Shown here: one piece after another, positions 1 through 64,000 of the stretch | How positions within the stretch are numbered: the stretch's first letter is position 1 | Layout of the letters: the number at the start of each line of letters is the position of its first letter | NCBI RefSeq assembly: GCF_036250675.1 | Contig: NZ_CP109592.1 | Span: forward strand, 2,604,001-2,668,000 | Direction: 5' to 3' | Source of the DNA: Streptomyces sp. NBC_01689 | GTDB lineage: Bacteria; Actinomycetota; Actinomycetes; Streptomycetales; Streptomycetaceae | DNA length: 64,000 nucleotides | Program-made: the position numbers and the translations under genes | The notes under the pieces: model-generated | Database searches by the model: none | What the model was told of the DNA's origin: nothing | What the model saw: the letters and a program-made list of their open reading frames with translations, nothing else

Positions 1-793
1 AGACCACCTTGGGGTCGGTGACCTTCAGGAAGTACTCCAGTTTCCGGATGCCCGAACTGCGGGTCGGCCGGCCCTGGTCGTCCAGGGGGCCGCCGTCCAG
101 CAGGAAGCCGTACGCCGCGTCGTGATTGTGGGTGTAGAGCTTGAGGCCGGCGCGGTGGGCGATCGCGCCGAGCGCGTTCCACTTGTCGGCGGCGACGTCC
201 CAGTCGGCGCGGTAGGCGCTGCCGGTGGGGTCGCCACCGGTGCCCACGTGCGCCATGCCGAGGATGTTGGCGATCTCCAGATGCTTCTTGAAGGTGTCCA
301 GGTCGGGTGTGGTGAGCGGCCAGGAGGACGGGATGAAGCCGTGGTTGCCCTGCGCCCGCAGCCCGTAGTCGTCGAGCCAGGAGCGCAGCAGCCTGGCCCC
401 CTCGACCGACTCCAGGTTCGCCCCGCCGGGGGCGTTGGCGTGCTGGCCGTACCCGGCGAACTCGACCTGCCGGTAGCCGAAGCGGGAGAGCTGCTCGAAG
501 ACCTCGCGGAACCCGGAGGGCAGATCCGAGGAGAGCGGGTCGCGGCCCGTCGCGTCCCGGACGGTGTAGAGGATGATGCCCCGCCGGTTCGCGGGGACGA
601 GGACGTCACCGTCGTGGCCGTGGTCGTAGCCTCTGCCCCGGTCCTGCGCCAGGGCGGGGGAAGCGCCGAGGACGGGGGCGGCGATCGCCGCGGCCGCGGC
701 GGCGGTGCAGGTGCTGAGGAAGCGGCGGCGGTCGACTCCGAGGGTGCGACGCAGGGCTTCGCCGGTCGAGGGTTCTTCGTGGAACGCGGTCAC
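1..793 (-). CDS. Tat-exported sugar phosphate isomerase/epimerase (TIM barrel), 3' end outside window
   Basis: At least 264 residues; the C-terminus lies beyond the left edge. The GTG at 793 gives an N-terminus with a twin-arginine motif (RRRFLS, about residue 23) followed by an Ala-rich hydrophobic stretch ending ASPALAQ, so export by Tat is likely. After it comes the start of a xylose-isomerase-like TIM barrel: RGIILYTVRD, GYRQVEFAGY, and a metal-site-like stretch with HNHD near the cut. It lies 88 bp after the phosphodiesterase gene on the same strand and may be the last gene of that transcript. Substrate unknown. A purine-rich GAAAGAGAGAGAC precedes the start as a weak ribosome site. Confidence 0.85.
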   Translation of the reverse strand, partial: MTAFHEEPSTGEALRRTLGVDRRRFLSTCTAAAAAAIAAPVLGASPALAQDRGRGYDHGHDGDVLVPANRRGIILYTVRDATGRDPLSSDLPSGFREVFEQLSRFGYRQVEFAGYGQHANAPGGANLESVEGARLLRSWLDDYGLRAQGNHGFIPSSWPLTTPDLDTFKKHLEIANILGMAHVGTGGDPTGSAYRADWDVAADKWNALGAIAHRAGLKLYTHNHDAAYGFLLDGGPLDDQGRPTRSSGIRKLEYFLKVTDPKVV

Positions 794-881
794 GGTCTCT
801 CTCTTTCGGGTCGGGTCCAGCGGTGGCGGGGCGTTGTCAGTGGCGCGTGTTTCACTTTCCGTAGTCGCTCGTCCGGGCTGG

Positions 882-2282
882 TCACAGGAGACCGGCCAGG
901 CCGAGCAGCAGGGATTTCACTTCGGTGGCCGCGATGCGGCCGGTGCCGGTGCGGGGGGTGGAGCAGATGAGGAGCGGACCTTCGTCGTCGCTCGCGGGCA
1001 GGCGGCCGTGGCTGCCGCGAAGACCCGAGGGGTCGAGGGGCACGACCGTCATGCGGTAGCGCATCCCGAGCTTCTTGCGGGCCAGCGCGGTTGCGGCCTT
1101 CACCTTGACGTAGGGGTCGAGGGGGTCCATGAACAGTTCGGCCGGGTCGTAGCCGGGTTTGCGGTGGATCTCGACGAGCCGCGCGAAGTCGGGGGCGCGG
1201 GCGTCGTCGAGCCAGTAGTAGTACGTGAACCAGGCGTCCGGTTCGGCGACGGCGACGAGTTCGCCCGAGCGCGGGTGGTCGAGGTGGTGGGCCTTCTTCC
1301 CCTCGTCGTCGAGGAGCCGCTCGATGCCGGGCAGTCCGGCGAGCGCCGCTTTCGTGGCCTCCAGGTCCTCGGGGCGTCGCACATAGACGTGGGCGATCTG
1401 GTGGTCGGCGACCGCGAAGGCGCGGGAGGCCATCGGGTCGAGGTACTCCATCCCGTCCTGCGTGTGCACGTCGAGCAGTCCGGCGCGGCGCAGGGCGCGG
1501 TTGATGTCGACGGGACGGTCCACGCGGGTGATGCCGTACTCGGAGAGCGCGACGACGGTGCGGCCCTCCGCCTCGGCCTCGTCGAGAAGGGGTGCCATGG
1601 CCGCGTCGAGGCCGGCGGCGGCCCGGTAGGAGCGCGGGTCGTCCGGACCGAAGCGCTGCAGGTCGTAGTCGAGGTGAGGGAGGTAGCAGAGGGTCAGGTC
1701 GGGCCGGCGGGTGCGGTTGATGTGCCGGGTGGCGTCGATGATCCAGCGGCTGGAGACCAGGTCGGCGCCGGGTCCCCAGAAATGGAAGAGGGGAAAGGTG
1801 CCGAAGGCGTCGGTCAGTTCGTCGTGCAGGGCCGGGGGCCGGGTGTAGCAGTCGGGTTCCTTGCGTCCGTCGGCGTAGTAGACGGGACGGGGGGTGACGG
1901 TGATGTCGGTGTCGGCGCCCATGGCGTACCACCAGCAGATGTTGGCGACGGTGTAGCCGGGGTGCGCGCGGCGCGCGGCGTCCCACAGCTTGTCGCCGGC
2001 GACCAGGCCGTTGTGCTGCCGCCACAGGAGTACGTCGCCGAGCTCGCGGAAGTACCAGCCGTTGCCGACGATGCCGTGCTCGCCGGGGTGGGTGCCGGTG
2101 AGGAAGGTGGACTGGGCGGCGCAGGTGACGGCGGGCAGGACGGTGCCGAGTGGCGCGCTGAAGCCGGACCGGCCGAGTGCCCTGAGGCGGGGCATGTGGT
2201 CGAGCAGCCGGGGGGTGAGGCCGACGACGTCGAGGACGAGCAGGGGGGTGGGCGCGGAGTGCTCCCGTGCGGAGTCGGTCAT
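882..2282 (-). CDS. Alkaline phosphatase family / nucleotide pyrophosphatase-type protein of the Ebo operon
   Basis: 466 residues, beginning MTDSAREHSAP and continuing LLVLDVVGLTPRLL, the metal-binding aspartate region of type I phosphodiesterases. TVLPAVTCAAQSTFLTG carries the usual nucleophile Thr/Ser region, GEHGIVGNGWYF and HLDYDLQRFGP follow, and a C-terminal metal-site stretch is recognisable. Its start overlaps the stop of the EboE gene (ATGA), and it is the last coupled gene of the seven-gene operon. In Ebo clusters a phosphatase of this family (EboF-like) accompanies EboA, B, C and E. The natural substrate is unknown; a phosphorylated or nucleotide-linked metabolite is an inference. 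No signal peptide seen. Confidence 0.88.
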   Translation of the reverse strand: MTDSAREHSAPTPLLVLDVVGLTPRLLDHMPRLRALGRSGFSAPLGTVLPAVTCAAQSTFLTGTHPGEHGIVGNGWYFRELGDVLLWRQHNGLVAGDKLWDAARRAHPGYTVANICWWYAMGADTDITVTPRPVYYADGRKEPDCYTRPPALHDELTDAFGTFPLFHFWGPGADLVSSRWIIDATRHINRTRRPDLTLCYLPHLDYDLQRFGPDDPRSYRAAAGLDAAMAPLLDEAEAEGRTVVALSEYGITRVDRPVDINRALRRAGLLDVHTQDGMEYLDPMASRAFAVADHQIAHVYVRRPEDLEATKAALAGLPGIERLLDDEGKKAHHLDHPRSGELVAVAEPDAWFTYYYWLDDARAPDFARLVEIHRKPGYDPAELFMDPLDPYVKVKAATALARKKLGMRYRMTVVPLDPSGLRGSHGRLPASDDEGPLLICSTPRTGTGRIAATEVKSLLLGLAGLL

Positions 2283-3448
2283 GGCAGCTCCTTGAGACCC
2301 AGGTCGGTCAGCAGGTCGCGGGCGAGGGCCAGTTCGGCGGCGATGCCGTCGGCGAGCTGGGCGCGGCCGCGGGGGCGCAGTGCGGGCGGGAGTGCCTGCC
2401 AGGTGTAGGTCTCGACCTCCAGGTGCCTGGTGAGCGGTCGCGGGCCGCCGACGAGGCGGGTCAGCGCGGCCTTGAGGACGGGGAGGGTCGAGGTGAGGGG
2501 CGCGGCGGGGGCCGCGTGCAGCGGGACGTGGAAATGGGCGCGCCACGGGGCGGTGTCGGGCAGGGCGACGCCGGTCAGGGCCTCGCCGAGGTCGTCGGTG
2601 CCGCGCAGGCCGGCGGCGGTGGTGGTGCGGGTCTGGTGCAGGAAGCGGGGTTCGTCGAAGGCGGCGAGGGCCGCGCGGACTTCGGGGAGGTGGGGGTGTT
2701 CGGCGTGCAGGGCGGCGGAGAGCTGGGACTTGACGATCGGGACGCGGGCTTCGACGAGGGCGTCCAGGGCGGTGTGCGGGTCTTCGAAGGAGGTGGCGAG
2801 GTGGCATGTGTCGACGCAGACGCCGATCCGGTCGTGACCGAGGGCGGTGAGCGGGCCGAGCGCGTCGGCGGTGGTCTCGACGGTGCAGCCGGGTTCGGGT
2901 TCCAGGCCGACGCGCACCGAGCGGCCGGTGAGTTCGTGGAGGGCGTCGAGGCGTTCGGCGAGGGTGGTCAGCGCGCTCCGGGCGGTGGCCGCGCGGTCCG
3001 CGTCGTGGGCGGTGCGCCAGGCCAGCGGGAGGGTGGAGACGCTGCCTTCGGTGACGTCGTCGGGGAGGAGCTGGGCGAGGACGCGGGCGAGGGCGGTGGT
3101 GTGGTCGAGGCGTTCGGGGTCCGCCCAGTCGGGCCGGTAGACGCGGTACTTGACCTCTTCGGCGCCGAAGCCCTCGTAGGGGAAGCCGTTGAGGGTGACG
3201 ACCTCGAGTCCCCGGCCGTCGAGCGTGGTGCGCAGGGCGCGCAGGGCGGAGGGGTCGGTGGCGAGGGTGTGGGCGGCGTCCCGGGCGAGCCACAGGCCGA
3301 TGCCGAGGCGGTCGCGGCCGAGGCGCCTGCGCACGGGTTCGCAGTGGTCGCGGAGCTGGGCGAGGACGCCGTCGAGGGTTTCGGCGGGGTGGACGTTGGT
3401 GCAGTAGGCGAGGTGGACGGTGGTGCCGTCGGGGTGGCGGAAGCGCAT
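2279..3448 (-). CDS. eboE: Metabolite traffic protein EboE (xylose-isomerase-like TIM barrel)
   Basis: 389 residues. The N-terminus HLAYCTNVHPAETLDGVLAQL is the characteristic EboE opening. The body is a TIM barrel of the AP-endonuclease-2/xylose isomerase type: GLEVVTLNGFPY, VGLEPEPGC and GVCVDTCHLATSFE carry metal-ligand-like Glu, Asp and His residues. In cyanobacteria, ebo clusters are needed to move the scytonemin precursor to the periplasm; the chemistry of EboE is not settled, so the role here is by family only. The ATG at 3448 lies 3 bp after the TatD-type gene, and its stop overlaps the next start, indicating strict coupling. Confidence 0.9.
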   Translation of the reverse strand: MRFRHPDGTTVHLAYCTNVHPAETLDGVLAQLRDHCEPVRRRLGRDRLGIGLWLARDAAHTLATDPSALRALRTTLDGRGLEVVTLNGFPYEGFGAEEVKYRVYRPDWADPERLDHTTALARVLAQLLPDDVTEGSVSTLPLAWRTAHDADRAATARSALTTLAERLDALHELTGRSVRVGLEPEPGCTVETTADALGPLTALGHDRIGVCVDTCHLATSFEDPHTALDALVEARVPIVKSQLSAALHAEHPHLPEVRAALAAFDEPRFLHQTRTTTAAGLRGTDDLGEALTGVALPDTAPWRAHFHVPLHAAPAAPLTSTLPVLKAALTRLVGGPRPLTRHLEVETYTWQALPPALRPRGRAQLADGIAAELALARDLLTDLGLKELP

Positions 3449-3451
3449 CGC

Positions 3452-4300
3452 TCACTCCCCGCCGCGCAGCAGGGAGTTGCCCTCGTGGGTCGCCCCGGTG
3501 CCGGGCGGGTCGAGGTTCAGACGTCCGCTGAGTCCGTAGAAGGCGACGGGGTTGCGCCACAGGATCCGGTCGACGTCGTCGTCGGTGAAGCCGGCGGCGA
3601 GCAGGGCGTCGCCGACCCGGCGGGTCTTGAGGGGGTCGCTTCTGCCCCAGTCCGCGGCCGAGTTGACGAGCACCTTCTCCGGGCCGTGGGCGCGCAGGAT
3701 CGCGACCATGCGCTCCTCGTCCATCTTGGTCTCGGGATAGACGGAGAAGCCGAGCCAGCAGCCGCTGTCCTTGGCCTCCTTGACGGTCGTCTCGTTCAGG
3801 TGGTCGATCAGGACACGGTCCGGGGGCAGTGCGGACTCCCGGACGGCGTCGAGGGTGCGGCGCAGCCCGGTGAGCTTGTCACGGTGGGGGGTGTGCACGA
3901 GCGCGGGCAGCCCGTGGTCGGCGGCGAGCTGGAGCTGCGCGGTGAGGGCGGTGTCCTCGGCGGGGGTCATGGAGTCGTAGCCGATCTCGCCCACGGCCAC
4001 CACCTGGTCCTTGACGAGATACCGGGGCAGTTCGTCCAGGACGGGGACGCAGCGGGGGTCGTTGGCCTCCTTGGGGTTGAGGGCGAGCGTGCAGTGGTGG
4101 GTGATGCCGTACTGGGCGGCGCGGAAGGGTTCCCAGCCGAGCAGCGAGTCGAAGTAGTCGAGGAAGGAGGCGACGGAGGTGCGCGGCTGGCCGAGCCAGA
4201 AGGCGGGCTCCACGACGGCGCGGACGCCCGCTGTGTGCATGGCCTCGTAGTCGTCGGTGGTCCGTGACGTCATGTGGATGTGGGGGTCGAAGATGCGCAT
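3452..4300 (-). CDS. TatD family metal-dependent hydrolase (EboB-like)
   Basis: 282 residues starting MRIFDPHIHMTSRTTDDY. The HxH metal pair of the amidohydrolase/TatD family is at residues 7-9, followed by GEIGYDSMTP (Glu ligand), LVHTPHRDK (His) and VLIDHLNE (His). A longer upstream reading is open, but this ATG shares one base with the EboA stop (TGATG) and gives the expected family start. It belongs to the Ebo-type operon, where a TatD protein (EboB) is a core member. TatD enzymes are phosphoesterases or nucleases; the substrate here is unknown. Confidence 0.88.
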   Translation of the reverse strand: MRIFDPHIHMTSRTTDDYEAMHTAGVRAVVEPAFWLGQPRTSVASFLDYFDSLLGWEPFRAAQYGITHHCTLALNPKEANDPRCVPVLDELPRYLVKDQVVAVGEIGYDSMTPAEDTALTAQLQLAADHGLPALVHTPHRDKLTGLRRTLDAVRESALPPDRVLIDHLNETTVKEAKDSGCWLGFSVYPETKMDEERMVAILRAHGPEKVLVNSAADWGRSDPLKTRRVGDALLAAGFTDDDVDRILWRNPVAFYGLSGRLNLDPPGTGATHEGNSLLRGGE

Positions 4301-5097
4301 CAGGACTCCTTGCCGGGTCGGCCGTGGGTGCCGGTGGGGGTGGCGGGCTCGGTCAGGGCCAGGACGCGCAGGAGGTCCTCGGGGACGGGACGGCCCGCGG
4401 CGGTGCGTTCCTCGGCGTGGTCGCCGAGCATCCGGGCGAGTTCGGCGTCCGCGCGGGCGCGCTCGGCCAGCCCTGACACGACGTCGACGGGGATGCCGGT
4501 GAAAAGGCACTTGAGGACGGCGTGCCGCCAGTGGTGCGCGTCCAGGTGCCGGGCCGCGTAGGGGCCGAGGGCGGCGGCGACCAGCCGGGTGTCGTTGGTG
4601 CGCAGCGCGTCCTCGACGAGGGGCAGGGCCTCGGGGCCGGGTGTCAGGTGGGGCAGGGCGTGCAGGACGGCCCGGCGTTCGGCGGCGGTGCCTTGGCGGT
4701 AGACCCGGGTGAGCGCCCGGGGGTCGGCGCGGGCGGCGTGCAGGAGGAGGACGCGGGCGGCGTCGGCGTTCTCCTGGCCACAGCGCCGGCCGGCCTCCGC
4801 GATCCTCAGTTCCCAGGCGGAGATGGGCCCGTGGCCGCCGGGGTGGGCGGCGGCCTCGGCGAGTGCCCGGTCGAGCCAGTCCCGGCCGGGCGCGTCGAGC
4901 CGGGCGTCGAGCCGGTCCCGCAGGGTCGCCAGGTCGGGCGGGGTGAGGGCCGCCGGGGCCCCGGTGGGCGGGACGACCGGGGGTGGTGCGGCGGTGGGCG
5001 GAGCGGCGGTCGGTGATGCGGCCGGAGGTGGTACGGCGGGAGGTGGGGTGGCCGGAAGTGGGGTGCCGTCGTGGTGTGCGCGCGGGTCCTGGTTCAC
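4300..5097 (-). CDS. EboA domain-containing protein
   Basis: 265 residues, GTG start at 5097 overlapping the preceding stop (GTGA). Residues 1 to about 50 are a Pro/Ala/Thr low-complexity tail with repeated APPTA/PPP-type units. The remainder is an all-helical EboA-like domain: RDWLDRALAEAAAH, ISAWELRIAEAGRRCG, HHWRHAVLKCLFTGIPV. EboA has no assigned activity; it marks Ebo clusters. The Pro-rich tail looks like a disordered linker and may be lineage-specific. The call rests on the domain pattern together with EboE, TatD and UbiA neighbours. Confidence 0.82.
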   Translation of the reverse strand: MNQDPRAHHDGTPLPATPPPAVPPPAASPTAAPPTAAPPPVVPPTGAPAALTPPDLATLRDRLDARLDAPGRDWLDRALAEAAAHPGGHGPISAWELRIAEAGRRCGQENADAARVLLLHAARADPRALTRVYRQGTAAERRAVLHALPHLTPGPEALPLVEDALRTNDTRLVAAALGPYAARHLDAHHWRHAVLKCLFTGIPVDVVSGLAERARADAELARMLGDHAEERTAAGRPVPEDLLRVLALTEPATPTGTHGRPGKES

Positions 5098-5996
5098 GGG
5101 GTGCTCCCTTCGGCGCTCCCGGGGGTCGCCCGGGCCGCGCGGTGGAGGAACGGGAGGGACGTCTCGGCGAAGTGGGGGCCCGCGTGGGAGTGACGGGGCA
5201 GTTCGACGACGACGAGGGCCTGGTATCCGGTGGCGGCCAGGGCGTCGAGCACCGGCGGGAAGTCGATCTCCCCGTCGCCGAAGGGGAGATGCTCGTGAAC
5301 GCCGCGGCGCATGTCCTCGATCTGGACGTGCCGCAGCCAGGGGGCGGCGGCCCGGACGCAGTCGGCGGGCGGCAGGGGTTCGAGGCACTGGCAGTGGCCG
5401 ATGTCGAGGGTGAGGCCGAGGGCGGGCGGGTCGCCGAGGATCCGTCGCAGCCGGTGGAAGTCGTCGAGGGTGGCGAGCAGATGGCCCGGTTCGGGTTCGA
5501 CGGCGAGCGGGACGCCGGCGCGGCCGGCCGCGTCGAGCACCGGGGTCAGTGCCTCGGCGAGCCGTTTCCAGGCGGTGTCCTCGTCGGTGCCGGCCGGGGG
5601 CACGCCGCTGAAGCAGTGCACGGCGTGCGCGCCGAGGTCGGCCGCGGTCCGCACGGCGCGGTGCAGCAGGTCGGTGCGGCGCGCCCGGTCCGCGGGGTCG
5701 GGGTCGAGGAGCGAGGGTCCGTGCTTGCGGCGCGGGTCGAGGACGTAGCGGGCGCCGGTCTCCACGGTGACGCCGAGACCGAGGGTGTCCAGTCTGCGGG
5801 CCAGCCTCCGGGTCCGGGCGGCGAGGCCCCGGGCCATCGGGTCGAGGTGCATGTGGTCGAGCGTCAGGCCGACTCCGTCGTAGCCGAGATCCGCGAGGAG
5901 GCCGAGGGCGTCGTCGAGTCGGAGGTCGGCCAGCCCGTTGGTTCCGTACCCGAAGCGCAGGGGGCTCGGAGTGCCGAGGCGGGAGACCGGGGTCAT
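5094..5996 (-). CDS. Sugar phosphate isomerase/epimerase family TIM barrel
   Basis: 300 residues beginning MTPVSRLGTPSPLRFGYGTNGLADLRLDDAL. The barrel has the usual strand ends with metal ligands: VTVETGARYV (Glu), LAVEPEPGHLL (Glu), GLTLDIGHCQ (Asp and His), RHVQIEDMRRGVHEHLPFGDGEIDF (Glu, His) and LVVVELPRHSH (Glu). Its start and stop overlap the flanking genes (ATGA and GTGA), so it sits mid-operon between the prenyltransferase and EboA. Likely isomerises or epimerises a sugar or cyclitol intermediate; substrate unproven. Confidence 0.88.
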   Translation of the reverse strand: MTPVSRLGTPSPLRFGYGTNGLADLRLDDALGLLADLGYDGVGLTLDHMHLDPMARGLAARTRRLARRLDTLGLGVTVETGARYVLDPRRKHGPSLLDPDPADRARRTDLLHRAVRTAADLGAHAVHCFSGVPPAGTDEDTAWKRLAEALTPVLDAAGRAGVPLAVEPEPGHLLATLDDFHRLRRILGDPPALGLTLDIGHCQCLEPLPPADCVRAAAPWLRHVQIEDMRRGVHEHLPFGDGEIDFPPVLDALAATGYQALVVVELPRHSHAGPHFAETSLPFLHRAARATPGSAEGSTP

Positions 5997-7060
5997 GTGA
6001 CGCTCACCTTCTTCGCGGATCTGCGGGCCGCCGGGGCCAGCGCGGCGGTGAGGAGGGCGGAGGCGAGGGCGCCCGAGCGGGCCGCGAGGGCGGCCTGGAG
6101 GGGGATCATGGCGCGGATTCCGCCGACGACGGCTCGCTGGGTGAGCGGCGGCGAGGGATTGAGCGCGGCGTGCAGGAGCGGGCGGGCGGCGGTCCCCGCG
6201 TAGGCGGCCGTGAGGGCCCCGCGTACGACGTCCGCGGCGCCGCGCGTGCCGGGGGCGGGGGCCGGTCCGCGGGTCAGCGCCCAGGTCAGTGAGCCCGTCA
6301 CGGCGAGCGCGGCCAGTGGTGCGACCGGTGATCCGCCCCGGGTCTCGCCGCGGGAGACCGCGGTCACCGCGAGGGTGTGGGCGCCCAGGGCGGCGGCGGA
6401 GGGCAGGGCGGACCGGAGGCGACCGCCCGATGCCGCCGCGCCGAGCAGCAGGTCCAGGCCCCTGGCGGCGGCCATCGCCGCCGGGCCCACGCGGGTCCGC
6501 TTGAGCACGAGGTCGTACGCCCACACGGTGGCCGCGAGGGGTACGGCGACGGTGAGGGCGCGACGGCCGGCGCGGGCGGCGAGGGCCAGGCCCGCCGTGG
6601 TGAGGGCTCCCGCCGCCACGAGGGCCGCGGTGGGCCGGACACGGCCGGACGGCAGTGGGCGGTGCGGTCGCTCCTCGGCGTCCTCGGCCCGGTCGGCCCA
6701 GTCGTTCAGGGCCATGCCCGCCTCGTACAGGCACAGCGAGCACCCGACGGCGAGCAGGGTGCGTGGTCCGGTGCGGCCACCGGCGGCCGCGGCTCCCGCG
6801 AGGGCGTCGCCGGGCACGGTGAACAGGGCGGGCAGGCGCAGCAGTTCGGCCCAGGCCAGCAGCCGTGGACCGGCGCCGCGCGGCACGGGGACGCCCACGG
6901 CGGAGACGTTCGAGGCCGGGACGACCGAGGCCGGGACAATCGGAGGCGGGACATTCGAAGCCGAGACGCTCGAAGCGGGCGCACGTGGTACCGAGGCGTG
7001 CGGTGCGGAGCCTCGCGGTAAGGAGCCGGGCGTGCCCGCGTCCGGGCCGGGAGTCGTCAC
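5993..7060 (-). CDS. UbiA-family prenyltransferase (EboC-like)
   Basis: 355 residues, GTG start overlapping the upstream stop (GTGA). About 75 N-terminal residues are a low-complexity tail containing five tandem pentapeptides of the form [S/P]-x-V-[P/S]-[A/P]. The membrane domain carries the aspartate-rich prenyl-diphosphate motif NDWADRAED followed by RPLPSGR, and the second loop YDLVLKRT, with 7-9 hydrophobic helices. UbiA enzymes transfer a polyprenyl group to an aromatic or sugar acceptor at the membrane. Within an Ebo-type operon it matches EboC. The acceptor could be a cyclitol made by the neighbouring inositol-synthase-like protein; that is inference. Confidence 0.88.
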   Translation of the reverse strand: MTTPGPDAGTPGSLPRGSAPHASVPRAPASSVSASNVPPPIVPASVVPASNVSAVGVPVPRGAGPRLLAWAELLRLPALFTVPGDALAGAAAAGGRTGPRTLLAVGCSLCLYEAGMALNDWADRAEDAEERPHRPLPSGRVRPTAALVAAGALTTAGLALAARAGRRALTVAVPLAATVWAYDLVLKRTRVGPAAMAAARGLDLLLGAAASGGRLRSALPSAAALGAHTLAVTAVSRGETRGGSPVAPLAALAVTGSLTWALTRGPAPAPGTRGAADVVRGALTAAYAGTAARPLLHAALNPSPPLTQRAVVGGIRAMIPLQAALAARSGALASALLTAALAPAARRSAKKVSVT

Positions 7061-8280
7061 CGTCCCTCCCGGGGCCCGTGCGCCGGACCGCGTTCGGGCC
7101 CCGGGTCGCCGCGGTCCGGCTGCCGCGTCCGGAGTGCGGGGTGCGCCTCCCGGTCCTCCGGACGCGGTGTGCGCAGCAGGACCGCGAAGCGCCCGAGCGC
7201 GGCGTACTGTTCGCCGAGCGCCGCGGGGCCTTCGCCCAACGGGTCCTTGAAGTAGAAGCCCAGGTCGTCCAGCGGCCCCGACAGGCCGGCTTCGTGGGCG
7301 CGGGAGACCAGGCGCGCGAGGTCGAGGACGAGAGGCGCCGCCAGTGCGGAGTCGCAGCCCTGCCAGGTGGTCTGGAGGACCATCCGGGTGCCGAGGAAGC
7401 CGTCGAAGGCGATGTGGTCCCAGGCGGTCTTCCAGTCGCCGAGCGCGGGGACGTCGTCGATGTGGACCTCGCCCTGCGGAGCCCCGCCCAGGGTGTCCGC
7501 GAGCACCCGTTCCTTGCCGGAGTTCTTCGCGGCCGCGGCGGCGGGGTCGGCGAGGGAGGCCCCGTCACCGCCGCCGAGCAGGTTGGTGCCCGACCAGGCG
7601 CGGACCTCCAGCGCGCGCTGCGCGAACATGGGGCCGAGCACCGACCGCAGCAGGGTCTGGCCCGTCTTGCCGTCCCGGCCGGCGTACGGCAGACCGGCGG
7701 CCCGGGCCGTCGGGGCCAGCGCGGGGTGGTGCAGGCCGGTCGACGGGGTGAAGTTCACGTACGGACAGCCGGCCCGGAGCGCTGCCGCCGCGTACAGCGA
7801 GCTCGGGGGCAGCGTGGCGCCGGTGGGGGCGGGTTCGGTGGAGGCCACGTTCACCACGACCGCCCGGCTCAGGCCCCGTCGCCGAACGAAGTCCTTGAGG
7901 TCGGCGGCGAAGCCGGCCACCAGCTCGGTGGTGTCCCTGGTGTCGCCGGGGACCGGGCCGCCGGGGCGGATCTCCCGGTCGGCGGCTTCCAGTTCGGCCG
8001 CGACGGCCGCCGGCAGGCCGGGCGGGAGGACGCCTCCCGAGGCGAGGGCCTCGGCGCGTTTGGGCAGCGGGCAGTCCACGGTGTCGTGGCCGCCGAAGAC
8101 GAGGGAGGACAGCGCGGGCAGCCCGCACCCGGCGAAGAGGGGCGTCTCGGTGACCATGCCGGTCGGAGGGTGCAGGCCCGCGGTGACGGCCGCGCAGCCC
8201 GCGACGACGGTGGTGGCGACGGAGCCGCGCGCTCCGATCAGCCACACACCGATCTGTGGTTCGGAAGGGGACGCGGACAT
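7057..8280 (-). CDS. Inositol-3-phosphate synthase family protein, first gene of the Ebo-type operon
   Basis: 407 residues. The ATG at 8280 has AGGAGG six bases upstream. The Rossmann glycine loop is IGARGSVATT (residues 15-24), followed by VVNVASTEP, PYVNFTPST, YAGRDGKTGQTLLRS and NLLGGGDG, all characteristic of the myo-inositol-1-phosphate synthase superfamily. The C-terminus is a Pro/Glu/Arg-rich tail. It likely performs NAD-dependent cyclisation of a hexose phosphate or a related aldol reaction. In described ebo clusters this position is held by a dehydroquinate-synthase-like EboD; here another cyclitol-forming fold takes the place. Whether it supplies the housekeeping inositol pool or a dedicated product is unknown. 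Confidence 0.87.
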   Translation of the reverse strand: MSASPSEPQIGVWLIGARGSVATTVVAGCAAVTAGLHPPTGMVTETPLFAGCGLPALSSLVFGGHDTVDCPLPKRAEALASGGVLPPGLPAAVAAELEAADREIRPGGPVPGDTRDTTELVAGFAADLKDFVRRRGLSRAVVVNVASTEPAPTGATLPPSSLYAAAALRAGCPYVNFTPSTGLHHPALAPTARAAGLPYAGRDGKTGQTLLRSVLGPMFAQRALEVRAWSGTNLLGGGDGASLADPAAAAAKNSGKERVLADTLGGAPQGEVHIDDVPALGDWKTAWDHIAFDGFLGTRMVLQTTWQGCDSALAAPLVLDLARLVSRAHEAGLSGPLDDLGFYFKDPLGEGPAALGEQYAALGRFAVLLRTPRPEDREAHPALRTRQPDRGDPGPERGPAHGPREGR

Positions 8281-8500
8281 GGGCAGCCTCCTGGTCGTAC
8301 GTCCGCCGCAGAGAAGAGACGGAGGAGCGGGAAGAGGTCGGGGGGGACGGCAGGGAGAGACAACGAAGGAGACAGAAGGGTCACAAGGGTCAGAAGGTTG
8401 AGAAGTGCTGGAAGGAGCGGAAGTTGGAGGGAGCCGGGGCAGCCGGGGGCTGGGCCAGGGGGGCCGAAGGGGGCCGGGGCCGGTGAGGTGTGGACGAGAC
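8281..8500. promoter_or_regulatory. Purine-skewed upstream region of the Ebo-type operon
   Basis: The gap between the operon start and the ThuA gene terminator is strongly strand-asymmetric: from about 8310 to 8480 the plus strand is largely A and G, with direct repeats of AGGGTCA-like units near 8376-8395. It has lower GC than its surroundings and must carry the promoter of the minus-strand operon. I could not assign a convincing -35/-10 pair. Confidence 0.4.
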
Positions 8501-8532
8501 GGCGGGCGGGGGTCCGGCGTCCCCCGCCCGCC
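8501..8532 (-). terminator. Hairpin terminator after the ThuA/DUF1080 gene
   Basis: Perfect 12-bp arms (GGCGGGCGGGGG at 8501-8512, complement at 8521-8532) with an 8-base loop, starting 5 bp past the stop at 8538. No T-tract, as is usual for Streptomyces terminators. Confidence 0.75.
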
Positions 8533-8537
8533 GCCGC

Positions 8538-9905
8538 TCAGTCGCCCGGAGGCGCCGTGTGGGCCACGGGCCTCGCGGGCAGTTCCTTGATCCGGACGTT
8601 GCGGAAGGACACCTGGTCGCCGGCCCCGTGGTTCTGGATGCCGAGGTGCCCGTCCCGCAGGCTGCGGGCCGGATCGGTGTTGGTGTAGTCGTTGATCGCC
8701 ACGCCGTTGAGCCGGACGCGCAGGCGTTCGCCCTCCACCCGGATCTCGTACGTGTTCCACTCCCCCGGCGGGTTCAGCGCGCGGTCCCTCTTCCTGAGGT
8801 CGGCGGACCGGAATCCGTAGACGGCCCCCGTGGTGCGGTCGGGGGTGTCGGTCGCGTCGATCTGGACCTCCAGACCGTGGTCGACGGCGGACCAGGGATC
8901 GTCGGAGGCCGGGAAGCCCACGAACACACCCGAGTTGTCGTCCCCCTCGACCTTCCAGTCCAGCTTCAGCGAGTAGGAGCCGAACGCGGACCCGGCGTAC
9001 CAGAGCATCCCGAGGCCGCCGGACGACGTGAGGGTGCCGTCCGGTGACAGTGCGAACCCGCCCGGTCCGGCCTGCCGCCACTCGGTCAGCGAGGCCGCGG
9101 TGCCGTCGAAGAGCGGCCGGTAGCCGTTCTCCGGCCGGCAGTCGGCCCGGACGGCGCCCGTGGCGTAGCGGAGGCCGCCCAGCAGATGCCGCCGGAAGGC
9201 GGGGTCCGCGTACGACTCCTTGGTGTGGCCGCCCCCGGTGTAGAAGGCACGGCCGCCCCGGTACTCCTGGCACCAGGCGATCGGATGGTCGCCGTTCATC
9301 GTGCCGCCGGAGTAGCTGGACTCGTCGAGGGAGGCCAGGACGTGGACCTGTTCCCGAGGGTCGGACCGGTAGTTGTACCACTCGTCCGTGCGTTCCCAGA
9401 CGCGCGGCAGTCCCGAGGTCGCCGGGTGTCCGCCGTCCTCGATGTCGACCGTCGCGGGCTGGATCGCGGGGTGCGACTGGAACCAGGCGCCCACGAGGCC
9501 ACCGTAGAAGGCCCAGTCGTACTCGGTGTCGGCGGCGGCGTGGACGCCCGCGTAGCCGCCGCCCCGCTCGATGTACCGCTCGAACGCGCCCTGTTGCGTG
9601 TCGTCGAGGACGTCACCGGTGGTCGAGAGGAACACCACGGCGTCGTAGCGTGCGAGGTTGCGTGCCGTGAAGGCGCCCGCGTCCTCGGTGGCGTCCACCG
9701 TGAAGCCGCCTTCGGCTCCCAACTCCCCCAAGGCCGCCATCCCTTCGGGGATCGCGTCGTGACGGAAGCCCGCGGTCCGTGAGAAGACCAGCACCCGGTC
9801 CCCGCCGGGACCGGCCGCGTCCTTCGACGCGGCGGGTCCCGACACACAGCCGAGGAACAGGGCGGCGGCGGCACCCGTGGTCAGTGTCCGTGCCGATGTG
9901 CGCAT
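8538..9905 (-). CDS. Secreted lipoprotein: ThuA domain fused to a DUF1080 (3-keto-disaccharide hydrolase) domain
   Basis: 455 residues. The lipobox FLGC at about residue 20 marks it as a lipoprotein. Residues about 36-255 form a ThuA-like, glutamine-amidotransferase-type domain (VLVFSRTAGFRHDAIPEG, GGGYAGVHAAADTEYDW, GGRAFYTGGGHTKESY). Residues about 265-445 form a DUF1080/3-keto-glycoside hydrolase beta-sandwich (FDGTAASLTEWRQAG, DNSGVFVGFP, GEWNTYEIRVEGERLRVRLNG, GHLGIQNHG). It lies 17 bp after the PQQ-type dehydrogenase gene, so the two are cotranscribed. Likely acts outside the membrane on 3-keto glycosides; ThuA proteins come from trehalose/palatinose catabolism through 3-keto sugars. 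Confidence 0.88.
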   Translation of the reverse strand: MRTSARTLTTGAAAALFLGCVSGPAASKDAAGPGGDRVLVFSRTAGFRHDAIPEGMAALGELGAEGGFTVDATEDAGAFTARNLARYDAVVFLSTTGDVLDDTQQGAFERYIERGGGYAGVHAAADTEYDWAFYGGLVGAWFQSHPAIQPATVDIEDGGHPATSGLPRVWERTDEWYNYRSDPREQVHVLASLDESSYSGGTMNGDHPIAWCQEYRGGRAFYTGGGHTKESYADPAFRRHLLGGLRYATGAVRADCRPENGYRPLFDGTAASLTEWRQAGPGGFALSPDGTLTSSGGLGMLWYAGSAFGSYSLKLDWKVEGDDNSGVFVGFPASDDPWSAVDHGLEVQIDATDTPDRTTGAVYGFRSADLRKRDRALNPPGEWNTYEIRVEGERLRVRLNGVAINDYTNTDPARSLRDGHLGIQNHGAGDQVSFRNVRIKELPARPVAHTAPPGD

Positions 9906-9922
9906 GACCGTCGCTCCTCCTC

Positions 9923-12415
9923 TCAGCCGGTGGTGAAGGTGAAGTCGTCCACGTCGTACAGCGCGCCGGCACCGCCCTTGAAGACGAGGTAGAGGGTGGT
10001 GGTGCCGCGCGGGGTGCGTGCGAGGTCCGCGCTGACGTCCTGGAAGGTGTCCCAGCCGCCGGTCACCGGCACGGTCGCCCTGCCCAGCACCCGACCGGTC
10101 GGGGAGCCCGCCCGGACTTCGAGGGTGCCGCCCGCGCCGCCCGAGGAGACACGCGCCGTGATCTTCTTGGCGTCGGCCAGGACGTAGGGCGTGAAGGAGA
10201 TCCAGTCGCCGTTGTGGATGTCCCCGACGGTCTTCCCGCCGTGTGCGGTGGCCTTGGACTGCAGGGTGGTGCCCGAGGCGTCGCCGTGGTGTTCGGCCTG
10301 GCGGTGCCGGGGCTGGAGCACGTTGCGGTCGTGGGTGGTCAGTGCGGCCTGGCCGCCGCCTCCGCCGTCGGTGTACTCGGCGTCGAGGACCCCGAAGATG
10401 TTGGCGTCCTCGTCGTGGCCGCCGTCGGCGCTGGTCTGCAGGGTGCCGGAGCAGCCGTTCGCCGAGGTGAGGGGGTGGCCGTGGCTGTCGTGCCCGAGGA
10501 CGAAGGTGACCTTCACCTTGGCGCAGTCGATCGCGCGGCCGTCCTCCGGGTCGGTGACCCTCACCTTGAACGGCACGGGGTCGCCGAAGCTGAACAGCTG
10601 TCCGTCTCCGGGTAGTTCGACGGTCACCTTGGGCGCGGTGTTGCCGACCACGATCTGCACGCTCGCGCCACCGGTGCGCCCGGTGCTGTCCTTGGCGGTC
10701 ACCGTCGCCGTGTAGGTCCCGTTCCTCTTGTACGTGTGCGACGGGTCGGCGGCCGTGGAGGTGGCGCCGTCACCGAAGTCCCAGCTGTAGGTGAGGTCTC
10801 CGCCGTCCGCGTCGGACGAACCGGCGGAGGAGAAGCGGACCTTGAGGGGCGCCTGTCCCGAGGTGCGGTCCGCCGTGGCCTGCGCGACGGGCGAGTGGCC
10901 GTCGGTGGCGTTCTCGATGCGGTAGAGACCGGAGTTCTCGTCGCCGCCGAACCAGGCGGTGCCGTAGTCGAGGACGTAGAGCGCGCCGTCCGGGCCGAAG
11001 GCCATGTCCATGATCTGGGTGCCGGTCCACGGGACAGAGTCGATGGACTGGACGGTGCCCTCGGCGTCGGAGGCGATCCGCTTGATCCAGCGGCGGCCGA
11101 ACTCCCCGGCGAAGAAGTTCCCGTCGTAGGCCTCGGGGAACTTCACGGGAGAGTCGAGCGTGGCGTCGTAGTGGTAGACCGGGCCGCCCATCGGGGACTC
11201 GGAGCCGTCGCCGAACTCCGGTACGGAGGCGCCGTCGTAGGGGATCCAGGCGGGCCGGGCCGGGGGCAGGTCGGTGAGGCCGGTGTTGTGCGGGGAGGTG
11301 TTCTTCGGAGCGGAGCAGTCGAAGGCGTCGCCGGAGGTCCGGGTCGCGAAGTCGTAGTCCACGTAGGCGTCGTTCTTGCCGGTGCAGTACGGCCAGCCGA
11401 AGTTGCCCGCCTCGGTGACGCGGGCGAACTCGACCTGTCCGCCGGGCCCGCGCGCCGGGTCGGCCGCGCCGGCGTCCGGCCCGTAGTCACCGACGTAGAC
11501 GATGCCCGTCTTCTTGTCGACGCTGAAGCGGAACGGGTTGCGGAAACCCATCGCGTAGATCTCCGGCCGCGTCCTGGCGGTACCGGGCGCGAACAGGTTC
11601 CCTTCGGGGACGGAGTACGAGCCGTCGGCGTTCACCTTGATGCGCAGGATCTTGCCGCGCAGGTCGTCGGTGTTGCCGGCCGAACGCTGGGCGTCGAAGG
11701 CCGGGTTGCGGTCGGTGCGCTCGTCGATGGGCGTGAAGCCGTCCGACTGGAAGGGATTGGAGTCGTCGCCGGTGGAGAGGTAGAGGTTCCCGGCCGCGTC
11801 GAAGTCGATGTCACCGCCGACGTGGCAGCAGATGCCACGGGAGGTCTTGACGTCGAGGATCTGCTTCTCGCTGGTGTTGTCGAGGGTGCCGTCGGCCTTC
11901 AGGACGAAGCGGGAGAGCCGGTTGACCCCGTCGAACGGCGCGAAGTCGGCGGCCGTCCCGGTCTCGGGAGCGTCACCCGCGGGGGTGTTCAACGGCGGTG
12001 CGTAGTAGAGGTAGATGAACCGGTTGGACGCGAAGCCCGGGTCGACACCGACGCCTTGGAGGCCCTCCTCGTCGTGGGTGTAGACGTCCAGCTTGCCCGC
12101 GAGCCTGGTGTTGCCCGCGGCGTCGGTGAGGCGGAGTTCGCCGTCCCGCGAGGTGTGCAGGACGGAGCGGTCCGGGAGCACGGCGAGCGACATGGGCTCG
12201 CCCACCTCCGGTTCGCCCTTGGCGAGGGTGACCTGCTGGAAGTCCTCGGCGGCCACCGCACTGCCCGGGCCGGCGACGGCTGCGCCGGCCGCCGGGGCGG
12301 TGAGGGTGAGGGACGCGGCTGCCAGTAACGCGCCGCTCAGCAGGGCCAGTGCCCCACGGACCCTTGGGTGTCTCGGACGGTTTTCACGGCTTTTGTTCCG
12401 GACGTTCGGGTGCAC
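9923..12415 (-). CDS. Secreted PQQ-dependent sugar dehydrogenase-like protein with PKD and CBM6-like domains
   Basis: 830 residues. The GTG at 12415 has GGAGG at proper distance; residues 1 to about 55 are a signal peptide with Arg-rich n-region. Residues about 60-480 form a six-bladed GSDH propeller (GVGVDPGFASNRFIYLYYAP, GRKILRI-type and GFRNPFRFSVD motifs). Residues about 490-580 are a PKD domain (PLKVRFSSAGSSDADG, YSWDFGDG). A 100-residue linker region follows, then a CBM6-like lectin domain to the end (IHNGDWISFTPY, YLVFKGG, YDVDDFTF). It probably oxidises extracellular sugars or glycans. An upstream hairpin separates it from the isomerase gene, so it probably has its own promoter. Confidence 0.88.
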   Translation of the reverse strand: MHPNVRNKSRENRPRHPRVRGALALLSGALLAAASLTLTAPAAGAAVAGPGSAVAAEDFQQVTLAKGEPEVGEPMSLAVLPDRSVLHTSRDGELRLTDAAGNTRLAGKLDVYTHDEEGLQGVGVDPGFASNRFIYLYYAPPLNTPAGDAPETGTAADFAPFDGVNRLSRFVLKADGTLDNTSEKQILDVKTSRGICCHVGGDIDFDAAGNLYLSTGDDSNPFQSDGFTPIDERTDRNPAFDAQRSAGNTDDLRGKILRIKVNADGSYSVPEGNLFAPGTARTRPEIYAMGFRNPFRFSVDKKTGIVYVGDYGPDAGAADPARGPGGQVEFARVTEAGNFGWPYCTGKNDAYVDYDFATRTSGDAFDCSAPKNTSPHNTGLTDLPPARPAWIPYDGASVPEFGDGSESPMGGPVYHYDATLDSPVKFPEAYDGNFFAGEFGRRWIKRIASDAEGTVQSIDSVPWTGTQIMDMAFGPDGALYVLDYGTAWFGGDENSGLYRIENATDGHSPVAQATADRTSGQAPLKVRFSSAGSSDADGGDLTYSWDFGDGATSTAADPSHTYKRNGTYTATVTAKDSTGRTGGASVQIVVGNTAPKVTVELPGDGQLFSFGDPVPFKVRVTDPEDGRAIDCAKVKVTFVLGHDSHGHPLTSANGCSGTLQTSADGGHDEDANIFGVLDAEYTDGGGGGQAALTTHDRNVLQPRHRQAEHHGDASGTTLQSKATAHGGKTVGDIHNGDWISFTPYVLADAKKITARVSSGGAGGTLEVRAGSPTGRVLGRATVPVTGGWDTFQDVSADLARTPRGTTTLYLVFKGGAGALYDVDDFTFTTG

Positions 12416-12515
12416 GAAATGCCTCCATGAAGGGGCTGGTCGTACGGGCGGGTGCGGTACGCCGGGGTGCGCCGTCACCCCGGAAGCGTGTGAACCGTGC
12501 GCTGCGGCCCAGGTC

Positions 12516-12570
12516 GTGTCCGCGAAGTCGCGTCGTCCGCCCGGCCGGGCGGACGGGACTTCGCGGACAC
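12516..12570. terminator. Long interrupted hairpin after the TIM-barrel isomerase gene
   Basis: Outer arms GTGTCCGCGAAGTC (12516-12529) and complement (12557-12570), inner arms GTCCGCCCGG (12535-12544) and complement (12545-12554), with a small internal loop. It begins 3 bp after the stop at 12574 and probably ends the ABC-transporter operon transcript. Confidence 0.7.
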
Positions 12571-12573
12571 GGC

Positions 12574-13578
<1,005 letters not shown>

Positions 13579-13580
13579 GG

Positions 13581-14990
13581 CTAGAGGTCTCCTCGAACCG
13601 CTGGGGAGGTGGCTGTCACGGGTGTGGCGGCCACGGGCGTGTAGACGGAGTTCTTCTCGGCGCTCTCCTCGACCGCCGCGAGCACGCGCTGTACCTGCAG
13701 GCCGTCGGCGAAGGACGGCACGGGCGGCCGGCCCGCGGCCACCGCCTGCACCAGATCGTGGGCCTGGTGGGTGAAGCTGTGCTCGTAGCCGAGGCCGTGG
13801 CCCGGCGGCCACCAGGCGTCCAGGTAGGGGTGGTCGGGTTCGGTGACGAGGATGCGGCGGAAGCCCGCGTGGGTGCCGGGCTCGGTGTGGTCGTGGTACG
13901 AGAGTTCGTTGAGCCGCTCCAGGTCGAAGGCCAACGAGCCGCGCTCACCGTTGAGTTCGATGCGCAGGGCGTTCTTGCGTCCGGTGGCGAACCGGGACGC
14001 CTCGAAGGAGGCGAGCGCGCCGGAGGCGAGGCGGCCGGTGAAGAGCGCGGCGTCGTCGACGGTCACGGCACCGAGGCCGGCCCGGTCCGACACCGCGGAC
14101 AGACCGCTCGACGCGGCGGGCAGCGGCCGCCGCCGGACGAAGGTCTCGGTCAGCGCGGAGACCCCGACGACCGGCTCGCCCGCGAGGTACTGGGCGAGGT
14201 CGATGATGTGCGCCCCGAGGTCGCCGAGCGCGCCCGAGCCCGCGCGTTCCCTGCGCAGCCGCCAGGTGAGCGGGAACTCCGGATCCACGAGCCAGTCCTG
14301 GAGGTACGTCACCCGGACGTGCCGCAGGGTGCCGAGCCTGCCCTCCGCGACCATGGCCCGGGCCAGTGAGGTCGCGGGCAGCCGGCGGTAGTTGAAGCCG
14401 ACCATGGCCACCTGGCCGCGGGCGGCGGCCGCTTCGGCGGCCGCCGTCATCGCCTCGGCCTCCTCGACCGAGTTGGCGAGCGGCTTCTCGCACAGCACGT
14501 GCTTGCCGGCGGCGAGGGCGGCGAGCGCGATCTCGGCGTGGCTGTCGCCGGGCGTGCAGATGTCGACGAGGTCGACGTCGTCCCGGGCGATCAGCGCACG
14601 CCAGTCGGTCTCGGCCGCCGCCCAGCCGTGCCGGTCGGCCATGGCGCGGACGGCCTCCGCGTCCCGGCCGCAGACCGCGGCGAGGACCGGGCGGCGGGGC
14701 AGGTCGAAGACGCGGCCCACGGTGCGCCACCCCTGGGAGTGGGCGGCGCCCATGAACGCGTACCCGACCATGCCCACTCCGAGCACCTGTCCGTCCCCGC
14801 CGCGCACCCCGGACCCCCGTACCGGGGTGCTCGCGGCGGACGTCTCCCGCGCCGGGGGCTCCCCCGGCACGGCCCCCGTCACGGCCGCGCTCCCTCCCAC
14901 GGCGGCGTCCCCCACGGGTGCCGCCGGCCCGCTCCCGTCCACTCGGGCCGCCTCCGCCCCGGCCTGCGCGCCCTGGTGCGGCTCTCCCAT
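13581..14990 (-). CDS. Gfo/Idh/MocA family NAD(P)-dependent dehydrogenase
   Basis: 469 residues. The ATG at 14990 follows GGAGGAC, but it adds about 68 low-complexity Ala/Gly/Pro/Val residues before the Rossmann motif [29 protein letters not shown] is the conserved EKP motif, GFNYRRLP the second strand region, and [17 protein letters not shown] holds the catalytic Asp/His region. It probably oxidises a sugar or cyclitol hydroxyl, often at C3. Together with the TIM-barrel isomerase and the ABC importer it forms a catabolic operon. An internal start nearer the Rossmann fold cannot be excluded. Confidence 0.87.
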
Positions 14991-15042
14991 ACGGATGTCC
15001 TCCTGGTCGTCGTGACGCTGTGGGGGCTGTGAGCGCGGCGGA

Positions 15043-16092
15043 TCACTTGAAGCCGGTGGCCATGTACTGGCCGACGTTGTCCTTGTCGACGACGGCGGAG
15101 TAGAGCGTGAGCGAGGCCGGGATCTCGAACTCGGCGAGGCCGCCGATGCCCTTGCCCTGTCCGAGGGCGCGGGCCAGGTCGATCGCGGACGCCGCCATGG
15201 TCGGCGGGTACAGGACGGTGGCCTTCAGGACGCTGTCGCCCGCCTCGATGGCCTGGAAGGCGGAGAGGGCGCCCGCGCCGCCCACCATCAGGAAGTCGTC
15301 CCGGCCCGCCTGGTCGATCGCGCGCAGCGCGCCCACGCCCTGGTCGTCGTCGTGGTTCCACAGGGCGTCGAACTTCGGCTGCGCCTGGAGGAGCTGGGAC
15401 ATCTTGGCCTGGCCCGACTCGACGGTGAACTCGGCCGCCTGGCGGGCCACCTTCTTGATGTTCGGGTAGTTCTTCAGGGCCGCGTCGAAGCCCTGGGTGC
15501 GCTGCTTGGTCAGCTCCAGGTTGTCGAGTCCGGCCAGTTCGATGACCCGTGCGTCCTGTTTGTCCTTGAGCTGCTCGCCGATGTAGTGACCGGCGCTGAG
15601 GCCCATGCCGTAGTTGTCGCCGCCGATCCAGCAGCGGTACGCCTGCGGGGAGTTGAAGATCCGGTCGAGGTTGACGACGGGGATTCCGGCGCGCATCGCC
15701 TTCAGTCCGACCTGGGTGAGCGCCTTGCCGTCGGCGGGCAGCACCACCAGGACGTCGACCTTCTTGTTGATCAGGGTCTCGATCTGGCCGATCTGCGCGG
15801 CGGTGTCGTTGGAGCCCTCGGTGATCTCCAGTGTCACGTCCGCGTACTTCTTCGCCCGGCTCTTCGCGTTGTCGTTGATCGCGTTGAGCCAGCCGTGGTC
15901 GGCCTGCGGGCCGGCGAAACCGATGGTGACGTGCTTGCCGGGCTTGTCGTCGGCGGCCGGCCGGTCGTTCGAGGCCGGCTTCTCGTCCTTGGTGTCGTTG
16001 CTGGTACAGCCGGTCAGGAGGGCGCCGGCCGTGACGGCGGCGGTCCCGAGGAGCAGTCCTCGGCGGCTGGTGACGTGCGTGGGTGCTGGCAT
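15043..16092 (-). CDS. Sugar ABC transporter substrate-binding lipoprotein
   Basis: 349 residues. The signal region RRGLLLGTAAVTAGALLTGC has an Arg pair and ends in a lipobox cysteine near residue 28. The mature part is a periplasmic-binding fold of the ribose/galactose class (VTIGFAGPQADHGWLNAINDNAKSRA, LINKKVDVLVVLPADG, YRCWIGGDNYGMGLSAGHYIGEQL). It delivers a sugar to the permease encoded 20 bp upstream. The ligand is not predictable from sequence. Confidence 0.92.
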   Translation of the reverse strand: MPAPTHVTSRRGLLLGTAAVTAGALLTGCTSNDTKDEKPASNDRPAADDKPGKHVTIGFAGPQADHGWLNAINDNAKSRAKKYADVTLEITEGSNDTAAQIGQIETLINKKVDVLVVLPADGKALTQVGLKAMRAGIPVVNLDRIFNSPQAYRCWIGGDNYGMGLSAGHYIGEQLKDKQDARVIELAGLDNLELTKQRTQGFDAALKNYPNIKKVARQAAEFTVESGQAKMSQLLQAQPKFDALWNHDDDQGVGALRAIDQAGRDDFLMVGGAGALSAFQAIEAGDSVLKATVLYPPTMAASAIDLARALGQGKGIGGLAEFEIPASLTLYSAVVDKDNVGQYMATGFK

Positions 16093-16112
16093 GGCGGTGA
16101 ACCCTTCCCGTG

Positions 16113-17132
16113 TCAGGTCGTGCTTGCGGTGCGCCGCTGGACCAGGACCGCGGCGACGATGATCGCTCCCTTCGCGATCTGCTGGACGTCGCTCTGCAGG
16201 TTGTTCAGCGCGAAGATGTTGGTGATCGTGGTGAAGATCAGTACGCCGAGGACGGAGCCGGTGATGGTGCCGCGGCCTCCGCTGAGCAGCGTGCCGCCGA
16301 TGATCGCGGCCGCGATGGCGTCGAGTTCGTAGAGGTTGCCGTTGGTGTTCTGGCCCGACCCGGACAGGATGATCAGCAGGAAGGCGGCGATGCCGCAGCA
16401 CAGTCCGGAGAGCAGGTAGAGGTACAGCCGCTGACGTCGTACGTCGATGCCGGCGAGCCGGGCCGCCTCCGCGTTGCCGCCGACGGCGACCGTGCGGCGG
16501 CCGAAGGTGGTCCGGTTGAGGATCAGCCAGCCGATGATCGTGACCACGGCGAAGACCAGCACCAGTGGGGGGATCCCCAGCACGTACGAGTCGCGTTCAC
16601 CGAGTTTCAGGATGCCGTCCACGCCGACGATCTGGGTCCGGCCGTCGGTGATCTGCAGCGCGAGACCGCGGGCCGAGGCGAGCATCGCGAGCGTCGCGAT
16701 GAACGGCACCATCCCGCCGTAGGCGATGAGCAGGCCGTTGACCAGGCCGCAGCCCACCCCGACCAGCACGGCGGTGAAGAGGATGCCCGCGAAGCCGTAC
16801 TCCTGCGTGGCCACCGTGGTCGCCCACACCGAGGAGAGCGCGACGATCGCGCCGACCGACAGGTCGATGCCTCCTGAGGTGATCACGAAGGTCATGCCGA
16901 CGGTGACCACGCCGATCACCGAGGCCTGGGTGAGCACCAGTTGGAGGTTGCGGGTGTCGAGGAACTCGTCGGGTTTGGTGACGCCGCCGATGACGACGAG
17001 GGCGACGAGCACGCCGAGGAGCGAGAGGGTGCGCACGTCGGCACGGGCTCCGAGGGCGCGCCAGGCGGGGAGTTCACCCATCGGCGGCACCTTGCCGGTG
17101 CTGCCCCGGGGCGGGGACACGGGCTGCGTCAT
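16113..17132 (-). CDS. Sugar ABC transporter permease (RbsC/branched family)
   Basis: 339 residues with about 8-10 hydrophobic helices. Family signatures are GMTFVITSGGIDLSVGAIVALSSV and GIDVRRQRLYLYLLSGLCCGIAAFLLI. The ATG overlaps the ATPase stop (ATGA). A single permease gene suggests a homodimer in the membrane with the double-domain ATPase. Confidence 0.92.
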   Translation of the reverse strand: MTQPVSPPRGSTGKVPPMGELPAWRALGARADVRTLSLLGVLVALVVIGGVTKPDEFLDTRNLQLVLTQASVIGVVTVGMTFVITSGGIDLSVGAIVALSSVWATTVATQEYGFAGILFTAVLVGVGCGLVNGLLIAYGGMVPFIATLAMLASARGLALQITDGRTQIVGVDGILKLGERDSYVLGIPPLVLVFAVVTIIGWLILNRTTFGRRTVAVGGNAEAARLAGIDVRRQRLYLYLLSGLCCGIAAFLLIILSGSGQNTNGNLYELDAIAAAIIGGTLLSGGRGTITGSVLGVLIFTTITNIFALNNLQSDVQQIAKGAIIVAAVLVQRRTASTT

Positions 17133-18646
17133 GATGCCGGACTTCCTTCCATGACGAGGTCGAGGACACGGTGTTCGTCGAGCTCCCCGGCGGGGGCGGT
17201 GTGGACGACCCGGCCCTCGCGCAGGACCAGCACACGGTCGGCGAGCCCCAGCACCTCGGGCACCTCGCTCGACACCATCAGGACGGCCAGGCCCTCGTCG
17301 GCGAGGCGGCGGACGACCGCGTACAGCTCGGCGCGGGCGCCGACGTCGACCCCGCGGGTCGGCTCGTCGAGCAGCAGGACCCGGCAGCCGCGCAGCAGCC
17401 AGCGCGCCAGGACCGCTTTCTGCTGATTGCCTCCGGACAGCGTCCGGACCGGGACCGCCGGACTGTCCGGGCGCAGCGACAGTTCACGGGTCGCCGCCCG
17501 GGCCGCTCCCCGCTCCGCGCTCCGGTCGATCCAGCCCCCGCGCGAGAAGCGGGACAGGGAGGACACCGAGACATTGCGGGTGACGGACTCCAGCATCAGC
17601 AGCGCCTGGGCCTTGCGTTCCTCGGGCGCGAGTCCGAGCCCGGCGCGGACCGCGGCGCGGACACTGCCGGGACGCAACGGCCGTCCGTCCACCAGGACCT
17701 GACCGGCGGTCGGCCGGCGCGCGCCGTAGACCGTCTCCAGGATCTCGGAGCGCCCGGAGCCGACGAGCCCGGCCAGCCCGACGATCTCGCCGGGACGGAG
17801 ATCGAGGTCGAGCGGGTCGAACTCGCCCGCGCGGGCCAGTCCCCTGACCCGCAGCACGGGTTCGGCCGTGGGCTTCCGTGCGGGCCGGTCCGGGAAGACG
17901 TACTCCACGGTGCGCCCGGTCATCAGCGCGACGATGTCGCGGGTCGGGGTGGACTTCGCGGGGAGCCCGCCCGCCACCGCCCGCCCGTCCTTGAGTACGG
18001 TCACGCGGTCGCCGATGCGGCGGATCTCCTCCAGCCGGTGCGAGATGTAGACGACGGCGACACCGTCCGCGGTGAGCCCGGCGACGATCCGGAAGAGGTT
18101 GTCCACCTCGTCGGGGTCGAGGGCGGCCGACGGTTCGTCCATCACGATGAGGCGCACCTCGTGGGACAGTGCCCGCGCCATGGAGACGATCTGCCGCTGC
18201 GCGGACGAGAGTTCACCGACGAGCCGGGCCGGATCGATCTCGGGGTGGCCGAGCCGTGCGAGGAGCGCGGCCGTCGAGGCGCGCGCTGCCCTTCCCCGTA
18301 CGACGAATCCGGCCGAGGTGGGTTCGTGTCCCAGGTGGACGTTCTCGGCCACCGACAGCCCTTCCACCAGGTCGAGTTCCTGGTAGATGGTGGCGATGCC
18401 GAGGCGCATGGCCGCGATCGGGGAGCGTAGCGTGACGGGCGCGCCGCGCCAGCCGATCATGCCCTCGTCGGGCTGGTGGGCGCCGGACAGGACCTTGATG
18501 AGAGTGGACTTCCCGGCCCCGTTCTGGCCGAGCAGACAGTGGACCTCGCCGGCCTGTACGTCCAGGTCGACACCGTCGAGGGCGCGGACGCCGGGGAACG
18601 ACTTGGTGATGCCGGACATGGTGAGCAGCGGTGGTTCTGGTGCCAT
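17129..18646 (-). CDS. Sugar ABC transporter ATP-binding protein, two ATPase domains
   Basis: 505 residues of the RbsA/MglA/XylG type. Domain 1: Walker A GQNGAGKST, signature LSSAQRQ (degenerate), Walker B LIVMDEPSAALD. Domain 2: degenerate Walker A GLVGSGRSE, signature LSGGNQQKAVLARWL, Walker B VLLLDEPTRGVD. This asymmetry is normal for the family. It is the first gene of the transporter operon, 274 bp downstream of the ROK regulator. Confidence 0.93.
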   Translation of the reverse strand: MAPEPPLLTMSGITKSFPGVRALDGVDLDVQAGEVHCLLGQNGAGKSTLIKVLSGAHQPDEGMIGWRGAPVTLRSPIAAMRLGIATIYQELDLVEGLSVAENVHLGHEPTSAGFVVRGRAARASTAALLARLGHPEIDPARLVGELSSAQRQIVSMARALSHEVRLIVMDEPSAALDPDEVDNLFRIVAGLTADGVAVVYISHRLEEIRRIGDRVTVLKDGRAVAGGLPAKSTPTRDIVALMTGRTVEYVFPDRPARKPTAEPVLRVRGLARAGEFDPLDLDLRPGEIVGLAGLVGSGRSEILETVYGARRPTAGQVLVDGRPLRPGSVRAAVRAGLGLAPEERKAQALLMLESVTRNVSVSSLSRFSRGGWIDRSAERGAARAATRELSLRPDSPAVPVRTLSGGNQQKAVLARWLLRGCRVLLLDEPTRGVDVGARAELYAVVRRLADEGLAVLMVSSEVPEVLGLADRVLVLREGRVVHTAPAGELDEHRVLDLVMEGSPAS

Positions 18647-18669
18647 GACGGTTCCCCTTGGCGGGCGTG

Positions 18670-18920
18670 CGGGCCGGTTGCAGGGCGGGGCGGACGGCGG
18701 CGCGGTGCGGGGTGGTGCGGAGAGCGGGGCCGGGCCGGGAGCTGAGCGGGACGGGGCCGAGCCGAGCGGGGAGCGCTCGGAGCCCGACCGGACGAAGCGG
18801 CCGTGGCGGACGCGTGGTGCGGGTGCGGGTGCGGCTGTGCCTTCGGGTACGGGCGGGCGCGGGTACGGCTGCGCCTTCGGGTACGGGTGGAGGCGGGTGC
18901 GGGTACGGCGGCGGGTGCGG
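18670..18920. repeat. Low-complexity GC repeats between the ROK gene and the ABC operon
   Basis: Many short repeats of CGGGTACGG and GCGGGTGC; a 20-mer CGGCTGYGCCTTCGGGTACG occurs twice (about 18832 and 18867). No ORF with coding character. This region must hold the ABC-operon promoter if the operon is separate from the ROK gene. Confidence 0.5.
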
Positions 18921-20111
18921 TTACGCGGGCGAGAAGAGGTGGTCGCTGATGAGCCGCGCCGCTCCGATGACGCCGGCGGCGGGCCCCAACTCCCCCAGGA
19001 CGATGGGCAGGTTGCCCGTCGCGAGCGGAAGCGACTGACGGTAGACCTGGGTGCGGATCGTGGCGAGCAGGGTGTGGCCGAGACCCGTCACCCCACCGCC
19101 GATCACCACCAGCCCGGGGTTGAAGAAGCTGACGAGAGCGGCGATGACCTGGCCGGTGCGGTTGCCGCCCTCGCGGATCAGGTCGAGGGAGGTGGCGTCC
19201 CCGGCCGCGGCCGCGGCGGCGACGTCGACGGCGGTCAGCACGCCCGCCGCCTCCAGCCGCGCGGCGAGTTCCACCGAGAGTCCCTGCTGCGCCGCGTCCG
19301 TGGCGTCCCGGGCGAGTGCGGCTCCGCTGAAGTGGGCCTCCAGGCAGCCGCGGTTCCCGCAGGCGCACGGGCGGCCGTCGGGCACCGCCTGGATGTGCCC
19401 GATGTCGCCCGCGCTGCCCGTCGTCCCGCGGTGGACCTCTCCGCCGACGACGATGCCGCAGCCGATACCGGTACCGATCTTGACGCAGAGGAAGTCGCCC
19501 ACGGAGCGCGCGACGCCCGCGTGCTGTTCCCCCATCGCCATCAGGTTCACGTCGTTGTCGACCATGACGGGACACCCGAGGTCCTGACTGAGTGCCTCAC
19601 GGACCGGGAAGCCGTCCCAGCCCGGCATGATCGGCGGTGCGACCGGGACGCCCTCGGGGAAGCGGACCGGCCCCGGGACTCCGATCCCGGCGCCGTCGAA
19701 TCCCTCCGCGAGCCCGGAGGACCTGAGCTTGGCGGCCATGGCGAGGACCTGCTCGAACACGGCGACCGGGCCCTCACGGACGTCCATGGGCTGGTTGAGA
19801 TGCCCGAGCACCTCCAGCTCGGCGTTGGTGACCGCCACGTCGATCGAGGTCGCCCCGATGTCGACGCCGAGGAAGCGCAGCGCCGGTGCGAGCCGGATGT
19901 TGTGGGATCGGCGCCCGCCGCGGGAGGCGGCGAGTCCGTCGGCGACGACGAGCCCGGTCTCCAGGAGCCGTTCCACCTCGACGGCCAGTTTCGACCGCGA
20001 GAGGTCGATCTGATCACCGAGCTGGGCGCGGGAGTTGGGGCCACCGTCGCGCAACAGGCGCAACAGACGCGCCTGGTGTGCGTTCGCGGGTCGAGCCGTC
20101 ATACGTCTCAC
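18921..20111 (-). CDS. ROK family transcriptional regulator
   Basis: 396 residues with the GTG at 20111, chosen because GGAGG lies five bases upstream; an ATG nine bases further in (20102) is the alternative. Residues about 5-75 are a winged helix (HQARLLRLLRDGGPNSRAQLGDQIDLSRSKLAVEVERLLETGLV). The ROK/NAGK domain follows (FLGVDIGATSIDVAV, GVPGPVRFPEG, ATP-site and sugar residues), with the zinc motif CACGNRGCLE (C-x-C-G-x2-G-C). Probably represses the adjacent sugar locus and is relieved by a sugar ligand. Stop codon is TAA, uncommon here. Confidence 0.92.
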   Translation of the reverse strand: MRRMTARPANAHQARLLRLLRDGGPNSRAQLGDQIDLSRSKLAVEVERLLETGLVVADGLAASRGGRRSHNIRLAPALRFLGVDIGATSIDVAVTNAELEVLGHLNQPMDVREGPVAVFEQVLAMAAKLRSSGLAEGFDGAGIGVPGPVRFPEGVPVAPPIMPGWDGFPVREALSQDLGCPVMVDNDVNLMAMGEQHAGVARSVGDFLCVKIGTGIGCGIVVGGEVHRGTTGSAGDIGHIQAVPDGRPCACGNRGCLEAHFSGAALARDATDAAQQGLSVELAARLEAAGVLTAVDVAAAAAAGDATSLDLIREGGNRTGQVIAALVSFFNPGLVVIGGGVTGLGHTLLATIRTQVYRQSLPLATGNLPIVLGELGPAAGVIGAARLISDHLFSPA

Positions 20112-20210
20112 GAGCCCCTCCCCGCCTCGATCGGCCTGTGTCCAACGGGACGTGGCCACATCGCCGTGGCCTGCTTTCGAGGGGAACGTAGCAGCGGCTG
20201 CCGGGAGTGG

Positions 20211-20245
20211 GAAGAAGTTGCGCAGAGATTGCCGTCAACTTTCTC
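20211..20245. promoter_or_regulatory. Candidate ROK operator upstream of the regulator
   Basis: Inverted arms GAAGAAGTTG (20211-20220) and CAACTTTCTC (20236-20245) with a 15-base spacer, eight of ten positions paired, about 100 bp upstream of the ROK start. A -35-like TTCCCA and -10-like TACGTT (17 bp apart, minus strand) lie between this site and the gene. Confidence 0.5.
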
Positions 20246-20504
20246 CACTCACAGGACAAAGCGCGGGGCGTGCGGGGCCCGGCGGGTTCCGCAGGCGCTC
20301 GGCGGTCCTCACGTTCCGCGGGCGCGCGGCGACGGGCCGGGCCGGGGCGTCGGGAAGCCGGGCCGGTGGCGCGGAGCCGGCCCGGCACCGGTGGCGCGCT
20401 GCCCGTACGGCGGGCCGGTGTTCCGTGCGGCGGGGTGTCCGTGCGGCGGGCCGGTGTCCATCGGCGACCGCGCGGTCCACCGTCCGGGGCACTGCCGGCG
20501 GCGG
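20246..20504. other. Gene-free stretch between ROK and GntR genes
   Basis: GC-rich filler with tandem-like units of TGCGGCGGGCCGGTGT between about 20400 and 20460. It contains no plausible gene. It separates the GntR stop from the ROK promoter. Confidence 0.5.
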
Positions 20505-21179
20505 CTACTTCTCCCGCTCGTGGTACGTCTTGCGCGTGTGCTCGGTGTGGTCGCGCATGACCTGGGTGGCCCGGGCCTCGTCGCGGTCGGCGATGGCCGC
20601 GATGAGGTCGCGGTGCTCGATCCAGGACTGCCCGCCGCGCTGCCGGGCGACCGGGGTGTAGTACCAGCGCACCCGACGGTCGACCTGGGCGGCGAGTTCG
20701 GCGAGGACGGTGTTCCCGGCCAGCTCCATGACCTTCGCGTGGAAGCGGGCGTTGATCGCGACCGCGGCGTCCACGTCGTCGGCGGCGACCGCGCCCTCGC
20801 CCTCGGCGCACAGCTCCTCCAGGGCGGAGATGCCGGCGGAGCCCGCGTTGGCCGCGGCGAGCCGGGCGGCCTCGGCCTCCAGGAGCGTACGGACCGTGAG
20901 GAGCTGGTCGGCCTCCTCCTCCGTCGGCTCGTGCACGAACGCGCCCTGGGCGGGCCGCAGATCGACCCACCCCTCGGTGTTCAGCCGCTGCAGGGCCTCG
21001 CGCACGGGTTGCCGCGAGACACCGAGGTGGCCGGCGAGCTCACTCTCGACCAGGTGCTGGCCCGGCTGGAGGGCGCGGGTCGTGATGAGTTCGAGCAGCG
21101 CCTCGTAGACACGGTCGCGCAGCGGACCGGGCCGCTCGAGCCGGGGCACCGCCCCCTGCGGCAGTCCTGTCGACAACAT
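20505..21179 (-). CDS. GntR family regulator (FadR subfamily, FCD domain)
   Basis: 224 residues. The ATG at 21179 has AGGAGGGGG upstream. The winged helix spans about residues 15-85 (RDRVYEALLELITTRALQPGQHLVESELAGHLGVSRQPVREALQRLNTEGWVDLRPAQGAFV). An all-helical FCD ligand domain follows, with metal-ligand-like residues (D, NARFHAKVMELAGN, and late HRDLIAAIADRD). It probably senses a carboxylic acid. Its own promoter carries a site shared with the formate dehydrogenase operon promoter, suggesting autoregulation and control of that operon. Confidence 0.92.
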   Translation of the reverse strand: MLSTGLPQGAVPRLERPGPLRDRVYEALLELITTRALQPGQHLVESELAGHLGVSRQPVREALQRLNTEGWVDLRPAQGAFVHEPTEEEADQLLTVRTLLEAEAARLAAANAGSAGISALEELCAEGEGAVAADDVDAAVAINARFHAKVMELAGNTVLAELAAQVDRRVRWYYTPVARQRGGQSWIEHRDLIAAIADRDEARATQVMRDHTEHTRKTYHEREK

Positions 21180-21354
21180 CGCGGTCCCCCTCCTGGGCGG
21201 CGGTGGCACAGCGGCCGGGGCGTCCCCGCCACGGACCCGCGTCCGCCGCCGGCACGTTCCGTCATGGACACGCCTCACGGACGCGTCGCCGGCGCCGGAT
21301 CGTCTCCGTCGCCGGGCACAGCGGTCACCGGTGCGCCGGTTTCCTCGGAAAGCC

Positions 21355-21384
21355 AGTATCAATTGTCTTTCGTCTACAGTCTAC
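21355..21384 (-). promoter_or_regulatory. gntR promoter with overlapping operator
   Basis: On the minus strand, -35 TAGACT (21383-21378), 17-base spacer, -10 GATACT (21360-21355). The -35 and spacer overlap the direct repeat GTAGAC-T-GTAGAC and the motif TTTCGTCTACAG (plus strand 21368-21379) that recurs at 25561. The layout suits autorepression. Confidence 0.6.
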
Positions 21385-21453
21385 GGCGCACATATGCCAG
21401 GGGGCGGCACGGTCGGGCACGTCACATCGGTGCTCGGCCGCAGGTCACCGGGT

Positions 21454-22401
21454 TCAGGGGCAGCGGACGACCTGGCCCGCGTAGGACAGGTTGCCGCCGA
21501 AGCCGAAGAGGAGCACCGGGTCGCCCGTGCCGATCTCACCCCGCTCGACCAGCTTGGAGAGGGCGAGCGGGATGCTGGCGGCGGAGGTGTTCCCGGAGTC
21601 CACGACGTCGCGCGCGACCACCGCGTTCACGGCACCGATCTTCTGCGCGAGCGGCTCGATGATGCGCAGGTTCGCCTGGTGCAGGACGACCCCGGCAAGC
21701 TCCTCGGGTGTGAGCCCGGCGCGTTCACAGGCCTGTCGGGCGATCGCCGGGAGCCGGGTCGTCGCCCAGCGGTAGACGCTCTGGCCCTCCTGCGCGAACC
21801 GGGCGGGGGTGCCCTCGATGCGTACGGCGTGCCCCATCTCGGGCACCGAGCCCCACAGCACCGGTCCGATGCCCGGCGCCTCGCCCGGTGCCGCGGCCTC
21901 GACGACGGCGGCCCCCGCGCCGTCCCCGACCAGCACGCAGGTGGTGCGGTCGGTCCAGTCCGTCACGTCCGACATCTTGTCCGCGCCGATGACCAGGACC
22001 CGGGTCGCCGCCCCCGCGCGCACGGCGTGGTCGGCCGTGGCGAGCGCGTGGGTGAAGCCGGCGCAGACCACGTTGACGTCCATCGCCGCGGGGGACGGGA
22101 TGCCGAGGCGGTGCGCGACCCGGGCGGCCATGTTCGGGGAGCGGTCGACGGCCGTCGAGGTGGCGACCAGTACGAGGTCGATGTCGTCCGGGGCCAGTCC
22201 GGCCGTCGCGAGCGCCTTGGCGGCGGCGTGCCCGGCGAGTTCGTCGACGGGTTCGTCGGGTCCGGCGATGTGGCGCGTGCGGATGCCCACCCGGCTCGTG
22301 ATCCACTCGTCACTGGTGTCGACCAGGGCCGCCAGGTCCTCGTTGGTGAGGACCCTGGCGGGCTGGTAGTGGCCGACGGCCGCGATGCGTGAGCCGTTCA
22401 T
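21454..22401 (-). CDS. 3-oxoacyl-ACP synthase III family (KASIII)
   Basis: 315 residues. The catalytic triad is intact: Cys113 (VVCAGFTHAL), His241 (VLHQANLR), Asn271 (SGNTSAAS). The closing glycine-rich strand is LLFGFGGNLSYAG. KASIII enzymes start acyl chains by condensing acyl-CoA with malonyl-ACP, or act as stand-alone acyltransferases in specialised metabolism. There are no other fatty-acid genes nearby, so this is probably an additional copy and not the housekeeping fabH. It lies between the GntR gene and the MFS carrier, same strand. Confidence 0.92.
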   Translation of the reverse strand: MNGSRIAAVGHYQPARVLTNEDLAALVDTSDEWITSRVGIRTRHIAGPDEPVDELAGHAAAKALATAGLAPDDIDLVLVATSTAVDRSPNMAARVAHRLGIPSPAAMDVNVVCAGFTHALATADHAVRAGAATRVLVIGADKMSDVTDWTDRTTCVLVGDGAGAAVVEAAAPGEAPGIGPVLWGSVPEMGHAVRIEGTPARFAQEGQSVYRWATTRLPAIARQACERAGLTPEELAGVVLHQANLRIIEPLAQKIGAVNAVVARDVVDSGNTSAASIPLALSKLVERGEIGTGDPVLLFGFGGNLSYAGQVVRCP

Positions 22402-22560
22402 GGGGGGTCTCCCTCGTTGCCTTGGGTGGCGAGATCCTCCAGTCTGATCAGTGACCCATGGGTACGACGTCAGGTGATGCCACAGGAAAGCGGCGCGAGG
22501 GTTGTCGGCTTCTGTCAGACCCTCGGACACCCGAGCGCGGTCCGCACAGACGCCCGGACC

Positions 22561-22698
22561 TCATCCCGTGAACAGCTGCTTGACCTTGAGCACGAGCTCG
22601 TACAGGCCGTAGCAGAGCGGTGCCCCCACCCAGAGCCACGAGAAGGCGATCAGGGGCCGCCGGTCAGGCGGACTGCTGGGGCTGGACGGAGTCGTCAT
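22561..22698 (-). CDS. MFS transporter small subunit (45 residues)
   Basis: MTTPSSPSSPPDRRPLIAFS begins a 45-residue protein continuing WLWVGAPLCYGLYELVLKVK and ending QLFTG: one transmembrane helix with a short basic tail. The ATG at 22698 has GGAGG six bases upstream and lies inside the 3' end of the MFS gene, overlapping it by 35 bases in another frame. Small one-helix proteins of this type follow OFA-family MFS carriers in actinomycetes and are annotated as MFS small subunits. Role presumed to be assembly or stability of the carrier. Confidence 0.85.
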   Translation of the reverse strand: MTTPSSPSSPPDRRPLIAFSWLWVGAPLCYGLYELVLKVKQLFTG

Positions 22699-23998
22699 CG
22701 GCGGCCTCCCTCGGCGCGGGGACGTGGTGGCGTGCGTGGACGGGACGGATCAGCTCGTTGGCGACGAAGCCGACGGCCAGCAGTCCGATCATGATCAGGA
22801 ACGAGATGTCGTAGAGCTCGGCGCCGTGCTTGCCCGCGTCCTTCTGCCGGTCCGCGATCCAGTTGACGATCAGCGGGCCGAGGACACCGGCCGTGGACCA
22901 GGCGGTGAGCAGCCGGCCGTGGATCGCGCCGACCTGGTAGGTCCCGAAGAGATCCTTGAGGTAGGCGGGGACGGTCGCGAAGCCACCCCCGTAGAAGGAG
23001 AGGATCACCAGCGCGCAGATGATGAAAAGGGGCTTGGAGGAGTCCCCGAACTGTGAGATCAACAGGTACATCAGCGCGCCCACGCCGAGGTAGACCCGGT
23101 AGATGTTCTTGCGCCCGATCAGGTCCGAGGTCGAGGACCAGCCGATCCGGCCCGCCATGTTCGCCGCCGAGAGCAGCGCCACGAAGCCCGCGGCCGCCGA
23201 GACCGACACCGGGGTGGACGAGTCCGCGAAGAAGTCCGTGATCATCGGCGCGGCCTTCTCCAGGATGCCGATGCCCGCGGTCACGTTCATGCACAGCACG
23301 AGCCACAGGCACCAGAACTGCGGGGTGCGCACCGCGTTCCTGGCCGAGACCTGCACCCCGTCGAGGGGCCCGGGGCGGGCCTCGACGGGCTTCTCGGAGC
23401 GCGGCACCCGTACCAGCAGCACGCCGAGCGTCATGAACACGGCGTACGACAGCCCGTGCACCAGGAAGGCGAGGGCGATGCCGGAGGAGTCGGAACCGAA
23501 GGACTTCAGCATCTGCGCGGACCACGGGGAGGCGATCAGCGCACCGCCGCCGAATCCCATGATCGCGATGCCGGTGGCCATGCCCGGCCGGTCCGGGAAC
23601 CACTTGATCAGGGTCGAGACCGGCGAGATGTAGCCGATGCCCAGCCCGATACCGCCGACGAAGCCGTAGCCGAAGACGATCAGCCAGTACTGCTCGGTGG
23701 CGGCGCCGAGCGAGGCGATCAGGAAACCGCTGGAGAAGCAGACCAGGGCGACGGTCATCGCCCAGCGCGGACCGTTGCGCTCCACCAGGGTCCCGCCGAA
23801 CGCGGCGGACAGTCCGAGCATGACGATGCCGAGCTGGAAGGGCAGCGCGCTCTGGGTTCCGCTGAGACCGAGCGCGGATTCGAGCGGTGGCTTGAAGACG
23901 CTCCAGGCGTAGGCCTGGCCGATGGAGAGGTGGACCGACAGGGCGGCGGGCGGGACGAGCCAGCGGCTCCAGCCGGGTGGCGCGACAGGGGGACTCAT
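22664..23998 (-). CDS. OFA-family MFS transporter (oxalate/formate antiporter type)
   Basis: 444 residues, 12 predicted helices. Signatures: HLSIGQAYAWSVFKPPLE in helix 1, GIGLGIGYISPVSTLIKWFPDRPGMATGIAIMGFGGGALI in helices 4-5, and RIGWSSTSDLIGRK between helices 8-9. The N-terminal half pattern is typical of the oxalate:formate antiporter family. Proximity to a formate dehydrogenase operon supports a small carboxylate substrate, but no oxalyl-CoA decarboxylase or formyl-CoA transferase is in view. Followed by an overlapping small subunit gene. Confidence 0.9.
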   Translation of the reverse strand: MSPPVAPPGWSRWLVPPAALSVHLSIGQAYAWSVFKPPLESALGLSGTQSALPFQLGIVMLGLSAAFGGTLVERNGPRWAMTVALVCFSSGFLIASLGAATEQYWLIVFGYGFVGGIGLGIGYISPVSTLIKWFPDRPGMATGIAIMGFGGGALIASPWSAQMLKSFGSDSSGIALAFLVHGLSYAVFMTLGVLLVRVPRSEKPVEARPGPLDGVQVSARNAVRTPQFWCLWLVLCMNVTAGIGILEKAAPMITDFFADSSTPVSVSAAAGFVALLSAANMAGRIGWSSTSDLIGRKNIYRVYLGVGALMYLLISQFGDSSKPLFIICALVILSFYGGGFATVPAYLKDLFGTYQVGAIHGRLLTAWSTAGVLGPLIVNWIADRQKDAGKHGAELYDISFLIMIGLLAVGFVANELIRPVHARHHVPAPREAADDDSVQPQQSA

Positions 23999-24213
23999 GA
24001 TCCCGGACGATAGGAAGCGGTTGTCCGGTTGGGAACCCGTACGACATCAACTCGTCGACCGTATGCGGTGAACGGTGTCCGTCGTGCGACGAACGGTCGG
24101 CCGGGCGCGTGCGGCGGCCGGAAACGGACCGTCGTGCGGCCCTTGGTCCCGGACCGGCCGCCCCGGCTCCCGCCCCCGCCGCCGGGTCGCGACCCCCTCC
24201 GCCGCACGGCACC

Positions 24214-25113
24214 TCACCGTTCCGGTGCGGCGAGTCGTGCCGATTCGTCCGCCGTGAGCCGGAGGGCGGCCGCCGCCATGTTCTGCGCGAGGTGGTCCGG
24301 GTCGCCGGTGCCGGGGATCGCCAGCACATGCGGTCCCTGCCGCAAGGTCCAGGCCAGCCGGACCTGCGCGACGGACGCCTGGTGGGCGCGGGCGACGGCG
24401 CGCACCGTCTCGCCGTCCCGGGCGCCCGGACCCGCCTCGCGTCCGGCGCCGGCGATCGCGAAGAACGGCACGAAGGCGAGGCCGAGTTCACCGCAGATCC
24501 GCAGCAGGGACGCGTCCTCGGCGGACGCCCCGATCCCGTACGGGTTCTGCACGCACACGACCGGGGCGATGGCCCGGGCCTCGGCCAGTTGCCCGGCGGT
24601 GACATGGGAGACGCCGAGGTGGCGGATCAGTCCGGCGTCGCGCAGCTCGGCCAGCGCGCCGAAGTGCTCGGCGATCGAGCCGGTGCGCCGGCTCGGCGGC
24701 ACCCGCAGGTTCACCACGTCCAGGTGATCGCGGCCGAGTTGGCGCAGGTTCTCCTCGACCTGGCCGCGCAGCTGCGCCGGGTCGGCCCACCACCAGGCGC
24801 CCGAGGCGTCCCGTCCCGGCCAGACCTTGGTGGCGATCACCAGGTCCCGCGGGTACGGCGCGAGCGCCCGGTTGATCAGTTCGTTGGCGGAGCGGGTGGC
24901 CGAGAAGTAGAACGCGGCGGTGTCGATGTGGTTCACGCCCAGCTCGACCGCCCGCCGGAGCACGGCGATCGACCGCTCACGGTCGCGGGGCACTCCCCCG
25001 CCGAAGGGCGCGGTGCCGGTCAGGCGCATCGCGCCGAACCCGATGCGGTTGACGGTCAGGTCGCCGAGTCGCCAGGTGCCCGCGGTTCCCGCGGTGGTCG
25101 TACGTGCGCTCAT
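24214..25113 (-). CDS. Aldo/keto reductase
   Basis: 299 residues, ATG at 25113 with AGGAGA upstream. GFGAMRLTG opens the barrel; HIDTAAFYFS carries the catalytic Asp and Tyr, VIATKVWPG the Lys, and HLGVSHVTAGQL and IPGTGDPDHLAQNMAAA the substrate and NADP-binding ends. In place of the usual LxHxxD segment it reads VVNLRVPPSR, so the catalytic His position is changed to Asn/Leu; this occurs in some AKR subfamilies. Substrate unknown. Confidence 0.9.
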   Translation of the reverse strand: MSARTTTAGTAGTWRLGDLTVNRIGFGAMRLTGTAPFGGGVPRDRERSIAVLRRAVELGVNHIDTAAFYFSATRSANELINRALAPYPRDLVIATKVWPGRDASGAWWWADPAQLRGQVEENLRQLGRDHLDVVNLRVPPSRRTGSIAEHFGALAELRDAGLIRHLGVSHVTAGQLAEARAIAPVVCVQNPYGIGASAEDASLLRICGELGLAFVPFFAIAGAGREAGPGARDGETVRAVARAHQASVAQVRLAWTLRQGPHVLAIPGTGDPDHLAQNMAAAALRLTADESARLAAPER

Positions 25114-25618
25114 GACAGGGGTCTCCTCTTGCCGGTACGGGGTGGGGAACGCCCGGGCCGAGGGGCGGCTCGGGGCGGCCGGGACGCCCGAGGGGGCCCG
25201 GGCGGCCGGGGTGGCCGGGGTGGCGGGCGGGGTGAGCACCGCCGAGTCGGGTCCGCCCGGCGCCGGGACCCGTCGCGGGGCAGGACACGGGAAGGACCGG
25301 AGCACACCTCGGGACCGGAACACACCTCGGGACGGCCCGGGTCGCGCTCGGCCCCGGCGGGCCCTGGTCCGGGCATGAAAAAAGCCTTCCGGCGGACAGC
25401 GGTCCGCACCGAGAAGGCCTATGTGGTCAGCAGCATCCTAGCGGAGTGCCCGGCGCCTCCACCAGCGGGGTGTCCGACCGGAGCACCCGCCCGTGGGAGG
25501 GGGTCCGCGCCGGGTGCTGCGCGAAGCCTTGCCGCCCCAACTTCCATACTGTAGACAATATTTCGTCGACAGAGTTCGGCAGTTCCTCGGTACCCTCGAC
25601 CGAACGGAGCGAGCCACA
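25114..25618. promoter_or_regulatory. Divergent intergenic region with FDH promoter and candidate GntR operator
   Basis: About 500 bp without a gene. From the left: GC filler; a direct repeat (GGACCGGARCACACCTCGGG, twice at 25294-25334); the U-tract terminator at 25378-25418; and a minus-strand TAGGAT box. Near the plus-strand operon, -35 TTGCCG (25529-25534), 17 bases, and -10 TAGACA (25552-25557). This overlaps the inverted repeat TGTAGAC-N8-GTCGACA (25550-25571), which includes TTTCGTCGACAG, shared with the gntR promoter. Confidence 0.6.
25378..25418 (-). terminator. Intrinsic terminator with U-tract, minus strand
   Basis: On the minus strand a stem formed by GCCTTC (25418-25413) and GAAGGC (25389-25384), with inner arms GCGGAC/GTCCGC, is followed by six Ts (25383-25378). 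A true U-tract is rare in this genome type. It lies 265 bp upstream of the aldo/keto reductase and 60 bp downstream of a TAGGAT -10-like box (25440-25435), so it may end a short RNA or attenuate the reductase mRNA. Confidence 0.65.
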
Positions 25619-26590
25619 GTGAAAGTCGCCGTTCTCGGCGCCGGTGCGATCGGCGCCTATGTCGGGGCCGCGCTGCACCGCGCAGGCGCCGATGTGCATC
25701 TCATCGCCCGTGGACCGCATCTCGCGGCCATGAGGCGGCACGGAGTCCAGGTCCACAGTCCGCGCGGCGACTTCACCGCGCGCGCCCACGCCACCGACGA
25801 CCCGGCCGAAGTCGGGCCCGTCGACTACGTCTTCCTGGGTCTGAAGGCCAACTCGTACGCGGCGTGCGGGCCGCTGATCGAGCCGCTGCTGCACCGGGAC
25901 ACGGCGGTGGTCGCCGCCCAGAACGGCATCCCCTGGTGGTACTTCCACCGGCACGGCGGCCCGCACGACGGCCACCGGGTGGAGAGCGTGGACCCCGACG
26001 GCGCGGTCAGCGCGGTACTCGCGCCCGAACGGGCCGTGGGATGCGTGGTGTACGCCGCGACCGAGCTGGAAGGGCCCGGGGTCGTCCGCCACCTGGAGGG
26101 CACCCGGTTCTCGATCGGCGAACCCGACCGCTCGCTCTCCCCCCGCTGCCGGACCCTCAGCGAGGCCATGCGGGCGGGCGGCCTCAAGTGCCCCGTCGAG
26201 TCCGACCTGCGCAACGACATCTGGCTGAAGCTGCTGGGCAACATCTCCTTCAACCCCATCAGCGCGCTGTCCCGGGCGACCATGCGGCAGATGTGCCTGC
26301 ACGGCGGGACCCGCAAGGTCATCGAGATCATGATGGCCGAGACACTCGCCGTCGCCCGGGCCCTCGGCTGCGAGGTCGGCGTCTCCATCGAACGCCGGCT
26401 GGCCGGCGCCGAACGCGTCGGCGACCACCGCACCTCCACCCTGCAGGACCTGGAACGCGGCAAGCCGCTCGAACTCGACGTGCTGCTCGCGGCCGTCGTG
26501 GAACTGGCGGAGATCACCGGGGTCCCGGTCCCCACCCTCCGTACCGTGCACGCACTGTCGGATCTGCTCGCATCGAGGACCGCCGCATGA
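25619..26590 (+). CDS. Ketopantoate reductase (2-dehydropantoate 2-reductase) family protein
   Basis: 323 residues from the GTG at 25619. The Rossmann loop is VAVLGAGAIGAYVGAALHRAG, the NADP side VHLIARGPHLAAM, catalytic Lys and Asn/Ser region LRNDIWLKLLGNISFNPISALS, and C-terminal helix STLQDLERGKPLELDVLL. It is the first gene of the formate dehydrogenase operon, overlapping the catalytic subunit gene (ATGA). A pantothenate role is possible, but the setting suggests reduction of another 2-keto acid. Confidence 0.88.
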   Translation: MKVAVLGAGAIGAYVGAALHRAGADVHLIARGPHLAAMRRHGVQVHSPRGDFTARAHATDDPAEVGPVDYVFLGLKANSYAACGPLIEPLLHRDTAVVAAQNGIPWWYFHRHGGPHDGHRVESVDPDGAVSAVLAPERAVGCVVYAATELEGPGVVRHLEGTRFSIGEPDRSLSPRCRTLSEAMRAGGLKCPVESDLRNDIWLKLLGNISFNPISALSRATMRQMCLHGGTRKVIEIMMAETLAVARALGCEVGVSIERRLAGAERVGDHRTSTLQDLERGKPLELDVLLAAVVELAEITGVPVPTLRTVHALSDLLASRTAA

Positions 26591-28506
26591 GGAAACGCGA
26601 ACCGAGGATCTACACACGGCTCACGCACCCGCTGGTGCGGGACAGCCGGGACGAGCCCTTCCGGCGGGCCACCTGGGACGAGGCCCTGAGCCGCGCGGCC
26701 GCCGGACTGCACGCCGCGCGCGGTGCGTTCGGCATGTTCTCCTGCGCCCGCGCCACCAACGAGATGAACTTCGTGGCCCAGAAGTTCGCGCGCGTCGTCA
26801 TGGGCACCAACAACGTCGACTCCTGCAACCGCACCTGTCACGCCCCGAGCGTCGCCGGTCTCTCCGCGGCCTTCGGCTCGGGCGGCGGGACCTCCTCCTA
26901 CGCGGAGGTGGAGGAGACCGACCTCGTGGTGATGTGGGGCTCCAACGCCCGCTTCGCGCACCCCATCTTCTTCCAGCACGTGCTGAGGGGGATCAGGAAC
27001 GGCGCCCGGATGTACGCGGTCGACCCCCGCCGCACCTCGACGGCCGAGTGGGCGGAGGGCTGGCTCGGTCTGAACGTCGGCACCGACATCCCGATGGCGC
27101 ACGCGATCGGCCGCGAGATCATCCACGCGGGTCTCGTCAACCACGCGTTCGTCCGGCGCGCGACCAGCGGCTTCGAGGAGTACGCGCGGCTCGTGGAACC
27201 CTGGACGCTCTCCCTCGCGGAGAAGGTGACCGGCGTACCGGCCGCCGCGATAAGGGAGTTGGCGCACGCCTACGCACGCGCCGAGCGCGCCCAGCTGTGC
27301 TGGACCCTCGGCATCACCGAGCACCACAACGGCACCGACAACGTCCGCGCCCTGATCAACCTGTCCCTGCTGACGGGTCACGTGGGCCGCCCCGGCTCCG
27401 GGCTGCAACCCCTGCGCGGCCAGAACAACGTGCAGGGCGGCGGCGACATGGGAGCCATCCCCAACCGGCTCCCCGGCTTCCAGGACATCCTCGACCCGGA
27501 CGCGCGCGCGAAGTTCGAGTCCGCGTGGAACACCGTCATCGAGCCGCACCACGGACTGAACCTGACCGAGATGTTCGAGGCGATGGAGGAGGGCACGCTC
27601 AAGGCGGTCTACTGCATCGGGGAGAACCCGGCGCAGTCGGAGGCCGACAGCGAGCAGGCCGTCCGGCGGCTCGGCGCCCTCGACTTCCTCGTCGTCCAGG
27701 ACATCTTCCTCACCAGGACGGCCGAACTCGCCGACGTGGTGCTGCCGGCGACCGCCGGATGGGCCGAGACGGAGGGCACCACCACCAACAGCGAGCGGCG
27801 TGTCCAGCGGGTGCGCGCGGCGGTGACCCCGCCCGGTGAGGCCCGTGAGGACATCGACATCCTCCGCGACCTCGCCGCGCGCCTCGGGCACGAGTGGAAG
27901 TACGACGACTCCGAGGCCGTCTGGGACGAACTGCGCTCCCTCTCCCCCGACCACCACGGGATGACGTACGCGCGGCTGGAGGAGGAGCAGGGCATCCAGT
28001 GGCCCTGCCCGGACCCGACCCGCCTCGAACCACCGCACCTGCACGGCCGGTTGTGGGCCGACGACCCCGCCGAACGCGGCCGGCGCGCACCCTTCGGCCT
28101 CGTCGCGCACGACCCGCCGGTGGACCTGACGGACGAGACGTACCCGATCCGTCTCACCACCGGACGGCGGCTCGACTCGTACAACACCGGTGTGCAGAGC
28201 GGCGGTTTCGCCTCACCGCTGCGGCGCGGCGAGTACGTCGAGCTGTGCCCGGAGGACGCGGAGCGCTACGGGGTCGTGGTGGGCGAGGAGGTCCAGGTCT
28301 CCTCGCGCCGCGGCAGCGTGCGGGCGCCCGTGTGGATCGACACCGCCCTGCGCCCCGGGCTCGCGTTCATGACGATGCACTTTCCCGACGACGTGGACAC
28401 CAACCGGCTGACGATCGAGGCGAACTGCCCGATCGCGGGGACGGCGGAGTTCAAGGCGTCGGCGATCCGGATCGACAAGCTGCCGGTCACGGCCGTGAGG
28501 AGCTGA
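26587..28506 (+). CDS. Formate dehydrogenase catalytic (molybdopterin) subunit lacking its N-terminal Fe4S4 domain
   Basis: 639 residues, shorter than a full FdhA/FdsA. It starts MRKREPRIYTRLTHPLVRD, which in whole FDH alpha chains directly follows the Fe4S4 domain. Cys84-His85 (RTCHAPSVAGL) is the Mo-ligand pair, Cys replacing selenocysteine. Further family blocks: VVMWGSNARFAHP, GITEHHNGTDNV, GRPGSGLQPLRGQNNVQGGGDMG, ENPAQSEAD, GRRLDSYNTGVQSGG in the molydopterin-binding C-domain. The missing cluster domain is encoded at 30335-31195. It oxidises formate to CO2 in the cytoplasm together with the fused diaphorase. Confidence 0.9.
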   Translation: MRKREPRIYTRLTHPLVRDSRDEPFRRATWDEALSRAAAGLHAARGAFGMFSCARATNEMNFVAQKFARVVMGTNNVDSCNRTCHAPSVAGLSAAFGSGGGTSSYAEVEETDLVVMWGSNARFAHPIFFQHVLRGIRNGARMYAVDPRRTSTAEWAEGWLGLNVGTDIPMAHAIGREIIHAGLVNHAFVRRATSGFEEYARLVEPWTLSLAEKVTGVPAAAIRELAHAYARAERAQLCWTLGITEHHNGTDNVRALINLSLLTGHVGRPGSGLQPLRGQNNVQGGGDMGAIPNRLPGFQDILDPDARAKFESAWNTVIEPHHGLNLTEMFEAMEEGTLKAVYCIGENPAQSEADSEQAVRRLGALDFLVVQDIFLTRTAELADVVLPATAGWAETEGTTTNSERRVQRVRAAVTPPGEAREDIDILRDLAARLGHEWKYDDSEAVWDELRSLSPDHHGMTYARLEEEQGIQWPCPDPTRLEPPHLHGRLWADDPAERGRRAPFGLVAHDPPVDLTDETYPIRLTTGRRLDSYNTGVQSGGFASPLRRGEYVELCPEDAERYGVVVGEEVQVSSRRGSVRAPVWIDTALRPGLAFMTMHFPDDVDTNRLTIEANCPIAGTAEFKASAIRIDKLPVTAVRS

Positions 28507-28514
28507 GGCGGGAC

Positions 28515-30338
28515 ATGGATCTGCACTTCGGTGACAGCAAGCCCTCGGACGAGGAACGGGCCGCCGTCGACGCGCTGCTCGGCCCTCCGGAGTCCTCGTG
28601 GGAGGGCGCCGACCGGTCCGACGCCGACCTCAGGTGGGCGCGCGGTGGCCGCGAGGCACGCGCGCGCCGGGACCTGCTGCTGCCGGGGCTGCACGCCGTC
28701 AACGACCGGGTCGGCTGGATCAGCGAGGGCGCGCTCGCCTATCTGTGCCGCCGGCTGACCGTCCCCCCGGCGGAGGCGTACGGCGTCGCGACGTTCTACG
28801 CGATGTTCTCGGTGAAGCCGCGCCCGGCGACCGTGCTGCACGTCTGCACGGACCTCGCGTGCCTGGCGGCGGGGGCACCGGAGCTGTGCGAGGGGGTCGA
28901 GTCCCGGCTCGGCCCCGGCAGCGGGGTGAGCGTGCAGCGCGGCCCGTGCCTCGGTCTGTGCGAGCGGGCCCCGGCCGCGCTCGCCATCAGGGCGGGTGAT
29001 CCGGTGCGTACCGCCGTGGCGGCGCCCGCCACCGTCGAGCGGGCCGTGCTGGCGGCGAGCGCGCCCGGGTCGGCGGCCGGGGAACCGCCCGCGGAGCGGG
29101 CCCTCCCCCAGGCCGGCGACCCCTCCCTGATCCTGCTGCGCCGCGTCGGCGTGGTCGATCCCGCGGACCTGGACGACTACCGGGCGCACGGCGGGTACAC
29201 CGCGCTGCGCCGGGCCTTCGCGCTCGGGCCCGCCGGCGTCGTCCGCGAGGTGACCGAGTCGGGCCTGGTCGGGCGGGGCGGCGCGGCCTTCCCCACCGGC
29301 CGCAAGTGGCAGGCCACGGCGTCCCGGCCGGAGACCCCGCACTATCTGGTGTGCAACGCCGACGAGTCCGAACCGGGCACCTTCAAGGACCGGGTGCTCA
29401 TGGAGGGTGACCCGTACGCGCTCGTCGAGGCGATGACGGTCGCCGGCTACGCGACCGGCGCACACCAGGGCTATCTGTACCTGCGGGGCGAGTACCCGCG
29501 CGCCCTGCGCCGCATGGAGCACGCCATCGGCCGGGCCCGTGCGCGGGGGCTGCTCGGCGACGACGTGCTCGGCCAGGGGTACGCCTTCGACATCGAGATC
29601 CGGCGCGGCGCGGGCGCGTACGTCTGCGGCGAGGAGACCGCCCTGTTCAACTCGATCGAGGGCCACCGGGGCGAGCCGCGCACCAAGCCGCCCTTCCCCG
29701 TGGAGAAGGGCCTGTTCGGCAGGCCCACCGCCGAGAACAACGTCGAGACGCTGGTGAACGTCCTGCCGGTCCTGACCATGGGCGCCGAGGCGTACGCGGC
29801 GATCGGCACCGCGGGCTCCACCGGTCCGAAGCTGTACTGCGTGTCGGGGAGCGTGGAGCGTCCCGGCGTCTGGGAACTGCCCTTCGGGGCGACGCTGCGC
29901 GAGTTGCTGGAGCGGGCGGGCGTGCGGGAGGGCCTGCGGGCGGTGCTGCTCGGCGGCGCGGCCGGCGGTTTCGTACGGCCCGACGAGCTGGACGTGCCGC
30001 TCACCTTCGAAGGCACCCGGGAGGCGGGCACGACCCTCGGCTCGGGTGTGGTCATGGCCTTCGACGACACCGTCCCCCTCCCACGTCTGCTGTTGCGGAT
30101 CGCCGCGTTCTTCCGCGACGAGTCGTGCGGGCAGTGCGTGCCCTGCCGGGTCGGGACCGTACGCCAGGAGGAGGCGCTGCACCGGATCGCCGAGCGCACC
30201 GGCGCGGCCGCGGCGCACGACGTCGCCCTGCTCAGGGAGGTCGGCCGCGCGATGCGGGACGCCTCGATCTGCGGTCTGGGGCAGACCGCGTGGAACGCCG
30301 TGGAATCCGCGATCGACCGTCTGGGGGTCTACGCATGA
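28515..30338 (+). CDS. Fused NuoE-NuoF type diaphorase subunit of formate dehydrogenase
   Basis: 607 residues. Residues about 15-190 are a thioredoxin-like [2Fe-2S] NuoE/FdsG domain with Cys111, Cys116, Cys145 and Cys149. After an Ala/Pro linker (about 190-210) comes a NuoF/FdsB domain: NADH loop GLVGRGGAAFPTGRKW, FMN region VCNADESEPGTFKDR, GAGAYVCGEETALFNSIEG, and the 4Fe-4S motif SCGQCVPCRVGT with the fourth Cys in ASICGLG. Separate genes in most bacteria. Passes electrons from formate to NAD+. Nine bases downstream of the catalytic gene; stop overlaps the next start (ATGA). Confidence 0.92.
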   Translation: MDLHFGDSKPSDEERAAVDALLGPPESSWEGADRSDADLRWARGGREARARRDLLLPGLHAVNDRVGWISEGALAYLCRRLTVPPAEAYGVATFYAMFSVKPRPATVLHVCTDLACLAAGAPELCEGVESRLGPGSGVSVQRGPCLGLCERAPAALAIRAGDPVRTAVAAPATVERAVLAASAPGSAAGEPPAERALPQAGDPSLILLRRVGVVDPADLDDYRAHGGYTALRRAFALGPAGVVREVTESGLVGRGGAAFPTGRKWQATASRPETPHYLVCNADESEPGTFKDRVLMEGDPYALVEAMTVAGYATGAHQGYLYLRGEYPRALRRMEHAIGRARARGLLGDDVLGQGYAFDIEIRRGAGAYVCGEETALFNSIEGHRGEPRTKPPFPVEKGLFGRPTAENNVETLVNVLPVLTMGAEAYAAIGTAGSTGPKLYCVSGSVERPGVWELPFGATLRELLERAGVREGLRAVLLGGAAGGFVRPDELDVPLTFEGTREAGTTLGSGVVMAFDDTVPLPRLLLRIAAFFRDESCGQCVPCRVGTVRQEEALHRIAERTGAAAAHDVALLREVGRAMRDASICGLGQTAWNAVESAIDRLGVYA

Positions 30339-31195
30339 CCGTGACACCGCTGGGGACTCCCCGCCGGCTGGTCGAGTTCACCCTCGACGGCGAACCGGTG
30401 CGGGCCCCCGAGGGATCGCCGCTTCTCGACGCCTGCCGGTCCGCGGGCAAGGACGTCCCGGCCCTGTGCCAAGGTGACACGCTGACCCCGAAGAACGCCT
30501 GCCGGATCTGTGTCGTCGAGGTCGAGGGCGCCCGCACCCTGGTCCCGGCCTGCTCGCGCGGCGCCGAGCAGGGCATGCGGGTACGGACGGACACGGAGCG
30601 CGTGCGCCACAGCCGCCGGATCGTCCTCGAACTGCTCGCCTCCTCGGTGGATCTGTCGACCACGCCCCGGGTGGCGGGGTGGATCGAGGAGTACGGGGCC
30701 GAGCCCGGCCGGTTCGGCCCCGACGCGGCCCGCGTCGACGAGGAGCCCCGGGTCGACAACACCCTGTACGTGCGCGACTACGACAAGTGCATCCTCTGCT
30801 ACAAGTGCGTGGACGCCTGTGGCGACCAGTGGCAGAACACCTTCGCGATCGCGGTCGCCGGACGCGGTTTCGACGCCCGGATCGCGGTGGAGCACGACGC
30901 CCCGCTGACCGACTCGGCCTGCGTGTACTGCGGGAACTGCATAGAGGTCTGTCCGACGGGAGCGCTCTCCTTCAGGTCGGAGTTCGACATGCGGGCGGCG
31001 GGTACCTGGGACGAGTCCGCGCAGACGGCCACGACCACGGTGTGCGCGTACTGCGGTGTGGGCTGCAACCTCACGCTGCACGTGCAGGACAATGAGATCG
31101 TCAAGGTCACCTCTCCGCACGACAACCCGGTGACCCACGGCAATCTCTGCATCAAGGGCCGTTTCGGCTACCAGCACGTACAGAACCGGGACTGA
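30335..31195 (+). CDS. Iron-sulfur subunit: the detached N-terminal third of the formate dehydrogenase alpha chain
   Basis: 286 residues. Domain 1 (about 10-85) is a [2Fe-2S] ferredoxin fold, cysteines in ALCQGDTLTPKNACRICVVEVEG and VPACSRG. Domain 2 (about 145-215) holds two 4Fe-4S motifs, KCILCYKCVDACGDQ and ACVYCGNCIEVCPTG. Domain 3 (about 230-286) is the molybdopterin-oxidoreductase Fe4S4 domain: VCAYCGVGCNLTLHV, then NLCIKGRFGYQHVQNRD at the very end. In ordinary FDH this sequence continues directly into the catalytic domain encoded at 26587. It must dock onto that protein to complete the electron path. Confidence 0.92.
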   Translation: MTVTPLGTPRRLVEFTLDGEPVRAPEGSPLLDACRSAGKDVPALCQGDTLTPKNACRICVVEVEGARTLVPACSRGAEQGMRVRTDTERVRHSRRIVLELLASSVDLSTTPRVAGWIEEYGAEPGRFGPDAARVDEEPRVDNTLYVRDYDKCILCYKCVDACGDQWQNTFAIAVAGRGFDARIAVEHDAPLTDSACVYCGNCIEVCPTGALSFRSEFDMRAAGTWDESAQTATTTVCAYCGVGCNLTLHVQDNEIVKVTSPHDNPVTHGNLCIKGRFGYQHVQNRD

Positions 31196-31202
31196 TCAGG
31201 AC

Positions 31203-32060
31203 ATGGGACGAGTCACGGAACGACGCAAGGTGATCCGCATCCGGGACGGGGCCGAGAGCACCCGCCCCGACACACTGGTCGCCGAGGAACCCCTGGAGAT
31301 CCGCCTCAACGGGAGGGCGCTCGCCATCACCATGCGCACCCCGGGCGACGACTTCGCGCTCGCGGCGGGCTTCCTGGTCAGCGAGGGGGTCCTCGGCAGG
31401 GCGGAGGAACTGCAGAGCATCGTCTACTGCGCGGGCGCGACGGCGGACGGCTCGAACACGTACAACGTCGTGGACGTACGGACGGCGCCCGGCGTCGTCA
31501 TGCCCGACATCACCCTCGAACGCAACGTCTACACGACGTCGTCCTGCGGTCTGTGCGGCAAGGCGAGCCTGGACGCGGTCCGTACGACCGCGCGCTGGAC
31601 CATCGACGACGGTGACGACGCTCCCCCGGTCCGGCTGGAGCCCGCACTCCTCGCCGTCCTCCCCGACCGGCTGCGTGCGGCGCAGCGGGTTTTCGACCGG
31701 ACCGGGGGTCTGCACGCCGCGGCGCTGTTCACGGAGGACGGCGAGCTGCTCGACGTGCGCGAGGACGTGGGCCGGCACAACGCGGTCGACAAGCTGGTCG
31801 GGCGCGCCCTTCAGGACGGGAGGCTGCCGCTCTCCCGGACCGTTCTGCTGGTGTCGGGGCGGGCCTCGTTCGAACTGGCGCAGAAGGCCGTCATGGCGGG
31901 CATCCCGGTCCTGGCGGCGGTCTCGGCCCCCTCGTCCCTCGCCGTGGACCTCGCCGCCGAGTCGGGCCTGACGCTGGTCGGATTCCTGCGCGGCGCCTCC
32001 ATGAACGTGTACGCGGGCGAGCACCGCATCGCCCTGCGGGCCGCGGCCGCCCAGGGCTGA
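31203..32060 (+). CDS. fdhD: Formate dehydrogenase accessory sulfurtransferase FdhD
   Basis: 285 residues, full length. VAEEPLEIRLNG, RTPGDDFALAAGFLVSEGV, the sulfur-carrying loop SSCGLCGKAS (C-x2-C), DVREDVGRHNAVDKLVG and LLVSGRASFELAQKAVMAGIPVLAAVSAPSSLA are all diagnostic. FdhD passes sulfur to the Mo-bis-MGD cofactor, which FDH needs for activity. It is the last gene of the operon, 7 bp after the iron-sulfur subunit. Confidence 0.96.
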   Translation: MGRVTERRKVIRIRDGAESTRPDTLVAEEPLEIRLNGRALAITMRTPGDDFALAAGFLVSEGVLGRAEELQSIVYCAGATADGSNTYNVVDVRTAPGVVMPDITLERNVYTTSSCGLCGKASLDAVRTTARWTIDDGDDAPPVRLEPALLAVLPDRLRAAQRVFDRTGGLHAAALFTEDGELLDVREDVGRHNAVDKLVGRALQDGRLPLSRTVLLVSGRASFELAQKAVMAGIPVLAAVSAPSSLAVDLAAESGLTLVGFLRGASMNVYAGEHRIALRAAAAQG

Positions 32061-32063
32061 CCG

Positions 32064-32105
32064 GCTCCCCGCGACACGGCGGCGGGGCCCCGACCGGCGG
32101 GGAGC
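32064..32105 (+). terminator. Possible terminator of the FDH operon
   Basis: Arms GCTCCCCGC (32064-32072) and GCGGGGAGC (32097-32105) perfectly paired, enclosing a smaller GC hairpin, just after the fdhD stop. No T-tract. Confidence 0.45.
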
Positions 32106-32387
32106 GCCCCCTGCGCCGAAGGGGTCCCGCTGTGAGCTGTCCGGAGCCGGGCCGACGCGGCGGGGCCCGCCGGGCGGCCGGACGCCGCACGGGCTCCGCC
32201 CTTCCCGCCGCGCGCGCGGTGCGGGTCCGGCCGCGCGCGGCCACGACTCCCCGGGCCGCTGCGTGAGCCTTCGGTGCGGCGAGCCGGTGCGCGGCGCCCG
32301 ACGTCGCCGGGCGCTTCCCCCCGCACGGCCGCGCTTCCCTCCGCACGACCGGCCCGTGCGCGGCGTCCGAGGGCGGCCTCGGCGGGC
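32106..32387. other. Gene-free GC-rich stretch between convergent fdhD and isochorismatase genes
   Basis: Nothing coding seen. A direct repeat CGCTTCCCYCCGCACG occurs twice near 32310-32347. The region probably only serves termination from both sides. Confidence 0.4.
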
Positions 32388-32930
32388 TCAGCCGGTGCTG
32401 AAGCTCACCTGCTCGACGGCGACGACCGTGCCCAGCCGGGGGAAGTCGAGGCGGACGGAGGCCTCGTGCTCGGCGGCGGTGAGGGCGGCCATCGCGTCCT
32501 CGGCGAAGACCAGGTCGTAGCCGAGGTCTCCGGCGGCGCGGGCGGTGGACTCGACCCCCAGGTTGGTGGCGATCCCGCCGAACACCAGGGTGGAGACGCC
32601 GCGTTCCCGCAGCCGCGCGTCGAGGCCGGTGCCCTGGAATCCGCCGATGGACCGCTTGACGATCTCCAGGTCCCCCTGCGCGGCGAGGCCGGCGACCAGA
32701 CCGCTGCCCGGCGGCTGTTCGGCCACCCCGGGCCGTTCGACCCGGACCAGGACGACGAGCGCGCCCGCCTTGCGGAAGACGGTCGCCAGCTCCTCGGCGG
32801 CGGAGAGGACTGCGGTGCCGTCGCGCGGCTCCACGGGCAGCCCGACGATACGGTCCATCAGATCCACGAGCACCAGGGCGCTGCGCGCGGGATCGAGGGC
32901 GAGGCGGGGTGCGGTTTCGGGTGCGGTCAT
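32388..32930 (-). CDS. Isochorismatase-fold hydrolase lacking the catalytic cysteine
   Basis: 180 residues. The fold is clear: LVLVDLMD (Asp), VKRSIGGFQGTGLDARLRERGVSTLVFGGIATNLGVESTARAAGDLGYDLVFAEDAMAA is split here as VKRS (Lys), GIATNLGVESTARAA and DLGYDLVFAEDAM. At the position of the nucleophilic Cys (usually TxxC or TxICVE) this protein has Gly (TNLGVEST), as in true isochorismatases and some other members. Hydrolysis of an amide is therefore unlikely to use a thioester. Divergent from the sialidase gene. Confidence 0.85.
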   Translation of the reverse strand: MTAPETAPRLALDPARSALVLVDLMDRIVGLPVEPRDGTAVLSAAEELATVFRKAGALVVLVRVERPGVAEQPPGSGLVAGLAAQGDLEIVKRSIGGFQGTGLDARLRERGVSTLVFGGIATNLGVESTARAAGDLGYDLVFAEDAMAALTAAEHEASVRLDFPRLGTVVAVEQVSFSTG

Positions 32931-33077
32931 GACGGAACGTTAGCCGCCCCTGGCTGTCCGTACCGGAAATCCGGATCAACCAGCCCGTGAACTGATCCCG
33001 TTCGGCCCTCGGACCGAGGGCCCCTCGCGCCCGGTGAACCCCCAAAATCTGGCGTGAACACGACCGGTGCCTGCGGC

Positions 33078-33150
33078 TTGTGGGGTGCTCAGGGGCCCAA
33101 GTAGCCTCTGTGGCCCGCACATCGGACGTGGGATGTCGGACGTCCGATGT
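33078..33150 (+). promoter_or_regulatory. Sialidase promoter and operator-like palindrome
   Basis: -35 TTGTGG (33078-33083), 18-base spacer, -10 TAGCCT (33102-33107). Just downstream lie ACATCGGAC (33119-33127) and GTCCGATGT (33142-33150) as a perfect 9-bp inverted repeat, with a further perfect 12-mer palindrome TCGGACGTCCGA at 33136-33147, giving two direct TCGGACGT units. Overlap with the predicted transcript start suggests repression. Confidence 0.6.
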
Positions 33151-33201
33151 CAGCCTCCGGATCACCCTGATCGCCCAGCCGCAGGAAGGGCAGGTCGCAC
33201 C

Positions 33202-35091
33202 ATGCCGTCAAGCCTCCGCGCTCGTCTGAGATCCACCGCGGCAGCCGCCCTCACGGCCGCCCTCACCGCGGCCGCGCTGATCGCGCTGCCCGGCCCGGCC
33301 GGGGCCCAACAGGCCACCGCTCCGGCCGAGTTCGAGCAGCAGGTGCTCTTCAAGGCGGCCCAGGACCCGGGCTACGCCTGTTTCCGCATCCCCGCCGTCG
33401 TCCGGACGCCGCGGGGCACCCTGCTGGCGTTCGCCGAGGGACGCGTCCACGACTGCGGTGACGCGGGCGACATCGACATCGTCGTCAAGCGGTCGACGGA
33501 CGGCGGCCGGACCTGGGGCCCGCTCCAGGTCGTGAACGAGGGCGCGGGTGACACGCACGGCAACCCCGCGCCCGTCGTGGACGCGCGGACCGGCCGTGTG
33601 GTGCTGGCCGAGACGTACAACACGGGCCGTACGGACGGCCGCAGTTGTGACGTCCCCTGTGACCGCACCCCGCATCTGCAGTACAGCGACGACGACGGTC
33701 TCAGCTGGTCGGCGCCGAGGGACCTGAGCGACGAGATCCTCCCGCCGGAGTGGAACTCCTGGTACGCCACCGGTCCCGTGCACGGCATCCAGCTGACCCG
33801 CGGCCGGCACACCGGACGCCTGGTCTTCGGCGTCAACACCGAGACGTGGGACGGCAGCCGGGTGACCGCCAACAACGCCGCCCTCATCACCAGCGACGAC
33901 GGCGGGAGCCACTGGCGGATCGGCGCCACCGACTCGTGGCCCATCGCCGACGACGGCACCTTCCGCCAGAAGCCGTCCGAACTGACGCTCACCCAGCGGA
34001 CCGACGGCGCCGTGCTCGTCAGCGGGCGCGAGCAGGACGGCACCGATCTCGGCCACCGCACCCAGGCCGTCAGCCGGGACGGCGGCGACACCTTCACCGC
34101 CCCCTTCCGCGACCTCCCGGACCTCTACGCGCCCCAGGTACAGGGTTCCGTCCTGCGCCTGGACGACCGGATGCTGCTGGCCTGCCCCGGCGATCCCGAC
34201 CGCCGCAGGACCATGATGATCCGTTCCTCCTACGACGGGGGCCGCACCTGGGACAGCGTGGACCGCGGCACGGTCGTCACCACGGACTGGTCCGGCTACT
34301 CGGACCTGACCCGGATCGACGGCGACACCGTGGGACTGCTGTACGAGGGCGGCGCGGTCGACGCGCGCGACGAGATCCGCTTCGCCCGCTTCACCGAGAG
34401 CCGGCTCACGCCACGCCGGGGACCGGACCCCACGACGGCCGACCTCGCCCCGCGCACCGCACGGGCCGCGGTGCTCGGCGGCCCCCGCGCGACGACGGGC
34501 GTCCTGGGCGGCGCCCTGGAGTTCGACGGCGCCGATGACGCCGTACGGCTGCCGTACCAGGACCGTCTGCCCCTCGGCGCCGAGGACTTCACCGCGTCCC
34601 TGTGGTTCCGCTACACGGCGACCACCGGGGAGCAGCCGCTGCTGTGGATGGGCGGGATCGGCACCACGCAGCCGCAGGTGTGGATGCGCGCGGAGCCCGC
34701 GTCCGACCGGATCACCGCGCTGATCACCACCCGCAACGGCGCGACGCCCCCGGCCACCGCGTCGGTACGCCTCCCGGGCGCCCGCGACGACGGCCGGTGG
34801 CACCACCTCGTGCTGCGCCGCGACAGGAGCGCCGGGCTGCTCACGCTCTTCGTCGACGGTACGTCGGTGAGCGCCGCGGACGTGCCCGGATCGGTCAGCC
34901 GCAACTCGCCGTTCGGAGTGCATGTGGGACAACGGATGGACAGCCGGGCCTACTTCACCGGGGCGATCGACGAGGTACAGGTCTACGACCGGGCGTTGAG
35001 CGACGCGGAGCTGTCCGCACCTCCGGACCGGAAGGCGGGCCGGGACGCCGTCCTGTACCTGCCTCTGGACGATGTGCGCGGCGGCCGCTGA
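33202..35091 (+). CDS. Secreted exo-alpha-sialidase with C-terminal LamG-like domain
   Basis: 629 residues. The signal peptide ends near PAGAQQ (about residue 35). The six-bladed sialidase domain begins with the FRIP motif (YACFRIPAVV) and the AEGRVHDCGDAGDIDIV active-site segment, and has five Asp boxes (STDGGRTW, SDDDGLSW, SDDGGSHW, SRDGGDTF, SYDGGRTW). Active-site Tyr/Arg candidates are in SGYSDLTR. Residues about 470-625 are a concanavalin-like LamG module (LEFDGADDAVRLPYQD, GRWHHLVLRRD, IDEVQVYDRALSDAE). It would release terminal sialic acids from glycans outside the cell. Start chosen as the first Met before the signal peptide. Confidence 0.93.
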   Translation: MPSSLRARLRSTAAAALTAALTAAALIALPGPAGAQQATAPAEFEQQVLFKAAQDPGYACFRIPAVVRTPRGTLLAFAEGRVHDCGDAGDIDIVVKRSTDGGRTWGPLQVVNEGAGDTHGNPAPVVDARTGRVVLAETYNTGRTDGRSCDVPCDRTPHLQYSDDDGLSWSAPRDLSDEILPPEWNSWYATGPVHGIQLTRGRHTGRLVFGVNTETWDGSRVTANNAALITSDDGGSHWRIGATDSWPIADDGTFRQKPSELTLTQRTDGAVLVSGREQDGTDLGHRTQAVSRDGGDTFTAPFRDLPDLYAPQVQGSVLRLDDRMLLACPGDPDRRRTMMIRSSYDGGRTWDSVDRGTVVTTDWSGYSDLTRIDGDTVGLLYEGGAVDARDEIRFARFTESRLTPRRGPDPTTADLAPRTARAAVLGGPRATTGVLGGALEFDGADDAVRLPYQDRLPLGAEDFTASLWFRYTATTGEQPLLWMGGIGTTQPQVWMRAEPASDRITALITTRNGATPPATASVRLPGARDDGRWHHLVLRRDRSAGLLTLFVDGTSVSAADVPGSVSRNSPFGVHVGQRMDSRAYFTGAIDEVQVYDRALSDAELSAPPDRKAGRDAVLYLPLDDVRGGR

Positions 35092-35253
35092 CCACGCCTG
35101 CCCGTCCGTGCACGACGCCGCGTCCGCACGGCACCGCTCACGCGGGACGACGGCTTCGGCCGCGGCCGTCCGCCGGGCGCGGTCCGCCGCCCTGCCCGCG
35201 CCCGACGGGGAGGGCGGCGGCGCGTACGGGTCACGGCGGTGGCGGGGGCGCCC

Positions 35254-36354
35254 TCAGCCGGAGCGTCGCGCCGTACCGACCGCGGGGCGCGGGCCCGTGC
35301 CCCGGTCCCGGTCGGCGTCCGCCCCCCGGGTCCGCGCGTCCCCGGTCCCGTCGGCGGCCGCGGTCGTCTCGGCGGCTTCGACGGCTTCGGGGTCGCGGGC
35401 ACGGCGTTTGGCGATCACCGCGCACACCATGAGCTGCATCTGGTGGAAGAGCATCAGCGGCAGCACCGCGAGCGAGGCGTGCGCGCCGAACAGCACACTG
35501 GCCATGGGGAGCCCGGACGCGAGGGACTTCTTCGACCCGGCGAACTGGATCGCGATCCGGTCCCCCCGGCCGAAGCGCAGCGCCTTCCCGCCGTACCAGG
35601 TCAGCGCCAGCATGACCGCGAGCAGCAGGGCCTCCACCAGCAGCAGCCCGGCCAGCCGGACCACGCTGACCTGGTGCCAGATGCCCTGCACCATGCCCTC
35701 GCTGAACGCCGTGTAGACGACCAGCAGGATCGAGCCGCGGTCGACGTGGCCGAGCACCTTCTTGTGCCGTGCGATGAACCCGCCGATCCAGCGCCGCAGC
35801 AGCTGCCCGGCGAGGAACGGCACCAGCAGCTGCAGCACGATCTTGACCAGCGAGTCCGCGGAGAACCCGCCGCCGCTGCCGCCGAGCAGGACCGCCGCGA
35901 GCAGCGGGGTGACGACGATGCCCGCGAGGGAGGAGAACGATCCGGCGCAGATGGCGGCGGGCACATTGCCGCGGGCGATGGAGGTGAAGGCGATCGACGA
36001 CTGGATCGTCGAGGGGACGAGGGTCAGGAACAGCAGACCGGTGTAGAGGTCGTGGGTCAGGAACACCGGTTCCAGCCCGCGCGCGGCGAGCCCGAGCAGC
36101 GGGAAGACGACGAAGGTGCAGGCCAGCACGGTGATGTGGAGTCGCCAGTGCCTGAGTCCGTCCAGCGCCTCCCGGGTGGAGAGGCGGGCGCCGTACAGGA
36201 AGAAGAGGAAGGCGATCGCCGCCGTGGACGCGCCCGACGCGACCTCGGCGCCCGCGCCCCGCGCCGGAAGGAGGGCCGCGAGGCCCACCGTCCCGAGCAA
36301 CAGCAGGATGTAGGGGTCGATCGGCATCCAACTCGGCCACTGCAGGCGTTTCAC
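35254..36354 (-). CDS. Bile acid:sodium symporter family (BASS) transporter
   Basis: 366 residues, about ten hydrophobic helices, beginning MKRLQWPSWMPIDPYILLLLG. Family signatures: FLFFLYGARLS, LTLVPSTIQSSIAFTSIARGN with the substrate/Na+ site Ser/Thr residues, and the unwound-helix region AGSKKSLASGLPMA. The last 50 residues are an Ala/Arg/Asp-rich cytoplasmic tail. Divergent from a LysR gene 135 bp away, which likely controls it. Substrate could be an organic acid; not deducible. Confidence 0.92.
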   Translation of the reverse strand: MKRLQWPSWMPIDPYILLLLGTVGLAALLPARGAGAEVASGASTAAIAFLFFLYGARLSTREALDGLRHWRLHITVLACTFVVFPLLGLAARGLEPVFLTHDLYTGLLFLTLVPSTIQSSIAFTSIARGNVPAAICAGSFSSLAGIVVTPLLAAVLLGGSGGGFSADSLVKIVLQLLVPFLAGQLLRRWIGGFIARHKKVLGHVDRGSILLVVYTAFSEGMVQGIWHQVSVVRLAGLLLVEALLLAVMLALTWYGGKALRFGRGDRIAIQFAGSKKSLASGLPMASVLFGAHASLAVLPLMLFHQMQLMVCAVIAKRRARDPEAVEAAETTAAADGTGDARTRGADADRDRGTGPRPAVGTARRSG

Positions 36355-36454
36355 GGTGCTCCACTGCTCGCTTGTCGTTGATCGTCCGCCGAGGCGGGTC
36401 GTGCCCTCTCCATCGTCCTCCTCGCTTCCGTGATCGGGAATCCGTCATACCGTT

Positions 36455-36489
36455 CTGACTGTCATCATGATCCGCGATAGCCTGGACGG
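36455..36489 (+). promoter_or_regulatory. Leaderless promoter of the LysR gene
   Basis: -35 CTGACT (36455-36460), 17 bases, -10 TAGCCT (36478-36483), then six bases to the ATG at 36490, so transcription should start at or next to the start codon. ATCATGAT (36464-36471) inside the spacer is a palindrome and a possible LysR contact. Confidence 0.55.
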
Positions 36490-37458
36490 ATGTACGACCC
36501 GTCCCAGCTGCGTACCTTCCTCGCGGTGGCCCAAACGCTGAGCTTCACCCAGGCGGCCCGGCGGCTGGGGCTGCGCCAGTCGACGGTCAGCCAGCACGTG
36601 CGCCGGCTGGAGGACGCCACCGGACGGCAGCTGTTCTCGCGCGACACGCACTCGGTGGAGCTCACGGTGGACGGCGAGGCGATGCTGGGCTTCGCGCGCC
36701 GCATCCTGGAGGTGCACGAACAGGCGACCTCGTTCTTCGCGGGCACCCGGCTGCGCGGCCGCCTGCGTTTCGGTGTCTCCGAGGACTTCGTACTGACCCG
36801 GCTGCCGGAGGTCCTGGAGGGGTTCCGGTACGACCATCCCGAAGTGGATCTGGAGCTGACGGTCGAGCTGTCCGGCACCCTGCACGAGCGGCTCGCCGCG
36901 GGCAGGCTGGATCTGGTGCTGGCCAAGCGGCGGCCCGAGGACCCGCGCGGCGAACTGGTCCGGCGTGACCGCCTGGTCTGGATCGGCGCGGAACGCCTGC
37001 GGCTCGACCCCGACCGCCCGGTTCCGCTGATCGTCTACCCGCCCCCGGGCATCACCCGCGCCCGGGCCCTGGAGGCGCTGGACCGCCAGGGCCGTCCCTG
37101 GCGCATCGCCTGCACGAGCGGCAGCCTGAACGCCCTGGTCGCTGCGGCCCGGGCGGGTCTCGGCGTGATGGCCCACTCCCGGGGGCTCGTACCGGCCGGC
37201 CTGGTCACGGTCCCGGAACGGGCGGGGCTGCCGGAGCTCGGCGAGGTCGACTTCGTCCTGGTGCACGGAGAGCGCCAGGCCGCGGCCCAGGAGGCGGCGG
37301 ACGCGCTGGCGGCGGCCATCCTGGGCGGCGGGGACCGGCTGCACGGAAGCCACGCGGGGAGCCGGGACCGGGCGCACGGAGACCGGGCCGGGACCCGGGA
37401 CCGGCCGCGGGGGGACCGGGTGGGGACCCGGGGCCGCCCGTCGTCCGCGGCGGGCTGA
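36490..37458 (+). CDS. LysR family transcriptional regulator
   Basis: 322 residues. The winged helix (MYDPSQLRTFLAVAQTLSFTQAARRLGLRQSTVSQHVRRLEDATGRQLFSRDTHSVELT) is at the extreme N-terminus, followed by the periplasmic-binding effector domain to about residue 280. The last 40 residues are an imperfect repeat rich in GDR, GTR and HGD, encoded by direct DNA repeats (about 37330-37445), unusual for the family. No ribosome site; a promoter suits a leaderless mRNA. Presumed regulator of the divergent BASS transporter. Confidence 0.93.
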   Translation: MYDPSQLRTFLAVAQTLSFTQAARRLGLRQSTVSQHVRRLEDATGRQLFSRDTHSVELTVDGEAMLGFARRILEVHEQATSFFAGTRLRGRLRFGVSEDFVLTRLPEVLEGFRYDHPEVDLELTVELSGTLHERLAAGRLDLVLAKRRPEDPRGELVRRDRLVWIGAERLRLDPDRPVPLIVYPPPGITRARALEALDRQGRPWRIACTSGSLNALVAAARAGLGVMAHSRGLVPAGLVTVPERAGLPELGEVDFVLVHGERQAAAQEAADALAAAILGGGDRLHGSHAGSRDRAHGDRAGTRDRPRGDRVGTRGRPSSAAG

Positions 37459-37505
37459 CACGGCCGTCATTCGCCCTCCGGCCCGCGCGTCGGCAGGATG
37501 GGGCC

Positions 37506-38039
37506 ATGACCGAGATCCACACCCCCCGTCTGCTGCTCCGCCGCTGGCTGGACGACGACCTTGTCCCCCTGTCCGAGATCCACTCCGACCCCGAGGTGAT
37601 GCGGTGGATCGGCGACGGCTCGACGCGTTCCGCGGAGCAGACCGCCGAGGACATCGAGGCCTGGGAGGAGGAGTGGGACGAGGAGGGGTTCGGGATCTTC
37701 GCCGTCGAACTCCTGGGCTCCGGGGAGCTGGCCGGGGCCGTCGGACTCCACCTGGCCGACGCCCCGCCCGGGATCGCGGGCGAGGTGGCGATCTGCTGGC
37801 GCCTCGGACGGGCGTTCTGGGGGCAGGGATACGCGTCGGAGGCGGCCCACGGCGCGCTGGAGTTCGCCCTGCAGGACCGCGGCCTCGACCGGATCGTCGC
37901 CGTGTGCCGGACCGGGGACACCGCGTCCACGAACGTGCTGGCCAAGCTGGACATGCGTCCGGAGGGCACCGCGCAGGACCCGGACCACGGGCACGACCTG
38001 CGGGTGTTCGGGATCGACCTGACGGAGTTCCAGGGGTAG
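37506..38039 (+). CDS. GNAT family N-acetyltransferase (RimJ/RimL type)
   Basis: 177 residues: TPRLLLRRWLDDDLVPLSEIHSDPEVMRWIGDG, the acetyl-CoA loop region RAFWGQGYASEAAHGALEFAL, and RIVAVCRTGDTASTNVLAKLDM. It matches ribosomal-protein-alanine and small-molecule acetyltransferases; substrate unknown. A CAGGAT box six bases before the ATG suggests a leaderless transcript. Confidence 0.9.
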   Translation: MTEIHTPRLLLRRWLDDDLVPLSEIHSDPEVMRWIGDGSTRSAEQTAEDIEAWEEEWDEEGFGIFAVELLGSGELAGAVGLHLADAPPGIAGEVAICWRLGRAFWGQGYASEAAHGALEFALQDRGLDRIVAVCRTGDTASTNVLAKLDMRPEGTAQDPDHGHDLRVFGIDLTEFQG

Positions 38040-38046
38040 ACCACCT

Positions 38047-38074
38047 CGCGGGGCCGCCCGCGGGCGGCCCCGCG
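38047..38074 (+). terminator. Perfect 28-bp palindrome, terminator of the GNAT gene
   Basis: CGCGGGGCCGCCCG (38047-38060) followed directly by its reverse complement (38061-38074), 7 bp after the GNAT stop. Confidence 0.65.
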
Positions 38075-38262
38075 GGCGGCCCGTGGAGCACCCCCGCCGG
38101 CCGTTCGGCGGGGAGCCGTCGTCCGGTCCCGGCACCCCGTCGACCGCCCGGCGGGGTGCCAATCGCACGGGTGCCCGCCCCACGGCTGGCCGTGGCCCGG
38201 CACCCCGCACGAAGCCGACAGAACCGGCACTCGGAACCAGCCGCCGGGCGGCCGCCGGGTCG

Positions 38263-38320
38263 TACAGATTCCGTGGAGATTACGGGATCGAAACCTACGG
38301 AGCCGTAAGGGATTCTGTCC
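38263..38320. promoter_or_regulatory. Operator-like palindromic block upstream of the acyl-CoA ligase
   Basis: TACGG-AG-CCGTA (38296-38307) is a perfect palindrome with another TACGG just upstream (ATTACGG), framed by ACAGATTCC on the left and GGATTCTGT on the right, nearly complementary. A TetR-type regulator of lipid genes is a plausible binder. The rest of the 38075-38458 gap is GC-rich with no gene seen. Confidence 0.4.
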
Positions 38321-38458
38321 GTCCCTTCCCCATGTGCGGGCATTTCCGTGGCTGACCTGTGCGGACGGCGCGTGCGCCCCCGCTCCGACGCCCCTCCCGC
38401 CCCGCGGTCCGTTGGGGTAGCTTTCACGGCGCTGTGCGGAGCGCCACTAGGAGCGGGA

Positions 38459-40285
38459 TTGCGCGAGTTCACCAACCCTCCGTCGGCGTCGGCGCCGCCG
38501 GTGGGCGGCCTGGCCGACGTCGTGTTCGACCATGCCCGGGAGGATCCGCTGCACATCGCGCTCGGCCGCAAGGACGAGCAGGGCCGGTGGCGCGACGTGA
38601 CGTCGGCCGAGTTCCGTGACGAGGTCCTCGCCCTGGCCAAGGGACTGCTCGCGCAGGGCATCCGGTTCGGTGACCGGATCGCGATCATGTGCCCCACGCG
38701 CTACGAGTGGACCCTCTTCGACTTCGCGTTGTGGACGATCGGCGCGCAGGTCGTGCCCGTCTACCCGACCTCCTCCGCCGAACAGGTCTTCTGGATGCTG
38801 CACGACGCGCAGGTCTCGGCGATCATGGTGGAGCACGAGGACCACGCGATGACGGTCGCCACCGTCGTCGACCGGCTGCCGATGCTGCACAAGCTCTGGC
38901 AGCTCGACGCGGGCGCGGTGCAGGAGCTGTACGAGGCGGGCGCGCACCTGGACGACGAGGTCGTGCACCGGCACCGGCGCGCGGTCACACCGGAGTCCAT
39001 CGCGACGATCATCTACACCTCGGGCACCACCGGACGCCCCAAGGGCTGTGTCCTCTCGCACGCCAATTTCATGTTCGAGGCGGACACCGTCATCGAACGC
39101 TGGGAGCCGGTCTTCCACTCGCGGCGCGGCGACGAGGCCGCCACGCTGCTCTTCCTGCCGCTCGCGCACGTCTTCGGGCGGATGGTGCAGGTCGCGGCGG
39201 TCCGCGGCAAGGTCAAATTCGGCCACCAGCCGCAGCTCAACGCGTCGGCCCTGCTGCCGGACCTGGCCGCGTTCCGGCCGACCTTCTTCCTCGCGGTGCC
39301 GTACATCTTCGAGAAGGTCTTCAACGCCGCCCGCCGCAAGGCCGAGAAGGAGGGCAGGTCGGGACCCTTCGAGAAGGCGGTCGAGGTCGCCGTGCGCTAC
39401 GCGGACGCGATCGAGGAGAAGGCCTGGGGCATCGGACCCGGCCCCTCGGCGGCCCTGCGGGTGCAGCACCAGTTCTTCGACAAGGTCGTCTACTCCAAGG
39501 TGCGCGCCGCGATGGGCGGCCGGGTCAGACACGCGATGTCCGGCGGCTCGGCCATGGACCGGCGGCTCGGGCTGTTCTTCGCGGGCGCCGGGGTCGTCGT
39601 GTACGAGGGGTACGGGCTCACCGAGTCCACCGCGGCCGCCACCGCGAACCCGCCCGAGCGCACCCGTTTCGGCACCGTCGGCCAGGCGATCCCCGGCACC
39701 ACCGTGCACATCGCGGACGACGGCGAGGTCTGGCTGAACGGCGGGAACGTCTTCCAGGGGTATCTCAACGACCCCAAAGCCACCGACGCGACCCTGCACG
39801 ACGGCTGGCTCGCCACCGGTGACCTGGGCTCCCTCGACGACGACGGCTACCTCACCATCACCGGGCGCAAGAAGGAGATCCTGGTGACCTCCGGCGGCAA
39901 GAGCGTCTCGCCGGGCGTCCTGGAGGAGCGGGTGCGCGATCATCCGCTGGTCGCGCAGTGCATCGTCGTCGGCAACGACCGGCCGTACATCGCGGCGCTC
40001 GTCACGCTCGACGCGGAGGCCGTCGAGCACTGGCTCCAGATGCGGGGCAAGCCGTCGCTGTCCACTGCCGACCTGGTCCACGACCCGGACCTGGAGACCG
40101 AGGTGCGGCGGGCGGTGGTCGCGGCGAACACCCTCGTCTCACAGGCCGAGTCGATCCGCACCTTCCGGATACTCGCCCACCAGTTCAGCGAGGAGCACGG
40201 GCTGCTGACGCCGTCGCTGAAGCTGAAGCGGAAGGCGATCGAGAACGCGTACTCGGCCGAGGTGGACGCGCTGTACCAGGCGTAG
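38459..40285 (+). CDS. Long-chain acyl-CoA synthetase (AMP-dependent ligase)
   Basis: 608 residues from the TTG at 38459, chosen because AGGAG lies six bases upstream and the product REFTNPPSASAPP suits the family; an ATG at 38348 is open but has no ribosome site and adds atypical sequence. P-loop TIIYTSGTTGRPKGCVLSH, YEGYGLTESTAAAT, the LATGDLGSLDDDGYLTITGRKKEI core and catalytic Lys in LTPSLKLKRKAIE are intact. Activates fatty acids to acyl-CoA through acyl-adenylate. Confidence 0.94.
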   Translation: MREFTNPPSASAPPVGGLADVVFDHAREDPLHIALGRKDEQGRWRDVTSAEFRDEVLALAKGLLAQGIRFGDRIAIMCPTRYEWTLFDFALWTIGAQVVPVYPTSSAEQVFWMLHDAQVSAIMVEHEDHAMTVATVVDRLPMLHKLWQLDAGAVQELYEAGAHLDDEVVHRHRRAVTPESIATIIYTSGTTGRPKGCVLSHANFMFEADTVIERWEPVFHSRRGDEAATLLFLPLAHVFGRMVQVAAVRGKVKFGHQPQLNASALLPDLAAFRPTFFLAVPYIFEKVFNAARRKAEKEGRSGPFEKAVEVAVRYADAIEEKAWGIGPGPSAALRVQHQFFDKVVYSKVRAAMGGRVRHAMSGGSAMDRRLGLFFAGAGVVVYEGYGLTESTAAATANPPERTRFGTVGQAIPGTTVHIADDGEVWLNGGNVFQGYLNDPKATDATLHDGWLATGDLGSLDDDGYLTITGRKKEILVTSGGKSVSPGVLEERVRDHPLVAQCIVVGNDRPYIAALVTLDAEAVEHWLQMRGKPSLSTADLVHDPDLETEVRRAVVAANTLVSQAESIRTFRILAHQFSEEHGLLTPSLKLKRKAIENAYSAEVDALYQA

Positions 40286-40532
40286 GGACTCCTCGGAGCC
40301 GATGCCGGCCGAGGACCAGGGTGCGACCCGATGCCCGCCCCGGACCGGATGCGCCCGGGCCCCGGACCGGGACCCGGGTCCGTCCGTCCGCCCCGTCACA
40401 CCCTGCGCTCGTTTCCGGCCAATCTCCGGACACCGCCGCCGATTCGCCGGGAATCAGCCGGTCAGGAATGCATCAGGGCCGATGATCGTTGACCATGGCA
40501 GTACCACCCGACAACCGAAGGATCGAGAGCTC
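40286..40532. other. Intergenic region before the second aldo/keto reductase
   Basis: 247 bp without a gene. A TTGACC (40488-40493) could be a -35 box, but no convincing -10 partner is present. Ribosome-site-like AAGGA precedes the GTG at 40533. Confidence 0.3.
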
Positions 40533-41366
40533 GTGAGCAAGGTCCCCCCGATCATCCTGAACAACGGTGCCGAGATGCCGCAGCTCGGCTTCGGCGTCTG
40601 GCAGGTCCCGGACGACGAGGCGGAGCGAGCGGTCGCCACGGCACTGCGGAACGGTTACCGCAGCATCGACACGGCGGCGATCTACGGCAACGAGGAGGGC
40701 ACCGGCAAGGCGATCGCCTCCTCCGGCATCGCCCGCGAAGACCTCTTCGTCACCACCAAGCTCTGGAACGGCGACCAGGGGTACGACACGACGCTGCGCG
40801 CGTTCGACGCCTCCCTGGAGAAGCTCGGCCTGGAGTACGTCGACCTGTACCTGATCCACTGGCCCCTGCCCTCCCGGGACCGTTACGTCGACACGTACCG
40901 CGCCTTCGAGAAGATCCACGCAGACGGCCGCGCCAAGGCCATCGGCACCTCCAACTTCCTTCCGGAACACCTGGAGAGGCTGATCGAGGAGACGTCCGTC
41001 ATCCCGGCCGTCAACCAGATCGAGCTGCACCCGCACCTCCAGCAGCGCGCGGCCCGTGAGTTCCACGCCGAGCAGGGCATCGCCACCGAGGCCTGGTCCC
41101 CGCTCGGGCAGGGCAAGGGCCTCCTGGAGGTTCCGGCGATCATCGCCATCGCGCAGAAGCACGGCCGCACCCCGGCGCAGATCGTGCTCCGCTGGCACAT
41201 CCAGCTGGGCAACGTCGTGATCCCCAAGTCCGTGACCCCCGCCCGGATCGCCGAGAACATCGACGTGTTCGGTTTCTCCCTGGACGCCGAGGACATCGCG
41301 GCGATCAGCGCACTGAACGAGGACCGCCGCCTGGGTCCCGACCCGGCCACCTTCGACGTGGGCTGA
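40533..41366 (+). CDS. Aldo/keto reductase (2,5-diketo-D-gluconate reductase type)
   Basis: 277 residues from the GTG at 40533 (SKVPPIILNNGAEMPQLGFGVWQV). All AKR residues are present: Asp and Tyr in SIDTAAIYGNEEGTG, Lys in VTTKLWNGDQG, His in LYLIHWPLPS. NADP site: VVIPKSVTPARIAENIDVFGF. Reduces small carbonyl compounds. Monocistronic, ending in a strong hairpin. Confidence 0.94.
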   Translation: MSKVPPIILNNGAEMPQLGFGVWQVPDDEAERAVATALRNGYRSIDTAAIYGNEEGTGKAIASSGIAREDLFVTTKLWNGDQGYDTTLRAFDASLEKLGLEYVDLYLIHWPLPSRDRYVDTYRAFEKIHADGRAKAIGTSNFLPEHLERLIEETSVIPAVNQIELHPHLQQRAAREFHAEQGIATEAWSPLGQGKGLLEVPAIIAIAQKHGRTPAQIVLRWHIQLGNVVIPKSVTPARIAENIDVFGFSLDAEDIAAISALNEDRRLGPDPATFDVG

Positions 41367-41380
41367 CCGGCCCCGATCCG

Positions 41381-41419
41381 CCGAAGGCCCGGACACGCCC
41401 CGCGTGTCCGGGCCTTCGG
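41381..41419 (+). terminator. Strong hairpin terminator after the aldo/keto reductase
   Basis: Perfect 17-bp arms (CCGAAGGCCCGGACACG at 41381-41397; complement at 41403-41419), 5-base loop, 14 bp after the stop. Confidence 0.85.
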
Positions 41420-41547
41420 CGTTCCGACCCCCTGAACCGGCGTCAGCCCCCGGAACGCGCCGAGATCCGCGCACCGGACCGGACCGACCGCGCCCAAGGC
41501 CTTGACGAGGTCATGCAAACAGGGCCACCTTGTACGGCAACCCGGTA

Positions 41548-41560
41548 AGGAAACTTTCCT
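41548..41560. promoter_or_regulatory. CsnR-type palindrome upstream of the chitosanase
   Basis: AGGAAA-C-TTTCCT is a perfect 13-bp palindrome 18 bases before the ATG, extended by TA on both sides. Palindromes of the GAAANTTTC kind precede actinomycete chitosanase genes and are bound by the ROK repressor CsnR. A TTGACG about 40 bp upstream could be the -35 box. Confidence 0.6.
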
Positions 41561-41578
41561 AACAGAGGGGTCCCCCAC

Positions 41579-42280
41579 ATGCGTTCTCGCACACTGACTC
41601 TCGCGGCCGTCGCCGGTGCCGCGCTCCTCGCCACCGCCGCGCTGCCGGCCACCGCCGCCCCGTCCCGCACCGTGTCCCCGGCCTCCGCCCAGGAGGGCTC
41701 GGTCAGCGCGTCCGCCCTGCTCGCCAAGGTGACGTCCTGTTCCCAGATATCGAGCGGGAAGTACAAGACCGACGACGAGACCTCGGCCACCGTCCCCGTG
41801 TGCGGCAAGAACGGTGCCGTGTTCTGGAAGGCCGACATGGACATCGACTGCGACGGCCAGGTCACCGCGCAGTGCAACGGCGACGCCGACCCCTGGTTCC
41901 AGGACGACACCGCCTTCCACCAGTCCGACGGCAAGCCGCTGCGCGCCGAGTCCCTGCCGTACGTCGTGGTGCCCAGCACCAGCAGCATCTGGAAGTACAC
42001 CAGTTACGGGATCAAGGGCGGCGGGGTCGTCGCGGTCGTCTACAACAACAAGGTCGAGTACGCCGTCGTGGGCGACACCGGTCCGACGCAGATCATCGGT
42101 GAGGCCTCGTACGCCACGGCCAAGGCCCTCGGCATCGACCCCGACCCGGAGACCGGCGGCGCGGACTCCGGCGTGACGTACATCCTGTTCAAGAACTCGC
42201 AGGTCTCGCCGATCGAGAGTCACACCGCGGCCGTGTCGCTCGGTGACTCCCTGGCGAAGCAGTTCCTCCAGAACAACTGA
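41579..42280 (+). CDS. Secreted glycoside hydrolase family 75 chitosanase
   Basis: 233 residues. The signal peptide ends near LPATAAPS (residue 27). The catalytic core has the GH75 acidic motif KADMDIDCDGQ with its clustered Asp residues, then SLPYVVVPS, AVVYNNKVEYAVVGDTGPTQIIGEASYATAKALGI with the general-acid candidates Asp and Glu. Cleaves chitosan outside the cell. Control by a chitosan-oligomer-sensitive ROK repressor is suggested by the upstream palindrome. Confidence 0.92.
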   Translation: MRSRTLTLAAVAGAALLATAALPATAAPSRTVSPASAQEGSVSASALLAKVTSCSQISSGKYKTDDETSATVPVCGKNGAVFWKADMDIDCDGQVTAQCNGDADPWFQDDTAFHQSDGKPLRAESLPYVVVPSTSSIWKYTSYGIKGGGVVAVVYNNKVEYAVVGDTGPTQIIGEASYATAKALGIDPDPETGGADSGVTYILFKNSQVSPIESHTAAVSLGDSLAKQFLQNN

Positions 42281-42297
42281 GGCCTGCTCAGGTCCGG

Positions 42298-42415
42298 CGG
42301 GTGGGCGCGGGTGTCGTGGGCCGGTGCGGCGCCCACCCGTCGAGCACGTACGGATCACCGGCCCGGCCCCCGACCGGGCCTCCCCCACGGGTCACCGCCC
42401 CGTCCGGTGACCCGT
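42298..42415. terminator. Two hairpins between convergent chitosanase and methyltransferase genes
   Basis: Hairpin 1: CGGGTGGGCGC (42298-42308) pairs perfectly with 42329-42339. Hairpin 2: ACGGGTCACCG (42387-42397) pairs perfectly with 42405-42415. The first is placed to stop chitosanase transcription, the second that of the methyltransferase. Confidence 0.7.
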
Positions 42416-42430
42416 GACGACCCGTCCGTG

Positions 42431-43366
42431 TCACTCCGGCTTCACCGCGACGTGCACCGTGTGGGCCGTCAGCACGAACACGTCCGGGCGGTGGTGCACG
42501 CTCGCCTCGTCCCGCGGGTCGAGGAGCCGGCCGAGGGTGACGAGGTCGTCCGGGTCGAGCCCGTCCGCGAGGGTGTCGCGCAGGCGGGTGAGAGCCGTCA
42601 CGACGAAGGCTCGCCCCTCGTCCGACAGCGGAGCGGGAAGATCGACGAGGAAGGTGCGGCTCGCCGTGTGACGCAGACCGGCCGCCGCCATCAGGGCGGG
42701 CCAATCCTCGGTCTCCGCCACCGCCCCGGGCAGCCCGGCCCGCATCCCCTCGAACCTCTCGTCGTGGACCACGTCGATCCGTGACTGCAGACCGGGGCGG
42801 CCGACACCGAAGTCGCGCGGCAGGTAGCGCGGCGGCAGACCGCCCTCCAGGAGGGCGAGGACGCCGCCCGGCGCGAGGGCGCCGGCGAACCCGGCGAGTG
42901 CCGCGCCCTGGTCCCCGACGTGGTGCAGGGACCTGCTGGCCCAGAGCAGATCGGCCGGGTGCGCCACGCCGCCCAGCCCTTCGGCGAGGTCGGCCCGCAG
43001 CGTGCCGAAGCGGTCGGCCACACCGAGCCGGCCCGCGCGGGCGTACGCGCGCTCCAGCAGGGAATCCACGGAGTCCACGGCGACGACGCGCGCCGCGGGG
43101 AAAGCGTCCGCGAGGAGACAGGAGACGACACCGGGGCCACTGCCCGCGTCCACTATCAGCCCCGGCTCGGGGCACTGCTCCCGCAGCCAGGCCGCCGCCT
43201 CGGCGTACAACGGGCTGAACAGTTCCGCCTCCTGCTCCAGCAGGCCGGCCATCTCCCCGAAGTCCATGTGGTCGTGGTCGTGGGCGTGCCGGGGGGCCTC
43301 CCCCAGCGGGTGCCGACGGGTGTGCTCGTGGCTGGTGCCGTGGTGCGGGTCGTGGTCGTACGCCAT
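42431..43366 (-). CDS. SAM-dependent methyltransferase with histidine-rich N-terminus
   Basis: 311 residues. The first 34 residues contain ten His (HDPHHGTSHEHTRRH and HAHDHDHM), a likely metal-binding tail. The class I methyltransferase core follows: LIVDAGSGPGVVSCLLADAF (motif I), VVAVDSVDSLLERA (acidic ribose-binding Asp), LRADLAEGL and DLLWASRSLHHVGD. The Pro/Leu-rich C-terminus has no further domain. It diverges from a PhyH-type dioxygenase gene, with two palindromes in the 134 bp between them. Substrate unknown. Confidence 0.88.
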   Translation of the reverse strand: MAYDHDPHHGTSHEHTRRHPLGEAPRHAHDHDHMDFGEMAGLLEQEAELFSPLYAEAAAWLREQCPEPGLIVDAGSGPGVVSCLLADAFPAARVVAVDSVDSLLERAYARAGRLGVADRFGTLRADLAEGLGGVAHPADLLWASRSLHHVGDQGAALAGFAGALAPGGVLALLEGGLPPRYLPRDFGVGRPGLQSRIDVVHDERFEGMRAGLPGAVAETEDWPALMAAAGLRHTASRTFLVDLPAPLSDEGRAFVVTALTRLRDTLADGLDPDDLVTLGRLLDPRDEASVHHRPDVFVLTAHTVHVAVKPE

Positions 43367-43387
43367 GGTGGTCGGCCTCTCGTCCGG

Positions 43388-43473
43388 GTGGAGCACAGCG
43401 TGCTCCACGACTCCCGGAAACGGCCAACGACGTTGCTCGAACGGCAAAATGGACCGGCCGCCGGAAATTCCGG
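43388..43473. promoter_or_regulatory. Two palindromes in the methyltransferase/dioxygenase divergent region
   Basis: GTGGAGCAC-AGC-GTGCTCCAC (43388-43408) has perfect 9-bp arms and lies 22 bp upstream of the methyltransferase start. CCGGAA-A-TTCCGG (43461-43473) is perfect and lies 28 bp before the dioxygenase start. They may be operators, or the first a leader hairpin. Confidence 0.5.
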
Positions 43474-43500
43474 TGCGCTCGGGGCGGCCCGTCCCGGACC

Positions 43501-44283
43501 ATGGGCCCCATGGACGACGAGACGCTGGTGGAACGGTTCCTCGAGGACGGGTTCGTGAGGATCGAGGGCGCCTTCCCGCCGCGCGTCGCCGAGGACGGTG
43601 CGCGGCTGCTGTGGAAGGAGACGGGGTACGACCCGGACGACCCCGGCACCTGGCGGGACCCGGTGTGCTGGGTGAGCAGCATGGCGCAGGGTCCGTTCGC
43701 CGCCGCCGCCAACTCCCCCGTCCTGCACCGGGCCTTCGACCTGCTGGTCGGCGAGCGCCGCTGGCAGCCGCGGTACGCGCTGGGCAGCTTCCCGCTCCGC
43801 TTCCCGCACCCGGACGAGCCGGACGACGCGGGCTGGCACATCGAGGGCAGCCATCTCCCCGACGGCGAGTCGCTCTTCCACACCGACCTCACCTCCCGGG
43901 GCCGGGCGCTGCTGATGCTCTTCCTGTTCAGTGAGGTCACCGAGGAGGACGCCCCGACGCGAGTCCGGGTGGGCTCGCACCTCGACGTACCGCCGGTCCT
44001 GGAGCCGTACGGCGAGAAGGGTGCCTCGTTCCTCGAACTCGGCCCGAAGGTGGCCGAGGCGTCGGCGCACCGCCCCCTCGCCCTGGCGACCGGCCGGCCC
44101 GGGGACGTGTACCTCTGTCACCCGTTCCTGGTCCACGCGGCGCAGCCGCACCACGGCACGCGCCCGCGTCTCATGGCACAGCCGCCCCTGTACCCGACGG
44201 CCCCCCACGAGCTGGAGCGCGCGGACGGCGGCTACTCGCCGGTGGAGACCGCGATCCGCCGGGGACTGGCCGCGAAGGCCTGA
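43501..44283 (+). CDS. Phytanoyl-CoA dioxygenase (PhyH) family protein
   Basis: 260 residues. The double-stranded beta-helix Fe(II)/2-oxoglutarate fold is suggested by FLEDGFVRIEGAFPP, the metal pair His113-x-Glu115 (GWHIEGSH; Glu in place of the more common Asp) and the distal block PGDVYLCHPFLVHAAQPHHGTRPRLMAQP with His and the 2-oxoglutarate Arg. No clear ribosome site; Met4 (43510) is an alternative start. Hydroxylates an unknown substrate. Confidence 0.87.
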   Translation: MGPMDDETLVERFLEDGFVRIEGAFPPRVAEDGARLLWKETGYDPDDPGTWRDPVCWVSSMAQGPFAAAANSPVLHRAFDLLVGERRWQPRYALGSFPLRFPHPDEPDDAGWHIEGSHLPDGESLFHTDLTSRGRALLMLFLFSEVTEEDAPTRVRVGSHLDVPPVLEPYGEKGASFLELGPKVAEASAHRPLALATGRPGDVYLCHPFLVHAAQPHHGTRPRLMAQPPLYPTAPHELERADGGYSPVETAIRRGLAAKA

Positions 44284-44352
44284 CCCCGCGCCGCATCGCC
44301 CGGTCACGGCGTCTCCCTGTCACGGCGCGACCCGGTCGGCGGCCGGTCCGCG

Positions 44353-45387
44353 TCACCCGGTCACGGGGTCCCCGGCGCCGGGCAGGTGTCCCTCAGGACG
44401 GTCGCGGCGTCCGGTCACGGCCGGGTCGGGCGGGTTCCGGGTGTACAGACGGGCGAGCGCGCCGGCCGTCCGGGCGATCCGGTCCCGCAGTTCGGCGGGC
44501 TCCAGCACCTCGACCGCGGCTCCGTGGACGAGGAACGCGTCATGGGCACGGTCGACGGACTCGATCGGGACGGTGACCCGGGTCCAGCCGTCCGCCTCCC
44601 GCTCACCGCCGGAGGCCAGTGCCTCGCCCGCCGCACCGGTGAGCCGGGTTCCCGGCGCCACCCGGAGCACCGCCTCGCCCCGGTGCAGCCGCTCGTGGAA
44701 GTCCCGCCGGTACGCCGTCCAGTAGGCCGCCAGGTCGAAGTCCCCGGGGCGGGTGAACTCCTCGTCGCACGGGTCGAGCCGGAGGATCTGGTCGACGCGG
44801 AAGGTGCGCGGCCCCGGTCCCGCGACCACGTACCAGCGGCCCGCCTTCAGGACCAGGCCGTACGGCTCCAGACGGCGCCGCACGTCGGTGGGTTCGCGCC
44901 ACCGCCGGTACAGGACGCTCAGGACGCGTCCGTTCCGGACGGCGTCGGCCACAGCCGGAAGGTACGGGGTGTCGTCGGCGTCCGCGTACCAGCCCGGTGC
45001 GTCGAGGTGGAAGCGGTCACTGATCCGGTCGGCGTGCGCGCGGAGCTCCCGCGGCAGGGCGGCACGGACCTTCAGCCGGGCGGCGGCGAGGAAGCCGCCG
45101 AGTCCCAGTTCGGCGGCGGGACCGGGCACGCCCGCGAGGAAGAGTGCCTCGGCCTCGCCGGCCGTGAGTCCGGTGAGCCGGGTGCGGTAGCCGTCCAGGA
45201 GGCGGTAGCCGCCCGCGTGGCCCGCCTCCCCGTAGAGGGGGATCCCGGCCGCGTGCAACGCCTCCACGTCCCGGTAGACGGTCCGCACCGAGACCTCCAG
45301 CTCCTCGGCGAGCTGGGCGGCGGTCATCCGCTCGCGGGTCTGCAGCAGCAGAAGAATGGACACCAGACGGCTGGACTTCACTGACAC
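44353..45387 (-). CDS. HTH/WYL-domain transcriptional regulator (YafY type)
   Basis: 344 residues from the GTG at 45387. The N-terminal HTH_11 winged helix is SSRLVSILLLLQTRERMTAAQLAEELEVSVRTVYRDVEALHAAGIPLYGEAGHAGGYRLLD; the WYL domain lies at about 140-220 (LSVLYRRWREPTDVRRRLEPYGLVLKAGRWYVVAG), followed by a WCX region. Its start codon lies inside a perfect palindrome, so it probably represses itself and the divergent gene pair at 45421. Confidence 0.93.
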   Translation of the reverse strand: MSVKSSRLVSILLLLQTRERMTAAQLAEELEVSVRTVYRDVEALHAAGIPLYGEAGHAGGYRLLDGYRTRLTGLTAGEAEALFLAGVPGPAAELGLGGFLAAARLKVRAALPRELRAHADRISDRFHLDAPGWYADADDTPYLPAVADAVRNGRVLSVLYRRWREPTDVRRRLEPYGLVLKAGRWYVVAGPGPRTFRVDQILRLDPCDEEFTRPGDFDLAAYWTAYRRDFHERLHRGEAVLRVAPGTRLTGAAGEALASGGEREADGWTRVTVPIESVDRAHDAFLVHGAAVEVLEPAELRDRIARTAGALARLYTRNPPDPAVTGRRDRPEGHLPGAGDPVTG

Positions 45388-45420
45388 AGGATGTCAGTGG
45401 ACCGGTTCTACCGTCCTGCC
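45379..45420. promoter_or_regulatory. WYL operator and leaderless promoter
   Basis: CACTGACA (45379-45386) and TGTCAGTG (45392-45399) are perfect inverted arms with a 5-base spacer, overlapping the regulator's GTG. Downstream, TACCGT (45409-45414) is six bases before the ATG at 45421, a leaderless -10 arrangement for the plus-strand gene. Confidence 0.65.
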
Positions 45421-46032
45421 ATGACCTCGACAACTCCCGCGCGCCCGGCGACCGCCACGCGTCCGCCCCTTGCGGCGCCCGCCCTGAGCCCCCCGAACAC
45501 GACGAACCCCCCGCGGGCCACGGGCCCGGCGCACCCGACGTCCCCCGCCACCACCGGTTTCAGGGAGAAACTGCTGACCGTGCCGCCGCCCGCTGAGGTG
45601 GCCGGGCGGTGGATCAAGCGCTATCACGTCACGGCGGACCCGGCGGGCATCGCACCGGAGGTCGAGGCGGCGGCGTACGCGTTGCTGCCGGAGCTCCTGC
45701 CCGAACCGGACGGCACCCCGCCGGCGGCCTTCGTCGTCCTGCACCGGGGCGGCGACGACGGCGCCTACCTCAACGCGTACAGCTGGGTGTGGGACAACGT
45801 GCTGCACTTCCGGGGCGCGGCGGCGGGCCAGCCCGTGCTCGGCTGTCCGGACCGGGACCCCACCCACTTCGGCACCGTCGCGATGCCCTGGATCGGCTGC
45901 GTCTGGGAGTTGCCGCCGATCCTGCACGAACGCGACGCCTGGGTCCGGCACCTGCTCGCGCCGGAGGTCCCCGATCTCGCCGCGTACCTCGCCGACTCGC
46001 TCCCCGCCGGCACGACGGGAGACCGTCGATGA
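45421..46032 (+). CDS. Conserved hypothetical protein, WYL-linked
   Basis: 203 residues. The first 45 are a Pro/Thr/Ala-rich disordered tail; the rest is a compact globular domain not recognised: VAGRWIKRYHVTADPAG, FVVLHRGGDDGAYLNAYSWVWDN, FGTVAMPWIGCVWELPPILHERDAWVRHLL. No signal peptide or membrane segment. Its stop overlaps the next start (ATGA), and its promoter is shared with the WYL regulator's operator, so it is probably the regulator's target. Confidence 0.8.
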   Translation: MTSTTPARPATATRPPLAAPALSPPNTTNPPRATGPAHPTSPATTGFREKLLTVPPPAEVAGRWIKRYHVTADPAGIAPEVEAAAYALLPELLPEPDGTPPAAFVVLHRGGDDGAYLNAYSWVWDNVLHFRGAAAGQPVLGCPDRDPTHFGTVAMPWIGCVWELPPILHERDAWVRHLLAPEVPDLAAYLADSLPAGTTGDRR

Positions 46033-46499
46033 GCGGTCCGCACGACTTCGACTTCCTGCACGGCGACTGGGACGTGCGCAACCGGCGCCTGGTGGACTTC
46101 CTCGACGACCGCGGCGGCTGGGAGGAGTTCCCGGCCACCGGTCGCTGCTGGAGTCTGTTCGACGGGGCCGCGAACGTCGACGAGCTGACGGTGCCTGGTC
46201 AGGGCTGGAAGGGGCTCACCCTGCGGCTGTTCGACCCGGAGGCGCGGGTGTGGTCGCTGAACTGGTCCTCCAGCCGGAGCGGGAAGCTGTTCCCGCCGGT
46301 GACCGGGGCGTTCGGGAGCGACGGACGCGGGGTGTTCCACGGCGACGACACGTACGCCGGCGAGGACGTCCGGGTGCGGTTCGTGTGGTCGGGGATCTCG
46401 GCCGGCACGGCCCGTTGGGAGCAGGCCTTCTCCGTGGACGGGGGGAGCACCTGGGTGACCAACCGGGTCATGGAGTTCACCCGGCCGGCGCCTTCCTGA
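46029..46499 (+). CDS. Small beta-rich protein, possibly lipocalin/DUF1579-like
   Basis: 156 residues: HDFDFLHGDWDVRNRRLVDFLDDRGGWEEFPATGRCWSLFDG, then GLTLRLFDPEARVWSLNWSS and VRFVWSGISAGTARWEQAFSVDGGSTW. The opening FDFLhGdWdV and alternating strands resemble DUF1579-type lipocalin folds; the assignment is by pattern only. Coupled to the preceding gene (ATGA). Its last 23 bases overlap the convergent methyltransferase gene. Confidence 0.82.
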   Translation: MSGPHDFDFLHGDWDVRNRRLVDFLDDRGGWEEFPATGRCWSLFDGAANVDELTVPGQGWKGLTLRLFDPEARVWSLNWSSSRSGKLFPPVTGAFGSDGRGVFHGDDTYAGEDVRVRFVWSGISAGTARWEQAFSVDGGSTWVTNRVMEFTRPAPS

Positions 46500-47226
46500 A
46501 CGCCCGTAGCGCGAAGCGCGGTTCGGCGCGCGGGACGTCCTGGCCGGGCAGCGCTTCGAGCAGCGTGACGAAGTGCTCCGTGAGCGGATCGCCGGGCGGC
46601 AGGCGGGTGAACCAGCCGCGCCTCAGGTCCGCCACGGTGCCGCGCGGACTGCGGCCCTGCCCGTGGCCGCGGAACCGGCTCCGGCCGGCCGGCACGAGGC
46701 CGTGCTCTCCCGCGTACGCGGTCACCCGGTCCGCCGCGTCCCTGGCGGACCGGCGCGGCCGGGGGGCGAGTACCGCGTCGATGTCGCTGCCGACATCGTG
46801 CGCCGCGGCCTTGTCGACGGTGGTGACGTACACCCCGCCCGGGCGCAGCACCCGTGCGCATTCGGCGACGATGTCCCGGACGTCCGCGCCGCTGTCGGGC
46901 AGGTGCAGCAGCCACACGCTGGTGACCGCGTCGAACGTGGCGTCCGCGAAGGGCAGTCGGCGGCTGTCCGCGCGTATCACCGAGCCCGGGAGCCGGGCCG
47001 CGGCCAGCCGGGTCATGCTGTGGGCGGCGTCCACCCCGGTCACCCGTGACCAGGGGCGTGCGCCGGCGAGGCGGCGGGTGACCGTTCCGGTTCCGCAGGC
47101 CGTGTCGAGCAGGGTGCGGGCGTCCTCCGGGACGAGGCCGAGCACCGCCTTCGCGGCGGCCTCGGCGCGGGGTTCGCCGCCGCGGCCGGCGTCGTACGCG
47201 GCCGCCTCCTTCTCGTAGTCCAGCAT
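46477..47226 (-). CDS. Class I SAM-dependent methyltransferase
   Basis: 249 residues: MLDYEKEAAAYDAGRGG, TLLDTACGTGTVTRRLA (motif I), VTGVDAAHSMTRLAAARL, VIRADSRRLPFADATFDAVTSVWLLHLP (motif II/post II), ARVLRPGGVYVTTVD (motif III). UbiE/Methyltransf_11 type. Convergent overlap of 23 bp with the preceding plus-strand gene. Substrate unknown. Confidence 0.9.
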   Translation of the reverse strand: MLDYEKEAAAYDAGRGGEPRAEAAAKAVLGLVPEDARTLLDTACGTGTVTRRLAGARPWSRVTGVDAAHSMTRLAAARLPGSVIRADSRRLPFADATFDAVTSVWLLHLPDSGADVRDIVAECARVLRPGGVYVTTVDKAAAHDVGSDIDAVLAPRPRRSARDAADRVTAYAGEHGLVPAGRSRFRGHGQGRSPRGTVADLRRGWFTRLPPGDPLTEHFVTLLEALPGQDVPRAEPRFALRAFRKAPAG

Positions 47227-47231
47227 GGCGG

Positions 47232-47537
47232 TCAGACCGCGCCGTGGCCCGGGGCGAGGTTCTCCACCCTCCGGGCGAGCGCGAGGTCGAGCTCGGTGAC
47301 GGCGCCGCCGACGCTGTGCGTGTTCACCGTGAGGGTGACGGTGTCGTAGCCCAGGGTGAGGTCCGAGTGGTGGTCGAGTTCCTCCTGCACCTGGGCGATG
47401 TGGACGACCAGGGCGGTGGCGGCGGGGTGGGAGGCGAGCCGGTAGGAGCGGGTGAGGTGGTCGCCGTCGAGCGACCAGCCGGGCAGGTCCGCCAGCTGCG
47501 ACTCGATCTCCTTCCGCGGCAGGGGTTCCACGGGCAT
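47232..47537 (-). CDS. 4a-hydroxytetrahydrobiopterin dehydratase (PCD/DCoH type)
   Basis: 101 residues, the usual family length: LADLPGWSLDGDHLTRSYRL, then the active-site block EELDHHSDLTLGYDTVTLTV and NTHSVGGAVTELDLALARRV, containing the catalytic His residues. Recycles pterin cofactor after aromatic amino acid hydroxylation, or acts as a moonlighting stabiliser. Five bases upstream of the methyltransferase start, same strand. Confidence 0.92.
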   Translation of the reverse strand: MPVEPLPRKEIESQLADLPGWSLDGDHLTRSYRLASHPAATALVVHIAQVQEELDHHSDLTLGYDTVTLTVNTHSVGGAVTELDLALARRVENLAPGHGAV

Positions 47538-47598
47538 GGTGGTGCTCCTTCCCTCCGGGGTTTTCAGCGTGTCACAGTCGGGGCGGCTCCCGTCCCTG

Positions 47599-47778
47599 GG
47601 GGCTGCGCCCCCAGACCCCCGCCAGGGGCGCTGCGCCCCCTGGACCCCCGCATCGCCCGAAGGGCTCGTCCTCAAACGCCGGACGGGCTGCCGGTGCCGG
47701 CCGGGGGCAGCTATTTCAGCCCGTCCGGCGTTTGAGGACGAGGCCGTCCAGGCCGAGGGGGTCTGGGGGCGGAGCCCC
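47599..47778. repeat. Nested inverted repeat of the common Streptomyces intergenic palindrome
   Basis: Inner arms of 26 bp (47665-47690, containing CTCGTCCTCAAACGCC, and 47717-47742) are perfectly complementary with a 26-base loop. Outer arms of 21 bp (47599-47619 and 47758-47778, GGGGCTSCGCCCCCAGACCCC) match at 20 positions. Versions of both elements are scattered through Streptomyces intergenic regions. The remaining gap (47538-47860) is G/C homopolymer-rich and holds no gene. Confidence 0.85.
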
Positions 47779-47860
47779 CAGGAACGGATGGGTCGGGTAG
47801 GGGCGGGGGGGGCGAAAGCCCCCGGGACCCCCTCCCCACCTCCTCGACTACCGTCGGCCC

Positions 47861-48706
47861 ATGCCCATCGTCGCGTCCGGCTCCGGCCCCCGTGTCCCAC
47901 CGACTCCCCTCCCCGGCAAGGGAATCGGCCCCCTGCTCCGCGCCTGGCGCGAGCAGCGCCGGATCAGTCAGCTGGAGCTCGCGCTCCGCGCCGACTCCTC
48001 CGCCCGCCACATCAGCTTCGTCGAGACGGGCCGCTCCCGCCCCAGCGAGGAGATGGTGCTGCGGCTCGCCGAACACCTCGACGTACCGGTACGCGAACGC
48101 AACGCGCTGCTGCTGGCCGCCGGTTACGCCCCGCACTACCCGGAGACCCCCCTCGACGCCCCGGAGATGGACACGGTGCGCCAGGGTCTGGAGCGGCTGA
48201 TCCAGGGGTACGAGCCGTACCCGGCGCTGGTGGTCGACGCCACCTACACGGTGCTCGCCGCGAACCGTGGTGTCACCATGCTCCTCGACGGCGTCCCGGA
48301 GTCACTGCTCGCGCCGCCGCTGAACGCGATGCGGCTGGCCCTGCACCCCGAGGGCCTGGCACCGCGCATCCGCAATCTGCGCGAATGGCGTGACCACCTG
48401 CTCGCGCAGATGGAGCGCCGGATCGCCCTGCACCGCTCCGAGCCGCTGCGCACGCTGTACGAGGAGGTGACCGCCTACCCGGTGCCGCCGGCCGACCCGG
48501 AGCCGGCCGCCGGGGAGGCCGCCGAGCCGGTGCCGTACTTCGCGCTGCCGATGCGGATCGAGCACGACGGCCGGATCCTGTCTTTCATGTCGTCCATCTC
48601 CACCTTCAACACCCCGATGGACGTGACCGTCGCGGAACTGGCCGTCGAGACGTTCCTGCCCGCCGACCCGGCCACGGTCAAGTATCTTCAGTCACTCGCG
48701 TCTTGA
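47861..48706 (+). CDS. XRE-type HTH regulator with MmyB-like ligand-binding domain
   Basis: 281 residues. HTH at about 22-85 (IGPLLRAWREQRRISQLELALRADSSARHISFVETGRSRPSEEMVLRLAEHLDVPVRERNALLLAAGYAP). The rest is the MmyB-like PAS-fold domain (YEPYPALVVDATYTVLAANRG, ALHPEGLAPRIRNLREWRDHLLAQMERR). No ribosome site; TACCGT lies six bases before the ATG, so a leaderless mRNA is likely. Confidence 0.92.
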   Translation: MPIVASGSGPRVPPTPLPGKGIGPLLRAWREQRRISQLELALRADSSARHISFVETGRSRPSEEMVLRLAEHLDVPVRERNALLLAAGYAPHYPETPLDAPEMDTVRQGLERLIQGYEPYPALVVDATYTVLAANRGVTMLLDGVPESLLAPPLNAMRLALHPEGLAPRIRNLREWRDHLLAQMERRIALHRSEPLRTLYEEVTAYPVPPADPEPAAGEAAEPVPYFALPMRIEHDGRILSFMSSISTFNTPMDVTVAELAVETFLPADPATVKYLQSLAS

Positions 48707-48717
48707 CGAACAGTCAA
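48703..48717. promoter_or_regulatory. Short inverted repeat at the regulator's stop
   Basis: TTGAC-GAACA-GTCAA, 5-bp perfect arms, spanning the stop codon of the MmyB-like gene and 100 bp before the next gene. May be an operator or -35 region. Confidence 0.3.
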
Positions 48718-48817
48718 CGATCCGTTTGAGTCATTTCCGTTCCTCCGGACCCCATGAGGGTTCCGGGGGCGCATGACACACTGCTCGGGGGGCTTCGGCG
48801 CGTGGGGAGGGCGTGGC

Positions 48818-49684
48818 GTGAGTGAGCGGCGGGCTGCGCCCACCGTGGGGCAAGTGGTGCTCGGACGGCGGCTGCAGGAGTTGCGGGAGGCCACGGGCCT
48901 GCGCCGGGACGAGGCCGCGCGGGTCCTGCGGGTGGCTCCGGCGACCGTGCGGCGCATGGAGATGGCCGAGGTCGCCCTCAAGATCCCCTACCTTCAGGTG
49001 CTGTTGACGACGTACGGCGTGTCCGACGACGAGGTCGCCGCCTTCGTCGCGCTGGCCGAGGAGGCGAACCGCCCGGGATGGTGGCAGCGGTTCCACGACG
49101 TGCTGCCGGACTGGTTCAGCCTGCATGTCAGCCTGGAGGGCGCCGCCCGGATGATCCGTTCGTACGAGCCGCACTTCGTGCCCGGGCTGCTGCAGACCGA
49201 GGACTACGCGCGGTCGGTACTGGAGGCCGGGACCGTCGGCCAGAGGGGTCCGGAGGCCATCGAGCGGCATGTCACGCTGCGCATGACGCGGCAGCAGCTG
49301 CTGATGGCACGGGAGAACCGGCCCCACCTCTGGGTGATCATGGACGAGACGGCGCTGCGCCGGCCCGTGAGCATCCACGGCAAGGTGATGCGCGACCAGA
49401 TCGACCGTCTGCTGCGGGAGCTGGAGAGCGACGACATCACCCTCCAGGTCGCCGAGTACGCGAGCGGGCCGCATCCGGGGACGTACACGTCCTTCGCCCT
49501 GTTCCGCTTCGCGGAGCCGGAACTGCCGGACATGGTCTACAGCGAGTACCTGACGGGCGCCGTCTACCTCGACTCGCGGCGCGAGGTGGCCACGCATCTG
49601 GAGGTCCTGGACCACATGTCGGCCCAGGCCGCCTCCGTCCCCCGCACCAAGGAGATCCTGCGGGAGCTGCGGGACTCCTACTGA
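48818..49684 (+). CDS. Scr1/DUF5753-family HTH regulator
   Basis: 288 residues from the GTG at 48818 (GGGAGG seven bases upstream; the open reading extends 45 bases further but lacks a ribosome site). HTH: LGRRLQELREATGLRRDEAARVLRVAPATVRRMEMAEVALKIPYLQVLL. DUF5753 domain: IRSYEPHFVPGLLQTEDYARSVL, VTLRMTRQQLL, LWVIMDETALRRPVS, FRFAEPELPDMVYSEYLTGAVYLD. These usually precede a DUF397 partner gene; none is seen here, where the next gene is the convergent dnaK. Confidence 0.92.
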   Translation: MSERRAAPTVGQVVLGRRLQELREATGLRRDEAARVLRVAPATVRRMEMAEVALKIPYLQVLLTTYGVSDDEVAAFVALAEEANRPGWWQRFHDVLPDWFSLHVSLEGAARMIRSYEPHFVPGLLQTEDYARSVLEAGTVGQRGPEAIERHVTLRMTRQQLLMARENRPHLWVIMDETALRRPVSIHGKVMRDQIDRLLRELESDDITLQVAEYASGPHPGTYTSFALFRFAEPELPDMVYSEYLTGAVYLDSRREVATHLEVLDHMSAQAASVPRTKEILRELRDSY

Positions 49685-49726
49685 CGGGGCCCCGCTCACC
49701 CCGCGGCGCGATCCGGAAGAAGGGCC

Positions 49727-51592
<1,866 letters not shown>

Positions 51593-51625
51593 GTCCGTCC
51601 CCTTCCGCCTGGGGTGCTGCCCGGC

Positions 51626-51659
51626 CTCAAGCACAAAACTTGAGTGCCGTCTTGTCAAT
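51626..51659 (-). promoter_or_regulatory. dnaK promoter with HAIR-like (HspR) half-sites
   Basis: Minus strand: -35 TTGACA (51658-51653), 17 bases, -10 TGTGCT (51635-51630). An exact HAIR half ACTCAAG (51645-51639) is preceded at 7 bases by the weaker ATTGACA and followed at 7 bases by CTTGAGG, giving a CTCAAG-N7-CTTGAG palindrome. HspR is the known regulator of dnaK in Streptomyces; consensus CTTGAGT-N7-ACTCAAG. Confidence 0.65.
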
Positions 51660-51685
51660 GGGGCGTACCTCGCGGGCGGTTCCGG

Positions 51686-51731
51686 ACACGACGGTGCCGC
51701 GGCCCCCGGGGGGACCGCGGCACCGTCGTGT
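51686..51731 (-). terminator. Hairpin terminator of the OsmC gene
   Basis: Perfect 17-bp arms (51686-51702 starting ACACGACGGTGCC; 51715-51731) with a 12-base C5G6A loop that can itself pair, 8 bp after the OsmC stop. Confidence 0.85.
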
Positions 51732-51739
51732 ACGGGGTG

Positions 51740-52165
51740 TCAGGCCAGCTTGGCGGTCAGGGTGATCGTCGTCCCCGTCAGGGCCGCGCTGACCGGGCAG
51801 TTCTTCTTGGCGTCCTCGGCCGCGGCCACGAAACCGTCGTTGTCGAGGCCCGGTACGGTGCCCTCGACGGTGAGGTGGATGCCGGTGATGCCCTCACCGG
51901 GCTGGAACGTGACGTCGGCGTTGGTGATCAGCTTGGTGGGCGGGGTGCCCGCGCCCGCGAGGGCGTGCGACAGCGCCATGGAGAAGCAGCTGGAGTGGGC
52001 GGCGGCGATCAGCTCCTCGGGGCTGGTCTTTCCGTTGGCGTCCTGCGCCCGCGACGCCCACGTCACCGGCTGCTCGCCGATGCCGGAGGAGTCGAAGGTG
52101 ACGACGCCGCTGCCCTCGAGCAGGTTGCCTTCCCACACGGTGTGCGCGGTGCGCGTGGTTGCCAC
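51740..52165 (-). CDS. OsmC family organic hydroperoxide-type peroxiredoxin
   Basis: 141 residues from the GTG at 52165 (AAGGGA upstream). Catalytic first Cys in AAAHSSCFSMALSHAL, second in EDAKKNCPVSAALTG; the Arg partner lies in WASRAQD. Reduces organic hydroperoxides in the cytoplasm. Separate terminator; a role in oxidative stress beside the chaperone gene is plausible. Confidence 0.94.
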   Translation of the reverse strand: MATTRTAHTVWEGNLLEGSGVVTFDSSGIGEQPVTWASRAQDANGKTSPEELIAAAHSSCFSMALSHALAGAGTPPTKLITNADVTFQPGEGITGIHLTVEGTVPGLDNDGFVAAAEDAKKNCPVSAALTGTTITLTAKLA

Positions 52166-52258
52166 GATGATTCCCTTCGATGGGGCGGTGGGTCCCGTGT
52201 TCCGGGACCGTACGGCCCATCCGATCACACCCGCGCGCCGCGCACCCAGAATGACGGC

Positions 52259-54061
52259 TCACCGCACGCGGAAGACCGGTCCCCGCGGCGAGAACGGGAG
52301 CCGCGCGCCGTCCGGGATCAGATACGCGTGCTCGCGCCGCACCCGCAGCACGTCGCACCAGCCGTCCGTGATGACCAGCACCGGCGCGCCGGGCGGGAAG
52401 TCGTCGGCGCGGTGCAGCAGGTCGATGCCGGGCTGCAGCACCGTACCGCCGCGCCCGTGCACCCGGGTACGGCCGGCGATCTCGGTGACCGGCAGATACC
52501 CCGCGTCGTGCGGTGCGGCGTCGCAGAACACGACGCGCGCGGCGGGTACGTCACGGGCCTCGGCGTACGAGGCGATCGCGCCCAGTGCCTTGCCGAGCAG
52601 CGTGCGGTCCATGGATCCGGAGGTGTCGAGGACCACGCCGAAGGTGCAGCGGGCGACCTCCTCTGGCGGGAAGTACCGTCCGGCGCGCGGGATGTCGGGG
52701 GTCGAGGCCTGCCGCCGGGCCGGACGCGCGTACGTCCGCAGCGGCTCGGGGCGTGGCACGAACTCGTCGAACCAGCGGGCCAGTCGGGCGTCCCAGGGCA
52801 GCGGCGGGTGACTGAGCGCGCGGATCTCCTCCACCAGGCCGCCCGGCAGGAAGCCGCGTTCCTGGTACTGGTGGAGGTCCAGGCCGCGGGCCAGTCCGCG
52901 GCGGTACAGCTCGTCGAGGTCGACGTGGTCGCGCGGCGGGCCGATCGGTCCGCCGAGGATGTCGCCGGCACCCTTGCCTCGCAGGGTGGACAGCCGGCGC
53001 ATCCGCCGCAGGTCGGTGGCGATCCGGTCGTAGACCTCCTCCGCGGACAGGTCCGTCAGCTCCGCGTCGTACAGCAGCCCGTCGGGCATCGTGCCGACCT
53101 GCATCGCGCACAGCCAGCCGTTGACGACGTAGTCGCAGGCGACGTTGAAGAGGTACGGGTCGCGGGTGCCGCAGCGGTCGCCGTGCCGCAGCGCGGCGTG
53201 CAGCATCTCGTGGGCGAGGACGAACCGCCATTCCTCGTCGCCGAGTTCGCGCAGCGGATTGACGTAGATCTCACCCGCCGTCGCGTCGACCGCCGCGACG
53301 GAGATGTCGTACGCGCGCGCCAGTTCGGCGTCGGCGACCAGCGTGATGCCGGCCGCGATGCCGCCGAGCAGCGGGTAGGAGGAGACGAACCAGCTCAGCG
53401 CCCGCTCCCAGGGCTGAAGCCGGGTGGGTCCGCCGCGCATGGAGGAACGGCGGCCGCCCGCCAGGTCCATCGCCGTGGCCACGGTGCGCGTCAGGGCGTG
53501 CGCGAAGGCGAGCTGCCAGTCCGGCGCGGTACCGCCCTTCCAGGTGTCCCAGGGCACCAGCAGCTGGTCCGGGTCGGCGCCGGCCGTACCGCAGCGGTCG
53601 TACGCCGACGGGATCCCGTCGCGGCGCCAGCGGGCGGCGAGCTGCTCCTCGTCGCCGTCAGGGTAGGCCGGGGGCAGGTCCTCGGGGGTGGTGCCGACCG
53701 GGAAGCCGAGCAGGAAGCGGTTGACCACGGCGCAGCGGGCGGCCAGGTCGGCGCGGTCGGGCTGTTCGCGCCGGCCCGTCGCCGCGGGCACGTGGCCGAA
53801 GCCGAGGTGGATGACGCCGTGCGCGACCGCCCAGGCCCACTCGGCGGGTTCGGCCCGGCGGGTGGGGTGGACGTGCAGGACGCCGTCGGAGTCGACCCGG
53901 ACGAGGCCGTCGCGGGGCGATGCGGCGCAGTCCTCCTGGCGGCAGGTGCTGAACCCGATGGCGGCGAGCGCGCGGTTGGCCCGCACCAGGCGCATGCCCT
54001 CCGCGAACGCCTCCCCGGCCGGGTCCTTCTTGGGCTGGTCCCTGCCGCGCGTGCGGCTCAC
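52259..54061 (-). CDS. VWA-like domain protein with metallopeptidase-like module (DUF2201 type)
   Basis: 600 residues, GTG overlapping the ATPase stop (GTGA). The N-terminal half is a putative zinc metallopeptidase: FVLAHEMLHAALRHGDRC gives HExxH (HEMLH). The C-terminal third resembles von Willebrand factor A: FGVVLDTSGSMDRTLLGKALGAIASYAEA (MIDAS DxSxS), VHGRGGTVLQPGID, VLVITDGWCDVL. Such proteins pair with MoxR-type ATPases, presumably as client-remodelling or maturation modules. Confidence 0.87.
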   Translation of the reverse strand: MSRTRGRDQPKKDPAGEAFAEGMRLVRANRALAAIGFSTCRQEDCAASPRDGLVRVDSDGVLHVHPTRRAEPAEWAWAVAHGVIHLGFGHVPAATGRREQPDRADLAARCAVVNRFLLGFPVGTTPEDLPPAYPDGDEEQLAARWRRDGIPSAYDRCGTAGADPDQLLVPWDTWKGGTAPDWQLAFAHALTRTVATAMDLAGGRRSSMRGGPTRLQPWERALSWFVSSYPLLGGIAAGITLVADAELARAYDISVAAVDATAGEIYVNPLRELGDEEWRFVLAHEMLHAALRHGDRCGTRDPYLFNVACDYVVNGWLCAMQVGTMPDGLLYDAELTDLSAEEVYDRIATDLRRMRRLSTLRGKGAGDILGGPIGPPRDHVDLDELYRRGLARGLDLHQYQERGFLPGGLVEEIRALSHPPLPWDARLARWFDEFVPRPEPLRTYARPARRQASTPDIPRAGRYFPPEEVARCTFGVVLDTSGSMDRTLLGKALGAIASYAEARDVPAARVVFCDAAPHDAGYLPVTEIAGRTRVHGRGGTVLQPGIDLLHRADDFPPGAPVLVITDGWCDVLRVRREHAYLIPDGARLPFSPRGPVFRVR

Positions 54062-55119
54062 CGGCGGGCCTCCACCAGCCGGGGCAGGTCCCGGGCGGTC
54101 TCGACCAGGAACCACGCGGGCAGGACGGGATTGCCGTCGGCGTCCGGGGAGATGACGCTCTGCGCCACCTCCACCGAGATCTCGGCGAGCTGCACGAGCA
54201 GCGACTTGGCGCGGTACGCGGTCTGCTGTCCGGCCGCCGAGAGGTGGTCCTTGCTCGCGGGCAGCTCCTTGATCAGACGCCCCCGGAAGGACTCGGCGAG
54301 GTAGTAGAGCAGGTCCCGGTCCTCGGGCCGGTGCGGCCAGCGGGCGTCGCCCCTGAGGACGGCCTCGATGCCGAACCGGCTGCGCACGATCTTGACGTAG
54401 CCGCTGAAGGCGACCGCGTGCGCGGGCGTCAGCGTGCCGTGCGCGATCACGCCGAGGGTGGCCTCGTCCAGGGCGGGGCCGAAGGAGTGCAGCGCGTCGG
54501 AGAGGATGTGCCAGGAGCGGGGCGTGGAGAAGGGCTCCTCCGTCTTGGGCGGCTTGGACCACAGGTGGTCGGGGCGGTCGGTGAGGTGGTCCAGGACCCA
54601 GGGGTGGATGCCGTTGCCCGCGGCCCAGACCAGCCAGTCCTTCGGCGAGGCCTCCAGGTGCACATGGGCGAGGCGGTTGACGAGCGCGGAGGCGATCGGG
54701 CGGGCCAGCGCGTTGTCCGTCGCGCGGTTGCCCGCTCCGATGACGATCGACCCGGCGGGGAGTTCGTAGCTGCCGATGCGGCGGTCCAGGATCAGCGAGT
54801 AGAAGGCCTTCTGGACATCGGGCGTCGCCGCGTTCAGTTCGTCCAGGAACAGGCAGTAGGGCTCGTCGCGGGCGATCGCCTCCGGGGGGCAGAAGACGGA
54901 CCGTCCGTCGCGGATCTGCGGGACTCCGATGAGGTCCTCGGGCGCGAGCTGGGTGCCGAGCAGACTCACGCACTCCAGACCCAGCGACTCGGCGAACTCC
55001 CTCACCAGGGAGGACTTTCCGATGCCGGGAGCACCCCAGATGAAGACGGGCCGCACGGTGGCGAGACCGAGCAGCAGCTCCGGGAGGCGGGCGGGGGTGA
55101 CGGTGACGGCTGCGTGCAC
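54058..55119 (-). CDS. MoxR-type AAA+ ATPase
   Basis: 353 residues from the GTG at 55119, AGGAG seven bases upstream. Walker A FIWGAPGIGKSSLV, Walker B YCLFLDELNAATPDVQKAFYSLIL, sensor GAGNRATDNALARPIASALVNR, consistent with MoxR/AAA_5. Overlaps the VWA-like gene. MoxR/VWA pairs act as chaperone-like activators, often for metal insertion or stress; client unknown. Confidence 0.9.
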   Translation of the reverse strand: MHAAVTVTPARLPELLLGLATVRPVFIWGAPGIGKSSLVREFAESLGLECVSLLGTQLAPEDLIGVPQIRDGRSVFCPPEAIARDEPYCLFLDELNAATPDVQKAFYSLILDRRIGSYELPAGSIVIGAGNRATDNALARPIASALVNRLAHVHLEASPKDWLVWAAGNGIHPWVLDHLTDRPDHLWSKPPKTEEPFSTPRSWHILSDALHSFGPALDEATLGVIAHGTLTPAHAVAFSGYVKIVRSRFGIEAVLRGDARWPHRPEDRDLLYYLAESFRGRLIKELPASKDHLSAAGQQTAYRAKSLLVQLAEISVEVAQSVISPDADGNPVLPAWFLVETARDLPRLVEARR

Positions 55120-55215
55120 GCACGGACTCCTGGGAGGTCTTCGGGGGAGCGCGCGGCTGCGCGGTGTCCGGAACGACCAGTGTGTGCGTGTGGGTCCGTC
55201 CGCCGCAGCCCATTT

Positions 55216-57279
55216 TCAGGCGGCGCGCTCGCTCCCGGCGGCCGGCAGCGGCACCTGGGGGCCGTCGCACTCGCGCAGCCAGCCGCGCAGGACGCGGTGC
55301 ACCTGCTCCGCGCCCACCAGGCCGTCCTGGTCGTCGGCCGGCTCGGACAGGACGAGCGGCGACATCAGGAACGGACGCCCCTGGGCGCCGCCGAGGCCGC
55401 CGTGCGAGCCGATCTGCTCCTCGAAGGCGAGCACCTCGCCCTCCTTCGGGTCGTACCAGGAGTTGACCATGATGTCGGCCGCGTGCGGGAAGGTGTGCGT
55501 GCGCCGCACGGCGTCGGCGGCGCCGGGTCCGAAGTCGGCCAGCGGGCCCGGGTGTTCGTCGTCGAGCGTGCCGACGGGCGCCTCCACGCCGTGCGCGCCG
55601 ATCACCAGACCGCCGTGCTCCTCGCTGCGCACCAGCAGGAAGCCGACGCCGGGGTGGTCGGCGAGGGTGGACAGCAGCGCGGGGTGACGGCGGTCGATCT
55701 CCTCGCGGCTCATCCGGTGCGGCACGTCCGGGAAGGAGACGAGGCCGAGGTTGCCGGAGGCCAGGACGACGGGTTCGGCGCCGCGTTCGGGGCGGTGGCG
55801 CTCGCCGCTCTCCTCGACGGGCCGGCGCAGCGCGGCCCGGACCGCCGCCCGCGCCTCGGCGCCGCTGTGCGTGCCGCGCGCCCGGCGCGGCACCGGCAGC
55901 CCGCAGCCGGCCCGGACCAGGTTGCCGAGGCTGAGGCCGTAGCGGGTCAGGAAGGTCTCGCCGGGGCTCTGCCCGTGGTCCGACAGCACGACGATCCGGT
56001 ACGGCCGGGGGGCGTGTTCGGCGACCTTCTCGATCAGCGCGAGCGAGCGGTCGAGACGTTCCAGGACCTTCTGCGTGTCCCGGCCGCGCGGTCCGGAGTG
56101 GTGCGCCACCTCGTCGTACGCGACCAGGTCCGCGTAGACCGCGTTGCGCCCGGCGAGCATGTCGCCGATCACCGCGGCGACGACGACGTCCCGCTCGACG
56201 ACGGTCGCGAAGGCGCGGACGAACGGGTACAGGCCGCCGCGCCCGACCCGCGGACGCCGCTTCTGCAGCCGGGCGCGGGTGGACTGGCCGATCTCGCGGA
56301 ACACCTCGGCGACGAAGGACATCGCCGTACGGACCGCGTTGGCGGGGTCGCTGAAGTACGCGAAGTAGCCCGAGCGGGAACGGTTCTCCCGGCCTCGGCG
56401 CGCGGCTATGGAGAGCACGAGGGCGAGCTCGTCGGCGCCGCCGCTGAAGAGGTTGCCGCGGCTGGCCCCGTCGACGGTGAGCAGTCCGCCGTCGCCGGTG
56501 TACCCGATGGCCCGGCGCTGCAGTTCGGCGGCGCTGCTGGGCCGGTTGCAGACCATGACCTCGTGGCTCTCCTTCTCGTACCACCTGAAGGCCGGGACGT
56601 CGTGGTTGCTGCCGTGCAGGATGCCGAGCTGGCTGGCGCCGGTCTGGCTCGACCAGTCGGTGCGCCAGGGGGTGAGACGGTGGGTGGTGCCGAGCCAGCG
56701 CGCGACGGTCGGCATGAGTCCCCTGCCGACCGCTTCCTCCAGCACGTCGTGGCCGACGCCGTCGAGCTGGAGGAAGACGACGCCGGGGGACGAGGGTCCG
56801 CGGTGGCCGTCGGACCGGCCGCGCCGCCGGGCCGCGAGCCGGTAGAGCCTGCGCCGGTAGGCGTCGTCGTCCCGGACGGCGAGCGCGCCGCCGGTGGCGG
56901 AGGCGACCGCGGACATCACGGCGGCGACGACCACGGCGGTCTCCGGCGCGGCCTCGCTCTGTCCGGAGGGGTTGATGCGCAGGGCGAGCAGCAGCAGCGA
57001 CCCGTTCAGGAAGAAGACGAGCAGGCCGAGTACGAGTGCGGGCACGAGGAGCAGGGCCCGCACGAGCAGCGGCCACACCAGCGACGACAGCAGACCGAAG
57101 ACGCCCGCGCCGGCCGCCGCCGTGACGGCGATGCGGGTGGCGCTGTCCCCGTTGTCGGACTGCAGCTGGAAGTCGGGCAGGGCGCCGGCCAGCACCAGCA
57201 TCGTGACCGAGGACACGGCCCACACCGCGACGCTGCGCCAGACCCCGCTGAGGACCCGCCGCCACCGTCCTCCACCCAC
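55216..57279 (-). CDS. Membrane-anchored phosphodiesterase/nucleotide pyrophosphatase with holin-like N-terminus
   Basis: 687 residues from the GTG at 57279. Residues about 10-130 contain four hydrophobic helices in the phage-holin-4 (Phage_holin_4_2) pattern (SVAVWAVSSVTMLVLAGALPDFQL, LLSSLVWPLLVRALLLVPALVLGLLVFFLNGSLLLLAL, TAVVVAAVMSAVASATGGAL). Residues about 165-680 are a type I phosphodiesterase domain: VVFLQLDGVGHDVLEEA, TDWSSQTGASQLGILHG (Thr/Ser nucleophile region), LVAYDEVAHHSG, IVVLSDHGQSPG. Probably hydrolyses a phosphodiester at the membrane; substrate unknown. Confidence 0.9.
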   Translation of the reverse strand: MGGGRWRRVLSGVWRSVAVWAVSSVTMLVLAGALPDFQLQSDNGDSATRIAVTAAAGAGVFGLLSSLVWPLLVRALLLVPALVLGLLVFFLNGSLLLLALRINPSGQSEAAPETAVVVAAVMSAVASATGGALAVRDDDAYRRRLYRLAARRRGRSDGHRGPSSPGVVFLQLDGVGHDVLEEAVGRGLMPTVARWLGTTHRLTPWRTDWSSQTGASQLGILHGSNHDVPAFRWYEKESHEVMVCNRPSSAAELQRRAIGYTGDGGLLTVDGASRGNLFSGGADELALVLSIAARRGRENRSRSGYFAYFSDPANAVRTAMSFVAEVFREIGQSTRARLQKRRPRVGRGGLYPFVRAFATVVERDVVVAAVIGDMLAGRNAVYADLVAYDEVAHHSGPRGRDTQKVLERLDRSLALIEKVAEHAPRPYRIVVLSDHGQSPGETFLTRYGLSLGNLVRAGCGLPVPRRARGTHSGAEARAAVRAALRRPVEESGERHRPERGAEPVVLASGNLGLVSFPDVPHRMSREEIDRRHPALLSTLADHPGVGFLLVRSEEHGGLVIGAHGVEAPVGTLDDEHPGPLADFGPGAADAVRRTHTFPHAADIMVNSWYDPKEGEVLAFEEQIGSHGGLGGAQGRPFLMSPLVLSEPADDQDGLVGAEQVHRVLRGWLRECDGPQVPLPAAGSERAA

Positions 57280-57726
57280 GTCCTGTCCACCTCACGTCCC
57301 GGGCTCGCCCGGTCCGCGAGGCCTGCTCCCACCCTGTCACACCCGCCGGAGCGACCGGACGGGCCCGCACCGCCCCGCACCGCCCCGAGCGCGGACCGGT
57401 CGGCGACGGCGGCCGACGCCGCCGGGGCCCTGTCGACGCGAGCGGTCGACGGCGGCCGGTCGCGGTCACCAGGCGCCTGCCGACGCCGGCGGTGAGCGAC
57501 GGCCGGTCGCCGTCACCGGGAGCCTGTCGGCCGTCGCGGTCGACAGTCGCCGCCGTCGGCGTCGGCCGCCGGAAGCCAGTCGCCGGTCGCCGCCGCCGGA
57601 ACGGACGCACGCCGGAAGCCTGTCAGCGCCCCCGGAAACCGGTCGCGGGCAACGGTCGCGGGCGGCGATCGCCGGAAGCCGGCCGGGGGCGGGCGTCGGA
57701 CACCGGTCAGCGCCGCCGGAGGGCGG
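57280..57726. repeat. Degenerate GC repeat array
   Basis: Between about 57410 and 57720 many variants of CGCCGGAAGCCNGTCGC and GACGGCCGGTCGC recur every 20-40 bp. An open reading frame on the plus strand spans the array but is only the repeat read out (RRSPEAGR-type units). 57280-57410 holds nothing I can name except the upstream region of the phosphodiesterase gene. Confidence 0.55.
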
Positions 57727-58161
57727 TCAGCGGCCGTCGTACCCCGCGGTCGGCATCGACAGACGGCGGTGGACCCGGGCCTTCATCTGCGCGTCGTACG
57801 AGGGTTCCGCGCAGCCGACCGTCTCGATCCGGACGCCCCGGCGAGCGCACTCGGCGGTGAACTCCTCGACGGAGGCGAGGGCACGCTCCAGGACGCGGTG
57901 GCTCGGCGCGACGAACAGGTCGACGAGACCCGCCTCCACGTCGGCCCACAGGGTGCGGTGGTCGGGCCGCAGTCCCCGGACCAGAAGCTCCCGGGTGACG
58001 ACGTACCCGCGCTCCGCGGCCCAGCGGGCGCACATCGCGTGCTGGCTGCGGGAGTCGACGAGGAAGGGGTCCGCCTCCAGCTCCTCCAGGGGCGTCAGGC
58101 TCGCGATCGCCGTGACGCGCACCGTGCTCGGCACGGCGGAGGCACCGCGCGTGTCTCCCAT
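57727..58161 (-). CDS. Hypothetical protein, resolvase-N-terminal-like without catalytic serine
   Basis: 144 residues: ADPFLVDSRSQHAMCARWAAERGYVVTRELLVRGLRPDHRTLWADVEAGLVDLFVAPSHRVLERALASVEEFTAECARRGVRIETVG is recognisable in pieces as the serine-recombinase catalytic fold (Q..C..WA...GY.V, a G.vD.fV stretch, R.l.....E....GV). The YxRvS nucleophile motif is replaced by TAIASLTP, so recombination is not expected. Weak fold-based call. No obvious partner. Confidence 0.75.
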   Translation of the reverse strand: MGDTRGASAVPSTVRVTAIASLTPLEELEADPFLVDSRSQHAMCARWAAERGYVVTRELLVRGLRPDHRTLWADVEAGLVDLFVAPSHRVLERALASVEEFTAECARRGVRIETVGCAEPSYDAQMKARVHRRLSMPTAGYDGR

Positions 58162-58245
58162 GGCGTCCCCCTCACCTCCGGGTTTCGCCGCCGACCCTAC
58201 TCCTGCCCGTAGGCTCGGGGGGAGTCGCACGAAGGAGGCAAAGAG

Positions 58246-59019
58246 GTGCCGGTGGAGATCACCTGGTGGGGGCACGCCACCTGCACGCTGGAGGACTCCG
58301 GTACACGCGTGCTCACCGACCCCCTCTTCGCGCGCCGGCTCGCGCACCTGCGCCGCAGGCGCGGGGCGCCGCCCCCTCCCGAGGCGGCTGCCGCGGACGT
58401 GGCGCTGGTCTCGCATCTGCACGCCGACCATCTGCACGCGCCCTCGCTGCGGCTGCTCGCGCCGGGCACCCGGGTGCTGGTCCCCGAGGGGGCGGTCCGC
58501 GCGGTGCCCGCCCTGCGCAGGCTGGACCGTCTGCGGGTCACCGAGGTGACGCCCGGCGACCGGGTCCGGGTCGGTGACCTGGTGGTACGTGTCGTGTCGG
58601 CGCGGCACGACGGACGCAGGATCCCGGTCGGACCGCACCGCTCGCCCGCGCTGGGTTTCGTGGTCGAGGGCGAGGCGCGGACGTATTTCGCCGGGGACAC
58701 CGGGCTGTTCGACTCGATGGCCGAGGAGGTCGGACCGGTCGACGTGGCGCTGCTGCCGGTCGGCGGCTGGGGCCCCTTCCTCGGGGCGGAGCACCTGGAC
58801 GCGGCGCGGGCGGCGCAGGCGCTGGCCCGGCTGATGCCGCGCAGCGCCGTGCCGGTGCACTACGGCACGTACTGGCCGATCGGCATGGACGGTGTGCGCC
58901 CCCATGAATTCCATGCGCCGGGTGATGAGTTCGCGCGCCTGGCCGCCGAGTCGGCGCCCGAGGTGGCGGTGCACCGGCTCGACCACGGCCAGAGCGTGCG
59001 GCCGGAGGTCGCGCGGTGA
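58246..59019 (+). CDS. MBL-fold metal-dependent hydrolase (UlaG-like)
   Basis: 257 residues from a GTG with AAGGAGG seven bases upstream. EITWWGHATCTLEDSGTRVLTDPLF, the metal motif SHLHADHLHAP (HxHxDH), ARHDGRRI, TYFAGDTGLFDSM and VPVHYGTYWPIGMDG. Likely a cytoplasmic phosphoesterase or lactonase; substrate unknown. Overlaps the DedA gene (GTGATG). Confidence 0.92.
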   Translation: MPVEITWWGHATCTLEDSGTRVLTDPLFARRLAHLRRRRGAPPPPEAAAADVALVSHLHADHLHAPSLRLLAPGTRVLVPEGAVRAVPALRRLDRLRVTEVTPGDRVRVGDLVVRVVSARHDGRRIPVGPHRSPALGFVVEGEARTYFAGDTGLFDSMAEEVGPVDVALLPVGGWGPFLGAEHLDAARAAQALARLMPRSAVPVHYGTYWPIGMDGVRPHEFHAPGDEFARLAAESAPEVAVHRLDHGQSVRPEVAR

Positions 59020-59759
59020 TGTCGCTGTCCGCCGTGGGCACCGCCCCGGCGCTGTTCCTGTCCGCACGGAACGGCACCGCGGCGATGTTCCTTGCCGCCA
59101 CGGGCGCGGCGGTCACGCCGGAGAGCACGCAGCAGGCGATCGGCTATCCGTCGCTGTTCCTGCTGGTGCTGCTCGGCGCGCTGGTGCCCGTGGTGCCGAC
59201 GGGCGCACTGGTCAGCTCGGCGGCGGTGGTGGCCTTCCACCAGACGGCGCCGTTCGCGCTGCTGCTGGTGTTCCTGGTGGCCTCCCTCGCCGCGTTCCTC
59301 GGTGACGTGGCGCTGTACTGGCTCGGGCGGCGCGGCATGGGTTCGAGGAACGGCTCGCGCTGGCTGGAGGCGATCCGGGACCGTGCCCCCGAGGACCGGC
59401 TCGCCCAGGCCCAGCAGAAGCTGAGCGACCACGGTGCCACCGTGCTGGTGCTGTCCCGGCTGGTCCCCGCCGGACGCATACCGGTGATGCTGGCCTGCCT
59501 GCTGGCGAGGATGCCCCTGCGTGTCTTCGCCCGCGGCGACATACCCGCGTGCCTCGCCTGGGCGGCCACCTACCAGGTCATCGGCATACTGGGCGGCTCC
59601 CTCTTCGACGAACCCTGGGAGGGAGTGGTGGCGGCGGTGCTCCTGACGGTGGTCCTCGGCCTGGCGCCGGGCCTGTGGCGCCGGGTGCGCGGGACCGGAC
59701 CGTCCGGACGTCCCGGCGGGGGGACGGAGAACCCCGCGGGCGACCAGGGCAACCGCTGA
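59016..59759 (+). CDS. DedA family membrane protein
   Basis: 247 residues, GTG at 59016 preferred because GGAGG lies seven bases upstream (ATG at 59019 possible). Five or so helices; family blocks PVVPTGALVSSAAVVAF, FLVASLAAFLGDVALYWLGRRGM, LVLSRLVPAGRIPVMLACLLARMPLRVF. DedA/SNARE-associated proteins act as lipid flippases in envelope homeostasis. Coupled to the upstream hydrolase gene. Confidence 0.9.
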   Translation: MMSLSAVGTAPALFLSARNGTAAMFLAATGAAVTPESTQQAIGYPSLFLLVLLGALVPVVPTGALVSSAAVVAFHQTAPFALLLVFLVASLAAFLGDVALYWLGRRGMGSRNGSRWLEAIRDRAPEDRLAQAQQKLSDHGATVLVLSRLVPAGRIPVMLACLLARMPLRVFARGDIPACLAWAATYQVIGILGGSLFDEPWEGVVAAVLLTVVLGLAPGLWRRVRGTGPSGRPGGGTENPAGDQGNR

Positions 59760-59797
59760 CGGCCCACGCCCGAACTGCCCCCCGCCCCCCGGCGTCG

Positions 59798-60727
59798 CTA
59801 CCCGAGCACCCGGGAACCCCCCACCGGCAGATCCCACAGGTCGGCCCGTTCGAGTCCCGCCCGCTCCCAGGCCGCCCGCACCCTGGTCAAGGGCTCCAGC
59901 ACCGGCTCCGCCGAGAGCACGAACGTCCCCCAGTGCATGGGCGCCATCCGGCGGGCGCCGAGGTCGACGGCGGCCTGGACCGCCTCCTCCGGATCGCAGT
60001 GGACGTCCCTGAGCCACCACCGCGGGTCGTACGCGCCGATGGGCAGCAGGGCGAGGCCGATGCCGGGATACCGCCGGCCGATGCGCTCGAACCAGTGGCC
60101 GTAGCCCGTGTCCCCGGCGAAGTACACCCGTCGGCCGCCGGGTTCCGTCAGGACCCAGCCACCCCACAGGGTCCGGCAGGTGTCGGTGAGGCTGCGCTTG
60201 GACCAGTGGTGGGCGGGGACGAAGTCGATACGCACGCCGTCGAGTTCGGCCGCCTCCCACCAGTCCAGCTCGGTGACCCGGGTGAACCGGCGGCGCCGGA
60301 ACCAGCGTCCGAGCCCGGCCGGCACGAACACCGGTGTGTGGCGCGGCAGACGCCGCAGGGTCGGGGCGTCCAGATGGTCGTAGTGGTTGTGGCTGATGAC
60401 GACCGCGTCGACGCGCGGCAGGGCGCTCCAGGCCACGCCGACGGGGGTGATCCGGGCCGGGGTGCCGAGGATCCTGCGGGACCAGACCGGGTCGGTGAGG
60501 ACGGTGAGCCCGCCTATCCGGATCACCCAACTCGCTTGCCCCGCCCAGGATACGGCGACGGTGCGCGCGTCCACCCGGGGCAGCGGTGCCGGTGCGAACG
60601 GCACTGAGGGGATGCCGGCCGGCTCCTCGGGGCGCGGACGCAGCGCGCCCTCACGGGCGAACCGGGCGAAGGCCCGCAGCCCCGGCAGCGGGGCGGTCAG
60701 CCGGTCGACGAACGATCTGGGCCACAC
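59798..60727 (-). CDS. MBL-fold hydrolase (NAPE-PLD-like)
   Basis: 309 residues: VSWAGQASWVIRIGGLTVLTDPVWSRR, metal motif SHNHYDHLDAPTLRRL (HxHxDH), VPAHHWSKRSLTDTCRTLWGGWVL, VYFAGDTGYGHWFERI, RRMAPMHWGTFVL. The block HHWS..(S/T)..D and GGWV match the phospholipase-D-type MBL group. The GTG at 60727 has no clear ribosome site and falls inside an overlapping Pro/Ser-rich ORF, so the true start is uncertain. Confidence 0.85.
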   Translation of the reverse strand: MWPRSFVDRLTAPLPGLRAFARFAREGALRPRPEEPAGIPSVPFAPAPLPRVDARTVAVSWAGQASWVIRIGGLTVLTDPVWSRRILGTPARITPVGVAWSALPRVDAVVISHNHYDHLDAPTLRRLPRHTPVFVPAGLGRWFRRRRFTRVTELDWWEAAELDGVRIDFVPAHHWSKRSLTDTCRTLWGGWVLTEPGGRRVYFAGDTGYGHWFERIGRRYPGIGLALLPIGAYDPRWWLRDVHCDPEEAVQAAVDLGARRMAPMHWGTFVLSAEPVLEPLTRVRAAWERAGLERADLWDLPVGGSRVLG

Positions 60728-60971
60728 GCCGCTCGCCGAGCGGTCTGGGCTCGGCGAGCGGGACGACGGGAAGCGGCGGTACCGCGGGCGGAGCGGATGG
60801 GGCGGGCGGTTCGAGCAGCGAGGAGCGCGCCGCCGGAGCCGGGGAGGGCGACGGTCCGTTCGGGGACGGGGAGGGGGACGAGGACGGGGCGGGGGCCGGG
60901 GACGGGGGCGGTCCGTCCGGGGCCGGTGCGTCGGTGCCGGTGCTCGTGGTCGACCGGGACTGCTGCGTCAT
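60651..60971 (-). CDS. Questionable Pro/Ser-rich ORF coupled to the aminotransferase gene
   Basis: 106 codons, ATG at 60971 overlapping the aminotransferase stop (ATGA). The sequence is mainly Pro, Ser, Ala (PSPAPAPSSSPSPSPNGPSPSP) and then runs 77 bp into the hydrolase gene in another frame. It may be a real disordered peptide, a translation bridge, or chance. Confidence 0.25.
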   Translation of the reverse strand: MTQQSRSTTSTGTDAPAPDGPPPSPAPAPSSSPSPSPNGPSPSPAPAARSSLLEPPAPSAPPAVPPLPVVPLAEPRPLGERRVAQIVRRPADRPAAGAAGLRPVRP

Positions 60972-62215
60972 GGAAGAGGCTCCCATCGCTGAGCGTCGTC
61001 GCGGAGATCGTCGAAGGCCGATCCCAAGAGGGTCAACGCACGTTGCACGTGTGGCAGTTCCAGCGGCGAGGGGGAACTGAGGCATTCCGCGCGCTCCTCG
61101 TCGCTCGCGCCGAGCAGGGGCCCCGTCCCCAGTCGCACCCGCAGCGCCCCGAGGTCGTCCCCGAACCGGTGACCGCCCGGGGCCGGCATGCCGAGCCGGG
61201 CGGTGAGGAAGTCCTCCAGTTCCTGTGCGTCGCCGACGCCGCGGGCGGTGAGCGCGGCGCGCAACGGGCCGAGATCCACGTACAGATGGCGGCCGGCCCG
61301 CGGTGGCCGCGCGAGGGCGCCCGCGCCGGTCACCACGCGGTGCGCGGCCTCGGCCACGCGCGCGTGCAGCCGGACGGCCGCCGTGAGCCCGCTCAGGACG
61401 GCGTCCGGCTCACGGAGCGCGTACGCGGCCGCCTCGGCCACCGGCCGGGTGACCCGCGCGCCGAGCACGGTGAGTACGTCGAGGACCCGGGCGCGCAGCC
61501 GGACACCCGCGTCGGTGACCGGGAAGCGTGCCACGGCGGCGGGCCAGCCCTGCGGCAGGAAGGCCCCGGAGAGGTCCGCGATGACGGTGACCTCTTCGGG
61601 AAGCATCTCGGCGGGGCTGAGCAGCACGGTGTCGTGCGGCCGGTGCAAGGTGTCGCGCCAGGTCTCGTCACTGACCACGTGCAGTCCCTCGGCCACGGCC
61701 GCCTCGACGGTCTCGTGGACCACCTCGGGAGGTGCGACGGTGGCCGTCGGGTCGTCGGCGACGGAGAGGACGAGCAGCCGTGGATCGCCGCCCTCCGCAC
61801 GGACCCGGCGGACCGTCTCCAGCAGGGCGTACGGGTCCGGCAGGCCGCCGCACTCCGCGGGCGTCGCCACATGGAACACGGACCGGCCCAGCAGCCGCGC
61901 CTGCGGCGCCCACCAGGCGGCGCACGGTCTCGGCACCAGGACGTCACCGCCGAGCGCGCCCGTCAGGGCGAGGAGCAGCGCGGGGGCGCCGGGCGCGGCG
62001 GCCACCCGGTCACGGGCCGCGGCCAGGCCACGCCGGTTCCAGTAGCCGCGGGCGGCGTCGAGGAGCGCGGGCCCGCCTCCGGGGGGTTCCGCGTCGGTGC
62101 GGTCCGCGGCGGCGGCCAGGACGGCGCGCAGTTCCGGCAGGACCGGCAGGCCCTGGTCGGGGAGTGGTGGGCCGTACCGGACCGGACCGTGGCCTTCCGG
62201 TACCGTCCGCCGCAT
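60968..62215 (-). CDS. Fold-type I aminotransferase-like protein without the PLP lysine
   Basis: 415 residues, ATG at 62215 with GGAGG upstream. Class I/II order is kept: GGPALLDAARGYWNRRGL, ALLLALTGALGGDVLVPRPCAAWWAPQARLLG, VVSDETWRDTLH (the conserved SDE/Y region), VIADLSGAFLPQGWPAAVARFP and LRVRLGTGPL (carboxylate Arg). At the SxSK/Y position the sequence is ADLSGAF, so the Schiff-base Lys is Gly. It may bind PLP or a substrate without classic transamination. Neighbouring genes give no pathway. Confidence 0.82.
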   Translation of the reverse strand: MRRTVPEGHGPVRYGPPLPDQGLPVLPELRAVLAAAADRTDAEPPGGGPALLDAARGYWNRRGLAAARDRVAAAPGAPALLLALTGALGGDVLVPRPCAAWWAPQARLLGRSVFHVATPAECGGLPDPYALLETVRRVRAEGGDPRLLVLSVADDPTATVAPPEVVHETVEAAVAEGLHVVSDETWRDTLHRPHDTVLLSPAEMLPEEVTVIADLSGAFLPQGWPAAVARFPVTDAGVRLRARVLDVLTVLGARVTRPVAEAAAYALREPDAVLSGLTAAVRLHARVAEAAHRVVTGAGALARPPRAGRHLYVDLGPLRAALTARGVGDAQELEDFLTARLGMPAPGGHRFGDDLGALRVRLGTGPLLGASDEERAECLSSPSPLELPHVQRALTLLGSAFDDLRDDAQRWEPLP

Positions 62216-62423
62216 TCGTGCCTCCGCGCAGTCCGAGCCGTGCTCTGTCCCTGCCGTCCCTGCCGTCCCTGCCGTTCCGGCCGTCTCCGCAGTGCCGGCC
62301 GTCCCTTGCCGTCCGCCTGGTCAGGTCGCCTGGCCAGGTCGCCTTGCGTGATCCGCTCCGATGAGTCCGGACCCGCGCCTGTCCGGTGCCCTGGGCACCC
62401 GCGGGATCGCGCCCGTCACCTCC
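62216..62423. repeat. Intergenic tandem repeats upstream of the aminotransferase-like gene
   Basis: Three exact copies of CCCTGCCGT (62249-62275) and a degenerate continuation, then duplicated CAGGTCGCCT units near 62322-62345. Contains the promoter region of the aminotransferase-like gene; no box assigned. Confidence 0.5.
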
Positions 62424-64000
62424 TCAACGGCGGGCGAACAGCCGTTCGCGCAACAGCCGGTGGCCGGCCGCGCCCAGGGCGCCCGCGATGAGGAGGAACC
62501 CGAGGACGAGGACCGGTACGGACTCGGTGAAGGCGCCGCCCTCACCGGCCTGCACCCCGTGCTGGGCACCGGTGGGACGGTCCCCCGGACCGTCCCCTCC
62601 GTCGCGGCCGCCCTCCTGCGAGGTGCCGTGTCCCGCGCCGTCCGGGGAGTCGGGGCCGCTGTCGTGGGGGGCGGACTGGGCGGTCCCGGACGCGTGGTCG
62701 CGCCCCGCGCCACCGGGAGCGTCCCGGCCGTCCTGACGCCCCGCACCGCCGGGAACATCCCGGCCGTCCTCCTGAGCGGTGCCCGGCGGGACGTCCTGGC
62801 CGCCCTCGCGAGCGGTGCCCGGCGGAATGTCCTGGGCGTCGCCTCGGGCCGCGCTCTCGGGGACGACCGGTGTGCTGTCGGTGGCCGTCGCGGGAGGAAC
62901 ACCCTGGTCGCCCTCCCCGGCCGCGGTGTCGGGAAGGACCGGTGAGGTGCCGCCGGTGACGCCCGGAGGAACGTCCTGGGCGCCATCCCCCGCCGCCGCG
63001 TTCCCGGGTACGACCGGGACGTCGCCCGCGGCTTCCCCGGGCGCGCCCGGAGCACCGTCACGGGTCGCCCTTCCGGGAACGCCCGGAGCGCTCTCCGGGG
63101 TCACCCCCGGGGAATCGTTCCTGGACGCACCCTCGCCGGGGGTCCCTGCCGGGCCGACCGGAACGGTGTTCCCCGGGGCGTCCGGGACCTCGCGTGAGGT
63201 TTCCCGGGGCGCGGCAGAGGCCACGTCCGGCACCTCCGGTGGAGCCGGCGGGGCGGAAATCGGCATCTCGGGCGGAACGACGGTGGCCTCGCCCGGCACC
63301 TGCGGCGGCACGGCGAAAGCCGCGCCCGAAGCCTCCCGGGGAACAGCCTGAGCGGCGCTCGAGCCCTCCCGGCGGACCACCGGCGCCGCGGCGGACGGCT
63401 CCCGGCGGACCACCGGCGCCGCCCCCGTCTTCTCCCGAGGGCTGACGTGCGCCGTCTTCGACGCCTCCGCGGAAGCAACCGGCACCGCACCCCGCGCCTC
63501 ACGAGGAACGACCGGCGCCTCGGCGGACGGCTCCCGGCGGACCACCGGCGCCGCCTCCGTCTTCTCCCCCGCGACGACGTGCGCCGTCTTCGACGCCTCC
63601 GCGGAAGCAACCGGCTTCTCCCGTGGACCGACGTGCGCCGCCTTCGACGCCTTCGCAGAAGGAGCCTGCGCCGCCTTCGACGGCTCGCGGCGGACCACCG
63701 GCGCCGCACCCGTCTTCCCCCGAGGCCCGGCCTGCGGCGCCCTGGACGCCTCCGCAGAAGCGACCGGCACCGCCTTCGACGACTCCCGGGGAACCGCCGG
63801 GGCCGCCGCCCCCGGTGCGACCGGCGGAGCCGTGCTCGGTTTCCCCGAAGGGACCGACGGCTTGTGCGAGGGCTTCCGGGACGCGCCGTGCGCGGGGGCG
63901 GGCGCCTCGTGGGTCAGGCGGTACGACGCCTTCCACGGTTTCGCGCGGCCGCCCGGCACGGCGGGGCAGACCCCCTCGACGGTCCGCGGGCCGACGTCAC
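62424..64000 (-). CDS. Repeat-rich membrane-anchored surface protein, 5' end outside window
   Basis: At least 525 residues; the reading frame stays open to the right edge. The visible N-terminal part (TVEGVCPAVPGGRAKPWKASYRL) looks globular. Then about 430 residues of low complexity: first imperfect repeats of about 28 residues with ASAEASKTAHV, EKTxAAPVVRREPS; later Gly/Pro/Asp-rich units with VPPGTAREGGQDVPPG. The C-terminus has one hydrophobic helix (SVPVLVLGFLLIAGALGAAG) and a basic end RLLRERLFARR, as in cell-wall or membrane-anchored proteins; I see no LPxTG/LAxTG box. Function unknown. Confidence 0.8.
   Translation of the reverse strand, partial: DVGPRTVEGVCPAVPGGRAKPWKASYRLTHEAPAPAHGASRKPSHKPSVPSGKPSTAPPVAPGAAAPAVPRESSKAVPVASAEASRAPQAGPRGKTGAAPVVRREPSKAAQAPSAKASKAAHVGPREKPVASAEASKTAHVVAGEKTEAAPVVRREPSAEAPVVPREARGAVPVASAEASKTAHVSPREKTGAAPVVRREPSAAAPVVRREGSSAAQAVPREASGAAFAVPPQVPGEATVVPPEMPISAPPAPPEVPDVASAAPRETSREVPDAPGNTVPVGPAGTPGEGASRNDSPGVTPESAPGVPGRATRDGAPGAPGEAAGDVPVVPGNAAAGDGAQDVPPGVTGGTSPVLPDTAAGEGDQGVPPATATDSTPVVPESAARGDAQDIPPGTAREGGQDVPPGTAQEDGRDVPGGAGRQDGRDAPGGAGRDHASGTAQSAPHDSGPDSPDGAGHGTSQEGGRDGGDGPGDRPTGAQHGVQAGEGGAFTESVPVLVLGFLLIAGALGAAGHRLLRERLFARR

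Follow-up and report, generated by a model that had tools for sequence, protein, structure and literature searches.

A predicted formate dehydrogenase with its alpha chain encoded as two proteins in a Streptomyces operon

Described formate dehydrogenases and the layout of the locus

To our knowledge, the formate dehydrogenase family is generally built with the cluster domain on the catalytic chain. In FDH-H (FdhF) of E. coli and in FdhF of the hydrogen-dependent CO2 reductase (7qv7), the Fe4S4 domain forms the N-terminal end of the chain that also holds the catalytic domains, and NuoG also has its Fe4S4 and molybdopterin-like domains on one chain. In FdsABGD of Rhodobacter capsulatus (6tg9, PMC7171172), a HoxU-like module, an Fe4S4 domain and a bis-MGD module are combined with a NuoE/NuoF-type diaphorase, and FdsA is one chain of 958 aa. 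A precedent for a divided molybdopterin chain is the separate C-terminal subunit in Methanothermobacter wolfeii mentioned in PMC7171172. There, the separate part is the C-terminus, not the metal-adjacent cluster domain. We take this C-terminal subunit to be FwdD of formylmethanofuran dehydrogenase. PMC6895022 lists FdhA1 and FdhA2 of Thermacetogenium as two loci of one enzyme, perhaps as an effect of a TGA.

We analysed 64,000 nt of Streptomyces sp. NBC_01689 (hereafter the window). It contains an operon with these modules, in which the counterpart of FdsA appears as two chains in reversed gene order: a catalytic gene is followed by a fused NuoE-NuoF gene, an Fe-S gene and fdhD (Table 1). The locus further differs from R. 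capsulatus Fds in the fusion of the diaphorase genes (PF01257, PF01512, PF10531 and PF10589 all match one gene), in lacking the His-ligated cluster motif and in having FdhD next in the operon. Adjacent genes either share 4 bases or are separated by gaps of less than 10 bases; the sequence ATGA forms the overlap both between the PanE/ApbA-like and catalytic genes and between the diaphorase and Fe-S genes. Open reading frames and Pfam content thus bear out an initial annotation, which had placed the Fe-S part in a separate gene after the diaphorase gene.

Table 1. Features of the operon, in positions of the window
Feature	Position	Strand	Remarks
PanE/ApbA-like gene (2-dehydropantoate 2-reductase family)	25619..26590	+	PF02558/PF08546; NF005089, 464.8 bits; GTG start assumed
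Catalytic half of FDH alpha, 639 aa	26587..28506	+	PF00384 and PF01568; no Fe4S4 domain
Codon 84 TGT (Cys), predicted Mo/W ligand	26836..26838	+	TGA (probably Sec) in deep relatives
Arg277, invariant arginine of the PLRGQNN motif	27415..27417	+	42 aligned chains
Fused NuoE-NuoF diaphorase, 607 aa	28515..30338	+	2Fe-2S thioredoxin-like, FMN/NAD domain, SLBB, NADH_4Fe-4S
Fe-S half of FDH alpha, 286 aa	30335..31195	+	HoxU/NuoG-like module and Molybdop_Fe4S4 domain
[2Fe-2S] domain (Fer2_4), ligands C45, C56, C59, C73	30365..30595	+	PF13510, residues 11-87; invariant in 39/39
Two [4Fe-4S] clusters, C152/155/158 with C206, C196/199/202 with C162	30776..30967	+	Fer4-type matches within residues 146-211
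Molybdop_Fe4S4 domain, C237, C240, C244, C272, K274	31028..31186	+	PF04879, 75.2 bits, residues 232-284
FdhD sulfurtransferase (accessory)	31203..32060	+	NF001943, 404.7 bits (cut-off 269)

Complementarity of the two halves

The Pfam content of the two proteins is complementary: the catalytic protein matched PF00384 (227.8 bits) and PF01568 (92.9 bits) and had no PF04879, and the Fe-S protein carried Fer2_4, Fer4-type domains and PF04879. On the model TIGR01591, residues 235-286 of the Fe-S protein correspond to model positions 1-52 and residues 10-629 of the catalytic protein to positions 52-672. Aligned to R. capsulatus FdsA (6tg9_A), the Fe-S protein spans residues 15-307, and the catalytic protein takes over at 308 and runs to 931, so that the halves abut at 307/308 and lie back to back as the initial annotation had claimed. 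The exact junction that it proposed holds in the abutment on both TIGR01591 and FdsA; the ends are not residue-perfect, since about nine residues of the catalytic protein precede its first aligned residue. Neither half reaches the TIGR01591 equivalog cut-off of 666.25 (catalytic half, 609.1; Fe-S half, 54.4), as expected because each protein represents only one half. The cut-off of TIGR01973 (NuoG), 470.05, was also not reached (Fe-S half, 134.1; catalytic half, 107.2); the genome's own NuoG scored 1365 bits to NF005895.

The best PDB sequence matches of the catalytic protein were FdhF of the CO2 reductase (7qv7 on top) and formate dehydrogenases. It shares the catalytic domains and active-site residues of FDH-H and 7qv7, but matches them only from about residue 60. 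Its predicted structural model aligned over 619 residues to 6tg9_A 301-937; its alignment to FDH-H began only at residue 56-57. For the Fe-S protein by itself, the predicted structure was poor (mean pLDDT 57.5; residues 128-212, 238-242 and 271-286 under 50). The Fe-S protein matched models of HoxU and of the N-terminal part of NuoG; the match to the HoxU model NF005745 stopped at residue 214 of 286, short of the Fe4S4 domain.

These boundaries bear on a simpler reading, namely an ordinary FdsA-type enzyme whose HoxU-like and FdhF-like modules were never fused, with nothing unusual about it. FdsA is indeed described in PMC7171172 as a HoxU-like part of 250 aa plus an FdhF-like part of 700 aa, and the PDB contains a HoxU-like chain of 247 aa that stands alone (9mqx_A). 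However, the break lies some 55 residues into the FdhF module, away from the known HoxU/FdhF border, and the split loci have the Fe4S4 domain, which belongs to the FdhF module, on their HoxU-like chain, whereas in the sister group f18 (see below) and the other relatives chosen it remains on the catalytic chain. We rejected never-fused modules on the position of the cut and of PF04879, and regard this explanation as improbable. Because the break falls inside the FdhF module, the Mo-proximal cluster would have to come in trans. The same had been anticipated in the initial annotation, and it is in keeping with the domain assignment, in which the Fe-S protein alone has PF04879.

A cluster domain was also sought next to the catalytic domains. 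The reading frame was followed for 200 residues ahead of the catalytic start and held no cluster motif, which, with the lack of PF04879, argues against the catalytic protein having a cluster domain of its own. An Fe4S4 motif lay upstream in frame in all 40 fused relatives chosen for comparison and in none of 111 related catalytic genes (19 deep loci, 80 Streptomyces-type loci, 11 f84 loci and L239); the fused relatives that we examined carry the cluster domain on the catalytic chain itself. Nor was a second complete NAD-type FDH alpha gene, which might have used the subunits of this operon, present among the PF00384 and PF04879 places of the genome. The other PF00384 places comprised an FDH-N type alpha with an internal TGA, a NasA-CysJ-like fusion, a PhsA/ArrA-like protein, NuoG and two YdeP-type proteins.

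Conservation, phylogeny and cluster ligands

The catalytic, diaphorase and Fe-S genes kept their order and strand in all 100 fetched loci that contained the three of them. In a draw of 296 genomes from the phylum, both halves lay on one strand with a gap of 1.7-2.2 kb in every genome that had both (31/31). In five genomes with only one close half, the contig stops before the expected place of the other; one genome combined a close Fe-S half, located at the end of a contig, with a weak catalytic match (4.9e-83). Nothing spoke for an assembly, frameshift or mis-annotation artefact, and one is hardly credible, given the same arrangement in all 100 loci from many separate assemblies and the gene of 1.8 kb between the halves; on this conservation artefact and frameshift were rejected, and the permuted order noted at the outset is upheld.

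In a tree of 67 rows, the split rows formed a single clade (27 rows, support 100/100). Its sister clade was f18, a group of Actinomycetota formate dehydrogenases (L173-L182) that, among relatives not in the split clade, are closest in the catalytic chain. In f18, Fe4S4 is fused to the catalytic chain; FdhD was matched in 9 of 10 loci, and neither NuoEF nor a separate Fe-S gene was matched in the fetched stretches. The split arrangement is conserved across two or more classes of Actinomycetota and also occurs in many metagenome sequences. One protein match bears the name of a 'Candidatus Velamenicoccus archaeovorus' MAG. Relatives of the Fe-S protein occurred in 347 plasmid records, all with less than 60% identity; among the 30 listed of these 347, 13 coincided with a gene called formate dehydrogenase, and the other 17 had no gene annotated over them or came from records without annotation.

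The source of the Fe4S4 domain in the split loci was not apparent from its own phylogeny. The Fe4S4 domain tree (75 rows, 61 columns) neither favoured nor disfavoured an origin from an f18-like catalytic chain. The domain of the window had similar values for 10 f18 rows and 30 other fused rows in mean identity (41.1% and 40.4%), best identity (49.1% and 55.9%) and mean alignment score (130.2 vs 114.2), and thus no clear donor preference.

The genes around the core vary. The PanE-like gene lay upstream in all Streptomyces-type loci except L040 (79/80) and in all 11 f84 loci, and in none of the 18 deep split loci with core genes. FdhD followed the Fe-S gene in 72/72 Streptomyces-type and 9/10 f84 loci with core genes; in the deep loci it was found after the Fe-S gene in 1 of 18 and upstream in 4 of 18.

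All sixteen Cys ligands of the four clusters, together with K274, were invariant in 39 of 39 Fe-S proteins; the Cys pairing of the two [4Fe-4S] clusters presumably follows the standard ferredoxin rule, by which it was assigned. C/U84, H85 and R277 were invariant in 42 aligned catalytic chains, and we assume for them the roles in catalysis carried over from FDH-H. The catalytic protein might in principle need no proximal cluster, the Fe4S4 domain on the other chain being a relic or serving a different partner: the two YdeP-type proteins of the genome are molybdopterin chains without a detected Fe4S4 motif, and the interaction of the halves is itself predicted from sequence. We consider this improbable too, as the four Cys and Lys274 are invariant (39/39), the genes stay together in all 100 loci, and both halves, the Fe-S gene included, are under purifying selection (w of 0.14-0.18 vs four Streptomyces loci).

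The His-ligated cluster motif of FdsA was absent by pattern in all 35 split rows scanned. It was also absent in 15 of 16 fused relatives scanned, so its absence is no mark of the split forms.

The metal-ligand codon 84 was TGA in 19 of 19 readable deep loci and in 10 of 10 f18 loci, and encoded cysteine in the window, in 80 Streptomyces-type loci and in 11 f84 loci. GGT at Gly91 accompanied TGA in all 19 deep loci vs 11 of 91 split Cys loci (all genes compared, 46/46 TGA vs 14/104 Cys), and SelB was present in 16 of 17 genomes of deep relatives. This is the pattern expected of selenocysteine formate dehydrogenases, and the TGA of the deep relatives is probably selenocysteine. The SECIS folding energy of the 50 bases from codon 84 did not separate TGA genes from Cys genes: mean z, from shuffles of single bases and not dinucleotides, was -0.63 for 19 deep TGA genes, -0.14 for 10 f18 TGA genes, -0.26 for 16 sampled Streptomyces-type genes and -0.55 for 11 f84 genes. 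Rfam at gathering thresholds over eight loci returned one tRNA only.

Proposed enzyme and its implications

The operon very probably encodes a cytoplasmic, Mo- or W-dependent, NAD(P)-linked formate dehydrogenase with its alpha chain made as two proteins. The complex of the two chains, its cofactor occupancy, substrate, reaction direction and electron acceptor are what we infer from sequence comparison. In this model, the catalytic protein would bind bis-MGD and hold the metal through Cys84, and the second protein would be a HoxU-like ferredoxin chain that also bears the Mo-proximal [4Fe-4S] domain. The Fe-S protein would dock on the catalytic protein and complete the active-site entrance. Electrons would pass from formate to Mo, to the [4Fe-4S] cluster in trans, through two [4Fe-4S] clusters to the [2Fe-2S] cluster, and then via the NuoE-NuoF cluster and FMN to NAD. 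Without a His-ligated cluster motif, this relay would have one cluster fewer than that of R. capsulatus.

The complex may be real and yet act on a substrate other than formate, or mainly reduce CO2. In Streptomyces-type and f84 loci a PanE-like reductase is coupled upstream, a hint of a wider pathway. We think this unlikely, as the best PDB sequence matches are those to the CO2 reductase FdhF and formate dehydrogenases, the catalytic residues are conserved, FdhD is in the operon and relatives probably use selenocysteine.

A further reading, for and against which we see about equal grounds, is that a clade of actinobacterial formate dehydrogenases has a two-chain active site, in which the [4Fe-4S] domain, located beside the molybdopterin in single-chain members of the family, has been transferred to the HoxU-like chain. 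The open catalytic chain could then load bis-MGD and the cluster chain cap it later. If this is true, cofactor insertion and cluster insertion would be separable steps. The arrangement would represent a stable natural separation of an active site from its first electron relay, and omission or mutation of one protein could test the role of the proximal cluster in cofactor insertion, stability and electron transfer.

We found no description of the split in a literature search that covered few subscription papers, so that this absence is not proof; the accessible parts of PMC7171172, PMC8808070, PMC4498112, PMC5024524, PMC7325909, PMC9686372 and PMC6895022 do not describe it. Existing annotation leaves a gap here: among named matches, the Fe-S half mostly goes under the generic name '2Fe-2S iron-sulfur cluster-binding protein', and the in-gene TGA of the probable selenocysteine forms would be taken for a stop by ordinary gene calling. 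The source organism is a soil bacterium, and the split is found in many of its relatives.

Split arrangement and its conservation

The window's genome consists of two contigs (9.96 Mb), and five genes are located on the + strand of the window at 25619-32060. The reductase and catalytic genes, and likewise the diaphorase and Fe-S genes, overlap by 4 bases, and the remaining two intergenic gaps are <10 bases each; because of this spacing, we read the five genes as one putative operon.

Genes of the putative formate dehydrogenase (FDH) operon in the window
Gene	Position	Strand	Remarks
PanE/ApbA-like reductase	25619-26590	+	First gene of five
Catalytic protein	26587-28506	+	Two molybdopterin domains, without the Fe4S4 domain
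Fused NuoE-NuoF diaphorase	28515-30338	+	
Fe-S protein	30335-31195	+	[2Fe-2S] domain, two-cluster ferredoxin domain, Fe4S4 domain
FdhD	31203-32060	+	Last gene of five

Scanning species genomes with the catalytic protein gave 465 stretches encoding a relative, of which the best 80 were kept as Streptomyces-type loci (79 named Streptomyces and one 'Actinobacteria bacterium OV320'). Among these best 80 of 465, all five genes occurred in the same order in 71, one (L040) had no match to the reductase, and the eight without the later genes were all short pieces (3.2-9.2 kb) at contig ends. Across 296 Actinomycetota genomes, a close match (61-100% identity) to the catalytic protein was found in 33 (E 3e-245 or better) and to the Fe-S protein in 34. 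Both halves were present in 31, always on one strand, with the catalytic gene followed after a gap of 1.7-2.2 kb by the Fe-S gene; in each of the five genomes with a single half, the contig stops before the other. We further sampled 20 of those split places, 40 chosen fused relatives, and 12 class-level places. The three core genes were present in 100 of 112 split loci, and their order and strand were kept in all 100.

No Fe4S4 pattern was found upstream in the catalytic frame in any of the 80 Streptomyces-type loci, the 11 loci of family f84 (f-numbers here are labels internal to the analysis), L239, or 19 distant ('deep') split loci (L138, L154-L171; L172 is omitted as its contig ends ahead of the catalytic gene), and all 40 chosen fused relatives have the pattern. 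The split is a property of the clade, not an accident. NuoE and NuoF are fused in the window, and in the deep split loci the fused query likewise matches through in one stretch, the match in L138 being cut by the contig end.

Cluster ligands and putative electron path

Sixteen cluster cysteines (45, 56, 59, 73; 152, 155, 158, 162; 196, 199, 202, 206; 237, 240, 244, 272) and Lys274 were invariant in 39 Fe-S proteins, the others sharing 57-89% identity with that of the window. In 42 catalytic chains, 14 of them fused, C/U84 (U scored with C), H85, and R277 were invariant. dN/dS values against four Streptomyces loci were 0.14-0.18 for both halves; against L228, an f84 locus, they were 0.34 for the catalytic half and 0.19 for the Fe-S half.

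The single-chain alpha subunit FdsA is described as carrying three [4Fe-4S] clusters and a [2Fe-2S] cluster within a HoxU-like part of 250 residues, with the remainder resembling FdhF (PMC7171172). A pattern scan for the His-ligated cluster motif of FdsA matched 0 of 35 split rows and one of 16 fused rows (L196); a second match, in the fused row L207, was a ferredoxin motif. Because most of the fused rows scanned also lack the motif, its lack is not peculiar to the split enzymes.

With FdsA as a template, electrons would pass from formate to the metal and then to the [4Fe-4S] cluster in the C-terminal domain of the Fe-S protein, next through its two [4Fe-4S] clusters to its [2Fe-2S] cluster, and last via the diaphorase cluster and FMN to NAD. 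The first electron transfer would thus pass between two proteins; the complex, its cofactors, and its activity are predicted. The composite HoxU/FdhF make-up of FdsA is already known. As far as a partial literature search shows, two points are apparently new: the cut falls ~55 residues inside the FdhF module, which places the metal-proximal cluster domain on the electron-transfer chain, and an entire clade shares this state.

Origin and distribution of the split enzyme

In a tree of 67 catalytic rows, the 27 split rows fell on one side of a single branch with support of 100/100. Their neighbours were ten rows of the sister clade f18, whose catalytic chains retain the Fe4S4 domain. Given that the other sampled relatives also have a fused domain, this unrooted tree is most simply read as showing one displacement of the domain from an originally fused chain; a 61-column tree of the domain itself named no donor. 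The f18 loci (L173-L182) combine TGA at codon 84 with a fused Fe4S4 domain. FdhD was matched in nine of these ten, and their fetched stretches gave no match to a diaphorase or a separate HoxU-like gene.

Among the best 120 matches listed for each search, close Fe-S proteins were named from Streptomyces, Nonomuraea, Herbidospora, Streptosporangium, Sphaerisporangium, Thermopolyspora, and Actinomadura, further from Ilumatobacter and Acidimicrobiales, together with many metagenome sequences. At E 1e-180 or better, the catalytic gene was found in 18 of 296 genomes of the class: six of the genus (including the window's), 11 of f84, and one of family f90, whose gene carries TGA. Split FDH is therefore patchy within the class.

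Cysteine and selenocysteine forms

Codon 84 was TGA in all 19 readable deep split loci (18 plus L239, with L171 left out) and TGC or TGT in 80/80 Streptomyces-type and 11/11 f84 loci. Every one of the 46 TGA genes (deep split, 19; f18, 10; other fused, 17) encodes Gly91 as GGT, compared with 14 of the 104 Cys genes. GGT at this position in TGA genes is what would be expected if the mRNA there belongs to a SECIS; folding energies gave no contrast between TGA and Cys genes comparable to that of Gly91. SelB was detected in 16 of 17 deep genomes versus five of the 14 Cys-form genomes; one of these five is the window's genome, where the match scored 237.3 bits (cut-off, 242.25). Together, codon 84, Gly91, and SelB point to a selenoenzyme as the possible ancestor of the Cys form. 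The upstream reductase accompanies the Cys form (71/72 Streptomyces-type and 10/10 f84 loci with the core genes) and was matched in none of the 18 deep loci with the core genes.

The window's genome encodes a second FDH, of the FDH-N type (NF041513 match; G000:C1:9188798-9190702, - strand; loci L007, L010, and L240). This match holds one internal TGA, which is probably selenocysteine, and a SelB-like gene lies nearby (C1:9182865-9183899). On account of these two genes, selenoprotein synthesis may be within the organism's capacity, even though its split FDH has Cys. The same genome also has a 1465-residue frame (L241; G000:C1:3094009-3095478) that joins an assimilatory nitrate reductase-like part and a CysJ-like flavoprotein part.
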